Assembly (NCBI GenBank): GCA_902789555.1
Contig: CADAOF010000003.1
Location: 1-64,000 of the forward strand
Direction of reading: 5' to 3'
DNA from: an uncultured Lachnospiraceae bacterium
Lineage (GTDB): Bacteria; Bacillota; Clostridia; Lachnospirales; Lachnospiraceae
Length of the DNA stretch: 64,000 nt
Shown: positions 1-64,000 of the stretch, in pieces
Numbering within the stretch: position 1 is the stretch's first letter
Layout: the number at the start of each line of letters is the position of its first letter
Notes under the pieces: generated by a model
What the model was told of the DNA's origin: nothing
What the model saw: the letters and a program-made list of their open reading frames with translations, nothing else
Databases searched by the model: none
Made by a program: the position numbers and the translations under genes

Positions 1-1
1 C

Positions 2-1123
2 GAATACGCCGCCCGGGACGAGCGGGTGCGCGTGCTGCACCTGCCGGAAAACCACATGCAGGGCTACGGCCGCAACCGCGGGCTTGAAATGGCCCGGGGG
101 AAGTATGTTTACTTCCTGGACTCCGACGATATGATCACGCCGAAGGCCATGGAGGAGCTCTATGAGCTGGCGGAGCGGGACAGTCTGGACGGGATATATT
201 TCGACTCGCAGGTGCTTGTGGAGTCGGAGGATCTGGCGGTCTATGCGGAGAGCTATATCGCGATGCGCAGGGGAGAGTACCCGGACCGGGTGATGACCGG
301 CCAGGCATTGATAGAGCTTTGCATGAAGAACCGGGAGTGGATGGTCTACGTCCAGCGGCAATTCTGGCGCAGGGACTTTCTGCTCCGGAATGAGCTCTTC
401 TTTCCTGAAGCGACAGAGCACGAGGATGAGCTTTTCTCCTACACGGCGGGCTTTCTCGCGAAGCGGGTGCGCTATGTACGAAAGGATTACTTCATCCGCC
501 GCTACCGGAAAGACTCCGTCATGACCAGAGAGCGGCATCCCAAGGATTTCGTGGGCTATTTCAGGATCTTTTGCCGGATGATCGAATTTGCCCATGAACA
601 TCAGCTCACAGGAGCGGCTGTAAACGACAGCATTTACAGCATGTTTAGCTGTGTGGTCTCCTTCCTGCCCGAATATGAAAACCGGGAGGATTCGGTAAAC
701 TGGCTCTCGCCCGAGGAAGAGAAGGACTACCGGCTGCTCCGGGCCGTCCTCATGAATCATGAGGTCCTGCTGGCAAAAGATATCGATATCTGGCTGCCGC
801 TGGATCCGTATCAGTACATCTGGCTGTACGGCGCGGGGACTATGGCCAAAACCGTTTACACACGGCTGAAAAGATTCGGTATCGGCATTGAGGGCTTCCT
901 TGTTACGGACGCGGAAGGGAATCCCGAACGGCTGCTGGATCAGCCCGTACGCGCCGTCGATTCGGTCGGGAGCTTCCCGGAAGGCACTGCCGTGATCATC
1001 GCCATGTCCTTCAGGCAGCACGCCGGACCGGCGGAAAAACTGCGTGAAAAGAAAGTCCCGTTTTTCCTGTTTGCCAATAATCGGCTGATCGGACCGATGG
1101 GGCCTGGGGCGGAGACAGAATAA
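2..1123 (+). CDS. Family 2 glycosyltransferase, 5'-truncated by the window edge
   Basis: The frame is open from base 2, so the gene enters from upstream and part of its nucleotide-sugar-binding N-terminus is missing. The visible start has the GT-A signature: a GRNRGLEMARG segment, then FLDSDD, the metal-binding DxD-type motif of family 2 transferases. The last ~100 residues (from about base 810) begin with LYGAGTMAKTVYTRL and look like a separate Rossmann-like module, similar in style to the N-terminus of the next protein. It probably adds a sugar to a cell-surface glycan or teichoic-type polymer; the acceptor cannot be told. The next gene starts one base after its stop, so the two are co-transcribed. 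Confidence 0.82.
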   Translation, partial: EYAARDERVRVLHLPENHMQGYGRNRGLEMARGKYVYFLDSDDMITPKAMEELYELAERDSLDGIYFDSQVLVESEDLAVYAESYIAMRRGEYPDRVMTGQALIELCMKNREWMVYVQRQFWRRDFLLRNELFFPEATEHEDELFSYTAGFLAKRVRYVRKDYFIRRYRKDSVMTRERHPKDFVGYFRIFCRMIEFAHEHQLTGAAVNDSIYSMFSCVVSFLPEYENREDSVNWLSPEEEKDYRLLRAVLMNHEVLLAKDIDIWLPLDPYQYIWLYGAGTMAKTVYTRLKRFGIGIEGFLVTDAEGNPERLLDQPVRAVDSVGSFPEGTAVIIAMSFRQHAGPAEKLREKKVPFFLFANNRLIGPMGPGAETE

Positions 1124-1124
1124 G

Positions 1125-3638
1125 ATGACGGAAGTCGATTACATTTTAGCCAATTTCGATGAACACTTCGCCTGGGCGCGCGGCAAACGGATCCTGCTTC
1201 ACGGATCCAGAAATTACGCCGAGGCGATTTTGCAGCGCTTTGGGGAAGAGTACGGCTTTGCGGGCGTCATGAGCCTGGATCCCCTGGAGGGGGAAACGTG
1301 GAACGGCCTGCCGGTCCTCCGGGAGGAGGACCTTTCCGGAGGCCGCATCGATCTTGTGATCCTTACGGAGCGGGTAAGGCACGAGGAAGCAGCGTTTCGG
1401 GCGATCCGCCGGAGCTGCAGAAAAAACAATATCGCGATTTACGATATGTACGGACTTGATGCTCAGCTGCTCCATTATCAGGCCTGCATCACCGGAGCCC
1501 CTGACCTGAACAGCGCTCTGAAGCGCTGCCTTCCGTATGACATTATTTCCTTTGAGGTCATCGGTACTGTTTTCCCTGAGACCGCGGAAGAGGTGAAAGC
1601 TCCGTACGATCTGTTTACCGGGCTGATCCCGGCGCTGCGTGCCAAAGGCAAGGAGATCCGTTTCAGCCTCAGAAGATCCTTTTCGGAGGAGAAGCAGATA
1701 CGGGCTTTGAAGGAGAGCGGATTCCTTCCGGACGAGCGGGAACTGATCCGCCGCAGCGGAGAGGATCTCTCTTTTCGTACGCTTAAGGAGAGCGAACCGG
1801 GGAAAAAGATCCTGTATTTCGGCAGCACGATGGGCAACGAGTTTATTCTGCCGCGTTATTACGGGATCGACAGCATCCTGCTCGATCAGCGGACCGTTTC
1901 GAGCTTCAGCGGTTATACGCCGGACAGCGGAGCGCCGGAAAGGATCTCATTTTCTCCCGGCCGGCGGGAGACATTTCTTGATGCGATCCGCCGTCATTCG
2001 GTGATCTCGTTCGATATCTTTGACACGCTTCTGATCCGGAAGATACTTTATCCGCGTGACGTATTTGCGCTGACGGAAAGGAAGGCAGCCGCTGCCGGAT
2101 ACAGAGCGGAGGGCTTTGCTGCCGCCCGGGCAAGGGTCGAAGACGGCAGCCCGCTCTGCACCCTGGATCATTTTTATGAAGAGCTTGCGGATCTTTTTTC
2201 CTGGGACCCGGAAACAGAAGACGCGATAAAACGTCTGGAGCTGGACACGGAGCGGACAGTCACGGAGGCTCGCTGCGCCGTCCTCCGGCTGCTGGAGTTC
2301 GCGCTGCAGGAGGGGAAGCATGTCGTGCTGACCAGCGACATGTATCTTCCCGAGACCGAGCTCCGAAAGCTGCTGGAGGAAAAAGGCGTCCGCGGGTTTG
2401 AGAAGATCTTTGTCTCCTGTGACTGCAGGAAAACAAAGCGGGACGGATTATATACGGAAGTGGCAGAGTACGCTGCCGGCATGGGGACGGTCCTTCATAT
2501 CGGAGACGATCCGGAAGCGGACGGCGCCGCGCCGAAAATCGCCGGGATCGACAGTATGCGGATCCCGTCGCCGCTCTCCCTGGCGAAAAACAGTACCTGG
2601 TCAGGTGCTGTTTCCAAAGCATCTTCGCTTATGGAGCGCTGTCTGTTGGGAACGGTCATCTGCCGGATGTTTGCAGATCCCTTTCAGGATCCCAATCTTT
2701 GGGAGCTCCCTATAGCGGAACGTATGGACCTTCTGGGGTATAACGTGCTCGGTCCCATGATCACGGGCTATCTGTGCTGGCTTATGCAGAAGCTGCGGGC
2801 CGGGCAGTATGACGGGGTGCTGTTTTTTGCCAGAGACGGCTGGCTCCCGTTCCAGTATTATCAAAGGATCAGCGGCGTTCTTTCCCTTCCTCCCGGATAC
2901 TATTTCCTCACCAACCGGCGCGCGGCCTTTCTCTGCTGCGCGGACGACGAGCAGCAGACCGACAGGATAGCAGAGGTCGGGAAGCTCCTCGGTCTGGACA
3001 TGGAACAGATCCTGGAAAGAGTTTATACGGTCGCTCCGAAGCAGCAGCTTCCGCGTGAGTACGGAGAGCTTGACGCCGAGTACATTGAAAAGCATATGCC
3101 GCTCCTTCACGAGATCGCGGAACATTCCCGCAGAGGATACAGACGTTATGCGGAGCAGCTGGGGCTGCGGGCCGGAGGACGCTGTGCCGTCGTGGATTTT
3201 GTGGCTCTGGGCACTACGCAGAGGTACCTGTCGCAGGTCCTTCCGTTCTTCATGCAGGGCTTTTATTTCGCAAACTATGCACCGGGGAGAGAAGAGGCTT
3301 CGATCGAGTATTTCCTTCAAGGGGAAAACACGGCCTTTCTCAGGAACTATCTGGACGTGGAGGCCTACATGTCCTCGCCCGACCCCTCTCTGGACCATAT
3401 CTCCGAACAGGGAGAACCTGTTTTTCAGGCGGAAAGCCGCTCCGGAGAAAACCTTCAGGCGCTGGCTGCGGCATGGGACGCGGCCGGATCGTTCATACAG
3501 AAATTCTTCGAGTCGTATTATTGCCCGGAAGACAGCATACAGCCGGGACTGATCGAGGAAATGTATGCTGCCCAGACTTATCTCGGGGCGGAAATGCCGC
3601 TGATGGAAGACTGGTTTCAAACTCCCCTGAAAAAATAA
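1125..3638 (+). CDS. HAD-superfamily protein of surface-polysaccharide loci (COG5610-like)
   Basis: An 837-residue protein. Residues ~18-115 form a Rossmann-like module (RILLHGSRNYAEAIL, then GLPVLREEDL). From ~residue 295 comes a HAD hydrolase core: FDIFDTLLIR carries the nucleophile and acid/base aspartates, VVLTSDMY the second motif, and HIGDDPEADG the acidic metal-binding motif. The C-terminal ~350 residues (FFARDGWLPFQYY onward) match the tail of COG5610-type 'predicted HAD hydrolase' proteins that sit beside glycosyltransferases in capsule and O-antigen clusters. The substrate is unknown. It follows the glycosyltransferase with a one-base gap. It is the last intact gene of the locus; a strong terminator lies ~95 bp downstream. 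Confidence 0.72.
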   Translation: MTEVDYILANFDEHFAWARGKRILLHGSRNYAEAILQRFGEEYGFAGVMSLDPLEGETWNGLPVLREEDLSGGRIDLVILTERVRHEEAAFRAIRRSCRKNNIAIYDMYGLDAQLLHYQACITGAPDLNSALKRCLPYDIISFEVIGTVFPETAEEVKAPYDLFTGLIPALRAKGKEIRFSLRRSFSEEKQIRALKESGFLPDERELIRRSGEDLSFRTLKESEPGKKILYFGSTMGNEFILPRYYGIDSILLDQRTVSSFSGYTPDSGAPERISFSPGRRETFLDAIRRHSVISFDIFDTLLIRKILYPRDVFALTERKAAAAGYRAEGFAAARARVEDGSPLCTLDHFYEELADLFSWDPETEDAIKRLELDTERTVTEARCAVLRLLEFALQEGKHVVLTSDMYLPETELRKLLEEKGVRGFEKIFVSCDCRKTKRDGLYTEVAEYAAGMGTVLHIGDDPEADGAAPKIAGIDSMRIPSPLSLAKNSTWSGAVSKASSLMERCLLGTVICRMFADPFQDPNLWELPIAERMDLLGYNVLGPMITGYLCWLMQKLRAGQYDGVLFFARDGWLPFQYYQRISGVLSLPPGYYFLTNRRAAFLCCADDEQQTDRIAEVGKLLGLDMEQILERVYTVAPKQQLPREYGELDAEYIEKHMPLLHEIAEHSRRGYRRYAEQLGLRAGGRCAVVDFVALGTTQRYLSQVLPFFMQGFYFANYAPGREEASIEYFLQGENTAFLRNYLDVEAYMSSPDPSLDHISEQGEPVFQAESRSGENLQALAAAWDAAGSFIQKFFESYYCPEDSIQPGLIEEMYAAQTYLGAEMPLMEDWFQTPLKK

Positions 3639-3730
3639 ACAGCCATCGGAACAGGCCCGGCGGCCGCAGGATGCCCTTCCGGCTTTGGCCTCTGCTTCAG
3701 GAAAATGCTGAAAAATAACGGCCTGAACGA

Positions 3731-3769
3731 AAATACCCGCTGCCGCGGATCCGGCAGCGGGTATTTTTC
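3731..3769. terminator. Strong intrinsic terminator, probably bidirectional
   Basis: A perfect 13-bp stem (3733-3745 with 3752-3764) has a 6-base loop, T-rich sequence on the right and A-rich sequence on the left. It ends the glycosyltransferase-HAD operon. Confidence 0.9.
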
Positions 3770-3777
3770 TGCTATTT

Positions 3778-3855
3778 TCATCGCGAAGCAAGCAGCTCTT
3801 CGATCTCTTTTCTTTCCGGCATGACGCGCAGGGCGCCTTTCCGGGTCGTGATCAG
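3778..3855 (-). pseudogene. Remnant: C-terminal end of a PfkB-type sugar kinase
   Basis: Read leftward, these bases encode about 25 residues ending in RKGALRVMPERKEIEELLAS and a stop. This is the typical tail of ribokinase/fructokinase (PfkB) proteins, where a 'GA..A.P.R.EVE.LL' helix closes the domain. Nothing upstream in this frame continues the kinase: the sequence switches directly into the opposite-strand LacI remnant at about base 3856. The homology is recognised by eye over a short stretch, so it is tentative. Sugar kinases and LacI regulators are classic partners in carbohydrate operons. Confidence 0.45.
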
Positions 3856-3856
3856 G

Positions 3857-4021
3857 GATGCCGGCCTTTACGATCCTTCCCTGACCACGGCGAAGATCCC
3901 CGGGGGCGAGATCGGCCGGATCGCTGTGTCGGTCCTTCTCAAAAGGATCAGCGAACCGGACCTGCCTTACCTTCGCGTCAGCATCAAAACGACACCGGTA
4001 TTCGGGGGCAGCACCCGCTGA
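3857..4021 (+). pseudogene. Remnant: C-terminal end of a LacI-family transcriptional regulator
   Basis: The frame reads DAGLYDPSLTTAKIPGGEIG, then a helix AVSVLLKRI, then a strand and a ...GGSTR end. This is the invariant C-terminus of LacI/GalR regulators (PPLTTV..P..E.G..A...L, final strand, RGST). The helix-turn-helix and most of the sugar-binding domain are absent. An ATG at 3821 would make a 66-residue frame, but its first 12 codons lie in the kinase remnant, so a working product is unlikely. The two remnants look like what remains of a deleted sugar-use locus. Confidence 0.6.
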
Positions 4022-4030
4022 GGCGCCGCT

Positions 4031-4438
4031 TCAGTGCTTCAGATCCTCCTCCAGCGTATTCATCACATCCAGTATCTTCTTCCAGGAGATACTGGATTTT
4101 TCTTTTTCCATCTGTTTCAGATACTCTGCGTTGTCATCGAGGCTCCGCGCCCTGACGTAGGCGTGGTAATAACGGCCGAAGGCTTCGTACTGGGAGACGT
4201 CTACGGAGAGCTCGTCGTCAGCGTAGCGGTTGACGGCAGCAGCGGTATAGATCTTGTGGTAATTGCCTTCGTCAAACCACTCGTTCATGGTTTGGAGACC
4301 CGTACTCTGCGAGCCGTACAGGACGTCCCTCCGGATCTCCCTGAACAGCGTGAACGCGTTGATGAACAGGATGAGCATGAACAGCAGGGCCAGCACTCTG
4401 GCGACGCCTATCCATTTGCTTGCTTTATGTTTTTTCAT
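4031..4438 (-). CDS. Single-pass membrane protein with extracytoplasmic helical domain
   Basis: A 135-residue protein with a short basic N-terminus (MKKHKASK), one transmembrane segment at ~10-30 (VARVLALLFMLILFINAF), then a helical, tyrosine-rich domain. I do not recognise a family. Its post-membrane part has a segment MNEWFDEGNYHKIYT that resembles LDEFLDAGEYIEMDLFM in the upstream gene and LNEAYESGDMKAVEKL in the one before, each followed by a Tyr-rich helix, so all three may share a domain. Its ATG overlaps the stop of the preceding gene by 4 bases, so translation is coupled. It is the last gene of a three-gene leftward operon and, unlike the other two, has no zinc ribbon. Confidence 0.72.
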   Translation of the reverse strand: MKKHKASKWIGVARVLALLFMLILFINAFTLFREIRRDVLYGSQSTGLQTMNEWFDEGNYHKIYTAAAVNRYADDELSVDVSQYEAFGRYYHAYVRARSLDDNAEYLKQMEKEKSSISWKKILDVMNTLEEDLKH

Positions 4439-5148
4439 TTCGCGAGCCTCTCATTCACAAGGATCAGGAGCGAGGATTCGTTCATGTCCTTGATTCCGGC
4501 GATGTCCTCATCGGTAAGTCCCAGATAGTTTTTGAGGAAACCGTTCACCTCGGTGTTGATCTTCTCTGCATGGAACAGGACCTTTTCGCTGTTGTCCCTC
4601 TTGCTGAGCCGGACATATTCTTCCTCATAGTCCGCGACGGCCTGGCAGGTCCGGACCAGGGGATCCCCGTAGTTTTCGGTCCCGTAGAGGTACTGGGTCA
4701 TGGCATCGGTCATGCGGCTCTGATAACCGGCGAGATATGAGATCTTGCGGTAGTCCTCGTAATCCCGGTAAGAAAGGGAAAACTTATCCATGAAGAGGTC
4801 CATCTCGATGTATTCGCCCGCGTCGAGGAATTCGTCCAGCTTCGCCTTGATCTCGGTCTCCGACATCTTGGAAGCGATGACGCGCTCCGCGATGTCATAG
4901 GTCATCCCGTGCATCACAAAGATCACGAGGTTCGCGAGCAGCAGCATCACCAGGATCAGCAGGATGCCGTAGCCTTTCCTGCTTTTCCTGACCTCGGCGG
5001 CGACTTCAAGGCTTGCGTCTTCAAAGCGCTGATCCAGCTGCTGCAGTTTTTTCAGGTGCTCCTGGGCTTCGGGATTGGGTGTGCCGCAGTGAGGGCAGAA
5101 AGCGTCGTTAAGGGTGAGCGGCGCGCCGCAGTTCTTGCAGTTGACCAT
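4435..5148 (-). CDS. Zinc-ribbon single-pass membrane protein
   Basis: A 237-residue protein. Residues 4-23 form a zinc ribbon (CKNCG...FCPHCG) in the cytoplasm. A charged, probably coiled-coil linker follows (~28-58), then a transmembrane segment at ~61-80 (GILLILVMLLLANLVIFVMH) and a ~150-residue external helical domain. No catalytic motif is visible. It is the middle gene of three, one base after the previous stop and overlapping the next start. The architecture suggests an intracellular zinc-dependent contact linked to an external domain; the function is unknown. Confidence 0.75.
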   Translation of the reverse strand: MVNCKNCGAPLTLNDAFCPHCGTPNPEAQEHLKKLQQLDQRFEDASLEVAAEVRKSRKGYGILLILVMLLLANLVIFVMHGMTYDIAERVIASKMSETEIKAKLDEFLDAGEYIEMDLFMDKFSLSYRDYEDYRKISYLAGYQSRMTDAMTQYLYGTENYGDPLVRTCQAVADYEEEYVRLSKRDNSEKVLFHAEKINTEVNGFLKNYLGLTDEDIAGIKDMNESSLLILVNERLAK

Positions 5149-5149
5149 G

Positions 5150-5872
5150 TCAGCCCTCCTTCATGTATTGCTTCAGCAGATCGGAATCCGCGTAACCGTA
5201 GGAATCCGCGCACTTTTCATAGATATCTTCGAGTTCGGGAAGGGAATAGCCCCTCGTTTCAAGTTCTGCGATCAGATCGTCCCGCATTTCCGCGTATTCC
5301 GCTTCATCCACCCGGCTCATGCCGTTGTATCCGGCGAAGATCTCCGGCCGGAAGATGAGATGCAGCATGCGCTGGAAGCAGTACGCGTCGAAACGGTCCT
5401 CGCCCTTGATCTTCTGATAGGCGAGCTTCAGGGCGTAGGAAGGGTAGCGGGACCAGTTCCGGACGGCGTTCGGCTGCTGGTAATACAGCTTTTCCACGGC
5501 CTTCATGTCCCCGCTCTCATAAGCCTCGTTGAGTTTCGACAGGTTGTCGTTCATCCACGTGATCTCTTCGTAGGCCTGCTGATCGTATTTCGGGTCGTTC
5601 TTATAGTTGACCTGCGCCGTGCGGGAGAAGGCAAAGGCGATCCCGATGATGACGGCGATGAAGATCAGGGAGCGCAGAAGAGAAGACAGGACGATCCGGC
5701 TGACGGACTGCTCCACATTCTCCTTCAGACCGAGCATGGAGTCGATCAGCGCAGAGATCTTCATGCGGAATTCGGCATAGGCGCCCCGTTTGTTCATGGT
5801 GCCGCAGTAGGGGCAGTAGCCCTTCCTGCCGTCGAAGACCGACCCGCAGTTTTTGCATTGTACCGTGCTCAT
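5150..5872 (-). CDS. Zinc-ribbon single-pass membrane protein (paralogue of the next gene)
   Basis: A 240-residue protein with an N-terminal zinc ribbon (CKNCG at 6-10, CPYCG at 20-24), an amphipathic helix (~30-60), a transmembrane segment at ~68-86 (LIFIAVIIGIAFAF) and an external helical domain containing LNEAYESGDMKAVEKL. The layout matches the next gene, and the pair look like duplicated and diverged copies. The start is supported by AGAAAGGA seven bases upstream of the ATG. It is first in the operon, under the promoter at 5905-5933. Specific function unknown. Confidence 0.75.
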   Translation of the reverse strand: MSTVQCKNCGSVFDGRKGYCPYCGTMNKRGAYAEFRMKISALIDSMLGLKENVEQSVSRIVLSSLLRSLIFIAVIIGIAFAFSRTAQVNYKNDPKYDQQAYEEITWMNDNLSKLNEAYESGDMKAVEKLYYQQPNAVRNWSRYPSYALKLAYQKIKGEDRFDAYCFQRMLHLIFRPEIFAGYNGMSRVDEAEYAEMRDDLIAELETRGYSLPELEDIYEKCADSYGYADSDLLKQYMKEG

Positions 5873-5904
5873 GACATCCTTTCTCCTGCGTTGTTTTCCT
5901 GCTT

Positions 5905-5933
5905 ATTATATGCCCGGAAGACGGGTTTGGCAA
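5905..5933 (-). promoter_or_regulatory. Promoter for the zinc-ribbon operon
   Basis: On the minus strand: TTGCCA (5928-5933), 17 bp, TATAAT (5905-5910), about 33 bp upstream of the start at 5872. Confidence 0.72.
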
Positions 5934-5977
5934 TTGAAAACGTACTGCCGGGCTTCTGAATTTTGAATTCGGACAGC

Positions 5978-6004
5978 AAAAAACCGCGGCTTTTTCAGCC
6001 GCGG
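5978..6004 (-). terminator. Intrinsic terminator of the 6023-6466 gene
   Basis: An 8-bp GC-rich stem (5984-5991 with 5997-6004) is followed, reading leftward, by a run of six T (5978-5983). Confidence 0.85.
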
Positions 6005-6022
6005 CCTTTGCCCGGGGCTAGA

Positions 6023-6466
6023 TCACTGTTCGCGCTTCGTGAACTTGTCGATCAGGCTGTCGACGAGCGGGATGCGGACGGTCTTGATGCGGCAGGCCAG
6101 GAAAGCCAGCAGCATGAGCAGGACAGCCTTGCAGGTAGTAACGATCCAGATGAGGAAGTTGAAGAACTGTTCGATCTTGTTGATGGCCGACAGGCTGCTG
6201 AAAGGGGTTTCCGCGCCGAAAAGACGGGAAAGACGGTCAAACAGCTCAAAAACGATATCCGGCAGAACGCCGAGCAGCCAGTTCAGCACGGCGGCGCACA
6301 GGACGATCATGACGGCTTTGAGGGCAGACATTCTGAGGAAGTCATTCTCTTCGCGGATCAGGATGTAACCCGCGAGCAGTGCCAGGGGGGTCAGACCGCC
6401 GAACTGGGCGACGAGAAAGCAGATGCAGGCCAGAAAGCCAATGTGAATGCCGAGTTTCGATTTCAT
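6023..6466 (-). CDS. Small integral membrane protein, unknown function
   Basis: A 147-residue, mostly hydrophobic protein with about four membrane segments: LGIHIGFLACICFLVAQFGG, LTPLALLAGYILI, ALKAVMIVLCAAVLNWLLGV, and a C-terminal one near FLIWIVTTCKAVLLMLLAF. A short hydrophilic loop (FDRLSRLFGAETPF) lies between segments. Family not recognised with confidence; it loosely resembles small DUF4870-like membrane proteins. The start is fixed by AAAGGAG seven bases upstream. It is a single-gene unit with its own promoter (6503-6531) and terminator (5978-6004). Confidence 0.72.
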   Translation of the reverse strand: MKSKLGIHIGFLACICFLVAQFGGLTPLALLAGYILIREENDFLRMSALKAVMIVLCAAVLNWLLGVLPDIVFELFDRLSRLFGAETPFSSLSAINKIEQFFNFLIWIVTTCKAVLLMLLAFLACRIKTVRIPLVDSLIDKFTKREQ

Positions 6467-6502
6467 GTCGAGTCTCCTTTGTGTATTGGGAAAGATGCCG
6501 TC

Positions 6503-6531
6503 ATATTACACCTCTTCGATGATTTTGTCAA
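6503..6531 (-). promoter_or_regulatory. Promoter for the 6023-6466 membrane protein
   Basis: On the minus strand: a perfect TTGACA (6526-6531), 17 bp, TAATAT (6503-6508). It lies back-to-back with the rightward promoter at 6537-6564. Confidence 0.78.
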
Positions 6532-6536
6532 AGGGC

Positions 6537-6564
6537 TTGCATTTTCTGTGAAAGTGCCTATAAT
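6537..6564 (+). promoter_or_regulatory. Promoter for the YwaF-like gene
   Basis: TTGCAT (6537-6542), 16 bp, TATAAT (6559-6564), ending 58 bp before the ATG at 6623. It forms a divergent pair with the minus-strand promoter, with only 5 bp between the -35 boxes. Confidence 0.68.
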
Positions 6565-6622
6565 AGGCGAAAGTCCGGCCGATACTTCTGCCGGGCTTTA
6601 TGATGCTCTGAGGTGAGATTTC

Positions 6623-7444
6623 ATGAATTATCAGTTTTTCGATTATAAGTACCGGATAAACGGCTTTGTAAGCGATCTGTTTTCTGCGCCGCATATCATC
6701 TATATCGCAGCCGTTTTTATTCTGTCATTCGCAGCTGCTTATGCACTGCGCAGCACCGATCATGCCCGCATCAGGCAGTGGCTGAAGATCCAGTCGGTAT
6801 TCACCGTACTCCTCGAAGCTGCAAAAATCAGCTGGGAAAGTTACTATGACATCACGACGGGACAGGGCTTCAACTGGGGCGGCCTGCTTCCGATCTATGC
6901 CTGCTCTCTCTTCATCTACATGCTGCCGCTTGCGGCATGGGGGAAGGGAAAGGGAAAAGCGTGTGCCGGCGCATACCTGACGACCGTCGGTCTGCTTTTC
7001 GGCGGCATAGGCGTCATTTACTGCAACGGGCTGAATTTTTATCCGTTCTGGACTTTCGGTGCGTTTTACTCGCTGTATTTTCACGCAGCCATGTTTTTTA
7101 CCGGTGTACTTCTTCTGATGACCGGTTATGTGCAGCCGGAGTGGAAAAACGTGAAGCTGGCCATGGTGCCGGTCCTTCTGCTCGCGCTCGCTGCGATCCC
7201 GGTCAATTATGCGCTCGGTTCCGATTACATGCAGATCTACAGCGGTGAAGGCGTTCCGGTATATGAAGAACTGGCTGCCTTTCTGGCAGAAAAAGGCCTT
7301 CGTCCTGTCTATACCGTCATCATGCTGCTTACTTATGTTCCGCTGGCCGCGCTCGTGGTTGAGGTGAGCCGGAGACTGAAAGCCGCACGGTCGGGGAAGG
7401 AAAGCGTAAGACCGGCTCCCTTCCGGCTGCAGCTCCGCCGTTAG
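6623..7444 (+). CDS. YwaF/TMEM164-like multi-pass membrane protein
   Basis: A 273-residue protein with about seven membrane segments. The spacing and motifs (WESYYDITTGQGFNWGGLLPIYACS, with a following helix 'LFIYMLPLAAW', then NGLNFYPFWTFGAFYSLYFH) resemble the TIGR02206/YwaF family of Firmicutes, which shares a fold with eukaryotic TMEM164; the 'LP...CS' helix and the conserved central His are typical. The biochemical role in bacteria is not established. The start follows GAGGTGAG with good spacing. It is a single gene with its own promoter, ended by the bidirectional terminator at 7526-7558. Confidence 0.65.
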   Translation: MNYQFFDYKYRINGFVSDLFSAPHIIYIAAVFILSFAAAYALRSTDHARIRQWLKIQSVFTVLLEAAKISWESYYDITTGQGFNWGGLLPIYACSLFIYMLPLAAWGKGKGKACAGAYLTTVGLLFGGIGVIYCNGLNFYPFWTFGAFYSLYFHAAMFFTGVLLLMTGYVQPEWKNVKLAMVPVLLLALAAIPVNYALGSDYMQIYSGEGVPVYEELAAFLAEKGLRPVYTVIMLLTYVPLAALVVEVSRRLKAARSGKESVRPAPFRLQLRR

Positions 7445-7525
7445 GAAAGAAGGTTGTCTCCTGCTTCTGACATTGCCCGTCAATGCCCGGGGGGGATCAG
7501 GCGCTGAAAAGAATACAGCAAACCG

Positions 7526-7558
7526 AAAGAGCAGCAGACTTTTGGTCTGCTGCTCTTT
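7526..7558. terminator. Bidirectional intrinsic terminator
   Basis: A perfect 14-bp stem (7526-7539 with 7545-7558), 5-base loop, T-run on the right and A-run on the left. It lies between the converging YwaF-like gene and transketolase genes. Confidence 0.9.
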
Positions 7559-7581
7559 TCTGCTTGTTGGAAACTGTTGCC

Positions 7582-8577
7582 TCAGGCGTTCGTTCCGGCG
7601 TCTTCCTGCGCGCGCTTCTTGCGGGCGATGACGTCTTTGGCAACGCTCACGATGTGCTCGGCGGTCAGGCCGAAGCGTTCGGCCAGATACTTCTGCGGGC
7701 CGACCTCGCCGAATTCATCCTCCACGGCGACCGCGCCGGCAGGGACGGGAGCTTCTTCCAGCAGCACCTGCGAGACGGCGGAATACAGGCCTCCGAAGCG
7801 GTTGTGGTTCTCCGCGATCACGGCAGCGCCGCATTTCTTCGCCCAGGCGGCAACGGCTTCGCGGTCAAGGGGCTTCACGGTGAAGCAGTCCACGACGGCA
7901 GCGCTGATACCGTTTTCCCTGGCTAACGCGTCCGCGGCTTTCATTGCTTCGTGCAGCATCAGGCCGCAGGCGAAAATGACGACGTCCGTGCCGTCGCGGA
8001 GCGTCACGGCCTTGCCGATCGGCAGTTCGGAGCCTTCGTCGTAGATCTTCGCGTAATCCTTGCGGCTGAAGCGGATGTATTTCACGCCCGGACGGTCCAC
8101 GCACTGGCGGAGCACGCTCTCCAGACAGGTGGCGTCGGAAACGTCAATGACGGTCGCGCCCGGCAGAGCGCTGTAGAGCGCCATGTCCTCAAAGGGCATA
8201 TGGGTGCCGCCATTCAGGGCGGCGGAAACGCCCGCGTCGGAACCGAGGATGGTGATGTCGTTCTTCGCGTAGCCGGCGGACAGGAAAGCCTGGTCAAAGA
8301 CACGGCGGGAAGCGAAGATGCCGAAGCTGTGGCAGATGGGCTTGAAGCCCGCGGCGGCAAGTCCCGCGGCTACGCCGATCATGTTGGCCTCGGCTATGCC
8401 GCACTCAATGGCACGGGGATTCGTTTTCGCGTACTTTAACGTGCCGATGCAGCTCATGAGGTCGGCGTCAAGATAGACGACCTTCGGGTCCTTTTCCATG
8501 ATATCGGGAATGACCTTGCCGGTCACGGCCTTGCCCTGGCGGGGATCCATTTCTCCGTTGTATACGATGTTCAGCAT
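7582..8577 (-). CDS. Transketolase, C-terminal subunit
   Basis: A 331-residue protein with the pyrimidine-binding domain and C-terminal domain of a split transketolase. The family's catalytic glutamate is in IECGIAEANMIGVAAGLA, and HSFGIFASRRVFDQ is the usual conserved stretch. With the N-terminal subunit it moves two-carbon units between sugar phosphates in the non-oxidative pentose phosphate pathway, using thiamine diphosphate at the subunit interface. It is second in a leftward operon, 3 bp after the N-terminal subunit gene, with GGAGG overlapping that gene's end. Related split enzymes handle other ketoses, so sugar specificity is inferred. Confidence 0.9.
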   Translation of the reverse strand: MLNIVYNGEMDPRQGKAVTGKVIPDIMEKDPKVVYLDADLMSCIGTLKYAKTNPRAIECGIAEANMIGVAAGLAAAGFKPICHSFGIFASRRVFDQAFLSAGYAKNDITILGSDAGVSAALNGGTHMPFEDMALYSALPGATVIDVSDATCLESVLRQCVDRPGVKYIRFSRKDYAKIYDEGSELPIGKAVTLRDGTDVVIFACGLMLHEAMKAADALARENGISAAVVDCFTVKPLDREAVAAWAKKCGAAVIAENHNRFGGLYSAVSQVLLEEAPVPAGAVAVEDEFGEVGPQKYLAERFGLTAEHIVSVAKDVIARKKRAQEDAGTNA

Positions 8578-8580
8578 GGC

Positions 8581-9423
8581 TCAACCCTCCAGTTCATTAA
8601 GCTGCGCCTTGAGATCGGCGGTCCATTTGGCATACTGCGCGTCGTCGACGGCAATGCTGTGGTTCATCGGGAGCTGTTCGACCTCGGGGATGCCGGCGCC
8701 CTTGACGGTGTCCATGACGATGGCATAAGGCCTGTCGCCGCCCCCTCGGGTGTGGGCGAGGGCTTCAGCCAGTTCGTCCACGTCGTTGCCGTTCACCTTC
8801 ACGGTGTCAAAGCCGAAAGCCCGGAACTTGGCCACGAAGTCGCCCATGGGCAGGCAGTCGTCAAGATAGCCGTCCAGCTGGCGCTTGTTCCAGTCGAGCA
8901 GCACCACGAGGTTGGAGAGCTTCTTGGCTGCGGCAAATTCAAAGGCTTCCCAGCACTGTCCTTCCTGCGCTTCGCCGTCGCCGACGATGCAGAACACGCG
9001 GCAGTCGGAGCCTTTCAGCTTTTCGCCGAGCGCCATGCCGGCGGCAAGGGACGTGCCCTGTCCGAGGGAACCGGTGGTCATGTCGATGCCGGGGGTCTTG
9101 TTCCGGTCGGTGTGGCTCGGCAGGCGGGTGCCGGGCTTGTTCATGGTCAGCAGTTCTTCATAGGGGAAGAAGCCTTTGACAGCCAGGGTCGCGTAAACGG
9201 CCGGGCCGCAGTGCCCCTTGGAGGTGACCAGACGGTCGCGGCCTTCCCACTTCGGATCCTGCGGATAGTAGCGCATTTCCCGTCCGTACAGCACGGCCAG
9301 CACGTCGGCGATGCTTAAGGAACCGCCGATGTGGCCGGAGCCCACGGAGTGGATGGCGTCCAGGATGCCCAGGCGGATGCGCGTCGCCAGGGCCTTGACC
9401 TGTTTGCTTTCTTTTTCCTGCAT
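8581..9423 (-). CDS. Transketolase, N-terminal subunit
   Basis: A 280-residue thiamine-diphosphate-binding half of the split enzyme. HSVGSGHIGGSLSIADVLA is the usual N-terminal active-site stretch, and GDGEAQEG ... LLDWN is the ThDP/Mg motif (GDG-x25ish-N). I chose the ATG at 9423 because GGAGA sits seven bases upstream; a longer frame beginning at 9459 would put that ribosome binding site inside the coding sequence. Together with the next gene it forms the pentose phosphate transketolase. The promoter is at 9475-9503. Confidence 0.9.
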   Translation of the reverse strand: MQEKESKQVKALATRIRLGILDAIHSVGSGHIGGSLSIADVLAVLYGREMRYYPQDPKWEGRDRLVTSKGHCGPAVYATLAVKGFFPYEELLTMNKPGTRLPSHTDRNKTPGIDMTTGSLGQGTSLAAGMALGEKLKGSDCRVFCIVGDGEAQEGQCWEAFEFAAAKKLSNLVVLLDWNKRQLDGYLDDCLPMGDFVAKFRAFGFDTVKVNGNDVDELAEALAHTRGGGDRPYAIVMDTVKGAGIPEVEQLPMNHSIAVDDAQYAKWTADLKAQLNELEG

Positions 9424-9474
9424 ATTTCGTTCTCCTTGTCTTTCTTCTGCAAGAAGCATGATTTACATTTAATT

Positions 9475-9503
9475 ATTATACATTCGTTTCGGCGAAATGG
9501 AAA
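9475..9503 (-). promoter_or_regulatory. Promoter for the transketolase operon
   Basis: On the minus strand: TTTCCA (9498-9503), 17 bp, TATAAT (9475-9480), about 50 bp upstream of the start. Confidence 0.62.
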
Positions 9504-9683
9504 TAGGAAAAAAGATTTTATCGCAGACAATGCAGATGACGGCCTGAAAAATGACTTTTTCGTACAGATCAAATATAAAATGTTTATAAAAAAACAAAGC
9601 AGTGATCTGTAGCATGCGCAGTTTCGAGGCGGAAATCGGTGAAATACTTCAAAGGCAGTCGAAAGGATAATTACCTCAATGAC

Positions 9684-9712
9684 TTGATTATTCTCACCAT
9701 GTATGATACAAT
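9684..9712 (+). promoter_or_regulatory. Promoter for the Fic gene
   Basis: TTGATT (9684-9689), 17 bp, TACAAT (9707-9712) in AT-rich DNA. Transcription would begin near 9719. That is downstream of the ATG at 9639 and upstream of the TTG at 9741, which supports the shorter gene model. Confidence 0.6.
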
Positions 9713-9740
9713 TGACGAGAATAAAAACGAGGTGAGTAAA

Positions 9741-10784
9741 TTGCGGAGATTTGATTATAGTTTTCTGAAAGATAAGGCCTGGGATAATGAGATCGTAGGG
9801 TACCTTTCCCAGATTCATGAACTAAAGGGAAAGCAGATGTTATACCTGCGTCAAAAACCAGCCGATGCCACAAAGCTGGTTGAGATCGCAAAGATCCAGA
9901 GTACAGAATCCTCCAATGAAATAGAGGGAATCCGCACGACGGATACGCGCCTGCGGCAGCTGATGAGCGAGAAGACGACGCCGCGCACCCGCGATGAAAA
10001 GGAAATCGCAGGCTACCGCGATGCGCTGAATACGGTGCATGAGAATTTCGAGTATATCCCGCTGACGCCCAACTATATCCTTCAGCTTCACAAGATCATG
10101 TTCAGCCACACCGACAGCGCCTTTGGCGGTTCCTTCAAGAACGTACAGAATTATATCAGTGCGACCACGGCAGACGGAAGGACCTATGCGCTGTTTACAC
10201 CCTTGGCACCGTATGAAACGCCGGAGGCGATGCGTGAGCTGTGCGATGCGTACAACTTTGCAGTTGGTGAAGGCAAGGTGGATCCGCTGTTGATCATCCC
10301 GTGCTTTATCCACGATTTCCTCTGTATTCATCCGTTCATCGACGGTAACGGCAGAATGTCGCGTCTGTTGACAACGCTTCTTCTCTATCGCTGTGGGTAT
10401 GAGGTCGGCAAGTATATCTCTCTGGAAGCCAAGATCGCACGGACGAAGGAGAGCTATTATGACGCGCTGGAAGCCTCGCAGACCGGCTGGCACGAGGGAA
10501 ATGACGATCCAACCGCGTTTATCAAATATCTGCTGGGAACGATCATCGCGGCATACCGTGATTTTGAGGAACGGATGGAGCTCGTTGCCTCTTCTCCGCT
10601 TGATACAGTGCGCAACGCCGTGAAAACGAGAATTGGCAAATTCACAAAGGCTGAAATCGCCGACCTTGTCACTTCAATGAGCGCCACGTCGGTTGAACGC
10701 CATCTTCGGGCGCTCTGCGCCAGCGGCGAGATCGAAAAGCGCGGCGGCGGGCGATCTACTTACTATATCCGCAAGACAATCTAA
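9741..10784 (+). CDS. Fic-domain protein (AMPylase-type) with C-terminal winged helix
   Basis: A 347-residue protein if started at TTG 9741, which has GAGGTG six bases upstream and a promoter just before; an ATG at 9639 in the same frame would add 34 residues. The Fic active-site motif HPFIDGNGRMSR is complete (catalytic His ~197), so nucleotidyl transfer is possible. An inhibitory helix motif, SNEIEG (~58-63), lies N-terminal to the Fic core, as in self-inhibited (class II) Fic proteins whose Glu blocks the ATP site. The last ~60 residues (KAEIADLVTSMSATSVERHL) form a winged helix, suggesting autoregulation or DNA contact. It lies alone in a lower-GC patch next to att-like DNA and a dead sigma gene, consistent with acquisition by transfer. 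Its target is unknown. Confidence 0.88.
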   Translation: MRRFDYSFLKDKAWDNEIVGYLSQIHELKGKQMLYLRQKPADATKLVEIAKIQSTESSNEIEGIRTTDTRLRQLMSEKTTPRTRDEKEIAGYRDALNTVHENFEYIPLTPNYILQLHKIMFSHTDSAFGGSFKNVQNYISATTADGRTYALFTPLAPYETPEAMRELCDAYNFAVGEGKVDPLLIIPCFIHDFLCIHPFIDGNGRMSRLLTTLLLYRCGYEVGKYISLEAKIARTKESYYDALEASQTGWHEGNDDPTAFIKYLLGTIIAAYRDFEERMELVASSPLDTVRNAVKTRIGKFTKAEIADLVTSMSATSVERHLRALCASGEIEKRGGGRSTYYIRKTI

Positions 10785-10832
10785 TCCATCATTGGTTTTC
10801 CATCATATTCAGTTTTTTCGTGTTTCTGCCGT

Positions 10833-10915
10833 TGTGGTCAAACATGTGGTCAAAGGCCCATGATCGAGCAATTTGCGGAGAAGGGGAAGTGCGAAAACCC
10901 CAGTAATTACAGGGG
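10833..10915. other. Att-like site: paired 10-bp direct repeats and an 18-bp near-palindrome
   Basis: TGTGGTCAAA occurs twice (10833-10842 and 10845-10854) on a 12-bp period. About 43 bp on lies CCCCAGTAATTACAGGGG (10898-10915), an inverted repeat with only one mismatched pair. Paired arm repeats beside a palindromic core are what tyrosine recombinases use, but no integrase is in the window. The call as an integration scar is inference. The ~790 bases 10785-11577 otherwise hold only the decayed sigma gene, a hairpin and a promoter. Confidence 0.35.
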
Positions 10916-11017
10916 ATAGCGGGATTTCGGATTTCGACCGATTGCCGGGGGTGTTACACGCTCCCAAAAAGTACATATATAGTGAAAGGACCTTTCAGCT
11001 TAGAAAGAAAGGCCACA

Positions 11018-11401
11018 TGGCGATCAGGAATTGATTCAGTTGTTCCGGGAGCGAAATGAAGAGGCAATAAGAGAAACGGATGCTAAATATAGAAAACTCT
11101 GCTTCGGGATCGCGTTCAATATTCTTGGAAATGAATATGACGCAGAAGAATGCGTAAATGATACTTAACAGAAGTATCGATAGAGGAGCTGGAAGATATG
11201 CTGCCCGGCGGTTTCAGTATGCCGGATCTTGATGCGGAACAGCTGGGAAAACTGATCAACGATTTATTCAAAACAGAAATAGAAGAAATCACAAAGCGAT
11301 ATGAGCTTTCTGAAAACATGCTTTTTCTTAAGATCTCTCAGTTCTTTCAGCCGGAGATCAATATCAAACAGTTTTCGAAAAATTTTGGAAATCCCCAATA
11401 A
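11018..11401 (+). pseudogene. Decayed ECF sigma factor (sigma-70 family)
   Basis: Two pieces of one sigma gene remain. The first (11018-11168) reads DQELIQLFRERNEEAIRETD, then YRKLCFGIAFNILGNEYDAEECVNDT and a stop, the region-2 start of Clostridial ECF sigma factors. The second, in another frame (11171-11401), reads EELEDMLPGGFSMPDLDAEQ, then a region-4-like helix-turn-helix, EEITKRYELSENMLFLKIS. Region 2.3-2.4, which melts the -10 element, and the middle of region 4 are missing. There is no in-frame start for the first piece. An ATG at 11198 could express 67 residues, but these lack a complete DNA-binding domain. Confidence 0.6.
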
Positions 11402-11402
11402 T

Positions 11403-11442
11403 ACGGACCGCGATGGCGAAAAACCATGCTGTGGTCCGTTTT
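11403..11442 (+). terminator. Imperfect intrinsic terminator after the sigma remnant
   Basis: ACGGACC (11403-11409) pairs with GGTCCGT (11433-11439), with further partial pairing inside, and is followed by TTTTAT. Confidence 0.55.
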
Positions 11443-11505
11443 ATAGGACTGAGGGGACTTGCAGAAACGAGAACAAGAGAAAGAATGCATGGTTTATTCG
11501 GGAGG

Positions 11506-11534
11506 TTGCCAAAGAAACAGGTCTGCGGTAGAAT
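11506..11534 (+). promoter_or_regulatory. Promoter for the M20 peptidase gene
   Basis: TTGCCA (11506-11511), 17 bp, TAGAAT (11529-11534), 43 bp before the ATG at 11578. Confidence 0.62.
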
Positions 11535-11577
11535 AACAAGTGATATAAATCCATGTATGATGTGAAAAGGAGATAAG

Positions 11578-12708
11578 ATGAACCCCTGGATCGAAGAACA
11601 TGCGGACGAGCAGCTTGCCCTGCTGAAAACCCTTGCGGCCATTCCTGCGCCTTCGCACGATGAGGGCAGAAGAGTGGAATTTCTGCTGAACTGGCTTGCG
11701 GGGATCGGGATCGATAACGCCTACGCCGATGAAGCGAAAAACGTGATCGTGCCCTTCGCCGCACCGGACGCGGAAGGAATCACGATCTATACGGCGCATA
11801 CCGACGTCGTCTTTCCGGACGTAACGCCCCTGCCCGTGGTGCAGGAGGGAGACCTTCTGAAGGCGCCGGGGGTGGGCGACGATACCGCGAACGTGGTCGG
11901 TATCCTGATGCTGCTGAAATACATCAAAGAGAAAAAACTTGTGCCGAAGGATCCGGTGATCTTCGTGCTGAACAGCTGCGAAGAAGGCCTTGGGAACCTG
12001 AAGGGCATCCGGCAGATCATGAAGGATTTCGGTCCCCGTACGAAGGAACATGTTTCCTTTGACGGCCCTTACAACTTCGGCATCGTGACGCAGGCGGTGG
12101 GCTCCGAACGCTGGCGCGTGACGGCGAAGACCGTGGGCGGCCACAGCTATGCGGCCTTCGGCAACCCGAACGCGATCGTGGAGCTGTCGCGCCTCATCAT
12201 GAAGCTGAATGAGCAGGAGGTGCCGAAGAAGGAGGGCGTTCATACGACTTTCAACGTGGGCACCATATCCGGCGGGACTTCGGTCAATACCATCGCGCAG
12301 AATGCGGAAATGCTATACGAATACCGCTCGAACGACCGGGAACACCTCGCGCAGATGCGCCGCCAATTCGAAGAGGCGCTGGAAAGCGTCCGGAGCGAGC
12401 GGGCGGAATTCTCCCTCGAGTGCGTCGGCGAACGCCCCTGCGGCGGTGAGATCGACAGGGAGGCACTGGAAAGGCTTCATGTGCGCGCCGAGGAAGCGAT
12501 CCGCGAAGCCGTAGGTCCGGAAGGCGAGATCTGGAAACGGCCCGGCTCCACGGATTCCAACATCCCGCTGTCGATGGGCATCCCTTCGGTGACCTTCGGC
12601 CTGTACGTGGGCGACGGCGAGCATACGCGCGAAGAATGGCTGGAGATCCCTTCACTTGCGAAGGGGCTGCAGATCGGCTTTAAGATGGTGCTGCCGCACT
12701 TCGAATAA
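11578..12708 (+). CDS. M20-family metallopeptidase (peptidase T-like)
   Basis: A 376-residue cytosolic di-zinc peptidase. The motifs are in order: HTDVVF (metal His plus Asp), GVGDDTANV (bridging Asp), NSCEEGLGNLKG (catalytic Glu and metal Glu), and GSTDSNIPLSMGIPSVTFG near the C-terminus, which precedes the last metal-binding region. The dimerisation lid lies between ~175 and 290. M20 enzymes remove amino acids from short peptides or hydrolyse acylated amino acids; the exact substrate is not clear from sequence. AAAGGAG lies just upstream of the ATG. The next gene follows after 25 bp, probably in the same transcript. Confidence 0.85.
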   Translation: MNPWIEEHADEQLALLKTLAAIPAPSHDEGRRVEFLLNWLAGIGIDNAYADEAKNVIVPFAAPDAEGITIYTAHTDVVFPDVTPLPVVQEGDLLKAPGVGDDTANVVGILMLLKYIKEKKLVPKDPVIFVLNSCEEGLGNLKGIRQIMKDFGPRTKEHVSFDGPYNFGIVTQAVGSERWRVTAKTVGGHSYAAFGNPNAIVELSRLIMKLNEQEVPKKEGVHTTFNVGTISGGTSVNTIAQNAEMLYEYRSNDREHLAQMRRQFEEALESVRSERAEFSLECVGERPCGGEIDREALERLHVRAEEAIREAVGPEGEIWKRPGSTDSNIPLSMGIPSVTFGLYVGDGEHTREEWLEIPSLAKGLQIGFKMVLPHFE

Positions 12709-12733
12709 CAAGGGTAAAGGATACGAAGAACAG

Positions 12734-13960
12734 ATGAAGACGGAACGGGCATACCCGAAGATCACGGTCACGAAAAAGGCGGAAGCGGCGCTTGCGGGCG
12801 GGCATCCCTGGGTCTATGACGCGGAACTGCTCGGCACGGAAGGCGAGCCGGAAAACGGCGGCCTCGTGGACGTGGTGAGCCTGAAAGGGAAATACCTAGG
12901 CACCGGGTTCCTCAGCGAGAGCTCGAAGATCCGGATCCGCATCATTTCGCGGAATGCCAACGATACGTTTGACGAAGCCTTCTGGAGAAGGCGGCTTTCC
13001 TATGCCTGGAACTACCGGAAGACCGTGATGCGGGACGACATATCCGCCTGCCGGATCATCTTCGGCGAAGCGGATCAGTTCCCGGGACTTACCGTGGACC
13101 GCTACGGGGATATTCTCGTTACACAGACCCTGAGCCTCGGGATGGAGAAAAGGAAGGACCTGATCTTCCCGCTGCTGGTGCAGATCCTCAGGGAGGATGG
13201 ACAGAAGATAGGCGGCATCTTCGAACGGAACGACGTCGCGATCCGGGCGCTGGAAGGCCTTGAGGAGAATAAGGGCTGGTACGTCCTGCCCGGAGAAAGC
13301 GTTCCGGAAAGTGCGGTCACCGAGATCGTCGAGAACGGCGTCCGCTATAAGGTCGACGTCGAGAACGGTCAGAAGACAGGCTTCTTCTTGGATCAGAAAT
13401 ACAACCGCCTGGAGGTGGCGCGGCTCGCAAGAGGGCACCGGGTGCTGGACTGCTTTACCCACACAGGGAGCTTCGCGATGAACGCTGTCATGGGCGGCGC
13501 CGTGAGTGCGACGGCGGTGGACGTCTCTGCTTCCGCAATCGACATGGCGAAGGAAAACGCGCGGCTGAACGGCATCGAAGACCGCATGGATTTCATCGTC
13601 GCGGACGTGTTCGACCTGCTGCCGAAACTGGAGGAAGAGGGGAGCCCCTACGACTTCATCATCCTCGATCCGCCGGCTTTCACGAAGAGCAGGAAAACGG
13701 TCAGCAATGCCCTGCGCGGCTATAAGGAGATCAATAAGCGGGCCATGCACCTGCTCCCGCGGGGCGGGTATCTTGCGACCTGCAGCTGCAGCCACTTTGC
13801 CGATGAGGAGCATTTCAAGGCAATGCTCGCGGAGGCGGCGAGGGAGGCAGGCGTCTCGCTCCGGCAGATCGAAGGCCGGAAGCAGTCACCGGACCATCCC
13901 ATCCTCTGGGGCGTCCCGGAGACGGATTATCTGAAATTTTTCCTGTTTCAGGTCGTATAA
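12734..13960 (+). CDS. Class I rRNA methyltransferase, RlmI-like (PUA domain + SAM domain)
   Basis: A 408-residue protein. An N-terminal PUA domain (~5-80) with GGHPWVYDAEL leads into the RlmI-type central region (GFFLDQKYNRLE) and a SAM-binding Rossmann domain: LDCFTHTGSF is motif I, LDPPAF the catalytic motif, and TCSCSHF the conserved late motif. RlmI methylates cytosine 5 of 23S rRNA (C1962 in E. coli); the Cys in TCSCSH would fit that chemistry, but related enzymes differ in target. I start at ATG 12734; the frame extends upstream into the M20 gene, but that reading would overlap it out of frame. There is a weak AAAGG upstream. Confidence 0.85.
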   Translation: MKTERAYPKITVTKKAEAALAGGHPWVYDAELLGTEGEPENGGLVDVVSLKGKYLGTGFLSESSKIRIRIISRNANDTFDEAFWRRRLSYAWNYRKTVMRDDISACRIIFGEADQFPGLTVDRYGDILVTQTLSLGMEKRKDLIFPLLVQILREDGQKIGGIFERNDVAIRALEGLEENKGWYVLPGESVPESAVTEIVENGVRYKVDVENGQKTGFFLDQKYNRLEVARLARGHRVLDCFTHTGSFAMNAVMGGAVSATAVDVSASAIDMAKENARLNGIEDRMDFIVADVFDLLPKLEEEGSPYDFIILDPPAFTKSRKTVSNALRGYKEINKRAMHLLPRGGYLATCSCSHFADEEHFKAMLAEAAREAGVSLRQIEGRKQSPDHPILWGVPETDYLKFFLFQVV

Positions 13961-13997
13961 ACACCAACAATAATTTATTTCAAAGGAGAAATTCACC

Positions 13998-14742
13998 ATG
14001 AAACCGCTTATCGGCATCAGCTGCTCGATCAAATGTCTGGAAAAGTCCGCCAATTTCACCCTGCTGCCGCAGCAGTTCCATTTCCTCGGCGAAGCCTACA
14101 CAAACGCCGTGGAACGCGCGGGGGGGCATTCCCGTGATCCTGCCTTCCTTTGAGGATCCGGAACTCATGAAGGAAGCTGTCGGACGTCTGGACGGTGTGA
14201 TCCTTTCCGGCGGTGCGGACATCGACCCGGCGCTCTTCGGCGAGCGCATCATCAGCGGCGTCGGCCCCATCGATTTCCGCCGCGATCAGGCGGAGGCCGT
14301 GCTGACGAACTTCGTGCTGGACGAGACGGACCTGCCGGTCCTCGGCATCTGCCGCGGCATGCAGCTCCTGAACGCGGTCCGCGGCGGCAAGGACATCCAG
14401 GACCTGAAGTCCGAAGGCTACGCGGAACACCGCCTCAGCATGTACCAGCGGAACATCCCGTCCCACGACGTGGATCTCGTGCCCGGCAGCCGCATCGCGG
14501 AGATCATGGGCAGCACGCGCGTCCGGACCAATTCCTTCCACCATCAGGCGGTGAGGACGGCGGCGCCCGGCTGGACCGTCACCGGCCATGCCGCAGACGA
14601 TCAGGTGATCGAAGCCATGGAAGTGCCCGGCGAACGTTTCCTCCTCTGCGTCCAGTGGCACCCCGAGGGCATGGTGAATAATGACGAGGAACAGGCGCTT
14701 TTCCGCGCGCTGGTGAATGCCGCGAAGGCGCACCTCGGCTGA
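13998..14742 (+). pseudogene. Class I glutamine amidotransferase-like hydrolase (peptidase C26), frameshifted at a G7 run
   Basis: A gamma-glutamyl-GABA hydrolase (PuuD)-type gene of ~247 codons broken into two frames. Part one (13998-14126) reads MKPLIGISCSIK...YTNAVERAGG and then runs out of frame at seven G (14120-14126). Part two (from ~14127) continues IPVILPSFEDPEL...DGVILSGGADIDP. Six G would restore one open frame. The nucleophile is intact (LGICRGMQLLN), as is the His-Glu pair (VQWHPEGM). RBS AAAGGAGAAA precedes the ATG. The gene may be a true mutant, a phase-variable copy or a sequencing error; a shorter product from GTG 14134 would lack the first strand. The family cleaves gamma-glutamyl amides. 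Confidence 0.78.
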
Positions 14743-14776
14743 GACGGAGGAAAACCGCTTCCGCCCGTTTTTTGCC

Positions 14777-14806
14777 GTTGACAAAGCGCTGCGGAGGGTG
14801 ATAGAC
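14777..14806 (+). promoter_or_regulatory. Promoter of the glycine cleavage operon
   Basis: A perfect TTGACA (14777-14782), 18 bp, TAGACT (14801-14806), placed just upstream of the glycine riboswitch. Confidence 0.72.
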
Positions 14807-14831
14807 TGATTTCAGCAAAATTCGAAAAAGT

Positions 14832-14990
14832 CGGTTGAACGGTTCGGGAGAGAGCGCTTTTTTCGTGCGCCGCCGAAGGGGATAAAAACTCTCAGGCAAA
14901 AGGATCGGATCGGGACGAAACTCCGAAAAGTGCAGCCATGCACGCCGAAGGTGCAACCCGCAAGGGGAATCTCTCAGGCTTGAAACGGAG
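14832..14990 (+). ncRNA. Tandem glycine riboswitch (two aptamers)
   Basis: Two copies of the glycine aptamer core are visible. Aptamer 1 (to ~14912) has CGGGAGAG, GCCGAAGGGG and CTCTCAGGCAAAAGGA. Aptamer 2 (~14913-14990) has GCCGAAGGTGCAACCCGCAA and TCTCTCAGGC, and is closed by CTCCG (14921-14925) pairing with CGGAG (14986-14990). Tandem glycine riboswitches usually turn on glycine cleavage genes when glycine is abundant. Here the closing stem of aptamer 2 abuts and shares a base with the terminator stem that follows, a simple switch point. It lies between the promoter at 14777 and the GcvT-SHMT gene. Confidence 0.95.
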
Positions 14991-15024
14991 GCATGAAGAC
15001 CTTTGGTCTTCGTGCCTTCTTTTT
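14990..15024 (+). terminator. Riboswitch-controlled terminator (expression platform)
   Basis: A 12-bp stem with one G-U pair (14990-15001 with 15005-15016) and a 3-base loop, followed by TTCTTTTT. It sits directly after aptamer 2 and before the start of the operon's first gene. Confidence 0.85.
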
Positions 15025-15078
15025 ACGTTTTTCGCAGACAATGAACGCCCGGAGCGTTCAGATAAGGGAGGGTCCGGA

Positions 15079-17724
15079 ATGAGCGAACTGAAACGGACAC
15101 AGCTTTATGACATCCATGTGGCGGCAGGCGCCACGATGGTGGACTTCGGCGGCTGGGAGATGCCGGTGCAGTACCCGACGGGTATCGTGGCCGAGCATCT
15201 GTACACCCGCAGCAAATGCAGCCTCTTTGACGTCTCGCATATGGGGCGCCTGCTGGTGGAGGGATCCGAACGGGTCGCTTTCCTGCAGCACGTCGTGAGC
15301 GCGAACGTCGAAGGCCTTCTGCCCGGTCGCGCAATGTACTGCATCCTGCCGGATGAAGACGGCAGCGCCGTGGACGACGCCTACCTCTACCGCTTTGAGG
15401 AAGACCGTCTGCTGCTCGTCGTGAATGCCGCGAACATCGACAAGGATTTAGAACATCTCGCGAAATACGTCGGCGAATATGACTGCCGCATCACGAACAT
15501 CTCTGCGGACTGGGCCTGCATCGCGGTCCAGGGGCCGGCAAGCAAGGACATGCTGATGACGCTTTCGAGCGGCGTACCGGTCACGGAACCGATGAAGAAT
15601 TACGTCAATACCGTGCTGCTGGAAGGCCGCGAGGCGAAGATCGCAAAGACCGGCTACACCGGCGAGCCGCTCGGCTACGAAGTCTTCGTGAAGACCGAAG
15701 ACGGCGCCTGGCTGTGGAACCGCCTCTGCGAACTCGGCGCCCGCCCCGCCGGCCTCGGCGCCCGCGATACGCTGCGTCTCGAAGCGGGACTTCCGCTCTA
15801 CGGTCATGAGATGGGGAGAGATCCTGAAGGTGTCCCGATGCCCGTCTATTCTGCGCCGGTCGCCCGCTTTGCCGTGAGCTTCGCGCCGCAGAAGGGCGAA
15901 TACATCGGCCGCGCCGCGCTGGCAAAACAATACGAAGCCTACCAGCGGATCATGAACCGCGACGACAGCGACAATTCAGCTCTGCCGCGCCGCATCCAGT
16001 GCATCGCGCTCCTTGACCGCGGCGTCATGCGTGCGGGCATGCCCCTCTATAAGGGCGACAGGCAGGTTGGCTGGGTCACCAGCGGGACCATGGTGCCTTT
16101 CTATAAGGCGGAAGGCGAAGGCCTCGAATCCGTGATCACGGAAGAGGTCATGAAGCGTGCCATCGGCATGGCTTACGTGGACAGCGACATCCGCCCGGAT
16201 GACGAAGTGGAAGTGGACATCCGCGGAAAGCGCATCCGCGCCGTGATCGCGGAGCGTCACCTGGATACCATGGCGCCGCCTTTTGCGCGCCCGATCATTT
16301 ACGGCTACACGCTCGCAGAGCACGCACCGGAAGAGGGAAGCCGCCTCGAAAAGGCCGTCCGCCTCATCGGAAAGGCTGCGGACAACCACGAGTGGCGCCA
16401 GCGCCGCTGCATCAACCTGATCCCTTCGGAGAACACGCCTAGCCGCGCCGTAAGGCTCCTTTCCTCGTCCGATCCGAGCGGCCGCTATGCCGAACATAAG
16501 ACCGTGAAGTCCTTCTATGACAAGGACATTTTCTACTACCAGGGCACGAAGTTCATCGACTGGGTCGAGCAGCAGCTGGTGGAGGAGATGAAATATTACC
16601 TCGGTTCGAAGGAGGCTGAGACGCGCGTCACCAGCGGCCAGATGGCCAACACGGCAGTCTTCTCGGCCCTCATGGATTTCAAGAACCGCCTGAACCGCAA
16701 GGTGACGCCCAAACGCCTCGGCTACGTGCTGAACAACCACATCATCAAGGGCGGGCATCTTTCGGCGCAGCCCATGGGCGCGCTGCACGACTACATTGCC
16801 GTGGATCCCGTGACCGAGCAGAATGCAATCGTCAATTTCCCGGTCTGCCCCGACAACATTTATAAGATCGACGTCGAGGAGACCAAGAAGGTCATTGCCG
16901 AGTACAAGCCCGAACTGATCATCTTCGGCAAGAGCATGGTGCTCTGCAAAGAGCCCGTGGCCGCGATCCGGAAGTTCGTGGACGAACAGGGCATCAAAAC
17001 CACGATCATGTACGATATGGCGCACGTGCTCGGCCTCATCGGCCCGCACTTCCAGGAACCCTTCAAGGAAGGCGCTGAGATCGTGACCGGCTCGACGCAC
17101 AAGACCTTCTTCGGCCCGCAGCGCGGCGTGATCGGCACGAACTGGGACGAAGACGATCTGAAGTACGAGCTGTGGGAGACCATCCAGAGACGCGTCTTCC
17201 CGGGCAGCGTTTCCAACCACCACCTCGGCACGCAGCTCGGCCAGCTCATGGCGGCTTACGAGATGAACACCTTCAAGGATGAGTACCAGAAGGCGGTCAT
17301 TGCAAATGCGAAGCACTTCGCGAAAGCTCTCGCGGCACGCGGCCTCACGGTCGAAGGTGACCCGGCCATGGATTACACCGAGACCCACCAGGTGATCGTA
17401 AGCGTCGGCTACGGCAAAGGCGCAGAGGTCGCGGAGCGGCTCGAAAGGAACAACATCATCGTGAACTACCAGGCGACGCCCGACGAGGAAGGCTTCACGG
17501 CCTCCGGCGCGCTCCGCATGGGCGTTTCCGAGATGACCCGCTTCGGTTTCGGCTCCGCGGAATTCGACAAACTTGCCGACCTCATCGCGGACTGCATCCT
17601 GAACGGAAAGGAAGTCGGAGAGGATGCCGCGGCGCTGCGCGACGGCTATACGGCGATGCGCTACTGCTTCAGCGACGAAGAACTCGGCGAAGCGCTTGAC
17701 CGCCTTGCCGGCATGCTGAGGTAG
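15079..17724 (+). CDS. Fusion protein: aminomethyltransferase (GcvT) + serine hydroxymethyltransferase
   Basis: One uninterrupted 881-residue frame. Residues 1 to ~410 are GcvT (T-protein): MVDFGGWEMPVQYP, LFDVSHMG, DEDGSAVDDAYLYR and GYTGEPLGYEVF are its landmarks; it releases ammonia and forms 5,10-methylene-THF from the lipoyl-bound aminomethyl group. Residues ~420-881 are a divergent SHMT: NLIPSENTPS, GGHLSAQPMG, MYDMAHVLGL and STHKTFFGPQ, with the PLP lysine at ~675. SHMT joins methylene-THF and glycine into serine. Both domains are of near full length with their motifs intact. The start at 15079 follows GGAGGG; a frame reaching back to 14938 would cover riboswitch RNA. It is first in the gcv operon, so the fusion could pass methylene-THF directly between the sites. 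Confidence 0.92.
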   Translation: MSELKRTQLYDIHVAAGATMVDFGGWEMPVQYPTGIVAEHLYTRSKCSLFDVSHMGRLLVEGSERVAFLQHVVSANVEGLLPGRAMYCILPDEDGSAVDDAYLYRFEEDRLLLVVNAANIDKDLEHLAKYVGEYDCRITNISADWACIAVQGPASKDMLMTLSSGVPVTEPMKNYVNTVLLEGREAKIAKTGYTGEPLGYEVFVKTEDGAWLWNRLCELGARPAGLGARDTLRLEAGLPLYGHEMGRDPEGVPMPVYSAPVARFAVSFAPQKGEYIGRAALAKQYEAYQRIMNRDDSDNSALPRRIQCIALLDRGVMRAGMPLYKGDRQVGWVTSGTMVPFYKAEGEGLESVITEEVMKRAIGMAYVDSDIRPDDEVEVDIRGKRIRAVIAERHLDTMAPPFARPIIYGYTLAEHAPEEGSRLEKAVRLIGKAADNHEWRQRRCINLIPSENTPSRAVRLLSSSDPSGRYAEHKTVKSFYDKDIFYYQGTKFIDWVEQQLVEEMKYYLGSKEAETRVTSGQMANTAVFSALMDFKNRLNRKVTPKRLGYVLNNHIIKGGHLSAQPMGALHDYIAVDPVTEQNAIVNFPVCPDNIYKIDVEETKKVIAEYKPELIIFGKSMVLCKEPVAAIRKFVDEQGIKTTIMYDMAHVLGLIGPHFQEPFKEGAEIVTGSTHKTFFGPQRGVIGTNWDEDDLKYELWETIQRRVFPGSVSNHHLGTQLGQLMAAYEMNTFKDEYQKAVIANAKHFAKALAARGLTVEGDPAMDYTETHQVIVSVGYGKGAEVAERLERNNIIVNYQATPDEEGFTASGALRMGVSEMTRFGFGSAEFDKLADLIADCILNGKEVGEDAAALRDGYTAMRYCFSDEELGEALDRLAGMLR

Positions 17725-17733
17725 GAAGAGAGA

Positions 17734-17828
17734 AGATCCTTCGATCGCTTCGCTCCCTCAGGATGACAAATGATGGTTTCATTCTGTCATCCGGCATCCT
17801 CTGTCATCCTGAGCGAAGCGAAGGATCT
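17734..17828. repeat. REP-like palindromic repeat
   Basis: The left arm AGATCCTTCG...CTCAGGATGACA (17734-17768) is the inverse of TGTCATCCTGAGCGAAGCGA...GATCT (17802-17828), with small bulges. A near copy of the left arm lies at 46263-46295 and a short piece at 55769-55782. Lying between the first two gcv cistrons, it may form a hairpin that affects mRNA stability. Confidence 0.75.
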
Positions 17829-17884
17829 GCATCAATAACAAGACAATTACGATCATAAAACATTTGCTCACAGGAGGAACAATC

Positions 17885-18262
17885 ATGAATTATCCCGCAA
17901 GCTTACAGTATTCCCGCGACCATGAATGGCTCAGCCAGGAAGGCGACATCGCCGTTATCGGCATCACCGATTTTGCCCAGCATGAGCTCGGCGACGTCGT
18001 GTTCATCAACCTGCCCGAGGTCGGCGACCAAGTGACCGCGGGCGAAGCTTTCGGCGACGTTGAATCCGTGAAGGCCGTGTCCGATCTGCTCAGCCCGGTC
18101 ACCGGTATCGTTGCGGAGATCAACGAAGAACTGCTGGATTCCCCGGAACTGCTGAACGACGATCCCTATGCCAACTGGATCATCAAGGTGGAACAGGTGA
18201 CGGATACCGAAGAACTGATGAGCGCCGCGGCCTACGCGGATCTGTGCGAAACGGAGGCATAA
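17885..18262 (+). CDS. gcvH: Glycine cleavage system H protein
   Basis: A 125-residue lipoyl carrier. The lipoylated lysine lies in GDVESVKAVSDL (~residue 62), and HEWL near the N-terminus (DHEWLSQEGDIAVIGITDFA) is the family signature. It shuttles the aminomethyl group from the P to the T subunit, then electrons to the L subunit. The ATG at 17885 has AGGAGGA upstream; an in-frame ATG at 17864 precedes that site and is less likely. Its stop is immediately followed by gcvPA (one base gap). A lipoamide dehydrogenase and a lipoate ligase, both needed for the cycle, are not in this window. Confidence 0.96.
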   Translation: MNYPASLQYSRDHEWLSQEGDIAVIGITDFAQHELGDVVFINLPEVGDQVTAGEAFGDVESVKAVSDLLSPVTGIVAEINEELLDSPELLNDDPYANWIIKVEQVTDTEELMSAAAYADLCETEA

Positions 18263-18263
18263 G

Positions 18264-19580
18264 ATGGGCAGTTACATCCCCTCTTCCGAAGCGGAAAGGC
18301 GGGAGATGCTGGAGGCCCTCGGCATGGAAAGCGTCCGGGAACTCTATAAGGACGTTCCGGAAAGCGTACTGCTTGACCGGCCGCTTAACCTGCCGGAAGG
18401 CCTCAGCGAGATGGAAGTGCGGGCAAAGCTCGAGGACATGGCGAAGCTCAACAGGAACTACAGGACCATCCTGCGCGGCGCCGGCGCCTACGACCACTAC
18501 ATCCCCTCCATCGTCCGCTACATCCCCGCGAAAGAAGAATTCCTGACGGCCTATACGCCGTATCAGGCAGAAATGAGCCAGGGCGTGCTGCAGTCCATTT
18601 TCGAGTACCAGACCATGATCTGCGAACTGACCGGGATGGACGTATCGAACGCCTCGGTTTACGACGGCGCGAGCGCGGCGGCTGAGGCAGCTGCGATGTG
18701 CCGCGACCGGAAGCGGAGCGTCACCCTGATCTCCGAAACCGTCCATCCTGACGTCATCAACACGGTCCGTACCTACTGCTACGGCGCGAATGCCGAACTG
18801 AAGGTCGTGCCGGCGAAGGATGGGAAGACCGACCTTGCCGCCCTGAAGGAAATGCTCGCGGCCGATACCGCCGGGGTGATCTTCCAGCAGCCGAACTTTT
18901 TCGGCCTCTTTGAGGACGCGGAAGAGATCATCGCCGCGGTCCACGAGGCCGGCGCGATGGCGGTCATGAGCTGCAATCCGATCGCCCTTGCCGTGATGAA
19001 GACGCCGGGCGAACTGGGTGCGGACGTTGCGGTCGGCGAAGGTCAGCCGCTCGGGCTTCCGCTCGGCTTCGGCGGCCCGTATCTCGGCTTCATGGCGACC
19101 ACGCAGAAGCACATGCGGCGCCTTCCGGGCCGCATCGTGGGCGAGACCGTGGACAGCCGCGGCGGACGGGCTTATGTTCTGTCCCTGCAGGCAAGAGAGC
19201 AGCATATCCGCCGTGAAAAGGCCAGCTCCAACATCTGCTCGAACGAGGCGCTCTGCGCCCTGACGGCCGGCCTGTACATGGCGACAATGGGCCCTGACGG
19301 CATGGCCGAAGTTGCCCGCCAGTGCATGGCGAAGGCGCATTATCTGGCGCAGAAACTGATCGAAGCCGGCTGCCGGCTGGAGTACTCCGGCAGATTCTTC
19401 CATGAATTCGTGACCCGGCAGGAGAACTGCCGGGAGATTCTCGGCGCGCTTTCCGATGAAGGCATTCTGGGCGGCCTGCTGCTTCCTGACGGCGAAAGCA
19501 TCCTCTGGTGCGTGACCGAGAAGGCATCGAAAGAAGCACTGGATGAAGTCGCGGACATCGTAAAGGAGGCACTCGCATGA
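18264..19580 (+). CDS. gcvPA: Glycine dehydrogenase (decarboxylating) subunit 1
   Basis: A 438-residue subunit equal to the N-terminal half of one-chain P-protein, of usual length for split GcvP. It starts with YIPSSEAERREMLEALG and holds the family's FLGAG-like region as FRGAGAYDHYIPS-type sequence (ILRGAGAYDHYIPSIVRYI) and YTPYQAEMSQGVLQ. With GcvPB it forms the PLP enzyme that decarboxylates glycine onto the lipoyl arm of GcvH. It starts one base after gcvH and overlaps gcvPB by 4 bases (ATGA), so subunit translation is coupled. Confidence 0.96.
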   Translation: MGSYIPSSEAERREMLEALGMESVRELYKDVPESVLLDRPLNLPEGLSEMEVRAKLEDMAKLNRNYRTILRGAGAYDHYIPSIVRYIPAKEEFLTAYTPYQAEMSQGVLQSIFEYQTMICELTGMDVSNASVYDGASAAAEAAAMCRDRKRSVTLISETVHPDVINTVRTYCYGANAELKVVPAKDGKTDLAALKEMLAADTAGVIFQQPNFFGLFEDAEEIIAAVHEAGAMAVMSCNPIALAVMKTPGELGADVAVGEGQPLGLPLGFGGPYLGFMATTQKHMRRLPGRIVGETVDSRGGRAYVLSLQAREQHIRREKASSNICSNEALCALTAGLYMATMGPDGMAEVARQCMAKAHYLAQKLIEAGCRLEYSGRFFHEFVTRQENCREILGALSDEGILGGLLLPDGESILWCVTEKASKEALDEVADIVKEALA

Positions 19581-20983
19581 AACTGATTTTTGAAAAGAGC
19601 ATGCCCGGCCACCGCTCGGACCTTCTGCCGGCGCTTGACGTTCCGGCTTTTGACCTACCCGCGTCCATGAAGCGCGCGGAAAAGCCGGCTCTGCCGGAAC
19701 TTTCCGAGACTGAAGTTTCCCGCCACTATACCGAACTGGTGCAGCAAGTGCATGGCGTCAACTGCGGCTTCTATCCGCTCGGTTCCTGTACCATGAAATA
19801 CAACCCGCGCATCGACGAGGAGACGGCTGCCCTCGAGGGTTTTACCCACGTCCATCCGCTCGCGGACGAGCGCGATACCGCCGGCTGCCGCAAGGTGCTG
19901 GAGACCGCGAAGGAACTGCTCTGCGAGATCACGGGCATGGACGACATGACCTTTGAACCCGCGGCCGGCGCGCACGGCGAATTCACCGGCGTGCTGCTGA
20001 TCAAGCAGTACCACAAGTCGCGCGGCGACGAGGCGAGACGGAAGATCATCGTGCCGGACTCCGCGCACGGGACCAATCCCGCGACGGCGGCCATGTGCGG
20101 CTTCGACGTCGTGAACATCGCCTCCGGTCCCGACGGCCTGGTCGATCTGGACGCCCTGAAGGCGGCGCTCGGTCCGGACGTGGCCGGCCTCATGCTGACC
20201 AATCCGAATACGGTAGGCCTCTTCGACAGCAACATCCTCGAGATCACCAGGCTCGTTCACGAGGCAGGAGGCCTGTGTTACTACGACGGCGCGAACCTGA
20301 ACGCGGTCATGGGCGTGGTCAGACCCGGCGACATGGGCTTCGATTGCGTGCACCTGAACCTCCACAAGACTTTCGCGACGCCTCACGGCGGCGGAGGACC
20401 CGGCGCCGGCGCGGTCGGCTGCAAGGCCTTCCTTGCGGACTTCCTGCCCCGCTCCGTGACCATGGACGGCGAGGGCCGCCTGCAGGTCAGAAGCTTTGCC
20501 GGCAACTTCCTCGTGGTCGTGAAGGCGCTCACCTACATCCTGACCCTCGGCCGGGAAGGCATTCCGGAGGCCGCCGAAAACGCGGTCCTGAACGCCAACT
20601 ACCTGATGGAGAAGATCAAAGGTACCTTCGAGCCCGCCTTCGACCGCGTGTGCATGCACGAATTCGTGCTGACGCTGGATAAGTACAAGAAGGAGACCGG
20701 CGTCTCCGCCCTGGACGTGGCCAAGTCGCTGATCGATTACGGCATGCATCCGCCGACAATGTACTTCCCGCTCATCGTGCACGAAGCGCTGATGCTGGAG
20801 CCTACGGAGACGGAAAGCAAGGCCACGCTCGACGAAGCCGCTGAGATCTTCCGCAAGCTGTACAAGCAGGGCTTTGAAGATCCGGAAACCATGAGGACCG
20901 CCCCGCACCACGCCGTGATCGGAAGACCCGACGAGGTCCGCGCAGCTCGCAACCCCATCCTGCGGTGGAAGAAGGAAGAATAA
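19577..20983 (+). CDS. gcvPB: Glycine dehydrogenase (decarboxylating) subunit 2
   Basis: A 468-residue catalytic subunit. The PLP-binding lysine is in NLHKTFATPHGGGGPG (~residue 262), preceded by DSAHGTNPATAAM and LTNPNTVGLF, all typical. It carries out the PLP chemistry of glycine decarboxylation together with GcvPA. It is the last gene of the operon GcvT-SHMT, gcvH, gcvPA, gcvPB; a structured element with a U-rich end follows (21010-21161) and may terminate the transcript. Confidence 0.97.
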   Translation: MKLIFEKSMPGHRSDLLPALDVPAFDLPASMKRAEKPALPELSETEVSRHYTELVQQVHGVNCGFYPLGSCTMKYNPRIDEETAALEGFTHVHPLADERDTAGCRKVLETAKELLCEITGMDDMTFEPAAGAHGEFTGVLLIKQYHKSRGDEARRKIIVPDSAHGTNPATAAMCGFDVVNIASGPDGLVDLDALKAALGPDVAGLMLTNPNTVGLFDSNILEITRLVHEAGGLCYYDGANLNAVMGVVRPGDMGFDCVHLNLHKTFATPHGGGGPGAGAVGCKAFLADFLPRSVTMDGEGRLQVRSFAGNFLVVVKALTYILTLGREGIPEAAENAVLNANYLMEKIKGTFEPAFDRVCMHEFVLTLDKYKKETGVSALDVAKSLIDYGMHPPTMYFPLIVHEALMLEPTETESKATLDEAAEIFRKLYKQGFEDPETMRTAPHHAVIGRPDEVRAARNPILRWKKEE

Positions 20984-21009
20984 AATTCACATATACCTGT
21001 GGGACAGAG

Positions 21010-21161
21010 ATCCCGGAGACGAAGAGAAAAGAAGTCTGCGCCGGCGAACGCGAGCACGGAACTTTCGAGGAACATTTGAACGAATGTGAATCGTTCCGAG
21101 AAAGTTTTGTGCGAACAAGGAGCCGGAAAAGCTCCTATCTGCTTTGTCTCCGGGATTTTTG
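21010..21161 (+). ncRNA. Structured RNA candidate (multi-branched, closed by a 15-bp stem and T-run)
   Basis: Bases 21010-21024 pair with 21142-21156 (15 bp, one G-U), followed by TTTTTG. Inside are a long bulged hairpin (~21053-21112; 12 bp at its base with G-U pairs, 5 bp at its tip) and a small hairpin GGAGC...GCTCC (21119-21135). So much nested complementarity in 150 bases is unlikely by chance. It is either an elaborate terminator of the gcv operon or a small RNA processed from it. I do not match it to a known family; there is no T-box, SAM or cobalamin core. It lies upstream of the promoter at 21181, so it is not a leader of the next gene. Confidence 0.55.
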
Positions 21162-21180
21162 TTAAGCGAGCGGAGAAAAA

Positions 21181-21209
21181 TTGACCGTCGGGCATTCCTG
21201 CGCTATAAT
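21181..21209 (+). promoter_or_regulatory. Promoter of the DUF5058 operon
   Basis: TTGACC (21181-21186), 17 bp, TATAAT (21204-21209), 29 bp before the ATG at 21239. Confidence 0.8.
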
Positions 21210-21238
21210 CGCCTTATCATCCGAAAGGAGGATCCCCG

Positions 21239-21985
21239 ATGCTGAAAACACTGAACAGTCCCACCATGTATCTGATCTGCGGCGCCATCGTCTTATTTGT
21301 CGCCGGGGTCTCGGTCTTTTTCATGGTCCGCGCCTGGCGCGCCGGTATCGCCATCGGCATGGATAAGACAAAAATGAAGCGCACCATCACGGCCAGCGCT
21401 ACCTTCTCCGTGCTGCCGAGCCTCGGCATTTTGCTTGGCGTCATCGCACTTTCCGGCGCACTCGGCACGCCACTGCCCTGGCTGCGCCTTTCCGTCATCG
21501 GCGCCCTGCACTATGAGACCCAGGTGGCTGAAGCCGCGGCGGAAGCGGCAGGCTTGTCCGGTCTTTCCGCCTCGGAAATGACGCCGCGTGCCTTCGTCAC
21601 CATTGCCTTCCTCATGTCGGTTTGCATCATGTGGGGCATGGTCTTTTCCGTATTCTTCAACAAAAAGTACCTGAAAAAGCTGAGCGCGGGCGGCGCGAAG
21701 ACGGCTAAGGCCGGCGGCTTCGGCGACGCTGCCATGACGGCCATGTTCATCGGCCTCGTCTCGGCTTACATCGGCAGCTATATCGGCGGTTTCGTTTCCG
21801 AAAAGGGACTCTTCACGTTTAAGGGCAGCTGGATGCCGCTGCTGGTCGCCGGCGTTTCCGCAGCCGTGATGGCGCTGTTCATCCGGATCGAAGAAAAGAA
21901 GAAGGCCGAGTGGGTCGAAGGCTTTGCCCTTGCCGCCAGCATGCTGGCCGGCATGGCTGCCGCAGCGATCGCGTCCGCGCTGTAA
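21239..21985 (+). CDS. DUF5058-family membrane protein
   Basis: A 248-residue protein with about six membrane segments, beginning TMYLICGAIVLFVAGVSVFF. ITASATFSVLPSLGILLGVI and LRLSVIGALHYE are conserved features I associate with DUF5058 proteins of anaerobic Firmicutes. No enzymatic motif is visible. It is strongly tied to the next gene (12-bp gap with a strong AAGGAGG), and the pair is probably a two-subunit membrane transporter or carrier. The substrate is unknown. The start has AAAGGAGGA upstream. Confidence 0.68.
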   Translation: MLKTLNSPTMYLICGAIVLFVAGVSVFFMVRAWRAGIAIGMDKTKMKRTITASATFSVLPSLGILLGVIALSGALGTPLPWLRLSVIGALHYETQVAEAAAEAAGLSGLSASEMTPRAFVTIAFLMSVCIMWGMVFSVFFNKKYLKKLSAGGAKTAKAGGFGDAAMTAMFIGLVSAYIGSYIGGFVSEKGLFTFKGSWMPLLVAGVSAAVMALFIRIEEKKKAEWVEGFALAASMLAGMAAAAIASAL

Positions 21986-21997
21986 GGAGGTGCGAAG

Positions 21998-22696
21998 ATG
22001 GAAGAGAAGAGAATCGTCCTTACGGAAGAAGAGAAAGCGAAAACCTTCGAGACCTACAATGAGCGTACGCACGTCATCGGCCGCGTCGTCTGCATTGCCA
22101 CGCTGATCCTGCTGACCGGGGCGCCCTTCCTTATGGGAGCTTTCCTCGGCGCGATGCCGGACTTCAAGGCGGTCGGAAGAGGCTTCCTCTCGATCGGCAT
22201 TGTCTATTTCGTGAGCTGCATCGCGGAATTCCTGGTCTATACGCCCATGCTCGGCGCGGGCGGCACCTACCTTGCCTTCATCACCGGGAACCTCATTAAC
22301 ATGAAGATCCCCTGCGCCATGAATGCCCGCGACATCGTCGGCGCAAAGACCGGCACGGCGGAGAACGAGATCATTTCCACCCTGTCGATCGCGACCTCGT
22401 CGCTTGTCACCATCCTCGTGCTGGCGGCAGGCGTCGCGCTGCTCATCCCGCTGCAGCCCATCCTGCAGAATCCGGCGCTCCAGCCCGCCTTCGACCAGGT
22501 CGTTCCGGCTCTTTTCGGCGCCATGGCGTACAAATATTACCGGAAGAACATTGGTACCGCCGTCTGGCCGCTCCTCGTCATGAGCATCCTGTTCATGCTG
22601 GTCCCGAGCCTTACCGGTTCCACGAGCTTCATGATCATCCCGAGCGGCGCCATCGCCATCCTGGTTGCCTGGCTGAAGTATAAGAAGGCGAGATAA
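21998..22696 (+). CDS. Membrane protein, partner of the DUF5058 protein
   Basis: A 232-residue protein with a ~25-residue charged cytoplasmic N-terminus and about six membrane segments. Its middle has a conserved-looking segment, GAGGTYLAFITGNLINMKIP, and a polar stretch NARDIVGAKTGTAENEIIST between helices, unusual in being polar and acidic within a membrane protein and possibly a substrate site. Function is not established. Translation is coupled closely to the DUF5058 gene, and a strong terminator (22717-22745) ends the two-gene operon. Confidence 0.68.
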   Translation: MEEKRIVLTEEEKAKTFETYNERTHVIGRVVCIATLILLTGAPFLMGAFLGAMPDFKAVGRGFLSIGIVYFVSCIAEFLVYTPMLGAGGTYLAFITGNLINMKIPCAMNARDIVGAKTGTAENEIISTLSIATSSLVTILVLAAGVALLIPLQPILQNPALQPAFDQVVPALFGAMAYKYYRKNIGTAVWPLLVMSILFMLVPSLTGSTSFMIIPSGAIAILVAWLKYKKAR

Positions 22697-22716
22697 GAGC
22701 CGTTTCCGGCACGCGA

Positions 22717-22745
22717 AAAGGGACTGCTTCGGCAGTCCCTTTTTT
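22717..22745 (+). terminator. Intrinsic terminator of the DUF5058 operon
   Basis: A perfect 11-bp stem (22717-22727 with 22732-22742) with a stable TTCG loop and a T-run. The following ~190 bases, to 22935, hold no gene I can support. Confidence 0.92.
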
Positions 22746-22935
22746 ATGGATGTCCCCTTTCCCTCCCTCGCCGCCGGCCGGCGATACGGTAGTAAACGTG
22801 CGCGATGATCCGTGCGCTTGTAAATATACTGGGCGTCACGTTAAGATTTGAAACGCGCCCCGCGTTCCGATCCTGGTGCGGCTCATTCTCAACCGCTGAG
22901 ATCACGCCCGCTCCGGCGGTTACCGACATGTTAAG

Positions 22936-23391
22936 TTATTCCATCAGATCGGTGGTCCAGTTGAGCTCCTGGATCTTTTCGTCGAGCTCGCGCAGATCCT
23001 TCGAAAGTCCATCGAGCTGCTTCTGGAGCTTCGTGACGGACACCGTGCTCTGGATCACGATCTCGCTGCGCGAATAGCGGTCCACCGTGGAGCTTGCCGT
23101 ATCCAGAAAGCTTCTCAAGATGGATAGTTTCAGCTTCAGCGCATCGCGCCGTGCGAGCATTTCCGTCATGGTAACGCCGTCCGCTTCCGTGCGGCTGTTG
23201 GTCAGATTGATCGCCGCAACGAGCGCTTCCTGGCGGCTGCAGAGCGCATCCAGCTCTTTCAGAAGAGCATTGGGATCCTCGGCAGGTTTCTGGCCTTCCT
23301 GGACCTTCGCGTTATTGTTCATCCGTACGGCCAGCTGCTGCAGGCGCTTCTGCACGTCGGCGCGTTCCGATAAGGCATTCGCAAGTTTCAT
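22936..23391 (-). CDS. DIP1984-family protein
   Basis: A 151-residue all-helical protein matching the DIP1984 (septicolysin-like) family: QLAVRMNNNAKVQEG, EDPNALLKELDAL, INLTNSRTEADG, RRDALKLKLSILRSF, and the end IQELNWTTDLME. Long amphipathic helices suggest a coiled-coil bundle with no catalytic site; the family role is unknown and the toxin name is historical. I place the start at 23391, where GGAGG lies five bases before the ATG; upstream ATGs at 23406 and 23424 lack a ribosome binding site. Single gene, convergent with the DUF5058 operon and divergent from the Nudix gene. Confidence 0.8.
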   Translation of the reverse strand: MKLANALSERADVQKRLQQLAVRMNNNAKVQEGQKPAEDPNALLKELDALCSRQEALVAAINLTNSRTEADGVTMTEMLARRDALKLKLSILRSFLDTASSTVDRYSRSEIVIQSTVSVTKLQKQLDGLSKDLRELDEKIQELNWTTDLME

Positions 23392-23532
23392 ATCATCCTC
23401 CGTCATCCGCCCGCGGGCGGTCATTTGTCACCTTCTCAGTATAGCGCGGACGGCAGGAAAAAGGAAGAGCAACTTGACTTTTTCTCCCCTGCGGATTACC
23501 ATCGAAGCAAACTGAAACGCAGGAGATGCAGC

Positions 23533-24360
23533 ATGATCCAGGATATCGCACCGCATGTTTACGATAACGCATTTGCCCACAGAAGAGAGGCCCGCCCGGA
23601 CGACGCCGTCCTCATCACGAAGGACGAAAAAGCCGTTCTGATCCGGGAGACCGAAGACGGCTTCCGCTTTCCGACGGTCGCCGAAGTCGGTGACATGCCG
23701 CTGCGCTTCGGCTTCCTGATCGACAGCATCGCCTACTTTTTCGGCGAAGAAGGCGTCGAAATGGAGGGCTTTTCCTACGCGAAGCAGGCGGAATTCCGCG
23801 CGAAGAAGCCGCGCTACCTGGCCTTCGCGGCGGTTACCGGCTTTCAGCTCGTCCGCTGGATGCATACGCAGAACTTCTGCGGCGCCTGCGGAACGAAACT
23901 TGAGCCGAGCACCTGGGAACGCGCCTTCGTCTGCCCGAAATGCGGCAGGATCAATTATCCGCGTCTGAACCCGGCGGTGATCGTCGCGGTCCTGCATGAA
24001 GACAAAATCCTGGTGACGACCTACTCCGACCGGCCGAGCAAGGGCATGGCCTGCATCGCAGGCTTCGCGGAGATCGGCGAGACGATCGAAGAGTGCGTGC
24101 ACCGCGAGGTCTTTGAAGAGACAGGGCTCAGGGTGAAGAACCTGCGCTTCTACAAGAGTCAGCCCTGGTCATTTACCGATACGCTGCTGTTCGGGTTTTA
24201 CTGCGAACTGGATGGCGACGACGAGACCGTTCACGTAGACCCGACCGAACTGAAGGAAGGCCACTGGATCAGACGTGAGGACATGCCGGACCGGAGCGGC
24301 GAGGCCAGCCTCACGGCGGAAATGCAGGAAATGTTCCGCCGCGGGCAGGAACTGAGATAA
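23533..24360 (+). CDS. nudC: NudC-like NAD(H) pyrophosphatase (Nudix hydrolase with zinc ribbon)
   Basis: A 276-residue protein. The zinc ribbon (FCGACGTKLE ... VCPKCG, ~118-140) precedes a Nudix domain with a complete box: G5xE7xREVxEExGL in GFAEIGETIEECVHREVFEE and TGL. The downstream SQPWSF corresponds to the SQPWPFP signature of NADH pyrophosphatases, with Ser for Pro. The family splits NAD(H) into NMN(H) and AMP and removes NAD caps from RNA. The start is ATG 23533 with AGGAG upstream; the frame extends further back but without initiation signals. A terminator follows at 24470-24499. Confidence 0.87.
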   Translation: MIQDIAPHVYDNAFAHRREARPDDAVLITKDEKAVLIRETEDGFRFPTVAEVGDMPLRFGFLIDSIAYFFGEEGVEMEGFSYAKQAEFRAKKPRYLAFAAVTGFQLVRWMHTQNFCGACGTKLEPSTWERAFVCPKCGRINYPRLNPAVIVAVLHEDKILVTTYSDRPSKGMACIAGFAEIGETIEECVHREVFEETGLRVKNLRFYKSQPWSFTDTLLFGFYCELDGDDETVHVDPTELKEGHWIRREDMPDRSGEASLTAEMQEMFRRGQELR

Positions 24361-24469
24361 AAAACACCCAACATTTCGCCCCTGACGAATGCCCGGCTGA
24401 GGGACTTTACGGCAGGCCTCTGACCGAACGGGCAGCGGCACATGCGGAAGGATCCGCTGAAGCCGGACG

Positions 24470-24499
24470 AAAACCGCGGTTTCCCTGTCCGCGGTTTTC
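24470..24499 (+). terminator. Intrinsic terminator after the Nudix gene
   Basis: A perfect 10-bp stem, AAAACCGCGG (24470-24479) with CCGCGGTTTT (24489-24498), and a 9-base loop. Confidence 0.82.
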
Positions 24500-24596
24500 A
24501 CCGAGTGCGGAGCGGGAATGCATCAGGCATTCCTGCGACTCACGAGGCTGCCGGAGCGGAAGCGGATAATGCCGCATTTCGTGCCGCTCCGTACGG

Positions 24597-24771
24597 GCAG
24601 CCGGCCTGCTGGGGAGCCCTCAGCGGGCAAAGAAGCCCGGTGCGGGCGAAAGCAGGATCTGAGAGAGCAGCCGGCCTGCCGGGGAGCCCTCAGCGGGCAA
24701 AAAAGCCCGGTGTGGGCGGAAGCAGGATCTGAGAGAGCAGCCGGCCTGCCGGGGAGCCCTCAGCGGGCAAG
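24597..24771. repeat. 70-bp tandem repeat, 2.5 copies, upstream of hslO
   Basis: The copies are 24597-24666, 24667-24736 and a 34-base partial 24737-24770; the first two differ at four positions. Each unit holds a small hairpin, CGGGC-A-rich-GCCCG, plus GC-rich inverted pieces (GCCGGC, CCGG). The last copy ends ~28 bp before hslO, so in mRNA the units would form a chain of hairpins in the leader. The rest of 24361-24798 contains only the terminator at 24470. Confidence 0.92.
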
Positions 24772-24798
24772 GCAGCAATAATAAAGAAAGGAACAACC

Positions 24799-25749
24799 AT
24801 GACTGAACATACGAACAGAGAAGATTACGTCGTAAGCGCGATCGCTGCGGGCGGACACATCCGCGCCTACGCGGCCACGACGCGTGCGATGGCAGAGGAA
24901 GCAAGAGTGCGTCATGACCAGAGCCCGGTCGTCACCGCCGCCCTCGGACGGCTCATGACCGGCGCCGCCATGATGGGCGTCCAGATGAAGGAGGCCGCGG
25001 GAAAGATCACGCTGACGGTCAAGGGCGACGGCCCCGTGCAGATGCTCACCGCCGTCGCGGATACCGAAGGAAACGTCAAGGCCTACGCCGCCGAGCCGCA
25101 GGCGATCGCCCACTCGTCAAACGGCAAACTGAACGTAAAGGGCATCGTCGGAAAAGGCGAACTCACGGTCGTGAAGGACATTGGCCTGAAGGAACCTTAT
25201 GTGGGGACGACGCAGCTCGTGAGCGGCGAGATCGCCGAAGACCTCACCTACTACTATGCCGTTTCCGAACAGACGCCCACCGTGATGGCCCTCGGCGTCC
25301 TGATGAACAAGGACAACACCGTACGGCAGGCCGGCGGCTTCATGCTGCAGCTCATGCCGGATGCTTCCGACGAGCTCGCAGAGGACCTCGAAAACATCGT
25401 CCTTGCTTTGCCGCCCATCACCTCCATGCTGGATGAAAACGAAACGCCCGAGGAGATCCTTGAGGACATTCTCGTGCATTTCGGCTACGAAGAACTGGAA
25501 AAGAAGCCGGTCCGCTTCCGCTGCGACTGCAGCCGGGAAAAGATCGCTCTCGCTCTCGCAGGCCTGAACAAATATGACATGCTGGACCTCATGGTCTCCC
25601 AGAAGGAAGTCGAGGTCAGGTGCGACTACTGCGGCACCGCCTATACCTTTGACCGCGAGGAAATGAAGACGCTCTACAAGAAATTCCACAGAGCCGGAAA
25701 AGATGACCGAAAAGAAGAAAACAAAACCGAAGAAAACGGAGAGCAGTAA
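24799..25749 (+). CDS. hslO: Redox-regulated chaperone Hsp33
   Basis: A 316-residue cytosolic holdase that binds unfolding proteins under oxidative stress. The zinc-binding redox switch is complete: CDC (~241-243) and CDYCG (~274-278), as in the C-x-C...C-x2-C motif. The N-terminal domain has RAYAATTRAMAEEARVRHD and VKGDGPVQMLTAVADTEGNV, both typical. The C-terminus is longer than usual by ~20 highly charged residues (KDDRKEENKTEENG), and that tail is encoded by the DNA that also starts the next gene in another frame. RBS AAAGGAA precedes the ATG. Confidence 0.95.
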   Translation: MTEHTNREDYVVSAIAAGGHIRAYAATTRAMAEEARVRHDQSPVVTAALGRLMTGAAMMGVQMKEAAGKITLTVKGDGPVQMLTAVADTEGNVKAYAAEPQAIAHSSNGKLNVKGIVGKGELTVVKDIGLKEPYVGTTQLVSGEIAEDLTYYYAVSEQTPTVMALGVLMNKDNTVRQAGGFMLQLMPDASDELAEDLENIVLALPPITSMLDENETPEEILEDILVHFGYEELEKKPVRFRCDCSREKIALALAGLNKYDMLDLMVSQKEVEVRCDYCGTAYTFDREEMKTLYKKFHRAGKDDRKEENKTEENGEQ

Positions 25750-26863
25750 GAAAAAAACGCGGAAGACCCCGGAAAAGCCGGTGCCCGTGCATGTTCTCGT
25801 GTTCCGCTTCCTGCTTGCCCTGATTCCCGGGGCGGCAGCATTTGCCCTGCTGAAATACTCGGAGAGCCACAAGGATTTCTCCGAGTGGTTCGCGCTGCGC
25901 GTGCAGCCGCTCTGGCAGGGCTCCATGGGGCGCTTCACCTCGCTCTTTCCCTTCTCCGTCAACGAGATCGTGATCTATCTTGCGATCCTTGCCGCGGTTT
26001 ACTTTCTCGTGCGGGACATCACGCGCCTCTTCAGGGGCACCGCAAAGAGACTCTGGCTCTACCTGTGGCTCCGCGACGCCGTGCTGGTGGGCGGCATTCT
26101 CTTTCTCATGTCCACCGTCGGGAGCGGCGTTAATTTCTCGCGTTATACCTTCGCGGAGAAGACGGGGCTTTCGACCGCCGGCGGCACCGTGGACGAACTG
26201 GAGGCGCTCTGCCGGGAGATGGTTGCCGGCGTCAACCGCTATGCGGATCTCGTGGAGCGGGATGAGGACGGCTGCTGCGCCGTTTCCGACAGCCTTGCGA
26301 AGGACTCCGTCGCGGCCATGAAGAAACTCGCGGAGACCTATGCTTTCCTGGACGTTTACTATCCGCGTCCCAAGGCGATCCTCTGGTCCGAATTCATGTC
26401 CCATGCCAATTTCACCGGCATCTACTCGCCCTTCACCGGTGAGAGCCAGTACAACGCCAACGCGCCGGACTACGGCAAGCCGCACACCGTCTGCCATGAG
26501 CTCGGCCACGCTGCCGGCTTCGAGAGGGAAGACGAAGCCAACTTCATCGGCTTCCTTGCCTGCCTGGAATCGGGCGACCCGACCTTTGCCTACAGCGGAT
26601 ATCTCCTCGGCTACATTTATGCGACGAATGCGCTCTACAGTGCGGACTACGACCGCTTTGTCCTGGCGCGGAAAGGCCTCGATCCGAGAGCGAGCCACGA
26701 CCTGGACGTGAATACCGAATACTGGAGTCACTATAAGGGCAAGGTCGCCGAGGTGTCGGACCATATCAACAACAGTACCCTGGAATTCCACGGCGTCGAG
26801 GACGGTGTCAAGAGCTACGGGCGGGTCGTCGATCTGATGATCGCCTGGTACCGCGAAAAATGA
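25703..26863 (+). CDS. DUF3810 membrane metalloprotease-like protein
   Basis: A 386-residue protein with a very Lys-rich N-terminus (first ~25 residues), three membrane segments (~30-48, ~90-108, ~130-148) and an extracytoplasmic domain carrying HELGHAAGFEREDEANF (~265-281). This is an HExxH zinc motif with a downstream glutamate, as in gluzincin-type peptidases. DUF3810 proteins are annotated as such in Clostridia; no substrate is known. The first 47 bases overlap the end of hslO in another frame, and the next in-frame ATG is ~70 codons on, inside the membrane region, so the overlap appears genuine and the two are translationally coupled. Confidence 0.8.
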   Translation: MTEKKKTKPKKTESSKKKTRKTPEKPVPVHVLVFRFLLALIPGAAAFALLKYSESHKDFSEWFALRVQPLWQGSMGRFTSLFPFSVNEIVIYLAILAAVYFLVRDITRLFRGTAKRLWLYLWLRDAVLVGGILFLMSTVGSGVNFSRYTFAEKTGLSTAGGTVDELEALCREMVAGVNRYADLVERDEDGCCAVSDSLAKDSVAAMKKLAETYAFLDVYYPRPKAILWSEFMSHANFTGIYSPFTGESQYNANAPDYGKPHTVCHELGHAAGFEREDEANFIGFLACLESGDPTFAYSGYLLGYIYATNALYSADYDRFVLARKGLDPRASHDLDVNTEYWSHYKGKVAEVSDHINNSTLEFHGVEDGVKSYGRVVDLMIAWYREK

Positions 26864-26899
26864 CCTGCAGCCGCGCCTGAACGGTGCGGCGGGGAGCAA

Positions 26900-27850
26900 A
26901 TGATGTTTGACGTTTTCAGAAATCTTCTGAACCCGCTGCTCTATATTTTCCTGTTCATTGCGATCGGCTTCGCGCTGAGGCGGCTCAGGCTGCTGCCGGA
27001 TAACGCGGCGGCAGTTTTATCGCGCCTGGAAAGTGATTTCATCATCCCGGGCATGGTCCTGAATTCCTTCATCCACCACTGCACGGTCGCGTCGATCCGT
27101 TCGTTTTCCGGGCCGATACTGCTGTGCTTCGGCCTCCAGATCGTGATCATCCTGCTGTCCGGGCCGCTGTCAAAACTGTTCGTGAAGGAAGGCTATTACC
27201 GGAACCTCTACCGCTACCAGCTGATCTACGTCAGCTGGGGCTTCATGGGCTACGCGCTGGTCCAGTCGCTGTTCGGCGCCGAGACACTTTATTATTTCAT
27301 TCTTTTTGCGCTTCCGATGAACGTCGGCTGCTACGTTTACGGCGTGCCCCTGCTGACGCCGCACCGGGAAGGCGCCTCTGCGCTGAAGAACCTCTTCAGC
27401 CCCTCCCTGATGGCAACGCTGGCCGGTGCGGTGCTGGGGCTTGCCGGTTTTGCCGAGGTCATGCCGAAGTTTCTGGAAGACGCGCTGTCCGCATGTGCGA
27501 ACATGTTCAGCCCCGTTGCGATGCTGCTGACCGGCTTTACGATCGGCGGCTTCGTCCTGAAGGAAATGTTCACGGACCGGAAGGCCTGGCTTCTCTGCCT
27601 GATCCGTATGGTCCTGATGCCGCTGCTCCTGCTGCCGATCGCGTATCTTGCCGGGGCAAATGAGCAGGTCCTGACTTTCGTCCTTTTCATGCACGCGATG
27701 CCGATGGGACTGTTCACGGTGATCTATCCGCCGCGCTACGGCATGGACGCCAAGCCCGGTGCTTCGATGGTCCTGGTTTCCTACCTGCTGTGCTCGGTCA
27801 CGCTGCCCGTTTTTTACGCGCTTTTGCTGAAGGTCCTGAGGACAAGCTGA
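26900..27850 (+). CDS. AEC-family transporter (auxin efflux carrier family), copy 1
   Basis: A 316-residue protein with about ten membrane segments in two inverted halves, typical of AEC carriers for organic anions such as malate or other small acids. The first half has LPDNAAAVLSRLESDFIIPG, the conserved N-terminal region, and the second MLLTGFTIGGFVLKEMFTDR. The start is either of two adjacent ATGs (26900/26903) after GGGGAG. It lies 36 bp behind the DUF3810 gene and 60 bp ahead of a close paralogue, so gene duplication in place is likely. Confidence 0.85.
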   Translation: MMFDVFRNLLNPLLYIFLFIAIGFALRRLRLLPDNAAAVLSRLESDFIIPGMVLNSFIHHCTVASIRSFSGPILLCFGLQIVIILLSGPLSKLFVKEGYYRNLYRYQLIYVSWGFMGYALVQSLFGAETLYYFILFALPMNVGCYVYGVPLLTPHREGASALKNLFSPSLMATLAGAVLGLAGFAEVMPKFLEDALSACANMFSPVAMLLTGFTIGGFVLKEMFTDRKAWLLCLIRMVLMPLLLLPIAYLAGANEQVLTFVLFMHAMPMGLFTVIYPPRYGMDAKPGASMVLVSYLLCSVTLPVFYALLLKVLRTS

Positions 27851-27875
27851 GCAGAGCGGGCAGTCATTCCGAAAC

Positions 27876-27895
27876 TCGGGCGGGATCCCGCCTGA
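27876..27895. other. Short perfect palindrome between the AEC genes
   Basis: GGCGGGATCCCGCC (27879-27892) is self-complementary, with three further pairs outside it counting one G-U. It may be a hairpin in the intercistronic mRNA or a protein-binding site; there is no T-run. Confidence 0.4.
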
Positions 27896-27910
27896 CAGGA
27901 GACAGTCAAT

Positions 27911-28870
27911 ATGCTGACGGTTTTCAAGGGGCTTCTGAGCCCGATGCTCTACATGCTGTTTTTCATCGCGGCAGGCTTCGTCCTGCGGCGTCTTAAGGTG
28001 CTGCCGGACAATGCCGCTCTCGTTCTGTCACGGCTGGAAAGCAGCCTCATCATCCCGGCGATGATCCTGAACGCCTTCATCCGCAGCTGCACGCTCGAAT
28101 CGATCCGGGCAAATTATCCGGCGATGCTTCTGTCCGCCGGGCTGGAGATGGTGCTGATCATCGTTTCCCGGCCTCTGTCCGGACTTTTCGCGAAGGCGGG
28201 CTATGAGCGGGACCTTTACCGCTACGAGCTGATCTACACGAATACGGGCTTTTTCGGATATGCACTGGTGCAGGCCGTGTTCGGGCCGGAGATCCTCTAC
28301 CACTACATGCTCTTTGTCCTGCCCATGACCATGGGCTGCTATACGGTAGGCGTATCGATGCTTATGCCTGCAGGTCGTGACGCGAAAAGCCAGTGGAAGC
28401 GCCTGCTGAATCCCTCGATGATCTCGATTGCAGCCGGTATCGCGCTCGGACTTCTGGGAGTCGGGAAGATCCTGCCGCCTTTCCTGTCGGATGCCCTTTC
28501 CGCGGGTGCAGGCATGTTCAGCCCGCTCGCAATGCTTCTCACCGGCTTTACGGTCGGCGGCTTCGCCCTGAAGGACATGTTCGGGGACAAACGCTCCTAT
28601 CTGATGATCCTGATCCGCATGGTTCTGCTGCCTGGGGCTGCTGTCAGCCTTGCTTACCTTTCCGGCGCGGACGACAGGATCCTGATCTTCGCGCTCTTCG
28701 TACACGCGCTGCCGTTAGGCCTGAATCCGGTGATCTATCCGCCGCAGTACGGAAAGGACGCGCGTCCCGGCGCCTCCATGGCGCTGGTGTCGACGCTTTT
28801 CGCCCTGATCTCACTGCCGCTGTTCTATGCCCTGCTGCTGAAGCTCCTCGGCGCCCTGCCGACGGCGTGA
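27911..28870 (+). CDS. AEC-family transporter, copy 2
   Basis: A 319-residue paralogue of the preceding gene: the same start (VFKGLLSPMLYMLFFIAAGF), LPDNAALVLSRLESSLIIPA, a shared MLLTGFTVGGFALKDMFGDK, and an identical gene end (FYALLLK). Two half-repeats of five helices, as in other AEC carriers. The transported compound cannot be read from sequence; differences in the middle (RDLYRYELIYTNTGFFGYAL) may set specificity. RBS AGGAGA lies ten bases before the ATG. The next gene, uvrB, has its own promoter, so this ends the transcript or reads through weakly. Confidence 0.85.
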   Translation: MLTVFKGLLSPMLYMLFFIAAGFVLRRLKVLPDNAALVLSRLESSLIIPAMILNAFIRSCTLESIRANYPAMLLSAGLEMVLIIVSRPLSGLFAKAGYERDLYRYELIYTNTGFFGYALVQAVFGPEILYHYMLFVLPMTMGCYTVGVSMLMPAGRDAKSQWKRLLNPSMISIAAGIALGLLGVGKILPPFLSDALSAGAGMFSPLAMLLTGFTVGGFALKDMFGDKRSYLMILIRMVLLPGAAVSLAYLSGADDRILIFALFVHALPLGLNPVIYPPQYGKDARPGASMALVSTLFALISLPLFYALLLKLLGALPTA

Positions 28871-28929
28871 GCTTCCGTCCCCCGGAGAGGGGTTCATAAA
28901 CTCTTAAGATTTCCCTGCCGGCGGCTTTC

Positions 28930-28958
28930 TTGCCACCGGCGGTTCTTTATGTTATAAT
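28930..28958 (+). promoter_or_regulatory. Promoter of the uvrB-uvrA-clpX cluster
   Basis: TTGCCA (28930-28935), 17 bp, TATAAT (28953-28958), 51 bp before uvrB. I saw no CGAACATATGTTCG-type LexA box in the surrounding ~130 bases. Confidence 0.72.
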
Positions 28959-29009
28959 GATATTTTGTGAAAGTGGGGGAATTTTCACGAAGAGGAGAGA
29001 CATTGCAGC

Positions 29010-31007
<1,998 letters not shown>

Positions 31008-31011
31008 CGCC

Positions 31012-33873
31012 GTGGAAAGAATGCCGAAACAGTATATCAAGGTCCGCGGCGCGGCGGAGAACAACTTAAAGCACCTGAACGTGGACATTCCGCGGAACGA
31101 ACTCGTGGTGCTGACGGGCCTCTCCGGTTCGGGCAAGTCCTCGCTCGCCTTCGAGACCATTTACGCGGAAGGGCAGCGGCGCTACATGGAGTCGCTTTCC
31201 TCCTACGCGAGACAGTTCCTGGGACAGATGGACAAGCCGGATGTCGAGTCCATCACCGGCCTTTCGCCGGCCATTTCCATCGACCAGAAATCGACGAACC
31301 GGAACCCGCGCTCGACCGTGGGGACCGTGACGGAGATCTACGATTACCTGCGCCTTCTGTACGCGCGGGTGGGCATTCCGCACTGCCCGAACTGCGGCCG
31401 CGAGATCCGCAGGCAGACCGTCGACGAGATGGTCGAGCAGCTGATGCGTTATCCCGAACGGACGCGCATCCAGATCCTCGCTCCGGTCGTGCGCGGCAAG
31501 AAAGGCCGCCATGAAAAACTCCTGGAGGACGCAAAGCGCCGCGGATTCGTGCGGGCGCGCGTGGACGGCGAGGTCAGGGACCTCGACGAGGAGATCGTCC
31601 TTGACAAGAACATCAAGCACAATATTGAGATCGTCGTGGACCGCATCGCGGTGCGGCCGGGCATCGGCACCCGCATGACGGATTCGCTCGAGACGGCGCT
31701 CGGCCTTGCGGACGGCCTGGTCTCAGCGGATGTCGAGGGAGAGGTCCTGACCTTCAGCGAGCATTTCGCCTGCCCCGACTGCGGCATCAGTATGGAAGAA
31801 ATCGAGCCGCGGAGCTTTTCCTTCAACAATCCCTTCGGCGCCTGTCCGGACTGCCTGGGTCTCGGCTATACGATGAAGTTCGCGAAGGAACTGATCGTCG
31901 ACGAAGAGAAGAGCTTCAGCGAAGGCTGCATCCTCGCGCCGGGCTGGATCAATTCAAACAAGAAGGACAGCTTCGGCTACGCGGTGAACAAGGCGCTTGC
32001 GGATTTCTACCATATCGACATGAGCGTTCCTTTTAAGGATCTCGACCCGGTCTTTCAGCAGCGCTTCGTGTTTGACGGTTTTCCGGATACCGTTCCGGTG
32101 CATTACAAGAGCCAGCGCGGTACCGGCGTCTACGACGTGAAGTTCGAAGGGCTGATCGCGAACCTGGAGCGGCGCTACCGCGAAAGCAGCGCGACCTTCA
32201 AGGCTGAATACGAAAATTATATGAGATTTTCACCGTGTGAGACCTGTAAGGGGATGAGGCTTAAGAAAACTTCCCTGGCGGTCACGATCGGCGGCAAGAA
32301 TATCTACGATCTGACGAACCAGCCCGTGGGCGACATCAAAAAAGATCTGGCGGCGATGCACTTCACGCCGAATGAGCAGACGATCGCAACGCCCATCCTT
32401 CGCGAGGTGAACGCGAGACTCGGCTTCCTCGTGGACGTGGGCCTCGATTACCTGAGCCTCACTCGGGCAGCCGGTACTCTTTCCGGCGGCGAGAGCCAGC
32501 GCATCCGCCTGGCGACGCAGGTGGGGAGCGGCCTTGTGGGCGTCTCCTACATCCTGGACGAGCCGTCCATCGGCCTGCACCAACGGGACAACGCCAAGCT
32601 CCTCGCGACCTTAAAGCATCTGCGCGACCTCGGCAACAGCGTGCTCGTGGTCGAACACGACGAGGAGACGATGTGGGCCGCGGATACGATCATCGACATC
32701 GGTCCAGGCGCCGGCGAGCACGGCGGCGAGGTCGTGGCAGTGGGGACCGCACAGGACCTGATCAATTGTCCGAGATCGGTCACCGGCGATTATCTTTCCG
32801 GCAGGAAGCGCATCCCGGTGCCGAAGGTGAGGAAACAGCCGACCGGCTGGATCACCGTGCGCGGCGCAGCGGAGCATAACTTAAAGCACATTGACGTGGC
32901 CTTCCCGACGGGCGTCTTCACCTGCGTGACCGGCGTTTCCGGTTCAGGCAAGAGCTCGCTCGTCAACGAGATCCTGTACAAGAACGCGTCGCGGATGCTG
33001 TACCGCACGAAGATCGAAGCCGGCAAGTGCGACGGCATCGACGGCCTGGACCGGATCGACAAGGTCATCGCCATCGACCAGTCCCCGATCGGGCGCACGC
33101 CCCGCTCGAACCCGGCGACCTATACCGGCGCCTTCGACCTGATCCGCGACCTCTTCGCGCAGACGGCCGACGCGAAGGCAAGAGGCTACCAGAAGGGGCG
33201 CTTCAGCTTCAATGTCAAGGGCGGGCGCTGCGAAGCCTGCTCGGGCGACGGCATCATCAAGATCGAGATGCACTTCCTGGCCGACGTCTACGTGCCCTGC
33301 GAGGTCTGCGGCGGCAAACGCTACAACCGCGAGACCCTGGAGGTGCGCTATAAGGGGAAGAACATCGCGGAGGTCCTGGACATGACCGTGGAAGAGGCGC
33401 TGCCCTTCTTCGAACATGTGCCGGCCATCCGCCAGAAGATTAAAATGCTGTACGAGGTCGGACTCGGCTACATCCGGCTCGGCCAGCCCTCGACCACCCT
33501 TTCGGGCGGCGAGGCGCAGCGCATCAAACTGGCGACCGAACTGTCCCGCCGGGAGACCGGCCGGACTCTGTACATCCTGGATGAACCGACCACCGGCCTG
33601 CATTTCGCAGACGTTCACAAGCTGACGGAGATCCTGAAGAAACTGGCTTCCGGCGGCAACACGGTGGTGGTCATTGAACATAATCTGGACGTGATCAAGT
33701 GTGCTGACTGGATCATCGACCTCGGCCCCGAAGGCGGCGACGCCGGCGGCACCCTGCTCGCGCAGGGAACGCCCGAGGAGGTGGCGGCGGTCGAAAGTTC
33801 CTATACCGGCCAGTACATCAAAAAGACGCTGGAACGGACATATCTCTGTGAGGAAAAGCAAGATGATGAGTGA
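31012..33873 (+). CDS. uvrA: Excinuclease ABC subunit A
   Basis: A 953-residue damage-recognition ATPase with two ABC modules. The first Walker A is [12 protein letters not shown] (~31), the second [12 protein letters not shown] (~643). There are several zinc-binding Cys sets, including CPNCG...(first module) and CEACSGDG...CEVCGGKR (second module). The ABC signatures [13 protein letters not shown] and [13 protein letters not shown] are both intact. I use GTG 31012, nine bases after AGGAG; an ATG at 31021 is the alternative, with poorer spacing. It is co-transcribed with uvrB, and its last 11 bases overlap clpX. Confidence 0.97.
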
Positions 33874-35392
33874 ATTTGACAACGATAAACGTACGGATGA
33901 CGACGTGGATACCGACATCCTGGACGCCGTGGAAGAAGAGGGCGGAAAACCCTCCGGCGGAGACGGAAAAGGCGGAAAGCAGCAGAGCCCGGGCGGCGGA
34001 GGACGCCGCAGCGAGCGCTACTGCAGCATGTGCCACCGTCCGGAAAGCCAGACGAGCGGCATGATGCAGCTGCCCGGCGGCTTCAACATCTGCACGGACT
34101 GCATGCAGAAGTCCTTTGACAGTTTTAATCAAAGCGGGCTCGACATCAACAGTCTGCCGAAGATCCCCATCGGCCGCATCCAGCTCGGCCGCATCACGCC
34201 GGACGGTGCCGAAGGCCAGGGAAGGACCGTGAAGAAACGGAAGACCGAAGCCGAAAAGGAAGCCGAAAAACTGACCATGAAGGACATTCCGCGCCCGCAC
34301 CGCATCAAGGCGATGCTGGACGAATACGTGGTCGGCCAGGAACGGGCCAAGAAAGCCATGTCCGTGGCCGTATACAACCATTACAAGCGCGTGTTCTGCG
34401 AGAAGAAGGACGGCATTGAGATCGAGAAATCGAACATGCTGATGATCGGACCGACGGGCTCCGGCAAGACTTACCTCGTGAAGACGCTGGCAGGCCTCCT
34501 GAAGGTGCCGCTTGCGATCGCGGATGCGACCAGCCTCACCGAAGCCGGCTACATCGGCGACGACATCGAAAGCGTGCTTTCGAAGCTGCTCATGGCGTCG
34601 GACAATGACGTCGACCGCGCCGAGCACGGCATCGTTTACATCGATGAGATCGACAAGATCGCGAAGAAGCAGAACATGACGAGCCGCGACGTTTCCGGCG
34701 AATCGGTGCAGCAGGAACTCCTGAAGATGCTCGAGGGCACGAAAATGGAGATCCCGATCGGCGCGACCAGCAAGAACCCGATGGTGCCGACGACGGTGAT
34801 CGATACGAGCAACATCCTCTTCATCTGCGGCGGCGCCTTCCCTGAAATGGAGAACATCATCCGCGAGCGCCTGAACAAGACCGCAGGCATCGGCTTCTCC
34901 GGCGAACTGAAAATCGGCGAGGGAAGCACGGACGACGACAACATTCTCATGAAGGCGAGCATGGAAGACCTCCGGAAGTTCGGGATGATCCCGGAATTCC
35001 TCGGCCGCCTGCCCGTCCTCGTGACGCTCGAGAGCCTTTCCCGCGACTACCTGGTGCGGATCCTGAAGGAACCGAAGAACGCCATCCTGAAGCAGTACGT
35101 GAAGCTCCTCGCCATGGACGAGGTGGACCTGCGTTTCGAAGAAGGGGCGCTCGAACTGATCGCCGAGAAGGCCATGGAAAAGAAGACAGGCGCCCGCGGG
35201 CTCCGGGCTATCCTGGAGGAATATATGCTCGACATCATGTACGAGATTCCGAAGGACGACAGCATCGGCCGCGTGACCATCACCCGGGACTACCTGGAAA
35301 AGAAGGGCGGACCGAAGATCGAACTGCGGGGACAGCTTGCGCTGCCGGATACGGCCGGTGAGAGCGCCCTGTCGGCGGGAGAGACGAGATGA
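33863..35392 (+). CDS. clpX: ATP-dependent Clp protease ATP-binding subunit ClpX
   Basis: A 509-residue AAA+ unfoldase that feeds tagged proteins to ClpP. The zinc-binding domain (CSMCH ... CTDCM, ~53-80) recognises substrates and adaptors. Walker A is GPTGSGKT (~196-203), Walker [12 protein letters not shown], followed by sensor and arginine-finger regions ([14 protein letters not shown]). It is ~80-90 residues longer than usual: an acidic, Gly-rich N-terminal extension (~50) and a Lys/Glu-rich linker after the zinc domain. The start ATG 33863/33866 overlaps the uvrA end. clpP is not adjacent, unlike the common tig-clpP-clpX order. Confidence 0.95.
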
Positions 35393-35796
35393 AGCGGGAA
35401 CTGAAGGAAAAGTATGACCTTGCCGAACTCAGGGAGATCATCCACGAGCTGCGCGGCGAAGGCGGATGCCCCTGGGACCGCTCCCTCGATTACGTGAGCC
35501 TGAAGCCCTTCATCCTCGATGAGGCGCAGGAAGTTCAGGAAGCCGTCGATCACGGCGACATGGACAATCTCTGCGAGGAACTCGGCGACGTGCTCCTGCA
35601 GCTTCTGCTCTACGCCGACATGGCTAAGGCGGACGGATATTTCGACTTTGACAGCGTCATTACGAGCTGCGCGCGGAAGATGATCCGCCGCCATCCGCAC
35701 GTTTTCGGCGACGAAAAGGCGGAAACGCCCGAGGAAGCGTTAGACATCTGGAAACGGGTGAAGGCCGAGGAAAAAGCCGGAAGGCTGAAGAAATAA
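35389..35796 (+). CDS. mazG: MazG-type nucleotide pyrophosphohydrolase
   Basis: A 135-residue single MazG domain: GEGGCPWDRS start, then the metal site spread over LDEAQEVQEAVDHGD and LCEELGDVLLQLLLYADM. The usual EExxE is read here as DEAQE, a mild change. The family removes pyrophosphate from non-canonical NTPs and guards the nucleotide pool. It overlaps the clpX stop by 4 bases (ATGA), so it is coupled to it. In many Firmicutes mazG precedes rqcP and divIC, as it does here. Confidence 0.9.
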   Translation: MKRELKEKYDLAELREIIHELRGEGGCPWDRSLDYVSLKPFILDEAQEVQEAVDHGDMDNLCEELGDVLLQLLLYADMAKADGYFDFDSVITSCARKMIRRHPHVFGDEKAETPEEALDIWKRVKAEEKAGRLKK

Positions 35797-35823
35797 GGAA
35801 ACGGCGATTCGGAGGAAAAACCG

Positions 35824-36063
35824 ATGAGATTGGACAAATATCTGAAGGTCTCGCGGCTCATCAAGCGCCGCACCGTGGCAAACGAAGCCTGCGACGCGGG
35901 ACGGGTCTCGGTGAACGGACGGCCGGTGAAGGCTTCATATGAGGTGAAAGAGGGCGACGTGCTGGAGATCGGCTTCGGCAACCGCGCCGTAAAGGTGAGG
36001 GTCCTGAGCGTGCAGGAGACGGTCCGCAAGGAAGAGGCCGACGGCCTGTTCGAATATCTGTAG
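35824..36063 (+). CDS. rqcP: S4-domain RNA-binding protein RqcP
   Basis: A 79-residue protein made almost entirely of an S4 domain: MRLDKYLKVSRLIKRRTVAN, GRVSVNGRPVKASYEVKEGD. It matches the YabO/RqcP family, which works with RqcH in ribosome quality control, helping add alanine tails to nascent chains on stalled 50S subunits. The related HslR is close in sequence, but gene order (mazG before, divIC after) favours RqcP. RBS GGAGGA lies seven bases before the ATG. Confidence 0.92.
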   Translation: MRLDKYLKVSRLIKRRTVANEACDAGRVSVNGRPVKASYEVKEGDVLEIGFGNRAVKVRVLSVQETVRKEEADGLFEYL

Positions 36064-36073
36064 GGGCAGAGCG

Positions 36074-36439
36074 ATGAAAAACGGAGAGCAGCATTTTGAA
36101 GACCGCATGACGGGCGCCCGCATCGAACGGGAAGCCCGGGCGAAGAAAGCCCGGAAGGAACGCCGGCAGCGAAAGGCTTCGGTCATCGCGCTGGCGGTCG
36201 TTGCCGTCTTCCTCATCGTCGGCATGGGCATCTACATCCGCTCCCTGAAGCAGAAAGAGGCATCGTACCTGGCCCGCGAGAGCGAGCTTGTCGCCGAACT
36301 GGAGATCGAAGAGAGCGTCGCTGAGAAACTGGATCTGGAGACCCGCCTCCGGCAGACCCTGAAGTACATCGAGCAGGTGGCCAGGGAGAAACTGGGACTC
36401 GTCTTTCCGGACGACGTCATCGTAAAACCGAGCGAATAA
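36074..36439 (+). CDS. divIC: Septum formation initiator, FtsB/DivIC family
   Basis: A 121-residue bitopic membrane protein. It has a basic cytoplasmic N-terminus (~35 residues, rich in Arg/Lys), one membrane segment (~37-57, SVIALAVVAVFLIVGMGIYI), then an extracytoplasmic coiled coil (~58-95) and the C-terminal EQVAREKLGLVFPDDVIV signature. DivIC works with FtsL and DivIB to activate septal peptidoglycan synthesis. It lies 10 bp after rqcP. In spore formers yabP and yabQ normally sit between these two genes; they are absent here. Confidence 0.9.
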   Translation: MKNGEQHFEDRMTGARIEREARAKKARKERRQRKASVIALAVVAVFLIVGMGIYIRSLKQKEASYLARESELVAELEIEESVAEKLDLETRLRQTLKYIEQVAREKLGLVFPDDVIVKPSE

Positions 36440-36497
36440 AGGGAAAGACCGGGCGGAGAAAAGTCCCGGAACCCGAAAACGGGAGCGGCAAAGCCTG

Positions 36498-37892
36498 ATG
36501 GAACGAAGGACGGCGGAATATATCCGTGATAATGCCCTGCTCGCTCCGGGCGAGCGCGTTGTATGCGCGCTTTCCGGGGGCTGTGATTCCGTCTGCCTGC
36601 TGCTGCTTTTGACGAAGCTCGCGGGGGAGCTTGGGCTTGCGGGCGTTTCCGCCCTGCACGTCAATCACGGGATCCGCGGCGAAGAAGCGGAGCGTGACGA
36701 AGCTTTCTGCCGGGAACTCTGCGAACGCCTCGGCGTCCCGCTGACCGTGAGGCATGAGGACATTCCGAAGATCGCCGCGGCAAGCGGGGAGAGCCTCGAG
36801 GAAGCCGGAAGGCGGCGCCGCCTGGAGATCTTTGCCGAAGAGGCGAAGGCGAGAGGCGCGAAAGTTGCCGCTGCCCACCATCTGAACGATCAGGCGGAAA
36901 CGCTGCTGATGAGCCTCGCCCGCGGAACGGGGCCGGCCGGACTTGCCGGCATGCGGCCGCTGCGGGAAGATGCGCGCGGCTTCACGCTCATCCGCCCGCT
37001 GCTTAGGGCATCCCGCGAAGAGATCGAAGCCTACGCCGCGGCGCAGGGAACGGGCTGGTGCGAAGATTCGACCAATGCCTCCGGCGAAAACAGCCGGAGC
37101 CGCCTGCGGGCGGAAGTCCTGCCGGTGCTGGAGGATCTGTGGCCGGGAGCGGCACGGCATGCTGCAGCGCTCGCCGCAAAGCTGGCAGCTCAGGAGGACT
37201 TTCTGGACCGTTTGGCCTGGAAAGCCCTGGAAAAGCTCCGCCGTCCGGACGGAAGCATTGATGCAGACGCTCTGCGGAGGGAAGATCCGGTCCTCAGGCA
37301 GCGCATCTTTGCCTTATGGCTTGAGGAAAACGGCGGTCTTAAGGACGTCGGCGAAGTACATTACGCGGCGCTGGAAGACCTGCTGTCCGGTCAGAGCGGA
37401 AGAAAGATCCGCCTTCCCGGCGGCCGCACGGTCCTCCTCGAACAGACCGGGCTGCGCCTCATTTCCGGACCCGCCCGCAGAGACGGCACCGAAACGGAAG
37501 AAAATGCCCCGGCCGACCTTTCAGACCGCTTTGAGACCCGGGTATTTCCGGCAGGAAAAAACCCGGAGATCCAGAAAAAGCAGTATACGAAACGGCTGGA
37601 TTATGATACAATTAACGGAACGCTGTGCTTCCGCACGAGACGGAAAGGCGATTATCTGACACTTCCCGGCGGAGGCAGGCAGAGCCTGCAGGACTTTTTC
37701 GTCAACGAAAAGATCCCGTCCGGCAGGAGGGACCGGGTCCCGCTTGCGGCAGACGGCAGCCACATCCTGTGGATCGTCGGATACCGCATTTCCGAAGCGG
37801 CGAAGATAACGGACAATACCAAAACGATCATTGAGATAAGATACGGGGGAGATCATGAAGAAACATCATCTGGGCGTTCTGATCAGCAGTGA
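36498..37892 (+). CDS. tilS: tRNA(Ile)-lysidine synthetase
   Basis: A 464-residue enzyme that adds lysine to C34 of the tRNA-Ile CAU anticodon so that it reads AUA. The ATP-pyrophosphatase P-loop is SGGCDS (~26-31). It is followed by ALHVNHGIRGEEAERDE and AAHHLNDQAETLLMSLARGTG, both family hallmarks. The C-terminal domain (~380-450) closes with LWIVGYRISEAAKITDNTKT. The last 38 bases overlap hpt in another frame, giving coupled translation. It is an essential gene in nearly all bacteria, in its usual place before hpt and ftsH. Confidence 0.96.
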   Translation: MERRTAEYIRDNALLAPGERVVCALSGGCDSVCLLLLLTKLAGELGLAGVSALHVNHGIRGEEAERDEAFCRELCERLGVPLTVRHEDIPKIAAASGESLEEAGRRRRLEIFAEEAKARGAKVAAAHHLNDQAETLLMSLARGTGPAGLAGMRPLREDARGFTLIRPLLRASREEIEAYAAAQGTGWCEDSTNASGENSRSRLRAEVLPVLEDLWPGAARHAAALAAKLAAQEDFLDRLAWKALEKLRRPDGSIDADALRREDPVLRQRIFALWLEENGGLKDVGEVHYAALEDLLSGQSGRKIRLPGGRTVLLEQTGLRLISGPARRDGTETEENAPADLSDRFETRVFPAGKNPEIQKKQYTKRLDYDTINGTLCFRTRRKGDYLTLPGGGRQSLQDFFVNEKIPSGRRDRVPLAADGSHILWIVGYRISEAAKITDNTKTIIEIRYGGDHEETSSGRSDQQ

Positions 37893-38391
37893 GGAAGTCG
37901 AAGCGCGCATCCGCGAGGTAGCCGCGCAGATCAACCGGGACTATGAGGGAAAGCAGCTCCATCTCATCTGCATCCTGAAGGGCAGCGTGCCGTTCATGTG
38001 CGAACTGTCGAAATATCTGACGGTCCCCGTGACCTTTGACTACATGAGCTGTTCGAGCTACGGCAGCGGTACGGTCTCCAGCGGTGCGGTCCGCATGAAC
38101 AAGGACCTTGACGAACCGATCGAAGGCCGCCACGTGATCATCATCGAGGACATCATCGATTCCGGCAATACACTGTGGTATCTGCAGGACATCCTGGCCC
38201 GCCGCAAACCGGCCTCCCTGAAGCTCGCGACCCTGCTCGACAAGCCGTCGCGCCGGGTGCATCCGGAAGTCGTGGTGGACTACTGCGGCTTTACCATCGA
38301 GGACAAGTTCGTGGTCGGCTACGGCCTGGATTACGACCAGTACTACCGCAACCTGAACTACATCGGCTACGTGATTTTTGACGAGGAATAA
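37855..38391 (+). CDS. hpt: Hypoxanthine phosphoribosyltransferase
   Basis: A 178-residue purine salvage enzyme that makes IMP or GMP from hypoxanthine or guanine and PRPP. The PRPP-binding motif is [14 protein letters not shown] (~100-113). The N-terminal [14 protein letters not shown] loop and the C-terminal [19 protein letters not shown] are typical. The start is ATG 37855 inside the tilS end, with GGGGGAGATC upstream. In Bacillus the TilS-HprT pair also helps control ftsH transcription, and the three genes remain together here. Confidence 0.97.
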
Positions 38392-38405
38392 TTAAGGAGT
38401 TTTTT

Positions 38406-40322
38406 ATGAGCCAGAACCAGCCGCAGATGCAGCGCCGAAGCCCCGGGATCATGATCCTGCTGCTTCTGGTGCTGTCGATCGTGTTTTATGCCATTGCGCT
38501 GGGCGGAAACCGGAACACCAAGGAAGTGTATCTGAGCGAGTTCATCGACCAACTGGAGAAAAATACCGTAACGGTCGTGACCATCAAACAGAACACCGAC
38601 GTACCGACCGGTACGGTCTATTTCAATATCGACAACGACAAGACCAATTACTATTTCTTTACCGGCGATACCGGCGAAGTCCAGAAAACGCTCATGCAGT
38701 ACCAGAGCAAGGGCGCAAAGCTCAAATGGACGATGACCGACGTGCAGTCGAAAACGGACGTGTGGACGATCATTTCGATCGTGCTGACGGTCGGTGTGCT
38801 GGCCTTCGTGGTCATCATGCTGGTCCGTGCGAACGGCGGAGGCGGCGCGAATGCGAAGATGATGGACTTCGGCAAGAGCCGGGCAACGCTCGTCCGGGGC
38901 AGCAAGACGACCTTCAGGGACGTGGCCGGCCTGCAGGAGGAGAAGGAGGATCTGGAGGAGATCGTTGATTTCCTGAAGGATCCGAAGAAATATACCGACC
39001 TCGGCGCGCGGATCCCGAAGGGCATCCTGCTCGTCGGCCCGCCCGGCACCGGCAAGACGCTGCTGGCGAAGGCCATCGCCGGTGAGGCGCACGTGCCTTT
39101 CTTCAGCATTTCCGGTTCCGATTTCGTGGAGATGTTCGTCGGCGTCGGCGCGAGCCGCGTCCGCGACCTCTTTGCGGAGGCAAAGAAAATGGCACCGTGC
39201 ATCGTCTTCATCGATGAGATCGACGCCGTGGCGCGCCAGCGCGGCGCAGGCCTCGGCGGCAGCCACGATGAAAGAGAGCAGACCCTAAACCAGCTGCTCG
39301 TGGAAATGGACGGCTTCGGCGTGAACTCCGGCATTATCGTGATGGCGGCGACGAACCGTGTGGACATCCTTGACCCGGCGATCCTGAGACCCGGCCGTTT
39401 CGACCGGAAGATCGGCGTTTCGCGCCCCGACGTCAAGGGCCGCGAAGCGATCCTCAAGGTGCATGCCCGCAACAAGCCGCTGGGCGATGACGTTGACTTA
39501 AGGCGCGTCGCGCAGACGACGGCCGGCTTTTCCGGCGCGGATCTGGAAAACCTTCTGAACGAAGCAGCCATCCTGGCCGCGAAGGAAAACCGTCAGTACC
39601 TCATCCAGTCCGACCTGGACCGTGCCTTCATCAAGGTGGGCATCGGCGCGGAGAAGAAGAGCCACGTCATTTCCGAGAGGGAAAAACGCATTACGGCTTA
39701 CCACGAATCCGGCCATGCGATCCTGTTCCAGGTGCTGCCGCATGTCGGCCCGGTGCATACGATCTCCGTGATCCCGACGGGCGTAGGCGCCGCCGGCTAT
39801 ACCATGCCGCTGCCGGAAAAGGATGAGATGTTCAGCACGAAGACCGAGATCCTTGAGCAGATCATGGTCGACCTGGGCGGCCGCATCGCGGAGGAACTGA
39901 CCTTCGGCGACATCACGACCGGTGCCAGCCAGGACATCAAGAATGCGACGGCGCGTGCGAAGGCCATGGTCATGAAGTACGGCATGAGCGATTCGATCGG
40001 CATGATCGACTACGGCGGAGAGGGCGAGGTTTTCATCGGCCGCGACTACGGTCACACCCGCGAATACGGCGAGCAGACTGCTTCCCTCATTGACAACGAG
40101 ATTCGCGGCATCGTGGACAGCTGCTACAGAAAGGCCAAGGAGATCCTTGAGGAGAACCGCCCGGCCCTGAAAGCAGTTGCGGAAGCCCTGGTCGACAAGG
40201 AAAAGCTCGATCAGTTCGAATTCGAAGCCATCTTCAGCGAAGCCATGGGCATCGCCCCGAAGGTTGAAGAAAAGCCCGAAGCGCAGCCCGAAACACAGAC
40301 TGAAACACAGACCGAAGCCTGA
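38406..40322 (+). CDS. ftsH: ATP-dependent zinc metalloprotease FtsH
   Basis: A 638-residue membrane-anchored AAA+ protease that degrades misfolded membrane proteins and short-lived regulators. Two membrane segments (~16-34, ~119-138) flank an extracytoplasmic domain. Walker A is GPPGTGKT (~211), the AAA region has [13 protein letters not shown], the zinc site is HESGH (~433-437), and the third ligand Asp follows near [18 protein letters not shown]. The last ~20 residues are a Glu/Thr/Gln-rich low-complexity tail with imperfect QTET repeats. RBS AAGGAG precedes the ATG. Confidence 0.97.
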
Positions 40323-40390
40323 AGCGTCCGTGCCGAAGGTCTTTCGAAATCAATCACGAATCTAAACAACAGGAAGAGGTTTGTCCTCCG

Positions 40391-42376
40391 ATGACCCTGC
40401 AGTATTTCAGCGATGAGACAGTAAATTTCCGCACGCCCGCGGAGCCCCGCGAAGGCGAACCGTTTACGGTACGCTTCCGGGTCCTGAAGGGCCTGGAAAC
40501 CACTGTCTCTCTGCATCTTACGGCAGACGGCGAGGCGTCGTCGCGCGAGATGAAGCCGGTACGCGAGGAAGGCATTTACGTTTTCTGGGAGGCCGAAGCA
40601 GAGGGGGTACGGGACAAGGCAGAGTACTATTTCATCACGGCCGCGGAAGACGGGACCGTCTGGTATTACGGCAAGAACGGCCTGTCGCAGATGGCGGCGG
40701 AGGTGCAGCCTTTCACCGTGCTGCCTCACTTTTCCGTGCCGGAATGGGCGCGCGGCGCTGTCTGGTACCAGATCTTCCCGGACCGCTTCGCAAACGGCGA
40801 CCCTTCGAACGATCCGGTGGACGGGGAATATACGGATGCGACCGGCGTGCCCTGCCGGCATGCGGCCTGGGACGAGCCTGTCACGGCCGGTGATTTCAAC
40901 TGCTTCTACGGCGGCGACTTTCAGGGCATCATCGATCATCTGGACTATCTGAAGGAACTCGGAACCGATGTCATTTATCTGAACCCGGTCTTCGTGTCGC
41001 CTTCGAGCCACAAATACAATACCCAGGACTACGAGCACGCGGATCCGCACTTCGGCGTGATCGTGAAGGATGCGGAAGGCGCGGACCGCTACGGTATCCG
41101 CACGACGTCGAAGGAGAACCTGGAGGCCTCTGACGCTTTGCTTGCGAAGCTGATCGAAGGCGCCCACTCCCGCGGCATGCGCGTGGTGCTTGACGGCGTG
41201 TTCAACCACTGCGGCGATTTCCATAAGTGGATGGATCGCTACGGCTTATATCGGAAATATACCGGTGAAGTGGGAGCTTGGTGGGACTCTGAGTGCAGAT
41301 CGTCCCAGTTTTTCCGCTATCTGGGATATCACGAATACGAGAGCTGGTGGAACAACGAAACCCTCCCGAAACTGAACCTGGACGGTTCGAAGGAACTGCG
41401 GGAGGAGATCTTCCGCATTGCCGAAAAATGGGTCAGCCCGCCGTTTAACGCGGACGGCTGGCGCCTGGACGTCGCGGCGGATGCCGCCCACAGTCCGGAA
41501 GCGAACCACGCCTTCTGGAAGGAATTTCGTCAGCACGTACGCGCGGCAAGGCCGGATGCGCTCATCCTGGCTGAGCATTACGGGGACGCTTCATCCTGGC
41601 TGTCCGGCGACGAGTGGGACAGTGTCATGAACTATGACGCCTTCATGGATCCCGTGAGCCTCTTCCTCACCGGCATGGATAAGCACAGCAACGGCTACGA
41701 TCCGGAGGAAGAGGGCGACGGTGCGCTCTTCTGGGATCGCTACAGCAAAGCCTCGGCAAGGCTGCCGCAGCAATCGCTCCAGACTGCGCTGAACGAACTG
41801 GACAACCACGACCACTCACGCTTCCTGTCGCGTACGAACCACACGGCCGGACGCCTTGGACCGCTCGGCCCCGACGAGGCTGAGAAAGGCGTTTCGAAAG
41901 CTATCCTTCGGGCTGCTGTCGTGATGCAGATGACTCTGCCCGGCGCACCCGGGATCTACTACGGCGACGAAGCCGGTCTCTGCGGGTTTACCGATCCGGA
42001 CAACCGCCGGCCTTTCCCCTGGGGGAAGGAAGATACGGTCCTGCAGGATTTCTACCTGAACGCGGTGCGGCTGCACAAGAACATTCCCGTGTTCAGAGAC
42101 GGATCTCTCGTTCCGGTGATCATGGATGACGACCTGGCGGTCTACGGCCGCTTCCTGGGAAAGGAGGCGGCACTCGTCGTGATCCATATCGGAACGGAAC
42201 CCGCCCGTCTGCGCATCGATCTTTCGGACGTCACCGGCGCAGCGCCGCACGCCGTCACGCGGGTGCTGCATTCGAGCACGCTTGCCTGCAGCCTGGGGCG
42301 TAAGAATGTCCCGACGCCCATGGGTACGGTGGATCTGAACCTGCTTCCGCAGAGCGCGGAAATATACGTCTGGTAA
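40391..42376 (+). CDS. GH13 alpha-glycosidase (neopullulanase/cyclomaltodextrinase type)
   Basis: A 661-residue enzyme with an N-terminal starch-binding-like beta domain (~1-110), then the GH13 barrel. The conserved regions are VVLDGVFNHCG (region I), GWRLDVAADA with the nucleophile Asp (II), ILAEHYGDASSWL with the acid/base Glu (III), and LDNHDHSRF (IV). AVWYQIFPDRFANGDPSNDP is the usual start of the barrel. No signal peptide, so it acts on imported maltodextrins or cyclodextrins. Specificity (alpha-1,4 versus alpha-1,6, or pullulan) is not determined. RBS GAGG; single gene ending at a strong shared terminator. Confidence 0.9.
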   Translation: MTLQYFSDETVNFRTPAEPREGEPFTVRFRVLKGLETTVSLHLTADGEASSREMKPVREEGIYVFWEAEAEGVRDKAEYYFITAAEDGTVWYYGKNGLSQMAAEVQPFTVLPHFSVPEWARGAVWYQIFPDRFANGDPSNDPVDGEYTDATGVPCRHAAWDEPVTAGDFNCFYGGDFQGIIDHLDYLKELGTDVIYLNPVFVSPSSHKYNTQDYEHADPHFGVIVKDAEGADRYGIRTTSKENLEASDALLAKLIEGAHSRGMRVVLDGVFNHCGDFHKWMDRYGLYRKYTGEVGAWWDSECRSSQFFRYLGYHEYESWWNNETLPKLNLDGSKELREEIFRIAEKWVSPPFNADGWRLDVAADAAHSPEANHAFWKEFRQHVRAARPDALILAEHYGDASSWLSGDEWDSVMNYDAFMDPVSLFLTGMDKHSNGYDPEEEGDGALFWDRYSKASARLPQQSLQTALNELDNHDHSRFLSRTNHTAGRLGPLGPDEAEKGVSKAILRAAVVMQMTLPGAPGIYYGDEAGLCGFTDPDNRRPFPWGKEDTVLQDFYLNAVRLHKNIPVFRDGSLVPVIMDDDLAVYGRFLGKEAALVVIHIGTEPARLRIDLSDVTGAAPHAVTRVLHSSTLACSLGRKNVPTPMGTVDLNLLPQSAEIYVW

Positions 42377-42394
42377 AGGAAAAAGAACCGAATA

Positions 42395-42432
42395 AAAAGA
42401 CCGCCCTGTCACGGCAGACAGGGCGGTCTTTT
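42395..42432. terminator. Bidirectional terminator between converging genes
   Basis: A perfect 16-bp stem (42395-42410 with 42417-42432), 6-base loop, A-rich left and T-rich right. It serves the GH13 gene (+) and the operon ending at 42453 (-). Confidence 0.93.
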
Positions 42433-42452
42433 GTTCGGAATGAAGAACTTCG

Positions 42453-43265
42453 TCAGGACAGCTTCTTCTCCTTCCGCAGTTCGGCAAGGCGTTCCGGATC
42501 CAGAAAATAGGTGAGGTCTTCCGGCTTGTCGATCACGGCGTTGCCGATGAGTCTCGCGGCGAGTTTCGTGTACTTCTCCCGCTCGTCCCAGGTTCCGAAG
42601 ACGGCGGCGCGCTCGATGGGACGGATATCCATCCGCGGCCAGAGCGCCTTCGCGGCTTCGGCGAAGAGGAAGAGGGCACCGTCATACAGTTTCGCAGTCT
42701 CGTCCGGAAGGGCAGGAGGTTCCGCTTCGCGGCGCTCCAGGATTTTCGCGATCCGGTCGCGCAGTTCCGTCTTCTTTTTGATCGTGATCCCGGTCAGGAC
42801 GCCGGACGGATCGGGGAGGAAGAACTCCGCCTGCGGGATCTCGTCAAGCCCGGCCAGAAGCTCTGCCTTTGCTTCAAGAAGGAAGAAGGCGATCAGAGTT
42901 TTCGGCTCTCCGCCGAAAGCCTGCAGGAGCTCCGGACGTTCCCGGACGGCGCGGTCAAGTACCGGTTCTTCTTCAGAAAAGCACGCTTTCCCGGAGATCC
43001 TGAGGAAGACTTCACTTTCCCGGTCGAAGGCGGTCAGGCAGATGTGCGGCTTCCGGCAGAGTTCAGCGTAGAAGCGGCGGTTTTTCGCCGTCAGGAAGTA
43101 CAGTGCGCCGTCCTCCGCAAAGAGAAAGGTGACAGGCCGGATCTCAGGCCGGCCGTTTAAGCCTTCGGCGGCCGCGAGGACCGGAAAGCTGCGTGCAAGA
43201 AAGTCCGCGGCAAACGCTGCGGCTTCGGCCTCAGAAGGAGGGAGAAGGTTTGCAGAACGATCCAT
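42453..43265 (-). CDS. Pyridoxamine 5'-phosphate oxidase-like flavin-binding protein
   Basis: A 270-residue protein. The first ~130 residues look like an FMN-binding split barrel of the PNPOx-like family: RPVTFLFAEDGALYFLTAKN, then FYAELCRKPHICLTAFDRES and VFLRISGKACF, the usual strand order. The C-terminal half (~140-270) is helical and charged, and I do not recognise it. A flavin-dependent role cannot be confirmed. RBS AGGT precedes the ATG; the gene starts 19 bp after the P-type ATPase stop, so it is probably co-transcribed. Confidence 0.62.
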   Translation of the reverse strand: MDRSANLLPPSEAEAAAFAADFLARSFPVLAAAEGLNGRPEIRPVTFLFAEDGALYFLTAKNRRFYAELCRKPHICLTAFDRESEVFLRISGKACFSEEEPVLDRAVRERPELLQAFGGEPKTLIAFFLLEAKAELLAGLDEIPQAEFFLPDPSGVLTGITIKKKTELRDRIAKILERREAEPPALPDETAKLYDGALFLFAEAAKALWPRMDIRPIERAAVFGTWDEREKYTKLAARLIGNAVIDKPEDLTYFLDPERLAELRKEKKLS

Positions 43266-43284
43266 GGGGGACCTCCGTCATTTT

Positions 43285-45597
43285 TTATTTTTCCAGCAGC
43301 CTGCGCAGCAGCAGATAAACGGGAACGGCGACGGCAAATGCGCCGGCAGTAAGGAGCGCGGCCGGAAGCGACAGGGGAACGAGCTCCAGCAGGCCGTGGA
43401 GGACCAGCATGGTCAGGACGAGGCCGGCGCCGCAGAGGACGAAAACGACCGTCTTGTAGCGGTCGAGCGGCCGCGCGATCCCGTAGTGGATCAGCATGCC
43501 GATCGCGGCAACGGTCACGGTCGCGGCGGTGCGGATCTCCGCCTGCGGCAGCCCCTTGCCGGAGGCGATCAGAACGAGCGGGATGACGGTGACTGCGTCT
43601 GCGATCCCGCCCGGCAAAGCTTTCCGGAAAACGTTTTTCAGGAAGTTTCCGCGGATCAGATCCTTGTTCGGCGCCTGTGCGAGGAAGAAGGACGGCACAC
43701 CGATGGTGAACGCGCCGATCAGCGTGATCTGGAGCGGCAGCAGCGGGTAGGTAAAGCCGATGCAGATGGCGGAAAGCGCGATCAGGAAGGAAAAGACGTT
43801 CTTCACCAGATAGAAACTGCCCGAACGCTCGAGGTTGTTCACGACACGGCGGCCTTCATCCACGACGGCGGGCATCTTCGCGAAATCGGATTCCAGCAGG
43901 ACCAGCTGGGAAGCCTGCACCGCGGCGTCGCTCCCCGCGGCCATGGCGACCGAGCAGTCGGATTCTTTCATGGCCAGGATGTCGTTTACGCCGTCGCCGG
44001 TCATCGCGACCGTGTGGCCGGCTTCCTTAAGCGCGCTCACGAAAATCTTTTTCTGCTCCGGAGAAACGCGGCCGAAGACGGTGTGGGCGAGGATCGCGGC
44101 TTTTGCCTCCTCCTCGGTCTTAAGCGCCGACGCGTCCACGTAGCTTTCCGCGTCCGGGATGCCGGCGCGGGCGGCGATGCGGCTTACTGTGACCGGATTG
44201 TCGCCGGAGATGACCTTGATGGTGACACCCTGTTCTGCGAAGAAGCGGAAGGTGGCCGGTGCGCTTTCACGGATGGCATTGTCGAGGAAGACCAGACCGA
44301 GAAGCCTTACGGGAGCCGTCAGTTCTCTGCCGTCGGGGATGGCTTCGGTCGTACCGAAGGCCAGCACGCGGAGGCCTTCCCGGCTGCGCGCTTCGATCCG
44401 TTCACGGTATGTTTCATAGGAGGCTTTCAGCAGAAATTCGGGCGCACCGAGAACGTAGTTTGCGCCTTCAAAGCAGACGCCGCTGTATTTGAACTGGGAA
44501 GAGAAACCGGAGACGGACACCGCCTTCCGGCCGGATGGCGCGGTGAAATACGCTTTCAGGGCGCGCATGGTGATATTGTCCGCATCCTGCGCGGCGGCAA
44601 AATCGGAGAGGAGGGCGTTAAGCGCTTCGGGCGTCCCTTCGGCCGCTTCGCAGGCTGCAACCGTCATCGCTGGCTCGGTGATGGTCCCGGTCTTGTCAAC
44701 GCAGAGGACGTCGACTCTGGCCAGGGTCTCGATGCACTTCATGTTGTGAATGAGGACCTGGTTCTGTGCGAGTCTGACGGCGCTGATCGCGAGCGTGATG
44801 CTGGCGAGCAGGAAGAGCCCTTCGGGGATCATGCCCATGACTGCGGCGATCGTGGAGCGCATGTTGTCGTTGAAGCCGAAGAGGGGCTGCTGGCGGAAAA
44901 AGAGCGCAGCACCGATCGGGATGATGGCGAAGCCCATGATCTTGACGAGGCGGTTGAGCGAGCGGACGATCTCGGAATCCTCACCGCTCTTCATGGCCTT
45001 GGCCTTCAGGGTCAGCTGCGAGATGTAGGACTCGGCGCCGACGCGGGTAAGACGCGCCCTGAGCGAACCGGAGACCACGAAGGAACCGGACATCAGTTCA
45101 TCGCCCGGCGCCTTTTTGATCTCGTCCGCTTCACCGGTAAGGAGCGATTCATTGAGCGAGGCGGCCCCGGAAACGACCTCTGCATCCGCTGGGATCTGGT
45201 CGCCGGCCTTGAAGAGGACGAGGTCATCCCGGACAAGTTCCGCTGCGGGGATCCGCTGCTCCTTCCCTTCCCGGAGGACGAGCGCCGTCGGGGCATGCAG
45301 CACGTTCAGCCGGTCCAGCACCTTCTTGGAGCGCAGCTCCTGTACGATCCCGATCAGGGTGTTGCAGACGATGACGCCCATGAAACCGAGGTCGCGGTAG
45401 GAACCGATCGACAGGAGGATCGCTGCGAAAATCGAATAGACCAGGTTGAAATAGGTAAAAACGTTGCTGAAAATGATCTGCGGAACGGATTTGGACGGGG
45501 GCTTGACGGGTGTGTTGACAAGGCCCTCCGCCTTACGCTCGGCAGCTTCGGCCTCGGAAAGGCCGGTCAGCGGATAGGATTCGGAAAGTGTTTGCAT
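43285..45597 (-). CDS. P-type cation-transporting ATPase (CtpE/YfgQ-like)
   Basis: A 770-residue P-type ATPase with about ten membrane segments. The phosphorylated Asp is in CVDKTGTITEPA, the actuator motif is TGEAD (for TGES), and the hinge is TGDGVNDILAMKESDCSVAM. The M4 helix reads MIPEGLFLLASITLA, with PEGL as in Ca2+-type pumps. Overall resemblance is to the CtpE group linked to calcium in mycobacteria; the ion is an inference. The chosen start (45597) has AGGAG five bases upstream; an in-frame ATG at 45618 lacks one. It follows plsY closely (24 bp). Confidence 0.87.
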   Translation of the reverse strand: MQTLSESYPLTGLSEAEAAERKAEGLVNTPVKPPSKSVPQIIFSNVFTYFNLVYSIFAAILLSIGSYRDLGFMGVIVCNTLIGIVQELRSKKVLDRLNVLHAPTALVLREGKEQRIPAAELVRDDLVLFKAGDQIPADAEVVSGAASLNESLLTGEADEIKKAPGDELMSGSFVVSGSLRARLTRVGAESYISQLTLKAKAMKSGEDSEIVRSLNRLVKIMGFAIIPIGAALFFRQQPLFGFNDNMRSTIAAVMGMIPEGLFLLASITLAISAVRLAQNQVLIHNMKCIETLARVDVLCVDKTGTITEPAMTVAACEAAEGTPEALNALLSDFAAAQDADNITMRALKAYFTAPSGRKAVSVSGFSSQFKYSGVCFEGANYVLGAPEFLLKASYETYRERIEARSREGLRVLAFGTTEAIPDGRELTAPVRLLGLVFLDNAIRESAPATFRFFAEQGVTIKVISGDNPVTVSRIAARAGIPDAESYVDASALKTEEEAKAAILAHTVFGRVSPEQKKIFVSALKEAGHTVAMTGDGVNDILAMKESDCSVAMAAGSDAAVQASQLVLLESDFAKMPAVVDEGRRVVNNLERSGSFYLVKNVFSFLIALSAICIGFTYPLLPLQITLIGAFTIGVPSFFLAQAPNKDLIRGNFLKNVFRKALPGGIADAVTVIPLVLIASGKGLPQAEIRTAATVTVAAIGMLIHYGIARPLDRYKTVVFVLCGAGLVLTMLVLHGLLELVPLSLPAALLTAGAFAVAVPVYLLLRRLLEK

Positions 45598-45621
45598 GCT
45601 GCTCCTTGGCGTGTTCAAGAT

Positions 45622-46245
45622 TTATTTGACTCTTCCTTCCCCTTTTCGCGCACGGATGAAGCCGATCTCGGTGCCTTCTTTGATGCGCTTAAAGTTGTCG
45701 CGGTGCTTTATGAACATGATGACCGGCCCGATGAAGACGATGACGCCCAGAAGGACGTTCCGGTGAAGGATGGAGAGGGCGATGGGGACGGCTATCGCGG
45801 CGGTGAGCGTGCCGATGGCGATGTAATCCGTGATGAGGGTAATGGCTGCGACGATCACGAGCGCGCCGAGGAAGACCCTCCAGTCGAGGACGAGTGTCAT
45901 GCCCAGGAAGCAGGCAAGCCCCTTTCCGCCCTTAAACTGCAGATAGAAGGGGAAGATGTGGCCGATGATCGCGGCAACGCCGGCGACCGCGCCGACGCAG
46001 GGGAGCGTTTCCCCCAGCAGGCGGTCCGCGGCGAAAACGCAGAGCGCAGCCTTGGCCATGTCGAAGAGGGCGGTAATGACGCCGGCGCCCCAGCCCATGG
46101 TGATCATGGCGTTCGACGCCCCCATGTTGCCGGAGCCTTTCTCGCGGATGTCAAAGCCTTTCCGGCCGGAAAGGAAATGCGCCATGCTCATGCTGCCTAT
46201 CGCATAACTGATGAGAATGACGGGAAGATACAGAAGATATTTCAT
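45622..46245 (-). CDS. plsY: PlsY-like glycerol-3-phosphate acyltransferase
   Basis: A 207-residue membrane enzyme with five or so helices that moves an acyl group from acyl-phosphate to glycerol 3-phosphate in phospholipid synthesis. Motif 1 is GSGNMGASNAMITMG, motif 2 FKGGKGLACFLG, motif 3 IKHRDNFKRIKEGTE. In canonical PlsY motif 1 reads GSGNxGxTNxxR; here the position of the Arg, essential in that family, is hydrophobic. This protein may be a diverged second copy. The start is ATG 46245 with AAAGGAG seven bases before; a longer frame to 46332 runs through a REP-like repeat and is rejected. Confidence 0.8.
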   Translation of the reverse strand: MKYLLYLPVILISYAIGSMSMAHFLSGRKGFDIREKGSGNMGASNAMITMGWGAGVITALFDMAKAALCVFAADRLLGETLPCVGAVAGVAAIIGHIFPFYLQFKGGKGLACFLGMTLVLDWRVFLGALVIVAAITLITDYIAIGTLTAAIAVPIALSILHRNVLLGVIVFIGPVIMFIKHRDNFKRIKEGTEIGFIRARKGEGRVK

Positions 46246-46262
46246 GAAAGGGCTCCTTTCGA

Positions 46263-46295
46263 AGATCCTTTGTCGCTTCGCTCCGCAGGATGACA
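46263..46295. repeat. Copy of the REP-like repeat (left arm only)
   Basis: AGATCCTT..CGCTTCGCTCC...CAGGATGACA matches the left arm of the element at 17734 with a few differences. It lies just upstream of the plsY ribosome binding site. Confidence 0.7.
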
Positions 46296-46308
46296 GAGGC
46301 TTTTCTGA

Positions 46309-46360
46309 ATAAAGAAAACAGCCTCTCTGCATTGCTTATAGCATTTTGCAGGGAGGCTGT
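46309..46360 (-). terminator. Intrinsic terminator of the serC-serA-DUF1015 operon
   Basis: A 12-bp stem (46320-46331 with 46347-46358, one G-U pair) is followed on the minus strand by TTTTCTTTATT. Confidence 0.82.
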
Positions 46361-46374
46361 CAAATCAGCAGAGA

Positions 46375-47661
46375 TCATTTGATCTTCCTGGCCTCGAGAT
46401 AGTAGCGCTTATCCCTCGCATGACCCATGGAGAAGGTCTTGCGCGGCAGAACGCCGTCCGCCATGACGGTCTTGAAGAGCTGGTCCTTGCCCATTGCCGG
46501 CAGCTTGAAGCCGATGGCATTCTTCTGCATGGACAGGCGTTCCACGACGTCGTCATCGTGGATGTAGTCGACGCTCGCAGCTTCGTGGGCTTTCAGGTAC
46601 TCGTCCAGGAAGGCCTGGAGCGTCCCGACCGGCAGCTGCTTCTCGGGATCCGGCACGGTCACGAAGCCATGTCCGCCGCCGAAGAGATATTCGATCACGT
46701 GGCCTTCGCCGATGCCGTCGTGCGCGCCGGGATGCGCGGCGAAGAAGGCCGTCATGACGTCTTCCGGATCGACGCCGAAGACCACCCGGTGGATGGGTTC
46801 GAACTGCAGGGCGTCATCATGGTTGTTGACGAGTTCCACGAGCGCGTAGCGGGCAGGAGAGGCGTAAGCTGCCTCGCCTTCGCGGGCTTTCAGGTCTTCA
46901 AAGCACTGCTTCGCGGTGGCAAGAGAGTGGTTGCCGTCGCCCATGGCATAAAGAAGCGGAGCGGCATCTTTCAGGCCGTATTTTGCTTCCTGGACTTCAG
47001 GGCACTTCAGGGCGTTCAGCGCGGCCGAGACGGCGGCTTTCTGCGCGCTGTTAAGGAGCCAGCCTCTGATATGGCCGCCGCCCTGCATCAGCTCGAAATC
47101 GTAGACCGGCTGCATGCCGTCCGTTCCTGCAGTCAGCGGTTCGATGACGGTCTTTTCCGGGTCGTCGATCAGCACCATGATGTGCGGAAGCTCGATCGGA
47201 GCGTCCCTGCGGACCCGTACCCGCGGCGGGATGCGGTCAAGGACCGTGCCTTCGGTCGCGCGGATGAGGGCGCCGCTGCCGGGGGTGAAGTCGTAGCAGT
47301 CAAGGTCGACCTTGCCGATCAGACCGTGACGGACCCTGCCGTCCGTTTGCGTGCGCTCGACGTAGATCAGAGCGTCTTCATACGTTCTGAAGATGCCGTC
47401 GGCAAGATATTTTTTCATGGACGCGTTGATCGCGGCGATCTGCGCATCAACGTCCGCGTCGTTTAAGTGCGCTTCCGGCAGGATCAGGCGGTAGGCAGAG
47501 GGGGCGTCCCCGACCTGCTCTTCCACGGCCTGCCAGTACTCGGGCTCGGAGGTGAACTGGTCGCAGGCGATGACCGCCCATTTGGTCATGTCCGTGCCGT
47601 CTTTCGGCAGGAGAATATCGGCCGGTGCAAAGCCGAGGCCGTCAAATAAATGAGTATTCAT
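46375..47661 (-). CDS. DUF1015-family protein linked to serine synthesis
   Basis: A 428-residue cytosolic protein starting MNTHLFDGLGFAPADILLP, with KWAVIACDQFTSEPEYW, the family's N-terminal hallmark, and later LLYAMGDGNHSLATAK and VELVNNHDDALQFEPIHRVV. DUF1015 proteins often sit beside serA and serC in anaerobes, and here it is third in that operon. No phosphoserine phosphatase is in the window. Its HS-containing GDGNHSLATAK motif looks like an active site, but the reaction is not established in my knowledge. The start at 47661 has AAAGGAAAG upstream; a GTG/ATG five codons earlier overlaps it. A hairpin between serA and this gene may limit its expression. Confidence 0.85.
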   Translation of the reverse strand: MNTHLFDGLGFAPADILLPKDGTDMTKWAVIACDQFTSEPEYWQAVEEQVGDAPSAYRLILPEAHLNDADVDAQIAAINASMKKYLADGIFRTYEDALIYVERTQTDGRVRHGLIGKVDLDCYDFTPGSGALIRATEGTVLDRIPPRVRVRRDAPIELPHIMVLIDDPEKTVIEPLTAGTDGMQPVYDFELMQGGGHIRGWLLNSAQKAAVSAALNALKCPEVQEAKYGLKDAAPLLYAMGDGNHSLATAKQCFEDLKAREGEAAYASPARYALVELVNNHDDALQFEPIHRVVFGVDPEDVMTAFFAAHPGAHDGIGEGHVIEYLFGGGHGFVTVPDPEKQLPVGTLQAFLDEYLKAHEAASVDYIHDDDVVERLSMQKNAIGFKLPAMGKDQLFKTVMADGVLPRKTFSMGHARDKRYYLEARKIK

Positions 47662-47674
47662 GATCTTTCCTTTC

Positions 47675-47726
47675 AAAAAAGCCGTGAAGAGAAACTGCTG
47701 CTGTCATGCAGTCCGTTCACGGCTTT
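47675..47726 (-). terminator. Hairpin terminator/attenuator between serA and DUF1015
   Basis: An 11-bp stem (47678-47688 with 47716-47726) is followed on the minus strand by a T-run (47675-47680) and then at once by the ribosome binding site of the DUF1015 gene. Its position inside an apparent operon suggests partial termination. Confidence 0.72.
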
Positions 47727-47734
47727 CCGCTGTT

Positions 47735-48649
47735 TTATTCAAAGAATCCCTTGACGACGCTGATCAGCTCTTTTCCGATCTTCTTCTGGGCTTCTTTCGT
47801 GCCCGCACCGACGTGCGGCGTGCAGCTGACGGCAGGGTGTTCGGCGAGCGCCCAGTTGGGTTCCTTCTCGCTCAGCCAGACGTCAAGGCCGGCGGCTTTC
47901 ACCTTGCCGGAATTCAGGGCATCCAGGAGGGCAGCCTCGTCCACGTTGGAGCCGCGGGAGACGTTGATGATCACCACGCCGTCCTTCATCTTCGCGATCG
48001 CTTCGGCATCGATGATGGGCTTTTCGCCGCTCGGGGCGCAGAGGCAGACGACGTCGGAATTCGCCAGCAGCTCATCCATGGTCACGAAATGCATGGTCTC
48101 GCATTCGACGCCTTCAGGTTTATTGCGGTGGACGACAGACAGGACGTTCATGCCGAGTGCCTGTGCCTTCTTTCCGACCAGGCGGCCGATGCGGCCGTAG
48201 CCGATGACGCCCATGGTCTTGCCTTCCAGTTCAAATCCCTTGGAATAGGCTTTCTTCTCCCACAGATGCTCGCGCATGGTGTGGCCGGCAAGGGAAATGT
48301 ATCTGGCGCAGGAGAAGAGGTGTGCGATCGCAAGCTCCGCTACTGCATTGGAGGAGGAGTTTGGGGTATTCTTCACGGCGATGCCGTTCGCTTCCGCGTA
48401 CTTGACGGCGATATTGTCGACGCCGACGCCGGCGCGGATGATGAGTTTCAGGCGGGAGCCCTTCGCTTCATCGATCTGCGCTTCCTTGATCTTGGTCGCG
48501 GAGCGGATGATGACACAGTCAAAGTCGCGGAGCGCCGCACCGAGCTCAGCCGGTTCATAGAATTTCTCGACGATCTCGTAACCGTCGTTCCGTAAGGTCT
48601 CAACTGCCGCGGCATCCATGCCGTCGGTCACTAAGATACGAATTGCCAT
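47735..48649 (-). CDS. serA: D-3-phosphoglycerate dehydrogenase, short form without ACT domain
   Basis: A 304-residue D-2-hydroxyacid dehydrogenase. NAD motif GVIGYGRIGRLVG (~139-151), the catalytic Arg in INVSRGSNVDE, the Glu in WLSEKEPN and the His in TPHVGAGT are all present. It oxidises 3-phosphoglycerate, the first step of serine synthesis. It stops right after the substrate/NAD domains and lacks the ACT or ASB domains that give serine feedback in longer SerA, so inhibition by serine is not expected. It lies 18 bp after serC in the operon. RBS AAAGGAT. Confidence 0.92.
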   Translation of the reverse strand: MAIRILVTDGMDAAAVETLRNDGYEIVEKFYEPAELGAALRDFDCVIIRSATKIKEAQIDEAKGSRLKLIIRAGVGVDNIAVKYAEANGIAVKNTPNSSSNAVAELAIAHLFSCARYISLAGHTMREHLWEKKAYSKGFELEGKTMGVIGYGRIGRLVGKKAQALGMNVLSVVHRNKPEGVECETMHFVTMDELLANSDVVCLCAPSGEKPIIDAEAIAKMKDGVVIINVSRGSNVDEAALLDALNSGKVKAAGLDVWLSEKEPNWALAEHPAVSCTPHVGAGTKEAQKKIGKELISVVKGFFE

Positions 48650-48667
48650 GGTCTTATCCTTTCCGTC

Positions 48668-49756
48668 TCAGTGTTTCGCTTCGTAGTCTTTCAGGAAAGC
48701 AACAAGGGCTTCGACGCCTTCCTTCGGCATGGCGTTGTAAATGGAGGCTCTGAGGCCGCCCACGCTCTTGTGGCCTTTCAGGTTGCTGAAGCCGGCGGCG
48801 ACGGAGGCTGCGACGACGTCCGCATCCATTTCCTTGCTCGGGGTGACGAACGGCACGTTCATCAGGGAGCGGTCCTTCTTCACGACGGCGCCCTTGAAGA
48901 GTTTGCTGCTGTCCAGGAAATCGTACAGGACGGCGGCCTTTTCTTCGTTGAGCTTATTCATCGCTTCCAGTCCGCCGATGGTGTTCTGCAGATATTTGAA
49001 CACTTTGCCGCAGCAGTAGATAGCCCAGCAGTTCGGGGTGTTGTAGAGGGAGGCGGCGTCGGCATGAGTCTTGTAGCTCATGTAGGTCGGGACGAAATGC
49101 GGCAGATCGTCGCGGATCAGATCCTCGCGGATGATCACGACGGCAAGGCCGGCAGGACCCACGTTCTTCTGCACGCCGGCCCAGATGAGGCCGTACTTGG
49201 AGACGTCGCAGGGACGGGAGAGGAACATGGAGGACTGGTCGGAAACGAGGACGTGGCCTTTGGTGTTCGGCAGCTCAAAGTAGGTGGTGCCGTTGATGGT
49301 CTCGTTCTCGCAGATGTAGACGTAGTCGGCGTCTTCCGGGATGTCCAGATCGGAGCAGTCCGGAATGTAGCTGAAGTTCTTATCCTTCGAAGAGGCGGCG
49401 ATGATCACTTCGCCGTATTTTTTTGCTTCGTTAATGGCCTTCTTGGACCAGGAACCGGTCTCGATGTAGACGGCCTTGCCGTTCTTCATCAGATTCATGG
49501 GGACCATGGCGAACTGCAGGGTGCCGCCGCCCTGGATGAAGAGGACCTTGTAATTGTCCGGGATATTCATCAGTTTACGGAGATCGGCTTCCGCATCCTG
49601 AATGATCTGCTCGAAGACCTTGGAGCGGTGGCTCATTTCCATCACGCACATGCCGCTGCCGCGGTAGTTCATCATCTCGTCACGGATCTCTTCCAGCACG
49701 GGTTCCGGCATCATGGCGGGGCCGGCGGAGAAGTTAAAAGTACGACCGTAATTCAT
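48668..49756 (-). CDS. serC: Phosphoserine aminotransferase
   Basis: A 362-residue PLP enzyme that makes phosphoserine from 3-phosphohydroxypyruvate and glutamate. It starts NYGRTFNFSAGPAMMPEPVL, and the PLP lysine is in IWAGVQKNVGPAG (~195). The C-terminal GHKSVGGLRASIYNAM is typical. I start at ATG 49756, with GGAGGA seven bases upstream; a 12-codon extension to 49792 covers that site. It is first in the leftward operon serC-serA-DUF1015 and divergent from the AraC regulator across 131 bp. Confidence 0.96.
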   Translation of the reverse strand: MNYGRTFNFSAGPAMMPEPVLEEIRDEMMNYRGSGMCVMEMSHRSKVFEQIIQDAEADLRKLMNIPDNYKVLFIQGGGTLQFAMVPMNLMKNGKAVYIETGSWSKKAINEAKKYGEVIIAASSKDKNFSYIPDCSDLDIPEDADYVYICENETINGTTYFELPNTKGHVLVSDQSSMFLSRPCDVSKYGLIWAGVQKNVGPAGLAVVIIREDLIRDDLPHFVPTYMSYKTHADAASLYNTPNCWAIYCCGKVFKYLQNTIGGLEAMNKLNEEKAAVLYDFLDSSKLFKGAVVKKDRSLMNVPFVTPSKEMDADVVAASVAAGFSNLKGHKSVGGLRASIYNAMPKEGVEALVAFLKDYEAKH

Positions 49757-49824
49757 CACAGTTCCTCCTTGAATATGCATGCCCTGGGGCAATTGTTTAC
49801 TGCTTTGCGATAATAAAATTATAG

Positions 49825-49853
49825 TTGCATATTTAGCGGAATAATATCATAAT
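49825..49853 (+). promoter_or_regulatory. Promoter of the AraC gene
   Basis: TTGCAT (49825-49830), 17 bp, CATAAT (49848-49853), 34 bp before ATG 49888. A minus-strand TATAAT (49818-49823) may serve serC, but its -35 is poor. Confidence 0.55.
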
Positions 49854-49887
49854 AAAGGATGAAAATATAACAGGATTGAGAATTGAT

Positions 49888-50784
49888 ATGATTTCGATAA
49901 GCGTACTTGACGATCAGAAGGAGATAAAGCAGCACGGGACCGCGGAATTCCCCGTGGCGGTCTACCATTACGTCATGAGCGAGTGCGTTCTGGGCTACAT
50001 CAACTGGCACTGGCATGATGAGATCCAGCTCTGCGTGGTGACGAAAGGACGCATGAATTTTCAGGTAAGCGGGGCGCAGTACCTGCTTGCAGAGGGCGAA
50101 GGCTTCTTCGTGAACAGCGGACGCCTTCACATGGCAAGGCCGGTCGGTGATCCGGACTCCGCCTACCTCTGCCTGGATTTTCATCCGCGGATGCTGGGCG
50201 GCTTCCCCGGCTCCGTCTCGGCAAGAAAATACGTGGAGCCCTATGTCGGCGCCGGCGGACCGGAACACGGCTCTCTGAAAAAAGAGATCCCCTGGCAGCA
50301 CGAACTGCTGGAGGAGATCCGGGCGATCGGTGCGCTCTACGACGCGAAAACTTTCGGCTATGAGATGGCCATTCAGGCACGGATCAGCCTGCTGTGGCTG
50401 GCGCTCCTGCAGGGGACTGCGGCGGGGAACTCAGGCGAGGAGAGCGGGCAGGAGGAGACCGGCGAACTCGTGCGCCGCATCATGGCATACCTGCGGGCGC
50501 ATTTTGCCGAGCCCGTGAGTCTTGAGGGGATCGCCCGCGAGGTGATGTACTCCGGCAGCGAGTGCTGCCGGCAGTTCAAGCGGACGACCGGCGAAACGAT
50601 CTTCCATTACCTGAAGGCCTACCGCCTCGCGAGGGCAACCGAACTTCTCGAGGAGACCGACTGGCCGGTCTCCCGCATCGCGCTTGAGACCGGATTCTGC
50701 TCTTCGTCCTACTTCATCGAAGCCTTCCGCGCCGAGCTGAAGACCACGCCGCTCAAATACCGGAGCCGAGTTTCATATAAATAG
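49888..50784 (+). CDS. AraC-family transcriptional regulator
   Basis: A 298-residue regulator. The N-terminal cupin-like ligand domain has INWHWHDEIQLCVVTKGRMN and LAEGEGFFVNSGRLHMA, typical of sugar- or metabolite-binding AraC members. The two helix-turn-helix motifs lie in ~195-295: LEGIAREVMYSGSECCRQFK and RIALETGFCSSSYFIEAFRA. The target is not known; it stands between the divergent serC operon and the liv operon, so either may be regulated. I use ATG 49888 because its frame reads with ISISVLDDQK; a TTG at 49876 in the same frame is possible. Confidence 0.85.
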   Translation: MISISVLDDQKEIKQHGTAEFPVAVYHYVMSECVLGYINWHWHDEIQLCVVTKGRMNFQVSGAQYLLAEGEGFFVNSGRLHMARPVGDPDSAYLCLDFHPRMLGGFPGSVSARKYVEPYVGAGGPEHGSLKKEIPWQHELLEEIRAIGALYDAKTFGYEMAIQARISLLWLALLQGTAAGNSGEESGQEETGELVRRIMAYLRAHFAEPVSLEGIAREVMYSGSECCRQFKRTTGETIFHYLKAYRLARATELLEETDWPVSRIALETGFCSSSYFIEAFRAELKTTPLKYRSRVSYK

Positions 50785-50805
50785 AATTATTTTTTCAAAA
50801 ATCTC

Positions 50806-50834
50806 TTGACACGAATAAAAACAAGGCATAGAAT
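50806..50834 (+). promoter_or_regulatory. Promoter of the liv operon
   Basis: A perfect TTGACA (50806-50811), 17 bp, TAGAAT (50829-50834). It drives a ~230-base leader with a short peptide and a terminator before livJ. Confidence 0.85.
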
Positions 50835-50876
50835 AGCCGCATATTAAGTTTTTCCTTCTGAGAGGAGTTATGCCCC

Positions 50877-50981
50877 ATGTTCACCCTTTCGTCCGGTATC
50901 ATTCTTGTACTGGTAAGCCTGCTGGTCATCGTACGGCAGGCTGTTCTCCGTGTGGACAAAAGCATAAGGCAGAGCTGTTAG
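50877..50981 (+). CDS. Candidate branched-chain amino acid leader peptide (34 residues)
   Basis: The ATG lies nine bases after GAGGAG. Residues 8-19 are GIILVLVSLLVIV-like (IILVLVSLLVIV): 11 of 12 are Ile, Leu or Val. The total is 34 residues ending RQSC. The codon run sits inside a hairpin (50916-50942) and the reading frame ends just 20 bases before a terminator hairpin. The pattern matches the ilv/ivb/leu leader peptides of enteric bacteria, where a stalled ribosome at scarce Ile/Leu/Val prevents termination; here it would tune a Leu/Ile/Val transporter. A small membrane protein is the alternative. A second ATG at 50870 is in another frame, too close to the ribosome binding site. Confidence 0.62.
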   Translation: MFTLSSGIILVLVSLLVIVRQAVLRVDKSIRQSC

Positions 50982-51001
50982 GCGGAAGGAGTTTTCAAGA
51001 T

Positions 51002-51036
51002 AAAAACGGCCTCGCAGCAGCGGGGCCGTTTTTATA
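51002..51036 (+). terminator. Terminator in the liv leader (putative attenuator)
   Basis: A 10-bp stem (51002-51011 with 51024-51033) containing AAAAACGGCC and GGCCGTTTTT, with a 12-base loop and then TATAT. It stands between the leader peptide and livJ. I could not identify a convincing antiterminator. Confidence 0.85.
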
Positions 51037-51068
51037 TATTCCCAGCAAGGAAGCAGGAGGAAATAAAA

Positions 51069-52226
51069 ATGAAGAAACTGTTGAGCCTGGTACTGACCGT
51101 TATGATGGTCATGAGCCTTGCCGCATGCGGCGGCGATAAGCCCGCGAGCACTCCCGCAGGCACGGAAGGAACGAAGGAGACGCTGAAGATCGGCGGCATC
51201 GGCCCGCTGACCGGCGACTATGCGAACTACGGCATCTCGGTCAAGCAGGGCGCGGAGCTGGCCGTAAAGGAGATCAACGCGGCAGGCGGCATCGCCGGAC
51301 AGCAGCTGGAACTCTCGTTCCAGGATTCCCAGGGCGATCCCGAGAGCGCGGTGAACGCTTACGGGAAACTCCTTGACTGGGGCATGAAGCTGTCTCTCGG
51401 CTGCGTGTTCTCCGGCGAAACGGCGACGGTCGTCGCGGCAGCGAAGGATGACGACATCCTCCTGCTGACCCCGAGCGGCTCCTCCGACAAGATCCTGGAG
51501 AGCAACGACAAAGCGTTCCGTGTCTGCTTCAACGACTCCTATCAGGGCGTCGTGGCGGCCGATTTCATCAAGGATCATGATATCGCCGACAAGGTAGCGG
51601 TCCTGTATCAGAGCGACTACGATTACTCCGTCGGCCTGTATGAAGCGTTCAAAGGCGAATGCGACAAGCTCGGCATTTCCATCGCCGAGGTCCAGACCTT
51701 CACCGAAGGCACCAAGACCGACTTCACCACGCAGATCAACAAGCTTCTGGCGGCCGACGTCAAGATGATCTTCATCCCGATCTACGCGGAGCCCGCCTCG
51801 ACCTTCCTGACCCAGGCCAAGGGCAAGTTCGGCGATGACGTTTACTTCTTCGGCGCCGACGGCCTGGACGGTATTCTGGAAAAGGTCGCGCAGGACGTGA
51901 GCATTGCGAACAACGTGCTGATGCTGACTCCGTTTGCCGCGGACAGCACCGAGGCGAACGTGCAGGCTTTCGTGAAAGCTTACCAGGAAGCCTACAAATC
52001 CACGCCCGACCAGTTCGCCGCCGACGGCTATGACGCCGTCTACGCACTGAAGGCTGCGATGGAAAAGGCAGGTTCGTCCAGCGGCGCGGCCATGGCGAAG
52101 GCCATGACCGAGATCGAAGTGCCCGGCGTTACCGGTACGATGAAGTGGACTGCGGACGGCAATACCCAGAAGAAAGCCATGGCCATCATTTACAAGGACG
52201 GCACCGGCAGCCTGTTCGGACAGTGA
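51069..52226 (+). CDS. livJ: Branched-chain amino acid ABC transporter, substrate-binding lipoprotein
   Basis: A 385-residue lipoprotein. The signal (MKKLLSLVLTVMMVMSLAAC) ends in a lipobox SLAAC, so Cys-20 is the lipid-modified residue. A short Ala/Thr/Gly linker is followed by the LivJ-type binding fold (GGIGPLTGDYANYGISVKQG start). The ligand is inferred from family and the HMGF neighbours. AGGAGG precedes the ATG. First structural gene of the five-gene operon. Confidence 0.93.
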   Translation: MKKLLSLVLTVMMVMSLAACGGDKPASTPAGTEGTKETLKIGGIGPLTGDYANYGISVKQGAELAVKEINAAGGIAGQQLELSFQDSQGDPESAVNAYGKLLDWGMKLSLGCVFSGETATVVAAAKDDDILLLTPSGSSDKILESNDKAFRVCFNDSYQGVVAADFIKDHDIADKVAVLYQSDYDYSVGLYEAFKGECDKLGISIAEVQTFTEGTKTDFTTQINKLLAADVKMIFIPIYAEPASTFLTQAKGKFGDDVYFFGADGLDGILEKVAQDVSIANNVLMLTPFAADSTEANVQAFVKAYQEAYKSTPDQFAADGYDAVYALKAAMEKAGSSSGAAMAKAMTEIEVPGVTGTMKWTADGNTQKKAMAIIYKDGTGSLFGQ

Positions 52227-52228
52227 TT

Positions 52229-53107
52229 ATGATCGAATTCATTAAGACACTCATCAGCGGTCTGGGACTGGGGAGCATCTACGCCCTGATCGCTCTCGGA
52301 TACACGATGGTCTACGGCATCGCGAAGATGCTGAACTTCGCGCACGGCGACGTGATCATGGTCGGCGCCTACGCCGGCATCGTAGCCTTCACCTCGGCAG
52401 GCCTGCCGCCGGTCTTTACGGTCTTTCTGTCCGTCCTGGCCTGCACGCTGCTCGGCATCACTATCGAACACTTTGCCTATAAGCCCCTTCGCGGGGCTTC
52501 TTCGCTGAGCGTCCTCATCACCGCCATCGGCATGAGCTACCTGCTCCAGAACCTGGCGCTGATGATCTTCGGCTCGCAGCAGAAGGCCTACCCGCAGTAC
52601 ATCAAACTCGGTCAGGTCTCGATCGGCCCCGTTACGGTCGACGGCATCACGCTGCTGACGCTCGGCGTTACCGCCTGCATCATGGTCGGCATGAGCCTTT
52701 TCATCAACCGGACGAAACTCGGCAAGGCCATGCGGGCGGTCGCCGAAGACCGCGGTGCGGCGGAACTCATGGGCATCAGCGTGGACAGGACCATTGCCCT
52801 GACCTTTGCCATCGGTTCCGCTCTTGCGGCCGTCGCGAGCATGTGCTACGGCCTCACCTACGTCTACATCAAGCCGACGACCGGCGCCATGCCCGGCATC
52901 AAGGCCTTTACGGCTGCGGTGTTCGGCGGCATCGGCTCCCTGCCGGGCGCCATGCTCGGCGGCATTGCCCTCGGCGTGATCGAGCAGATGGCCAAGACCT
53001 ACATTTCTCCGCTGTGGGCTGATGCCATCGTGTTTGCCGTCCTGGTCCTCGTTCTGGTGGTTCGTCCCACCGGTCTGCTGGGCAAGGAGATCCAGGAGAA
53101 GGTGTGA
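52229..53107 (+). CDS. livH: Branched-chain amino acid ABC permease LivH
   Basis: A 292-residue permease with about eight membrane helices. It starts MIEFIKTLISGLGLGSIYAL and contains GYTMVYGIAKMLNFAHGD, the family's hallmark, plus GIKAFTAAVFGGIGSLPGAM. The start lies 2 bp after the livJ stop. An in-frame ATG at 52145 lies inside livJ and is rejected. It pairs with LivM in the membrane. Confidence 0.95.
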   Translation: MIEFIKTLISGLGLGSIYALIALGYTMVYGIAKMLNFAHGDVIMVGAYAGIVAFTSAGLPPVFTVFLSVLACTLLGITIEHFAYKPLRGASSLSVLITAIGMSYLLQNLALMIFGSQQKAYPQYIKLGQVSIGPVTVDGITLLTLGVTACIMVGMSLFINRTKLGKAMRAVAEDRGAAELMGISVDRTIALTFAIGSALAAVASMCYGLTYVYIKPTTGAMPGIKAFTAAVFGGIGSLPGAMLGGIALGVIEQMAKTYISPLWADAIVFAVLVLVLVVRPTGLLGKEIQEKV

Positions 53108-53108
53108 C

Positions 53109-54155
53109 ATGGCCAGGGTGAAGTCTTTGCTGAAAAACAAAAATGCCGTCACGCTGATGCTGCTGGCGGCGTTCTACGCGGTCGTTTCGTGGATGCTCTA
53201 CAGCGGCCATATCACCAGACAGTTCACGAACATGCTCATCCCGATGTCCATGTACATCGTGCTGGCGGTGTCTCTGAACCTGGTCGTCGGTTTCCTCGGC
53301 GAGCTGAACCTGGGGCACGCCGGCTTCATGAGCGTGGGTCTCTTTACGGGCTGCCTGGTCTCCATTGCGCTGTCCGGAAAACTGCCGCTCATCGCCCGCC
53401 TGCCGCTCTGCATGCTGATCGGCGGGGTCTGCGCGGGGCTGTTCGGCTTCGCCGTGGGCATGCCGGCGCTGCGCCTTAAGGGCGACTATCTGGCCATCGT
53501 GACCCTGGCCTGCGGCGAGATCGTGAAGAACGTCATCACCAACCTGAAGATCACCGGCGGCGCGAGAGGGCTGAACACGCAGTCCATCTATTCCGGGGCG
53601 AAGCAGCTTCTGCCGTACGCGATCGTGACGGTCTTCCTCACGGTCATCGTGATGATGCACATCAAGAAGTCCAAGCAGGGACGCGCCATCATGGCGATCC
53701 GCGACAACCGGATCGCGGCGGAATCCATCGGCCTCAACGTGACCTATTATAAGCTGGCGGTGTTCATCATCGCAGCGTTCTTTGCCGGCGCGGCAGGCGC
53801 GCTCTACGGCCACTTTTTCGCCAACGTGAAAGCCGTGACCTTCGACTACAACATGTCCATCGAGATCCTCGTCATCGTGGTGCTCGGCGGCATGGGGAGC
53901 GTGCGCGGCTCGGTCATCGCAGCCATGGTGCTGCAGGCGCTGCCGGAAGTCTTCCGTGACTTCGGCGACTACCGCATGCTCGTGTACGCGGTCGCCTTGA
54001 TCCTGGCGATGCTCTTTACGAACAGTCCGCGCCTGCAGGAATTCCGCCGCCGGGTGGATGTGGTCCCGCGGGCGAAAGAGGCACTCAGAAAGAGGCATCT
54101 CGCACGGGTGATCTCCGGAGCGAAGCAGGAAGGAGGCGAGGACCATGGCGCTTAA
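53109..54155 (+). CDS. livM: Branched-chain amino acid ABC permease LivM
   Basis: A 348-residue permease with about ten helices: LNLVVGFLGELNLGHAGFMS and GDYLAIVTLACGEIVKNVI are typical, and MSIEILVIVVLGGMGSVRGS is the conserved C-terminal loop. The start at 53109 is 1 bp after the livH stop. Its last 11 bases overlap livG. The ~25-residue charged C-terminal tail (RRRVDVVPRAKEALRKRH) lies in the cytoplasm. Confidence 0.95.
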   Translation: MARVKSLLKNKNAVTLMLLAAFYAVVSWMLYSGHITRQFTNMLIPMSMYIVLAVSLNLVVGFLGELNLGHAGFMSVGLFTGCLVSIALSGKLPLIARLPLCMLIGGVCAGLFGFAVGMPALRLKGDYLAIVTLACGEIVKNVITNLKITGGARGLNTQSIYSGAKQLLPYAIVTVFLTVIVMMHIKKSKQGRAIMAIRDNRIAAESIGLNVTYYKLAVFIIAAFFAGAAGALYGHFFANVKAVTFDYNMSIEILVIVVLGGMGSVRGSVIAAMVLQALPEVFRDFGDYRMLVYAVALILAMLFTNSPRLQEFRRRVDVVPRAKEALRKRHLARVISGAKQEGGEDHGA

Positions 54156-54992
54156 GAATTCACGCGAGACTGCCAGACTGGTTCCCGTCCACCGCACCTG
54201 GTTCGTGCCGGAACGCGACGCAGACAAGCGGCCCATTCTGGAATGCATCGGCCTCGGCGTCAATTTCGGCGGCCTCGCCGCGGTGAAGGATTTCAACCTG
54301 ACCCTCGGCCCGACCGAGATCGCCGGGCTCATCGGCCCGAACGGCGCCGGCAAGACGACCATCTTCAACCTGCTGACCAAGGTCTACGAACCGACGAGCG
54401 GGACGATCCTGCTGGACGGCAGGGACACGCACGACATGACGACGGCAGGCGTCTGCCACGCCGGGATCGCGCGGACCTTCCAGAACATCCGCCTCTTCTC
54501 CAACATGACGGTGGAGCAGAACATCACCGTGGCCATGGACCGGGAGATCGGCTATTCGCTGCTTGCCGGGATCGTGCACGGACCGGGCTGGAGACGGAAG
54601 GAAAAGGAAGCCCGCGAAAAGGCTGCGGAGCTCCTGTCGATCTTCGGCATGGAAAAGTACGCCGGCGCGCGGGCGGGGAGCCTTCCCTACGGCGCGCAGA
54701 GGCGGCTCGAGATCCTGCGGGCGCTTGCGACGAAGCCGAAGCTCCTGCTGCTTGACGAACCTGCGGCCGGGATGAACCCTTCCGAAACGGCGGAGCTGAC
54801 GGAAAACATCCGCCTGATCCGCGACCGCTTCGAGATCGCCGTCCTGCTGATCGAACACGACATGAACCTGGTCATGAACCTCTGCGAAGGCATCTGCGTG
54901 CTGAACTTCGGCGAAGTCATCGCCAAGGGCTCGCCGGAGGACATCCAGCAGGATCCGGCCGTGATCGAAGCCTACCTCGGGAGGAAAAAGGA

Positions 54993-54996
<4 letters not shown>
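54145..54996 (+). CDS. livG: Branched-chain amino acid ABC ATPase LivG
   Basis: A 283-residue ATPase. Walker A is GPNGAGKTT, the Q-loop is in ARTFQNIRLFSNMTVEQN, the signature region reads SLPYGAQRRLEILRAL (for LSGGQ), and Walker B is LLLLDEPAAGMNP. An N-terminal extension of ~25 residues (NSRETARLVPVHRTWFVPER) precedes the ABC domain. It powers uptake with LivF. The ATG lies inside the end of livM after AGGAGG. Confidence 0.95.
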
Positions 54997-55703
<707 letters not shown>

Positions 55704-55711
55704 AAAACCAC

Positions 55712-55765
55712 AAAAAAACGGCCGCGCGGCCGGGTGCAGACCCGCTCCGCACGGCTTTTTATTAT
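55712..55765. terminator. Terminator between livF and dapF
   Basis: A GC-rich stem with bulges and A/T ends (AAAAA...CGGCTTTTTATTA), containing an inner GGGT..ACCC hairpin. The A-rich left side suggests it also stops leftward transcription. Confidence 0.75.
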
Positions 55766-55768
55766 TCC

Positions 55769-55782
55769 CGCTCAGGATGACA
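55769..55782. repeat. Short fragment of the REP-like repeat
   Basis: CGCTCAGGATGACA matches the core of the elements at 17734 and 46263. It lies directly next to the livF terminator. Confidence 0.45.
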
Positions 55783-55795
55783 GTAAGGAGGGCGC

Positions 55796-56641
55796 TCAGA
55801 TCGACAGTTCTTCGTCCGTTATCTCGCCCTTCGCGACGATATTGGTCGGCCCGGTCAGATAAAGGTCGGTGATCCGGCCGTTTTCGTCCCGCAGGACATC
55901 CATCTTCAGCACGCCGCCGCGCATGGAAAAGCTCGTGCCGCGGCCGGAAATGAGTCCCTTCGTGACCAGTACGGCGGCAGTGGAACCGGTACCCGTACCG
56001 CAGGCGTAGGTGAAGTCTTCGACGCCGCGTTCGTAGGTCAGCAGCAGGACCTCGTCCGGTCCGGTGATCTCATAGAAATTGACGTTGGCACCCTTCGGGA
56101 AAGAAGAATGGTACCGCAGCAGCTCACCCAACTCGCGGAGCGTCGCACGGTCCGCGCGGGCAAGGCCGGCGACCGGGACGACGGCATGCGGGATGCCGGG
56201 ATCGCCGAGTTCCACGTAAGCTGCCTGACAGGGCTGGCCGTCCACGTCCACCACCCGGTCGGTATCCAGCACCGACGGGTCGTTCAGGCGGATCCGGTAG
56301 TTCCGTTCGTCCAGACGCTCGCCCGTGACGAGCCCGGCAGTGGTCTCAACGGTCTGCGTCTCACCGGCAAGACCGTTTTCAAAGGCATAGCGGCAGATGC
56401 AGCGCGCCCCGTTGCCGCACATCTCGCCGGCCGAGCCGTCCGAGTTGAAATAGCGCATCCGAACGTCCGCCGCAGGATCATCCGGCGTTTCGACCAGCAT
56501 CACGCCGTCCGCGCCGACGGAGAGATGCCGTTCGCACACCGTGCGGATGATCTGCGTGAGTTTATCCTCGGGCAGCCTGGCTTCTTTATTGTCGATGATG
56601 ATGAAATCGTTGCCTGCACCGTTCATTTTCCAGAATTTCAT
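55796..56641 (-). CDS. dapF: Diaminopimelate epimerase
   Basis: A 281-residue enzyme that converts LL- to meso-diaminopimelate for lysine and peptidoglycan. Both catalytic cysteines are in place: GEMCGNGARC (Cys-75) and YACGTGTGS (Cys-214). It begins MKFWKMNGAGNDFIIID, the usual start. The internal MRYFNSDGSAGE segment is typical. It is a single gene, divergent from nrfA, with the promoter at 56678-56706. Confidence 0.95.
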   Translation of the reverse strand: MKFWKMNGAGNDFIIIDNKEARLPEDKLTQIIRTVCERHLSVGADGVMLVETPDDPAADVRMRYFNSDGSAGEMCGNGARCICRYAFENGLAGETQTVETTAGLVTGERLDERNYRIRLNDPSVLDTDRVVDVDGQPCQAAYVELGDPGIPHAVVPVAGLARADRATLRELGELLRYHSSFPKGANVNFYEITGPDEVLLLTYERGVEDFTYACGTGTGSTAAVLVTKGLISGRGTSFSMRGGVLKMDVLRDENGRITDLYLTGPTNIVAKGEITDEELSI

Positions 56642-56677
56642 GATCGATCCCCTTTGACTGACAGGATGTTTTGCATA

Positions 56678-56706
56678 ATTATAAATGATGTGAAAACGCT
56701 TGACAA
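56678..56706 (-). promoter_or_regulatory. Promoter of dapF
   Basis: On the minus strand: TTGTCA (56701-56706), 17 bp, TATAAT (56678-56683), 36 bp upstream of the start. Confidence 0.75.
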
Positions 56707-56740
56707 GCGGACTCTGCTTCTTTCTTCTGCTTCCGGAGGC

Positions 56741-56769
56741 TTGCTTTTTTCCGGGGCATATGGTACACT
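56741..56769 (+). promoter_or_regulatory. Promoter of nrfA-resB-ccsA
   Basis: TTGCTT (56741-56746), 17 bp, TACACT (56764-56769), 42 bp before ATG 56812. No clear regulator site recognised. Confidence 0.55.
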
Positions 56770-56811
56770 TTATCCAATAATTGGCGGGGTATGCCTGCCG
56801 CGGAGGACGAA

Positions 56812-58095
56812 ATGAGCAATAAAAAGCTGGATTTCTTCATGACGATCCTGGGACTTATGCTGCTGGCGGTATTTGTCGTCAGCATCGTCGGGTACGGAAA
56901 GGACCTGAAGCGCGCAGAAAAGAGAGTGGACAGCATTGCCGACATTGAGGTGCCGGTTGTTCCGTCTGTGACGACGAACCGCCTGAACGGCGTCGTTTCC
57001 GCCGAGGAATGGGCGAAGCATTATCCGGATATCTATGCCAGCTACATGAAAAATGCTGACAACAAAGGCCACGGCAGCAGCCGGATCTCCTATGTCGAGA
57101 CCGATCCGGACATCAAGGTCCTCTACGACGGCATGGGCTTTTCCTTCGACTATACGGAAGCGATCGGGCATAATTATACGCTGGAAGACATTGCCGAGAC
57201 GACCCGCCCGCACAAGCTGGCGAACTGCCTGACCTGCAAGACGCCGGACATGACGGCCATGGTCAATGCCATGGGCACGCAGGTCTATGCCACGGATTTC
57301 AATGAAGTCTTTGGCAAGGTCAGTGAACCGGTAAGCTGCTGGAACTGCCACGCGAACACCCCCGGCACGGTCGTGATCACCCACGATTACATGGCGAATG
57401 CCATGGGCGACGAGATCGAAGCCGGCAAGGTGCCGGCGAGCTCCGTTTCCTGTGCACAGTGCCATATCGAATACTATTTCGACCCCGATACCAAGGCCAC
57501 GCTGACGCCGTATTCCACCCTGGATGAGATTGCGCCGGAGGCCATTTACGCCTACTATAAGGAACTGAACAACTTCACCGATTACACCAATAAGAACACC
57601 GGCGTGGGCATGATCAAGGTCCAGCATCCGGAATTTGAGACTTATTACGGCAAGGGCAGCCAGCATGCGGGCATGTATACCTGTGCGGACTGCCACATGG
57701 GCGTCGCCTACAACGAAAAGACCGGCGATCCCTATGCCAACCACTACCTCGTGAGTCCGCTGGAGAACACCGAACTGCTGATCAGTACCTGTTCCCTCTG
57801 CCACAGCGACCTGAAGGGACAGGTAAAGGAGATCCAGGCGAAGGTCACGGCCCGCGAGAAGACGATCAGTGCCCTTCTGGTGCAGGTCAACGAGAAACTG
57901 GCGAAGGCCGTGGAAGCCGGAAGCCTCAGCGAAGAGAAACTTGCCGAGATCCGGGAACTGGACCGCGAAGCGCAGTTCTACTGGGATTTCGTCTATGTGG
58001 AGAATGCGGAAGGCGCGCATAACAGCAATCTTTCCCATGCCTGCCTTGACAAGGCGGAGGAACTGGCCAAAAAGGCTCTGGAGCTTTTGAAATAA
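56812..58095 (+). CDS. nrfA: Ammonia-forming cytochrome c nitrite reductase
   Basis: A 427-residue pentahaem protein. It has one CxxCK (Cys-139 to Lys-143), the lysine-ligated catalytic haem, and four CxxCH sites starting at ~176, 214, 291 and 327. The order matches NrfA, which reduces nitrite to ammonium with six electrons. A membrane segment (~12-30) with no clear cleavage site anchors it outside the cell. The start at 56812 has GGAGG five bases upstream; a frame to 56791 is less likely. No NrfH quinol dehydrogenase or other electron donor is nearby. Genes for haem attachment follow directly. Confidence 0.93.
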   Translation: MSNKKLDFFMTILGLMLLAVFVVSIVGYGKDLKRAEKRVDSIADIEVPVVPSVTTNRLNGVVSAEEWAKHYPDIYASYMKNADNKGHGSSRISYVETDPDIKVLYDGMGFSFDYTEAIGHNYTLEDIAETTRPHKLANCLTCKTPDMTAMVNAMGTQVYATDFNEVFGKVSEPVSCWNCHANTPGTVVITHDYMANAMGDEIEAGKVPASSVSCAQCHIEYYFDPDTKATLTPYSTLDEIAPEAIYAYYKELNNFTDYTNKNTGVGMIKVQHPEFETYYGKGSQHAGMYTCADCHMGVAYNEKTGDPYANHYLVSPLENTELLISTCSLCHSDLKGQVKEIQAKVTAREKTISALLVQVNEKLAKAVEAGSLSEEKLAEIRELDREAQFYWDFVYVENAEGAHNSNLSHACLDKAEELAKKALELLK

Positions 58096-59189
58096 TGCCT
58101 GATACGGAAAAGCAGCAAAACCGAACGGGTGCTGTCAGAAAGATCCTGCGTTTTCTGAGCGGCATGCCGTTCAGTTTTGCTTTACTGGTCATCATTCTGG
58201 CAGCCTGCGCCGCGGGCAGCATCATTCCGCAGGGAAAGACGCTCAGCTATTACTTCGAGACCTACGGTGCCTCAAAGGGCGGGCTGGTCGTCGGCCTGAA
58301 GCTGAATGACGTCTTCCACAGCGTCTGGTTCTTAGTGCTCGCGGGGCTTTTGTGCCTCAACCTCATTCTCTGCAGCGTTTCGCGTTTCGGCAAGGTCCTT
58401 GCCGCCTTTCGGAAGACGAAGAACTTCGGGATCTGGGGCAGCTGGCTCACGCATCTGGGCCTCCTGCTTTTGATCGTGAGTTTTACTGCCGGGCAGTTCC
58501 TGGCGAAGGAAGAGGTGGTCTACGGTATCGCAGGCAGCACGCAGCCCCTCGGCCGCACCGGCCTGCTTCTCACGATCGACAGTTTTAACGTATCGCTCCG
58601 CGACGATTACACGGTGGAGCAGTATACCGCAGGCCTGACCGTGACCGACGCGCAGGGCAGGACGGTTTCCGGCAAGGCTTCGGTCAACCACCCGCTTGAT
58701 GCCTTCGGCTACAGTTTTTATCAGGACAGCATGGGCTGGGCCTCCTGGGTCGACATCCTGAAGGACGGGCAGCCGGTGAAGACGGACCTGATCTGCACCG
58801 GCGAGTATACCACCCCGGACGAACTGCCGGCCCTGGCACTGTATTTCAACAAGTTTTACCCGGACTTCGGCTTGGATGACAACGGTTACTTTACCACTAA
58901 GACGCCGCTCCTGAATGCCCCCCGCTGCCTGTACGGGATCTATTATGACGGCAGTCTGATCTCGATGAACATCACGGAGCCCGGCGCGCCGATCGATGTC
59001 CACGGCTATACCTTCGTGATGCGCGACCCGACCGAATATACTCTGATCGTGGCGCGGACCGATCCGGCTGCTCCGGCTGCCGGCATGAGCGCCCTGATCC
59101 TGATCGCAGGCCTGGTGTTGGCTTTCTACGTCCGCCCGTGGGAGGAAAAGAGGAGAAAAGAAAATGGATCCGCTCCTGACAAAGATTGA
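58095..59189 (+). CDS. resB: Cytochrome c biogenesis protein ResB
   Basis: A 364-residue membrane protein of system II haem attachment. Membrane segments lie at ~20-38, ~66-86, ~115-133 and near the C-terminus (~334-352), with a large extracytoplasmic domain between. SIIPQGKTLSYYFETYGASK and GSWLTHLGLLLLIVSFTAG are typical, as is SFYQDSMGWAS-type sequence (GYSFYQDSMGWASWVDIL). Its ATG overlaps the nrfA stop (TAATG). It works with CcsA to bind haem to apocytochromes; NrfA next door is the evident client. Confidence 0.9.
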   Translation: MPDTEKQQNRTGAVRKILRFLSGMPFSFALLVIILAACAAGSIIPQGKTLSYYFETYGASKGGLVVGLKLNDVFHSVWFLVLAGLLCLNLILCSVSRFGKVLAAFRKTKNFGIWGSWLTHLGLLLLIVSFTAGQFLAKEEVVYGIAGSTQPLGRTGLLLTIDSFNVSLRDDYTVEQYTAGLTVTDAQGRTVSGKASVNHPLDAFGYSFYQDSMGWASWVDILKDGQPVKTDLICTGEYTTPDELPALALYFNKFYPDFGLDDNGYFTTKTPLLNAPRCLYGIYYDGSLISMNITEPGAPIDVHGYTFVMRDPTEYTLIVARTDPAAPAAGMSALILIAGLVLAFYVRPWEEKRRKENGSAPDKD

Positions 59190-59982
59190 GAACATAAGCT
59201 TCATGGCAGCGCTCGCCGCCTATCTCGTGACGGCAGCTGCGTGTTTCTTCCATGCGGTGGCGAAGAAGGAGTGGGCGCGGAAGGCGGCCTACGGGCTCAT
59301 GTGCCTGGCCTTCGTCCTGCAGACCGTCTGCATTGCCGTGCGCGGCATCCATGCCGGGCGGCTTCCGCTCACCAACCAGTACGAGTTTGCGAACGCCTTC
59401 GCCTGGGGCGTCGCACTGTGCTTCCTGATCTTCGTGCGGAAGTATAAGTTCGACATGCTCGGCACATTCATCGCGCCGGTCATTTTCCTGATCATCGGCT
59501 ATGCCTCCATGCAAAGCCGCGAGATCCACGAACTGATGCCGGCCCTGCAGAGCAGCTGGCTGGGCTTCCACGTATCCATGGCCATCATCGGCTACGGCGC
59601 GTTCGGCGTGGCTTTCGGTGTTGCGTTAGCCTTCCTCATCAAGGATACCTTCCCCGGGAGCCTTTCCGGGATCCCGGATAATGAGACCCTGGACAGGATC
59701 ATTTACCGCGCGGTCGCGCTCGGCTTTCTCTTCCTGACGCTGTGCATGGTCACCGGCGCCATCTGGGCGAAGAAAGCCTGGGGCACCTACTGGAACTGGG
59801 ATCCCAAGGAGACCTGGAGCCTCATCACCTGGCTGATTTATGCGATCTTCCTGCATCTCAGGCTGAGAAAGGGAATGACGGGCCGGAAAGCAGCGATATT
59901 TGCCGTGGCGGGGTTTCTCTGCGTGATCTTCACCTATGTCGGCGTCAACACGCTGATCGCCGGCCTGCACAGCTACAAATAA
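59164..59982 (+). CDS. ccsA: Cytochrome c biogenesis protein CcsA/ResC
   Basis: A 272-residue protein with about eight membrane helices and the haem-handling motif WGTYWNWDPKETWSLITWL (WWD domain). Conserved histidines lie in HVSMAIIGYGAFG and near the C-terminus. It partners ResB in moving haem across the membrane and attaching it to CxxCH/CxxCK. Its first 26 bases overlap resB. Whether attachment to the CxxCK haem needs a dedicated lyase, as in some bacteria, is not evident here. Confidence 0.93.
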   Translation: MDPLLTKIENISFMAALAAYLVTAAACFFHAVAKKEWARKAAYGLMCLAFVLQTVCIAVRGIHAGRLPLTNQYEFANAFAWGVALCFLIFVRKYKFDMLGTFIAPVIFLIIGYASMQSREIHELMPALQSSWLGFHVSMAIIGYGAFGVAFGVALAFLIKDTFPGSLSGIPDNETLDRIIYRAVALGFLFLTLCMVTGAIWAKKAWGTYWNWDPKETWSLITWLIYAIFLHLRLRKGMTGRKAAIFAVAGFLCVIFTYVGVNTLIAGLHSYK

Positions 59983-59997
59983 GAGATCCGTCAGGAT

Positions 59998-60027
59998 GGC
60001 GGGTTCCCGGAGGGGCCTGCCTTTTTA
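59998..60027 (+). terminator. Terminator after ccsA
   Basis: GGCGGG (59998-60003) pairs with CCTGCC (60016-60021), one G-U, followed by TTTTTATT. Confidence 0.72.
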
Positions 60028-60037
60028 TTGCCCGATG

Positions 60038-60066
60038 TTGTGTTTTTCTTTCTGTTTTGCTATAAT
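60038..60066 (+). promoter_or_regulatory. Promoter of the dipeptidase gene
   Basis: TTGTGT (60038-60043), 17 bp, TATAAT (60061-60066), 37 bp before the ATG at 60104. Confidence 0.72.
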
Positions 60067-60103
60067 ATATGCCGAAAAATCTGCCTGACAGAAAGGATGG
60101 CAT

Positions 60104-61525
60104 ATGGACGAACGGTTAATGCAAAACATAAATGAATTCATCGAGAAGGAAAAGGAAAACATCCGGCGCGACATCGCACGCCTCGTCGCGGTCAACAGCG
60201 TGGAAGACATGTCCGCGGCTGCAGCAGATGCGCCTTTCGGACCCGGTCCGAAGAAAGCGCTGGACGAAGGCCTCGCGGTCGCCCGCGAGCTGGGGCTTGA
60301 GACCCGGAACTGCGAAAACCGCATCGGCTACGCATATGTCGGCGGTGAAGGAGATAACTACCTTGCGACCATCACCCACCTGGACATCGTAGGAGCCGGA
60401 GAGGGCTGGCTTGCGGATCCCTTTGTCATGCGGGAGCGTGAAGGCTATCTCATCGGCCGCGGCGTAATGGACGACAAGGGACCGTCCGTCATCTGCCTTT
60501 ATGCGCTGAAATATCTGAAGGAGCAGGGCATCCCGCTCCGCTATCCCGTCCGTGCCCTCCTCGGCGCGAACGAAGAGACGGGCATGGGTGACCTTTCCTA
60601 CTACCTGGAGCATTATCCGGCGCCGCTGTTCTGCTTCTCGCCGGATGCGGATTTCCCGCTCATCAACGGCGAAAAAGGCATTTATCACGCCCGCATGAGT
60701 TCCCTGCCGATCGAAAACGGCAATCTCCGTTTCATCAAGGGCGGTTTTGCACCGAATGCCATTCCCGAGAAGGCGGAAGCGGACGTTTTCGTTCCGGCGG
60801 AAAAGGAAGCACTGATGGTGAAGACGCCCGAGGTCGAAGCGGTGAAGACGGGCGATGAAGAGGGCGGAAGCATCTGGCATCTCCGGGCGTTCGGCAAGGG
60901 CGGTCATGCGGCCATGCCGGCCGGGACGGTGAATGCGATCGGCCTGCTGCTGCATTACGTCACGGACCGCGGCCTTGCTTCGAACGAAGAGGCGGCCTTC
61001 ATCGAATTTGCTCTGAAGGCCCATGATGCGACTGACGGGAGCCTTCTCGGCATTGCCCGCGACGACGGCCGCTTTAAACCGCTCACCGCGGTCAGCGGCA
61101 TGATCTTCCTTGAGAACAGCTGCCTCGTAACCACGCTCGACTGCCGCTACCCGACGAACATCACCGGCGAAGAGATCACGGAGATCCTTGAAAAGACCGC
61201 CGGCGGCGCAGCGGTGATCCGTGCCGGCCTTGCGGCGCCGCCCTTCTGGAAGGACCCGGATTCGCCGGAGATCGAAGCCTGCATGAAAGCCTACAGGGAG
61301 GTCACCGGAGAGGATGCGAAGCCTTTCTCCATCGGCGGAGGCACTTACGCGAGACATTTCCCGAACGCTGTCGCTTTCGGACCGGAACATCAGGGGCGTC
61401 CCCGCCCGGCCTTTGCCGGCTCCATCCACGGCGCCGAAGAAGCTGCTTCCGAAGCAGAACTGCTGGAAAGCCTGAAGATCTATATCCTTGCACTGCTCGG
61501 CCTCGAGCAGCTGGACTTTGCCTGA
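60104..61525 (+). CDS. pepV: PepV-like (Sapep) metal-dependent dipeptidase
   Basis: A 473-residue M20-type dipeptidase. ITHLDIVGAGEGW holds the first metal His, GRGVMDDKGPSVICLYAL the bridging Asp, and GANEETGMGDLSYY the catalytic and metal Glu pair. FCFSPDADFPLINGEKG is a hallmark of the PepV/Sapep group, and a lid domain (~190-330) follows. It cleaves dipeptides in the cytosol after peptide uptake. RBS AAAGGAT; the next gene begins 27 bp later, so probably co-transcribed. Confidence 0.9.
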   Translation: MDERLMQNINEFIEKEKENIRRDIARLVAVNSVEDMSAAAADAPFGPGPKKALDEGLAVARELGLETRNCENRIGYAYVGGEGDNYLATITHLDIVGAGEGWLADPFVMREREGYLIGRGVMDDKGPSVICLYALKYLKEQGIPLRYPVRALLGANEETGMGDLSYYLEHYPAPLFCFSPDADFPLINGEKGIYHARMSSLPIENGNLRFIKGGFAPNAIPEKAEADVFVPAEKEALMVKTPEVEAVKTGDEEGGSIWHLRAFGKGGHAAMPAGTVNAIGLLLHYVTDRGLASNEEAAFIEFALKAHDATDGSLLGIARDDGRFKPLTAVSGMIFLENSCLVTTLDCRYPTNITGEEITEILEKTAGGAAVIRAGLAAPPFWKDPDSPEIEACMKAYREVTGEDAKPFSIGGGTYARHFPNAVAFGPEHQGRPRPAFAGSIHGAEEAASEAELLESLKIYILALLGLEQLDFA

Positions 61526-61552
61526 ACCACGGGCGATAAAGAAAGGAGACCC

Positions 61553-62626
61553 ATGACGAATAATGTGAGCGGACGGAAATGTCCGAACTGCGGTTCAGCG
61601 CTGCACTACGATCCCGAGAACGGGAATCTGCGCTGCGATTTCTGCGATTCCGTTTTTACCATCGAACAGGTAGATGCGGCTGACCGGGATCAGGCACAGC
61701 AGGTCGGCAGCATGAACTTTACCGCAGGCAATGAAGCCCTGCAGAACCTGAAAGCCTACGTCTGCCAGTCGTGCGGCGCCGAGGTCGTGTGCGATCCGCA
61801 GACGGTCTCGCTCTTCTGCCCTTACTGCGGCAGCAATATCGTCCTGTCCGACAAGATCGGCGGCGAACTGACGCCGGACGGCATCATCCCCTTTGCCATC
61901 ACGCCGAAGGCCCTTCCTGCGGCCGTACGTTCCTTCTATAAGGGCAAGAAGCTCCTGCCCCGGAATTTCTTCTCGGACAGCAGCATCGGCACCGTACAGG
62001 GCGTCTACGTCCCGTTCTGGCTCTATGACAGCAATCCTTCAGGCGAGATCGTCTTTAACGGCAGCGTGGACCGTACCTACCGCGACGGCGACTACGTGGT
62101 CACCGAGCATCAGAATTACGAGCTCTACCGGAACATTAAGATGAGCTTCCGCGACATCCCGACCGATGCGAGCGAACGCATGGAAGACGCGCTGATGGAT
62201 TCCCTTGAGCCCTTTGATTTCAAGGCGCTGAAGGCCTTTAATACCGATTACCTGGCAGGATACGTGGCCGACCGCTGGGATAAGAACGCGAAAGAAATGA
62301 AGGCCAGAACGGACCGCCGCGTGCTCAACAGCACGCTGACGATCGCGATGGGCCGCGCGACGACGGGCTTCTCCGACGTGACTCTGCACGACCGTTCGCG
62401 GCTCGACATGTCGAATTCCACGGCGCGCTTCGTGCTGCTGCCGGTGTACGTCTTCGACGTGAAGTGGAACGGTGAAAAGTACAGTTTCGCGGTGAACGGA
62501 CAGACCGGCAAGGTCGTCGGTACGCTTCCCGAAGACGCTGCGCTCAAGAGAAAGTACTTCTGGAAATGGGCGGCCATCGGTGCCGCCGTGATCATGGCGG
62601 CCAACTGGCTGCTGTTCCTGCAGTAG
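61553..62626 (+). CDS. Double zinc-ribbon membrane-anchored protein
   Basis: A 357-residue protein with two zinc ribbons: CPNCG...CDFC (~10-33) and CQSCG...CPYCG (~72-97). The central ~200 residues (GVYVPFWLYDS, MSFRDIPTDASERM, YDFKAL-type sequence) form a conserved domain often found near TPM-domain proteins in Clostridia. A single membrane segment lies at the C-terminus (~335-355), so it is tail-anchored with most of the protein in the cytoplasm. Specific function unknown. It precedes the TPM-domain gene by 12 bp. RBS AAAGGAGA. Confidence 0.8.
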   Translation: MTNNVSGRKCPNCGSALHYDPENGNLRCDFCDSVFTIEQVDAADRDQAQQVGSMNFTAGNEALQNLKAYVCQSCGAEVVCDPQTVSLFCPYCGSNIVLSDKIGGELTPDGIIPFAITPKALPAAVRSFYKGKKLLPRNFFSDSSIGTVQGVYVPFWLYDSNPSGEIVFNGSVDRTYRDGDYVVTEHQNYELYRNIKMSFRDIPTDASERMEDALMDSLEPFDFKALKAFNTDYLAGYVADRWDKNAKEMKARTDRRVLNSTLTIAMGRATTGFSDVTLHDRSRLDMSNSTARFVLLPVYVFDVKWNGEKYSFAVNGQTGKVVGTLPEDAALKRKYFWKWAAIGAAVIMAANWLLFLQ

Positions 62627-62638
62627 GAGGTGAGAGCG

Positions 62639-64000
62639 ATGCGTAAGAAACTCTGGATGATCCTTCTTCTGGCGGCTGTGCTTCTCGTCCCTGCAGGCAG
62701 GGCGAAGGCAGATGCGCCGCTTCTCGTCAGTCCCGCTCCGGGGGCAGTCTCGGACAAGCCGGCCTGGTATCCCGAAAGCACCGTTGGCTTCCAGTTCTAT
62801 AACGACGCTGATGCGCCGCGCGTCGTGGATACGGCGGATATCTTCACCGATGAAGAAGAAGCCGTGATCCTGAAGGCGATCGCAGAACAGTCCGCCCGCG
62901 GAAACGCGGACATCGTGGTCGTCACGGACGATAACGCCTACGGCATGAGCCATCAGGAATATGCCGACGATTTCTACGATTACAACGGCTACGGCTTCGG
63001 ACCCGGCCGGGACGGCATCGTGCTCTTCATCTGCATGGAGCCGGGCAACCGCGGCTGGTGGACGAGTGTCACGGGACGTCTGGTCCCTGCGACCGGAGAC
63101 GGCCCCGTGCGCTACACGGAAGCCGTTGCCAACCAGCTGGACGACGCACTTTACGGCGACATGGTCGCCGGACGCTATGCCGAAGGCGTCACCGACTGGG
63201 TCCGCAACGTCGGGACCTGGCTGACCTACGGCGTTCCGTTTGCCCCGATCTGGTATCCGACCGTGGAAGAGCAGGCAGGCTGGGTACGCGAGAGAAACGC
63301 GGATGCGCCGCGGATCTCCGATACGGCAGGCTGGTTCTCCAAGAGCGAAGCGAAGTCGCTGGAGGAAAAGGCGGCTGCCCTGTCCGAACGTTACGGCGTG
63401 GACGTCATCATCCACACGGGACGCAGCGACTGCGGCATGGGGAAGGAAGCCTATGCGAAGGCCTTCTATCAGTACGGCGGCTACGGCCTCTTCAATGATT
63501 ACAGCGGCGTGCTGCTGGTGATGCTGTCGGGTGAGACCGGCGGCTATGCGCTCTATACCGAGGGCGACGTTCCTTCCGTGCTGAAGGATGAAGACTCGGT
63601 CACCCGTCTGCTTGAGATGAGTGAGAACGACGCGTATAAGGCGGACAGTGCCGCGGCGGGCTGCGAGAGCTATCTGAAGCTGCTCGACAAGGCACTGAAG
63701 AGCAACAAGGTGCCGCACAGCACGGGCAGCTGGATCATGAGCGGTGTCTTCGCGGCGCTCGCCGGCCTTCTTTCCGGCGGTGTTTCCCGCGGCAGCGCGG
63801 CCGCCAGCATGAAGACGGTCCGGACCGCTTTCGACTCCAATGACTATCTGGTCGACGGCAGCTTCCAGGTGGTGAACAGCTACGACAAGTTCATCGACGT
63901 CACGACGACGAGGGTCTACAGCCCGCCGTCGCAGAATAAGAGCAACGGCTCCGGCAGCAGCGGCTCTTCCGACTACAGCGGCGGCCACGTCTCGTCCTCC
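62639..64000 (+). CDS. TPM-domain membrane protein (two TPM domains), 3'-truncated by the window
   Basis: An open frame of 454 codons running off the right edge. It starts with a signal peptide (MRKKLWMILLLAAVLLVPAG), then two TPM domains: one at ~60-180 (DIFTDEEEAVILKAIAEQSA, YGFGPGRDGIVLFI) and one at ~220-320 (ISDTAGWFSKSEAKSLEEKA, YSGVLLVMLSGETGG). A membrane segment (~365-382) follows, then a Ser/Gly-rich tail at the edge. TPM (TLP18.3/Psb32/MOLO-1) domains act at membranes; several are phosphatases or photosystem repair factors, but bacterial roles are unclear. AGGAGG lies just before the ATG. Confidence 0.85.
   Translation, partial: MRKKLWMILLLAAVLLVPAGRAKADAPLLVSPAPGAVSDKPAWYPESTVGFQFYNDADAPRVVDTADIFTDEEEAVILKAIAEQSARGNADIVVVTDDNAYGMSHQEYADDFYDYNGYGFGPGRDGIVLFICMEPGNRGWWTSVTGRLVPATGDGPVRYTEAVANQLDDALYGDMVAGRYAEGVTDWVRNVGTWLTYGVPFAPIWYPTVEEQAGWVRERNADAPRISDTAGWFSKSEAKSLEEKAAALSERYGVDVIIHTGRSDCGMGKEAYAKAFYQYGGYGLFNDYSGVLLVMLSGETGGYALYTEGDVPSVLKDEDSVTRLLEMSENDAYKADSAAAGCESYLKLLDKALKSNKVPHSTGSWIMSGVFAALAGLLSGGVSRGSAAASMKTVRTAFDSNDYLVDGSFQVVNSYDKFIDVTTTRVYSPPSQNKSNGSGSSGSSDYSGGHVSSS

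Follow-up and report, generated by a model that had tools for sequence, protein, structure and literature searches.

Serine hydroxymethyltransferase (SHMT) and the T-protein of glycine cleavage are two separate proteins in textbook organisms. The ordinary T-protein, GcvT, is a separate protein of ~365 amino acids (E. coli b2905, B. subtilis 1yx2), canonical GlyA (PRK00011/NF000586) is encoded by a separate gene, and the SHMT of M. jannaschii (4bhd, 4uqv) also stands alone. In plant mitochondrial photorespiration, glycine decarboxylase and SHMT act as separate enzymes whose net reaction converts two glycines to serine. Both the SHMT reaction and glycine cleavage can run in reverse, and direct transfer of methylene-THF from the cleavage system to SHMT is an old question in mitochondria and in bacteria. 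GcvT-like folate domains are found fused to oxidases in dimethylglycine oxidase/dehydrogenase and sarcosine oxidase (1pj6, 5l46, 2gag), where the C-terminal folate domain receives a one-carbon unit from the flavin domain.

A close functional parallel is the gcs2 operon of Pseudomonas aeruginosa, with the gene order gcvH2-gcvP2-glyA2-sdaA-gcvT2 (PMC4894688). Like the locus described here, it pairs a glycine-induced glycine cleavage system with an SHMT, and leads to pyruvate via serine; unlike it, the operon encodes separate proteins, is controlled by the protein regulator GcsR rather than by a riboswitch, and includes a serine dehydratase.

The locus analysed here lies in a window of 64,000 nucleotides (the whole stretch of DNA under study) and encodes a T-protein fused to an SHMT. 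Compared with ordinary GcvT, the T-protein half is longer (~408 amino acids), with extra segments in its C-terminal part, and is followed by a linker and the SHMT. The SHMT half is 34-36% identical to the M. jannaschii enzyme over the structural alignment; in a separate alignment, the archaeal protein has gaps at the three insertions of the fusion. It is 30% identical to E. coli GlyA (123/410), with which it has the PLP residues and most folate residues in common. In the SHMT tree, canonical GlyA falls opposite the fusion. In contrast to the fused oxidases, a true T-protein here precedes an enzyme that consumes methylene-THF. The earlier note on this DNA knew of no such fusion, and searches of open-licence PMC papers, judged by title and the start of the abstract, brought up no description of one, although subscription papers and domain-architecture listings may differ. 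The individual domains are known, and it is their covalent union that appears to be undescribed in that literature.

A single reading frame for GcvT and SHMT

The fusion gene and its parts are as follows.

15079..17724, + strand: GcvT-SHMT fusion gene, 881 amino acids (frame, Pfam; same frame in 80/80 loci listed)
15079..16302, + strand: T-protein half, residues 1-408
16303..16374, + strand: linker of constrained length and free sequence, residues 409-432
16375..17721, + strand: SHMT half, residues 433-881
16510..16530, + strand: residues 478-484, first fusion-specific insertion (in E. coli GlyA, the place between E57 and Y64/Y65)
16690..16725, + strand: residues 538-549, second fusion-specific insertion (in GlyA, the place ahead of strand L121-H126)
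16798..16824, + strand: residues 574-582, third fusion-specific insertion (in GlyA, the place following the H126 loop)

Reading of the open frames confirms the continuous 881-codon frame that the earlier note had described, running without a stop from the ATG at 15079 to the stop codon at 17722-17724. The frame is also open 5' of 15079, up to an ATG at 14938 that falls within the second riboswitch aptamer (14921-14990). A start codon stands at the place equivalent to 15079 in all 76 complete homologues, read as M in 75 and as V in one (L099). Both domains predicted from the letters are recovered by Pfam above the gathering scores: GCV_T at residues 9-248 (249.9 bits), GCV_T_C at residues 358-394 (46 bits) and SHMT (PF00464) at residues 433-836 (142.2 bits). 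The N-terminal half also passes the gcvT equivalog model TIGR00528 (266.7 bits against a cut-off of 235.85) and PRK00389 (324 against 300).

The obvious concern with such a protein, raised by the earlier note itself, is that two genes were joined by an assembly error or frameshift. A scan of contigs from GTDB genomes found 560 stretches encoding some relative, and 80 loci listed from it were examined; these are 64-98% identical to the window protein, and all 80 carry both halves in one frame, so that at least 80 fused loci exist in related genome records. Seventy-six of them are complete, with lengths of 880-888 residues, while two end at a 3' contig end and two at a 5' contig end. Over the joint, changes in three close relatives are mainly synonymous or absent. 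Nothing was found in favour of an artefact, the nearest to it being one further copy in the same genus (G776, not among the 80), which has an in-frame TAG, also ends at a contig end, and is thus broken or mis-sequenced. With every listed locus fused in frame, an artefact at the joint is ruled out for practical purposes.

Conservation of the active sites

Catalytic residues were compared across 77 copies (the window protein plus 76, with four truncated rows excluded), together with E. coli GlyA and GcvT. In the SHMT half (E. coli numbering), S35, Y55, E57, Y64, Y65, H126, S175, D200, H203, K229 and R363 are identical in 77/77, and H228 is kept in 76/77 with one X. K229 is the PLP lysine, E57 is the residue on which folate/THF dependence rests, H126, D200 and R363 are further residues tied to PLP or THF, and Y64, Y65, L121, G125 and L127 belong to the folate pocket; of the latter, G125 and L127 are also identical in all copies and L121 is replaced by I in all copies. 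Four further changes relative to E. coli GlyA are constant in the family, namely N347 to Q798, R235 to Q681, S99 to Q521 and G262 to S712. In the T-protein half, D97, N114 and E196 of E. coli correspond to D99, N116 and E201 and are identical in 77/77, D97 being the catalytic aspartate with folate residues nearby, whereas Y200 is Y in 71 copies and F in 6. The motifs FDVSHM, TGYTGE and LGARD are unchanged across the 41 copies of alignment A1. The claim that both halves have intact catalytic motifs therefore stands, and the possibility that the SHMT domain lacks its PLP and folate residues finds no support in the 77 aligned copies.

Purifying selection acts on both halves. When the window's copy is set against those of three close relatives, dN/dS is 0.086-0.093 in the GcvT half and 0.032-0.059 in the SHMT half, and a fourth close-relative pair gives 0.127 and 0.048, respectively. 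Although far from GlyA, the SHMT half is the better conserved of the two within the fusion family; it is the closer one to the window's copy in 74 of 76 copies, with a mean identity of 77% as compared to 69% for the GcvT half. The linker has a mean identity of 32%; its length is 34 residues between the conserved anchors R404 and W439 in 69/77 copies, and 32-35 in 77/77.

The SHMT half as a separate subfamily

The suggestion that the SHMT half may form its own subfamily is borne out by model scores, tree topology and insertions. The half scores 267.1 bits against the NCBIfam GlyA model (NF000586/PRK00011), short of the cut-off of 335, and also falls below the cut-off of the fluorothreonine/threonine transaldolase model TIGR04506 (145.8 bits against 650). 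Its closest solved relative in sequence is the archaeal M. jannaschii SHMT (197 bits), with the best bacterial match at 112 bits. In a tree of 55 SHMT sequences, all 28 fusion rows group as a single clade (100/100) on a long stem that joins M. jannaschii and four odd standalone proteins, and 22 GlyA rows lie opposite, across a 100/100 branch, in a tree for which the program warns of long branches.

All three insertions are present in the 12 fusion rows compared, a subset of the fusion family. Insertion 2 is missing from E. coli GlyA and from 24/24 standalone proteins compared. Insertions 1 and 3 are likewise missing from this set or reduced in length, the one exception being the standalone protein L133, in which an unlike insertion, just as long, occupies place 1. 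By alignment, all three insertions flank folate-pocket segments of GlyA. The four standalone proteins nearest by score are without Glu57, which the fusion retains. A search of 398 genomes from the phylum at E <= 1e-31 gave no split ancestor of the SHMT half; the standalone proteins that came nearest were 33-35% identical. A structure model of the fusion (pTM 0.83, pLDDT 85) recovers both a T-protein fold and a fold-type I SHMT fold (VIA-align 2).

Riboswitch and operon context

The features surrounding the fusion gene are as follows.

14835..14917, + strand: glycine riboswitch aptamer 1 (RF00504), 62.7 bits, E 1.3e-10
14921..14990, + strand: glycine riboswitch aptamer 2 (RF00504), 36.6 bits, E 0.00098
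14987..15019, + strand: intrinsic terminator of the riboswitch, 15-pair stem and T run
17885..18262, + strand: gcvH, Pfam GCV_H 138.2 bits
18264..19580, + strand: gcvPA, Pfam GDC-P 439.7 bits
19577..20983, + strand: gcvPB, Pfam GcvP2_C 86.1 bits

The riboswitch-controlled glycine cleavage operon proposed from the letters is thus present, with tandem aptamers that both exceed the RF00504 gathering score of 32 upstream of the fusion, and gcvH, gcvPA and gcvPB downstream. The region 14985-15095 folds with a z of -4.42, and, as read by eye, the 5' arm of the terminator overlaps the 3' strand of the stem that closes aptamer 2. Given this overlap, binding of glycine should prevent termination, and the geometry is suggestive of a glycine-ON switch.

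The gene neighbours of the other fusions are similar. In 65 of the 80 listed loci, gcvH follows the fusion, in some at a distance of up to ~1.6 kb; in two, gcv genes lie upstream (just gcvPB being visible at L101), and in three the contig ends before any gcv gene is reached. The remaining ten have no gcvH or gcvP in their flanks, and a P-protein was found in all 8 tested of these ten genomes, as it was in 14/14 genomes tested. Of 20 loci chosen from the 80, 16 have a glycine riboswitch no more than 700 bp upstream. For the other four, the riboswitch is at the head of the operon (L097) or 1.8 kb upstream (L065), and none was found at L056 or L085. Single neighbours at other loci include a 2-hydroxyacid-dehydrogenase gene that is serA-like by reading (L099), a gene of the beta-eliminating-lyase family (L048), and genes for MttB and a corrinoid protein (G473), all of which fit serine and glycine metabolism.

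Distribution, and gain and loss of the SHMT half

The distribution of the fusion is patchy. Counting the window's own genome in each case, it is present in 1/100 genomes sampled from the window's family, 5/245 from its class and 2/398 from its phylum. By record name, hosts include Oscillibacter valericigenes and many metagenome-assembled genomes of Oscillospiraceae, Clostridiales and Lachnospiraceae from gut and rumen. Two records are labelled Bacteroidota (L025) and Actinomycetota (L085). Spread between phyla by way of a record labelled Calditrichales (L097) was considered and rejected; both of its halves are identical to those of G279, a genome of the window's class, making the label a naming matter.

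In a GcvT tree of 50 rows, the unfused GcvTs of two genomes, G178 and G310, nest within the fusion clade. Both stop at the joint, that of G310 is located in a gcv operon, and both genomes have an ordinary GlyA. By the AU test, a clade of fusions that excludes both is rejected (p 2.3e-8), whereas placing G310 alone outside (p 0.197) or G178 alone outside (p 0.067) is not. The SHMT half has thus, with support from this test, been lost once or more, and two losses, in G178 and in G310, are favoured but not proved.

Probable replacement of GlyA

The earlier note had proposed a genome search for a separate glyA. PF00464 searches were run in 55 fusion genomes (G000 and sets of 25 and 29, the last drawn from 31 genomes of which two have an unfused GcvT), of which G121 and G279 are duplicates with identical hits at identical positions, leaving 54 distinct. 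In 30 of the 54, no full-length SHMT was found besides the fusion, and in the other 24, to which both tested strains of Oscillibacter valericigenes belong, an ordinary GlyA accompanies it; as completeness values are lacking for most of the 54, some of these absences may be gaps. Some fusion genomes have additional weak, partial PF00464 matches below 32 bits, which were taken as other PLP enzymes.

A test within the genus covered 16 genomes, 12 of them good (completeness of 90% or more, contamination of 5% or less). Among these 12, eleven have the fusion type only, one (G783) has ordinary GlyA only, and none has both. Six of the eleven are tied to fusion loci that were seen (G000, G775, G779, G780, G784 and G776), with G775, G779, G780 and G784 tied by shared coordinates to the genomes of L023, L022, L049 and L089, and G776 by L142, while the other five were assigned by score and by the length of their open frames (883-916 codons). 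Of the four genomes of lower quality, one yielded a truncated match of the fusion type and one a fragment, and two had no match. The best reading of this pattern is that the fusion has taken the place of GlyA in many hosts. As the sole full-length SHMT in 30/54 genomes, it probably also does the normal job of GlyA, and so is probably more than a dedicated catabolic machine. The fusion is also the sole GCV_T match above cut-off in 26/30 genomes, with a second full match in G473 and G119 and a partial one in G308 and G113.

Other routes to serine and one-carbon units are present. A serC gene was found in 19 of 21 genomes tested, the window's genome included, with no match in G120 and G121; serine supply thus does not rest on the fusion alone, and the idea that glycine is the sole source of serine is unsupported. 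Fhs, which would make formate a further one-carbon source, was found in 25/26 genomes, with a contig-end piece only in the window's genome and none in G120. The predicted glycine-ON control sits oddly with a duty in making glycine, since in a cell with only the fusion, SHMT would be at its lowest just when glycine runs short. One-carbon units may in that case be drawn from formate, and glycine may be taken up or derived from threonine, threonine aldolase (PF01212) being a candidate route; alternatively, the cells may rely on basal expression.

Proposed function and alternatives

The preferred reading, to which we assign a probability of roughly 0.7, is that the protein is a bifunctional T-protein/SHMT that uses the methylene-THF made from one glycine to form serine from a second, and that also serves as a substitute for GlyA. 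When glycine is high, the riboswitch would permit read-through into the operon. The N-terminal half would then accept the aminomethyl group carried on the H-protein's lipoyl arm, giving NH3 and 5,10-methylene-THF, and the C-terminal PLP half would use this methylene-THF with a second glycine to form serine and return THF, for a net conversion of two glycines to serine, CO2, NH3 and NADH. Placing both halves on one chain, with a linker of near-fixed length, would keep methylene-THF low and local, which should limit release of formaldehyde and recycle THF. In vitro, addition of SHMT to the E. coli glycine cleavage system is reported to hold formaldehyde from methylene-THF near zero (PMC7227101). 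Since the SHMT step is reversible, the fusion would also be able to act as the general SHMT of the cell.

Direct channelling of methylene-THF between the halves, as the earlier note envisaged, is plausible. A bolder form of the idea, which we offer tentatively and with the odds against it, is a covalent glycine-to-serine converter, in which a T-protein and a specialised SHMT, reshaped around its folate pocket through three insertions, would pass (polyglutamyl) methylene-THF from one site to the other within the fusion dimer, making cleavage and hydroxymethylation kinetically one step, and in which GlyA would have been replaced in several gut and rumen lineages of the Clostridia. Counted against the bifunctional reading are the score of the SHMT half below the GlyA cut-off (267 against 335) with its four differences from E. 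coli, the ten listed loci without flanking gcvH or gcvP, the 24/54 genomes that retain GlyA, the odd fit between a glycine-ON switch and a sole SHMT that has to make glycine, and the near-universal Fhs (25/26).

The alternative that comes nearest to even odds is that the fusion is a tether for equal dosage or regulation, with both halves active, methylene-THF mixing with the bulk pool, and the SHMT half serving effectively as an ordinary GlyA. This alternative shares bifunctionality with the preferred reading and denies the proximity benefit alone, such that the odds of the two overlap. It accounts for the conserved residues in both halves and for the unconstrained sequence of the linker (32% identity), and is in keeping with a general duty for the sole SHMT of 30/54 genomes, if their hosts need SHMT, and with G310, whose gcv operon contains a gcvT of this subfamily that is not fused. 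Tethering by itself would not lead one to expect a linker of near-fixed length (34 in 69/77) or three insertions beside folate-pocket residues.

An unlikely alternative is that flux runs in the reverse direction, from serine, CO2, NH3 and NADH to two glycines; the module would then supply a fermenting anaerobe with glycine or with a sink for electrons, and SHMT would hand methylene-THF to the T-protein. Both enzyme systems are reversible, serine would be available from 3-phosphoglycerate in the 19/21 genomes with serC, Fhs is present in 25/26, and there is a precedent for SHMT acting in the direction of serine cleavage in Peptoclostridium acidaminophilum, where it feeds the cleavage system (PMC12674515). 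The layout of the riboswitch, however, predicts induction by glycine, which suits breakdown over synthesis. More improbable still is that the SHMT half has turned into an aldolase or transaldolase related to SHMT, with some other function for the fusion, given that Glu57, Y64, Y65, G125 and L127 are identical, and L121 uniformly I, in 77/77 copies, while the four nearest-scoring single-domain proteins compared are without Glu57. The half is moreover the sole full-length SHMT in 30/54 genomes, and GlyA is present in both genomes whose subfamily GcvT lacks it.

Implications

If the bifunctional reading is correct, this natural fusion makes direct transfer of methylene-THF testable on one purified protein, and may offer a ready-made coupled module for engineered reductive or oxidative glycine pathways. 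Where the protein is annotated as GcvT alone, its SHMT role would be overlooked. For the gut and rumen bacteria that carry it, a glycine-controlled T-protein bearing the sole SHMT found would alter predictions of one-carbon metabolism.

Genes next to the fusion and a gene row with serC

Downstream of gcvPB, the last of the gcv genes behind the GcvT-SHMT fusion, lie two genes for membrane proteins, with a good promoter-like site (11/12 matches) at 21181-21209 ahead of them.

21239-22696, 3' of gcvPB: membrane protein of family DUF5058 (by Pfam), and a second membrane protein

The second protein has no Pfam match, and together the two possibly form a transporter. Among the 80 fusion loci retained as the best of a larger number of relatives, the pair stands behind gcvPB in just two, L022 and L089, both of them close relatives, with L023 ending too soon to show its presence or absence; at L040 it is placed upstream of the fusion (32% identity).

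Elsewhere in the window, three genes that include serC are consecutive on the minus strand (46375-49792).

48668-49792, minus: serC
47735-48649, minus: 2-hydroxyacid-dehydrogenase-like gene, serA-like by reading
46375-47676, minus: third gene of the row

At locus L099, a 2-hydroxyacid-dehydrogenase gene lies immediately 3' of the fusion.

Irregular copies and SHMT-like proteins

The fusion copy of G776, a genome from the window's genus (L142:1-1956), carries a single in-frame TAG within the SHMT half: either the gene is broken or the MAG sequence is wrong at this point. The protein halves of L097, a record titled Calditrichales, are the same as those of genome G279. The genome index assigns G279 to the class of the window, and the organism name given for L097 looks wrong. 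In four standalone SHMT-like proteins (L117, L118, L123 and L134), Cys replaces the folate Glu57 and the loop of the GGHL segment is rewritten; these are probably not folate-dependent SHMTs.

The genome G473 possesses an ordinary GcvT and an ordinary GlyA besides the fusion.

L138:255-7471: the G473 fusion, with an MttB-family methyltransferase, a corrinoid protein and a sigma-54 activator next to it

This fusion copy is perhaps linked to the use of methylated amines.
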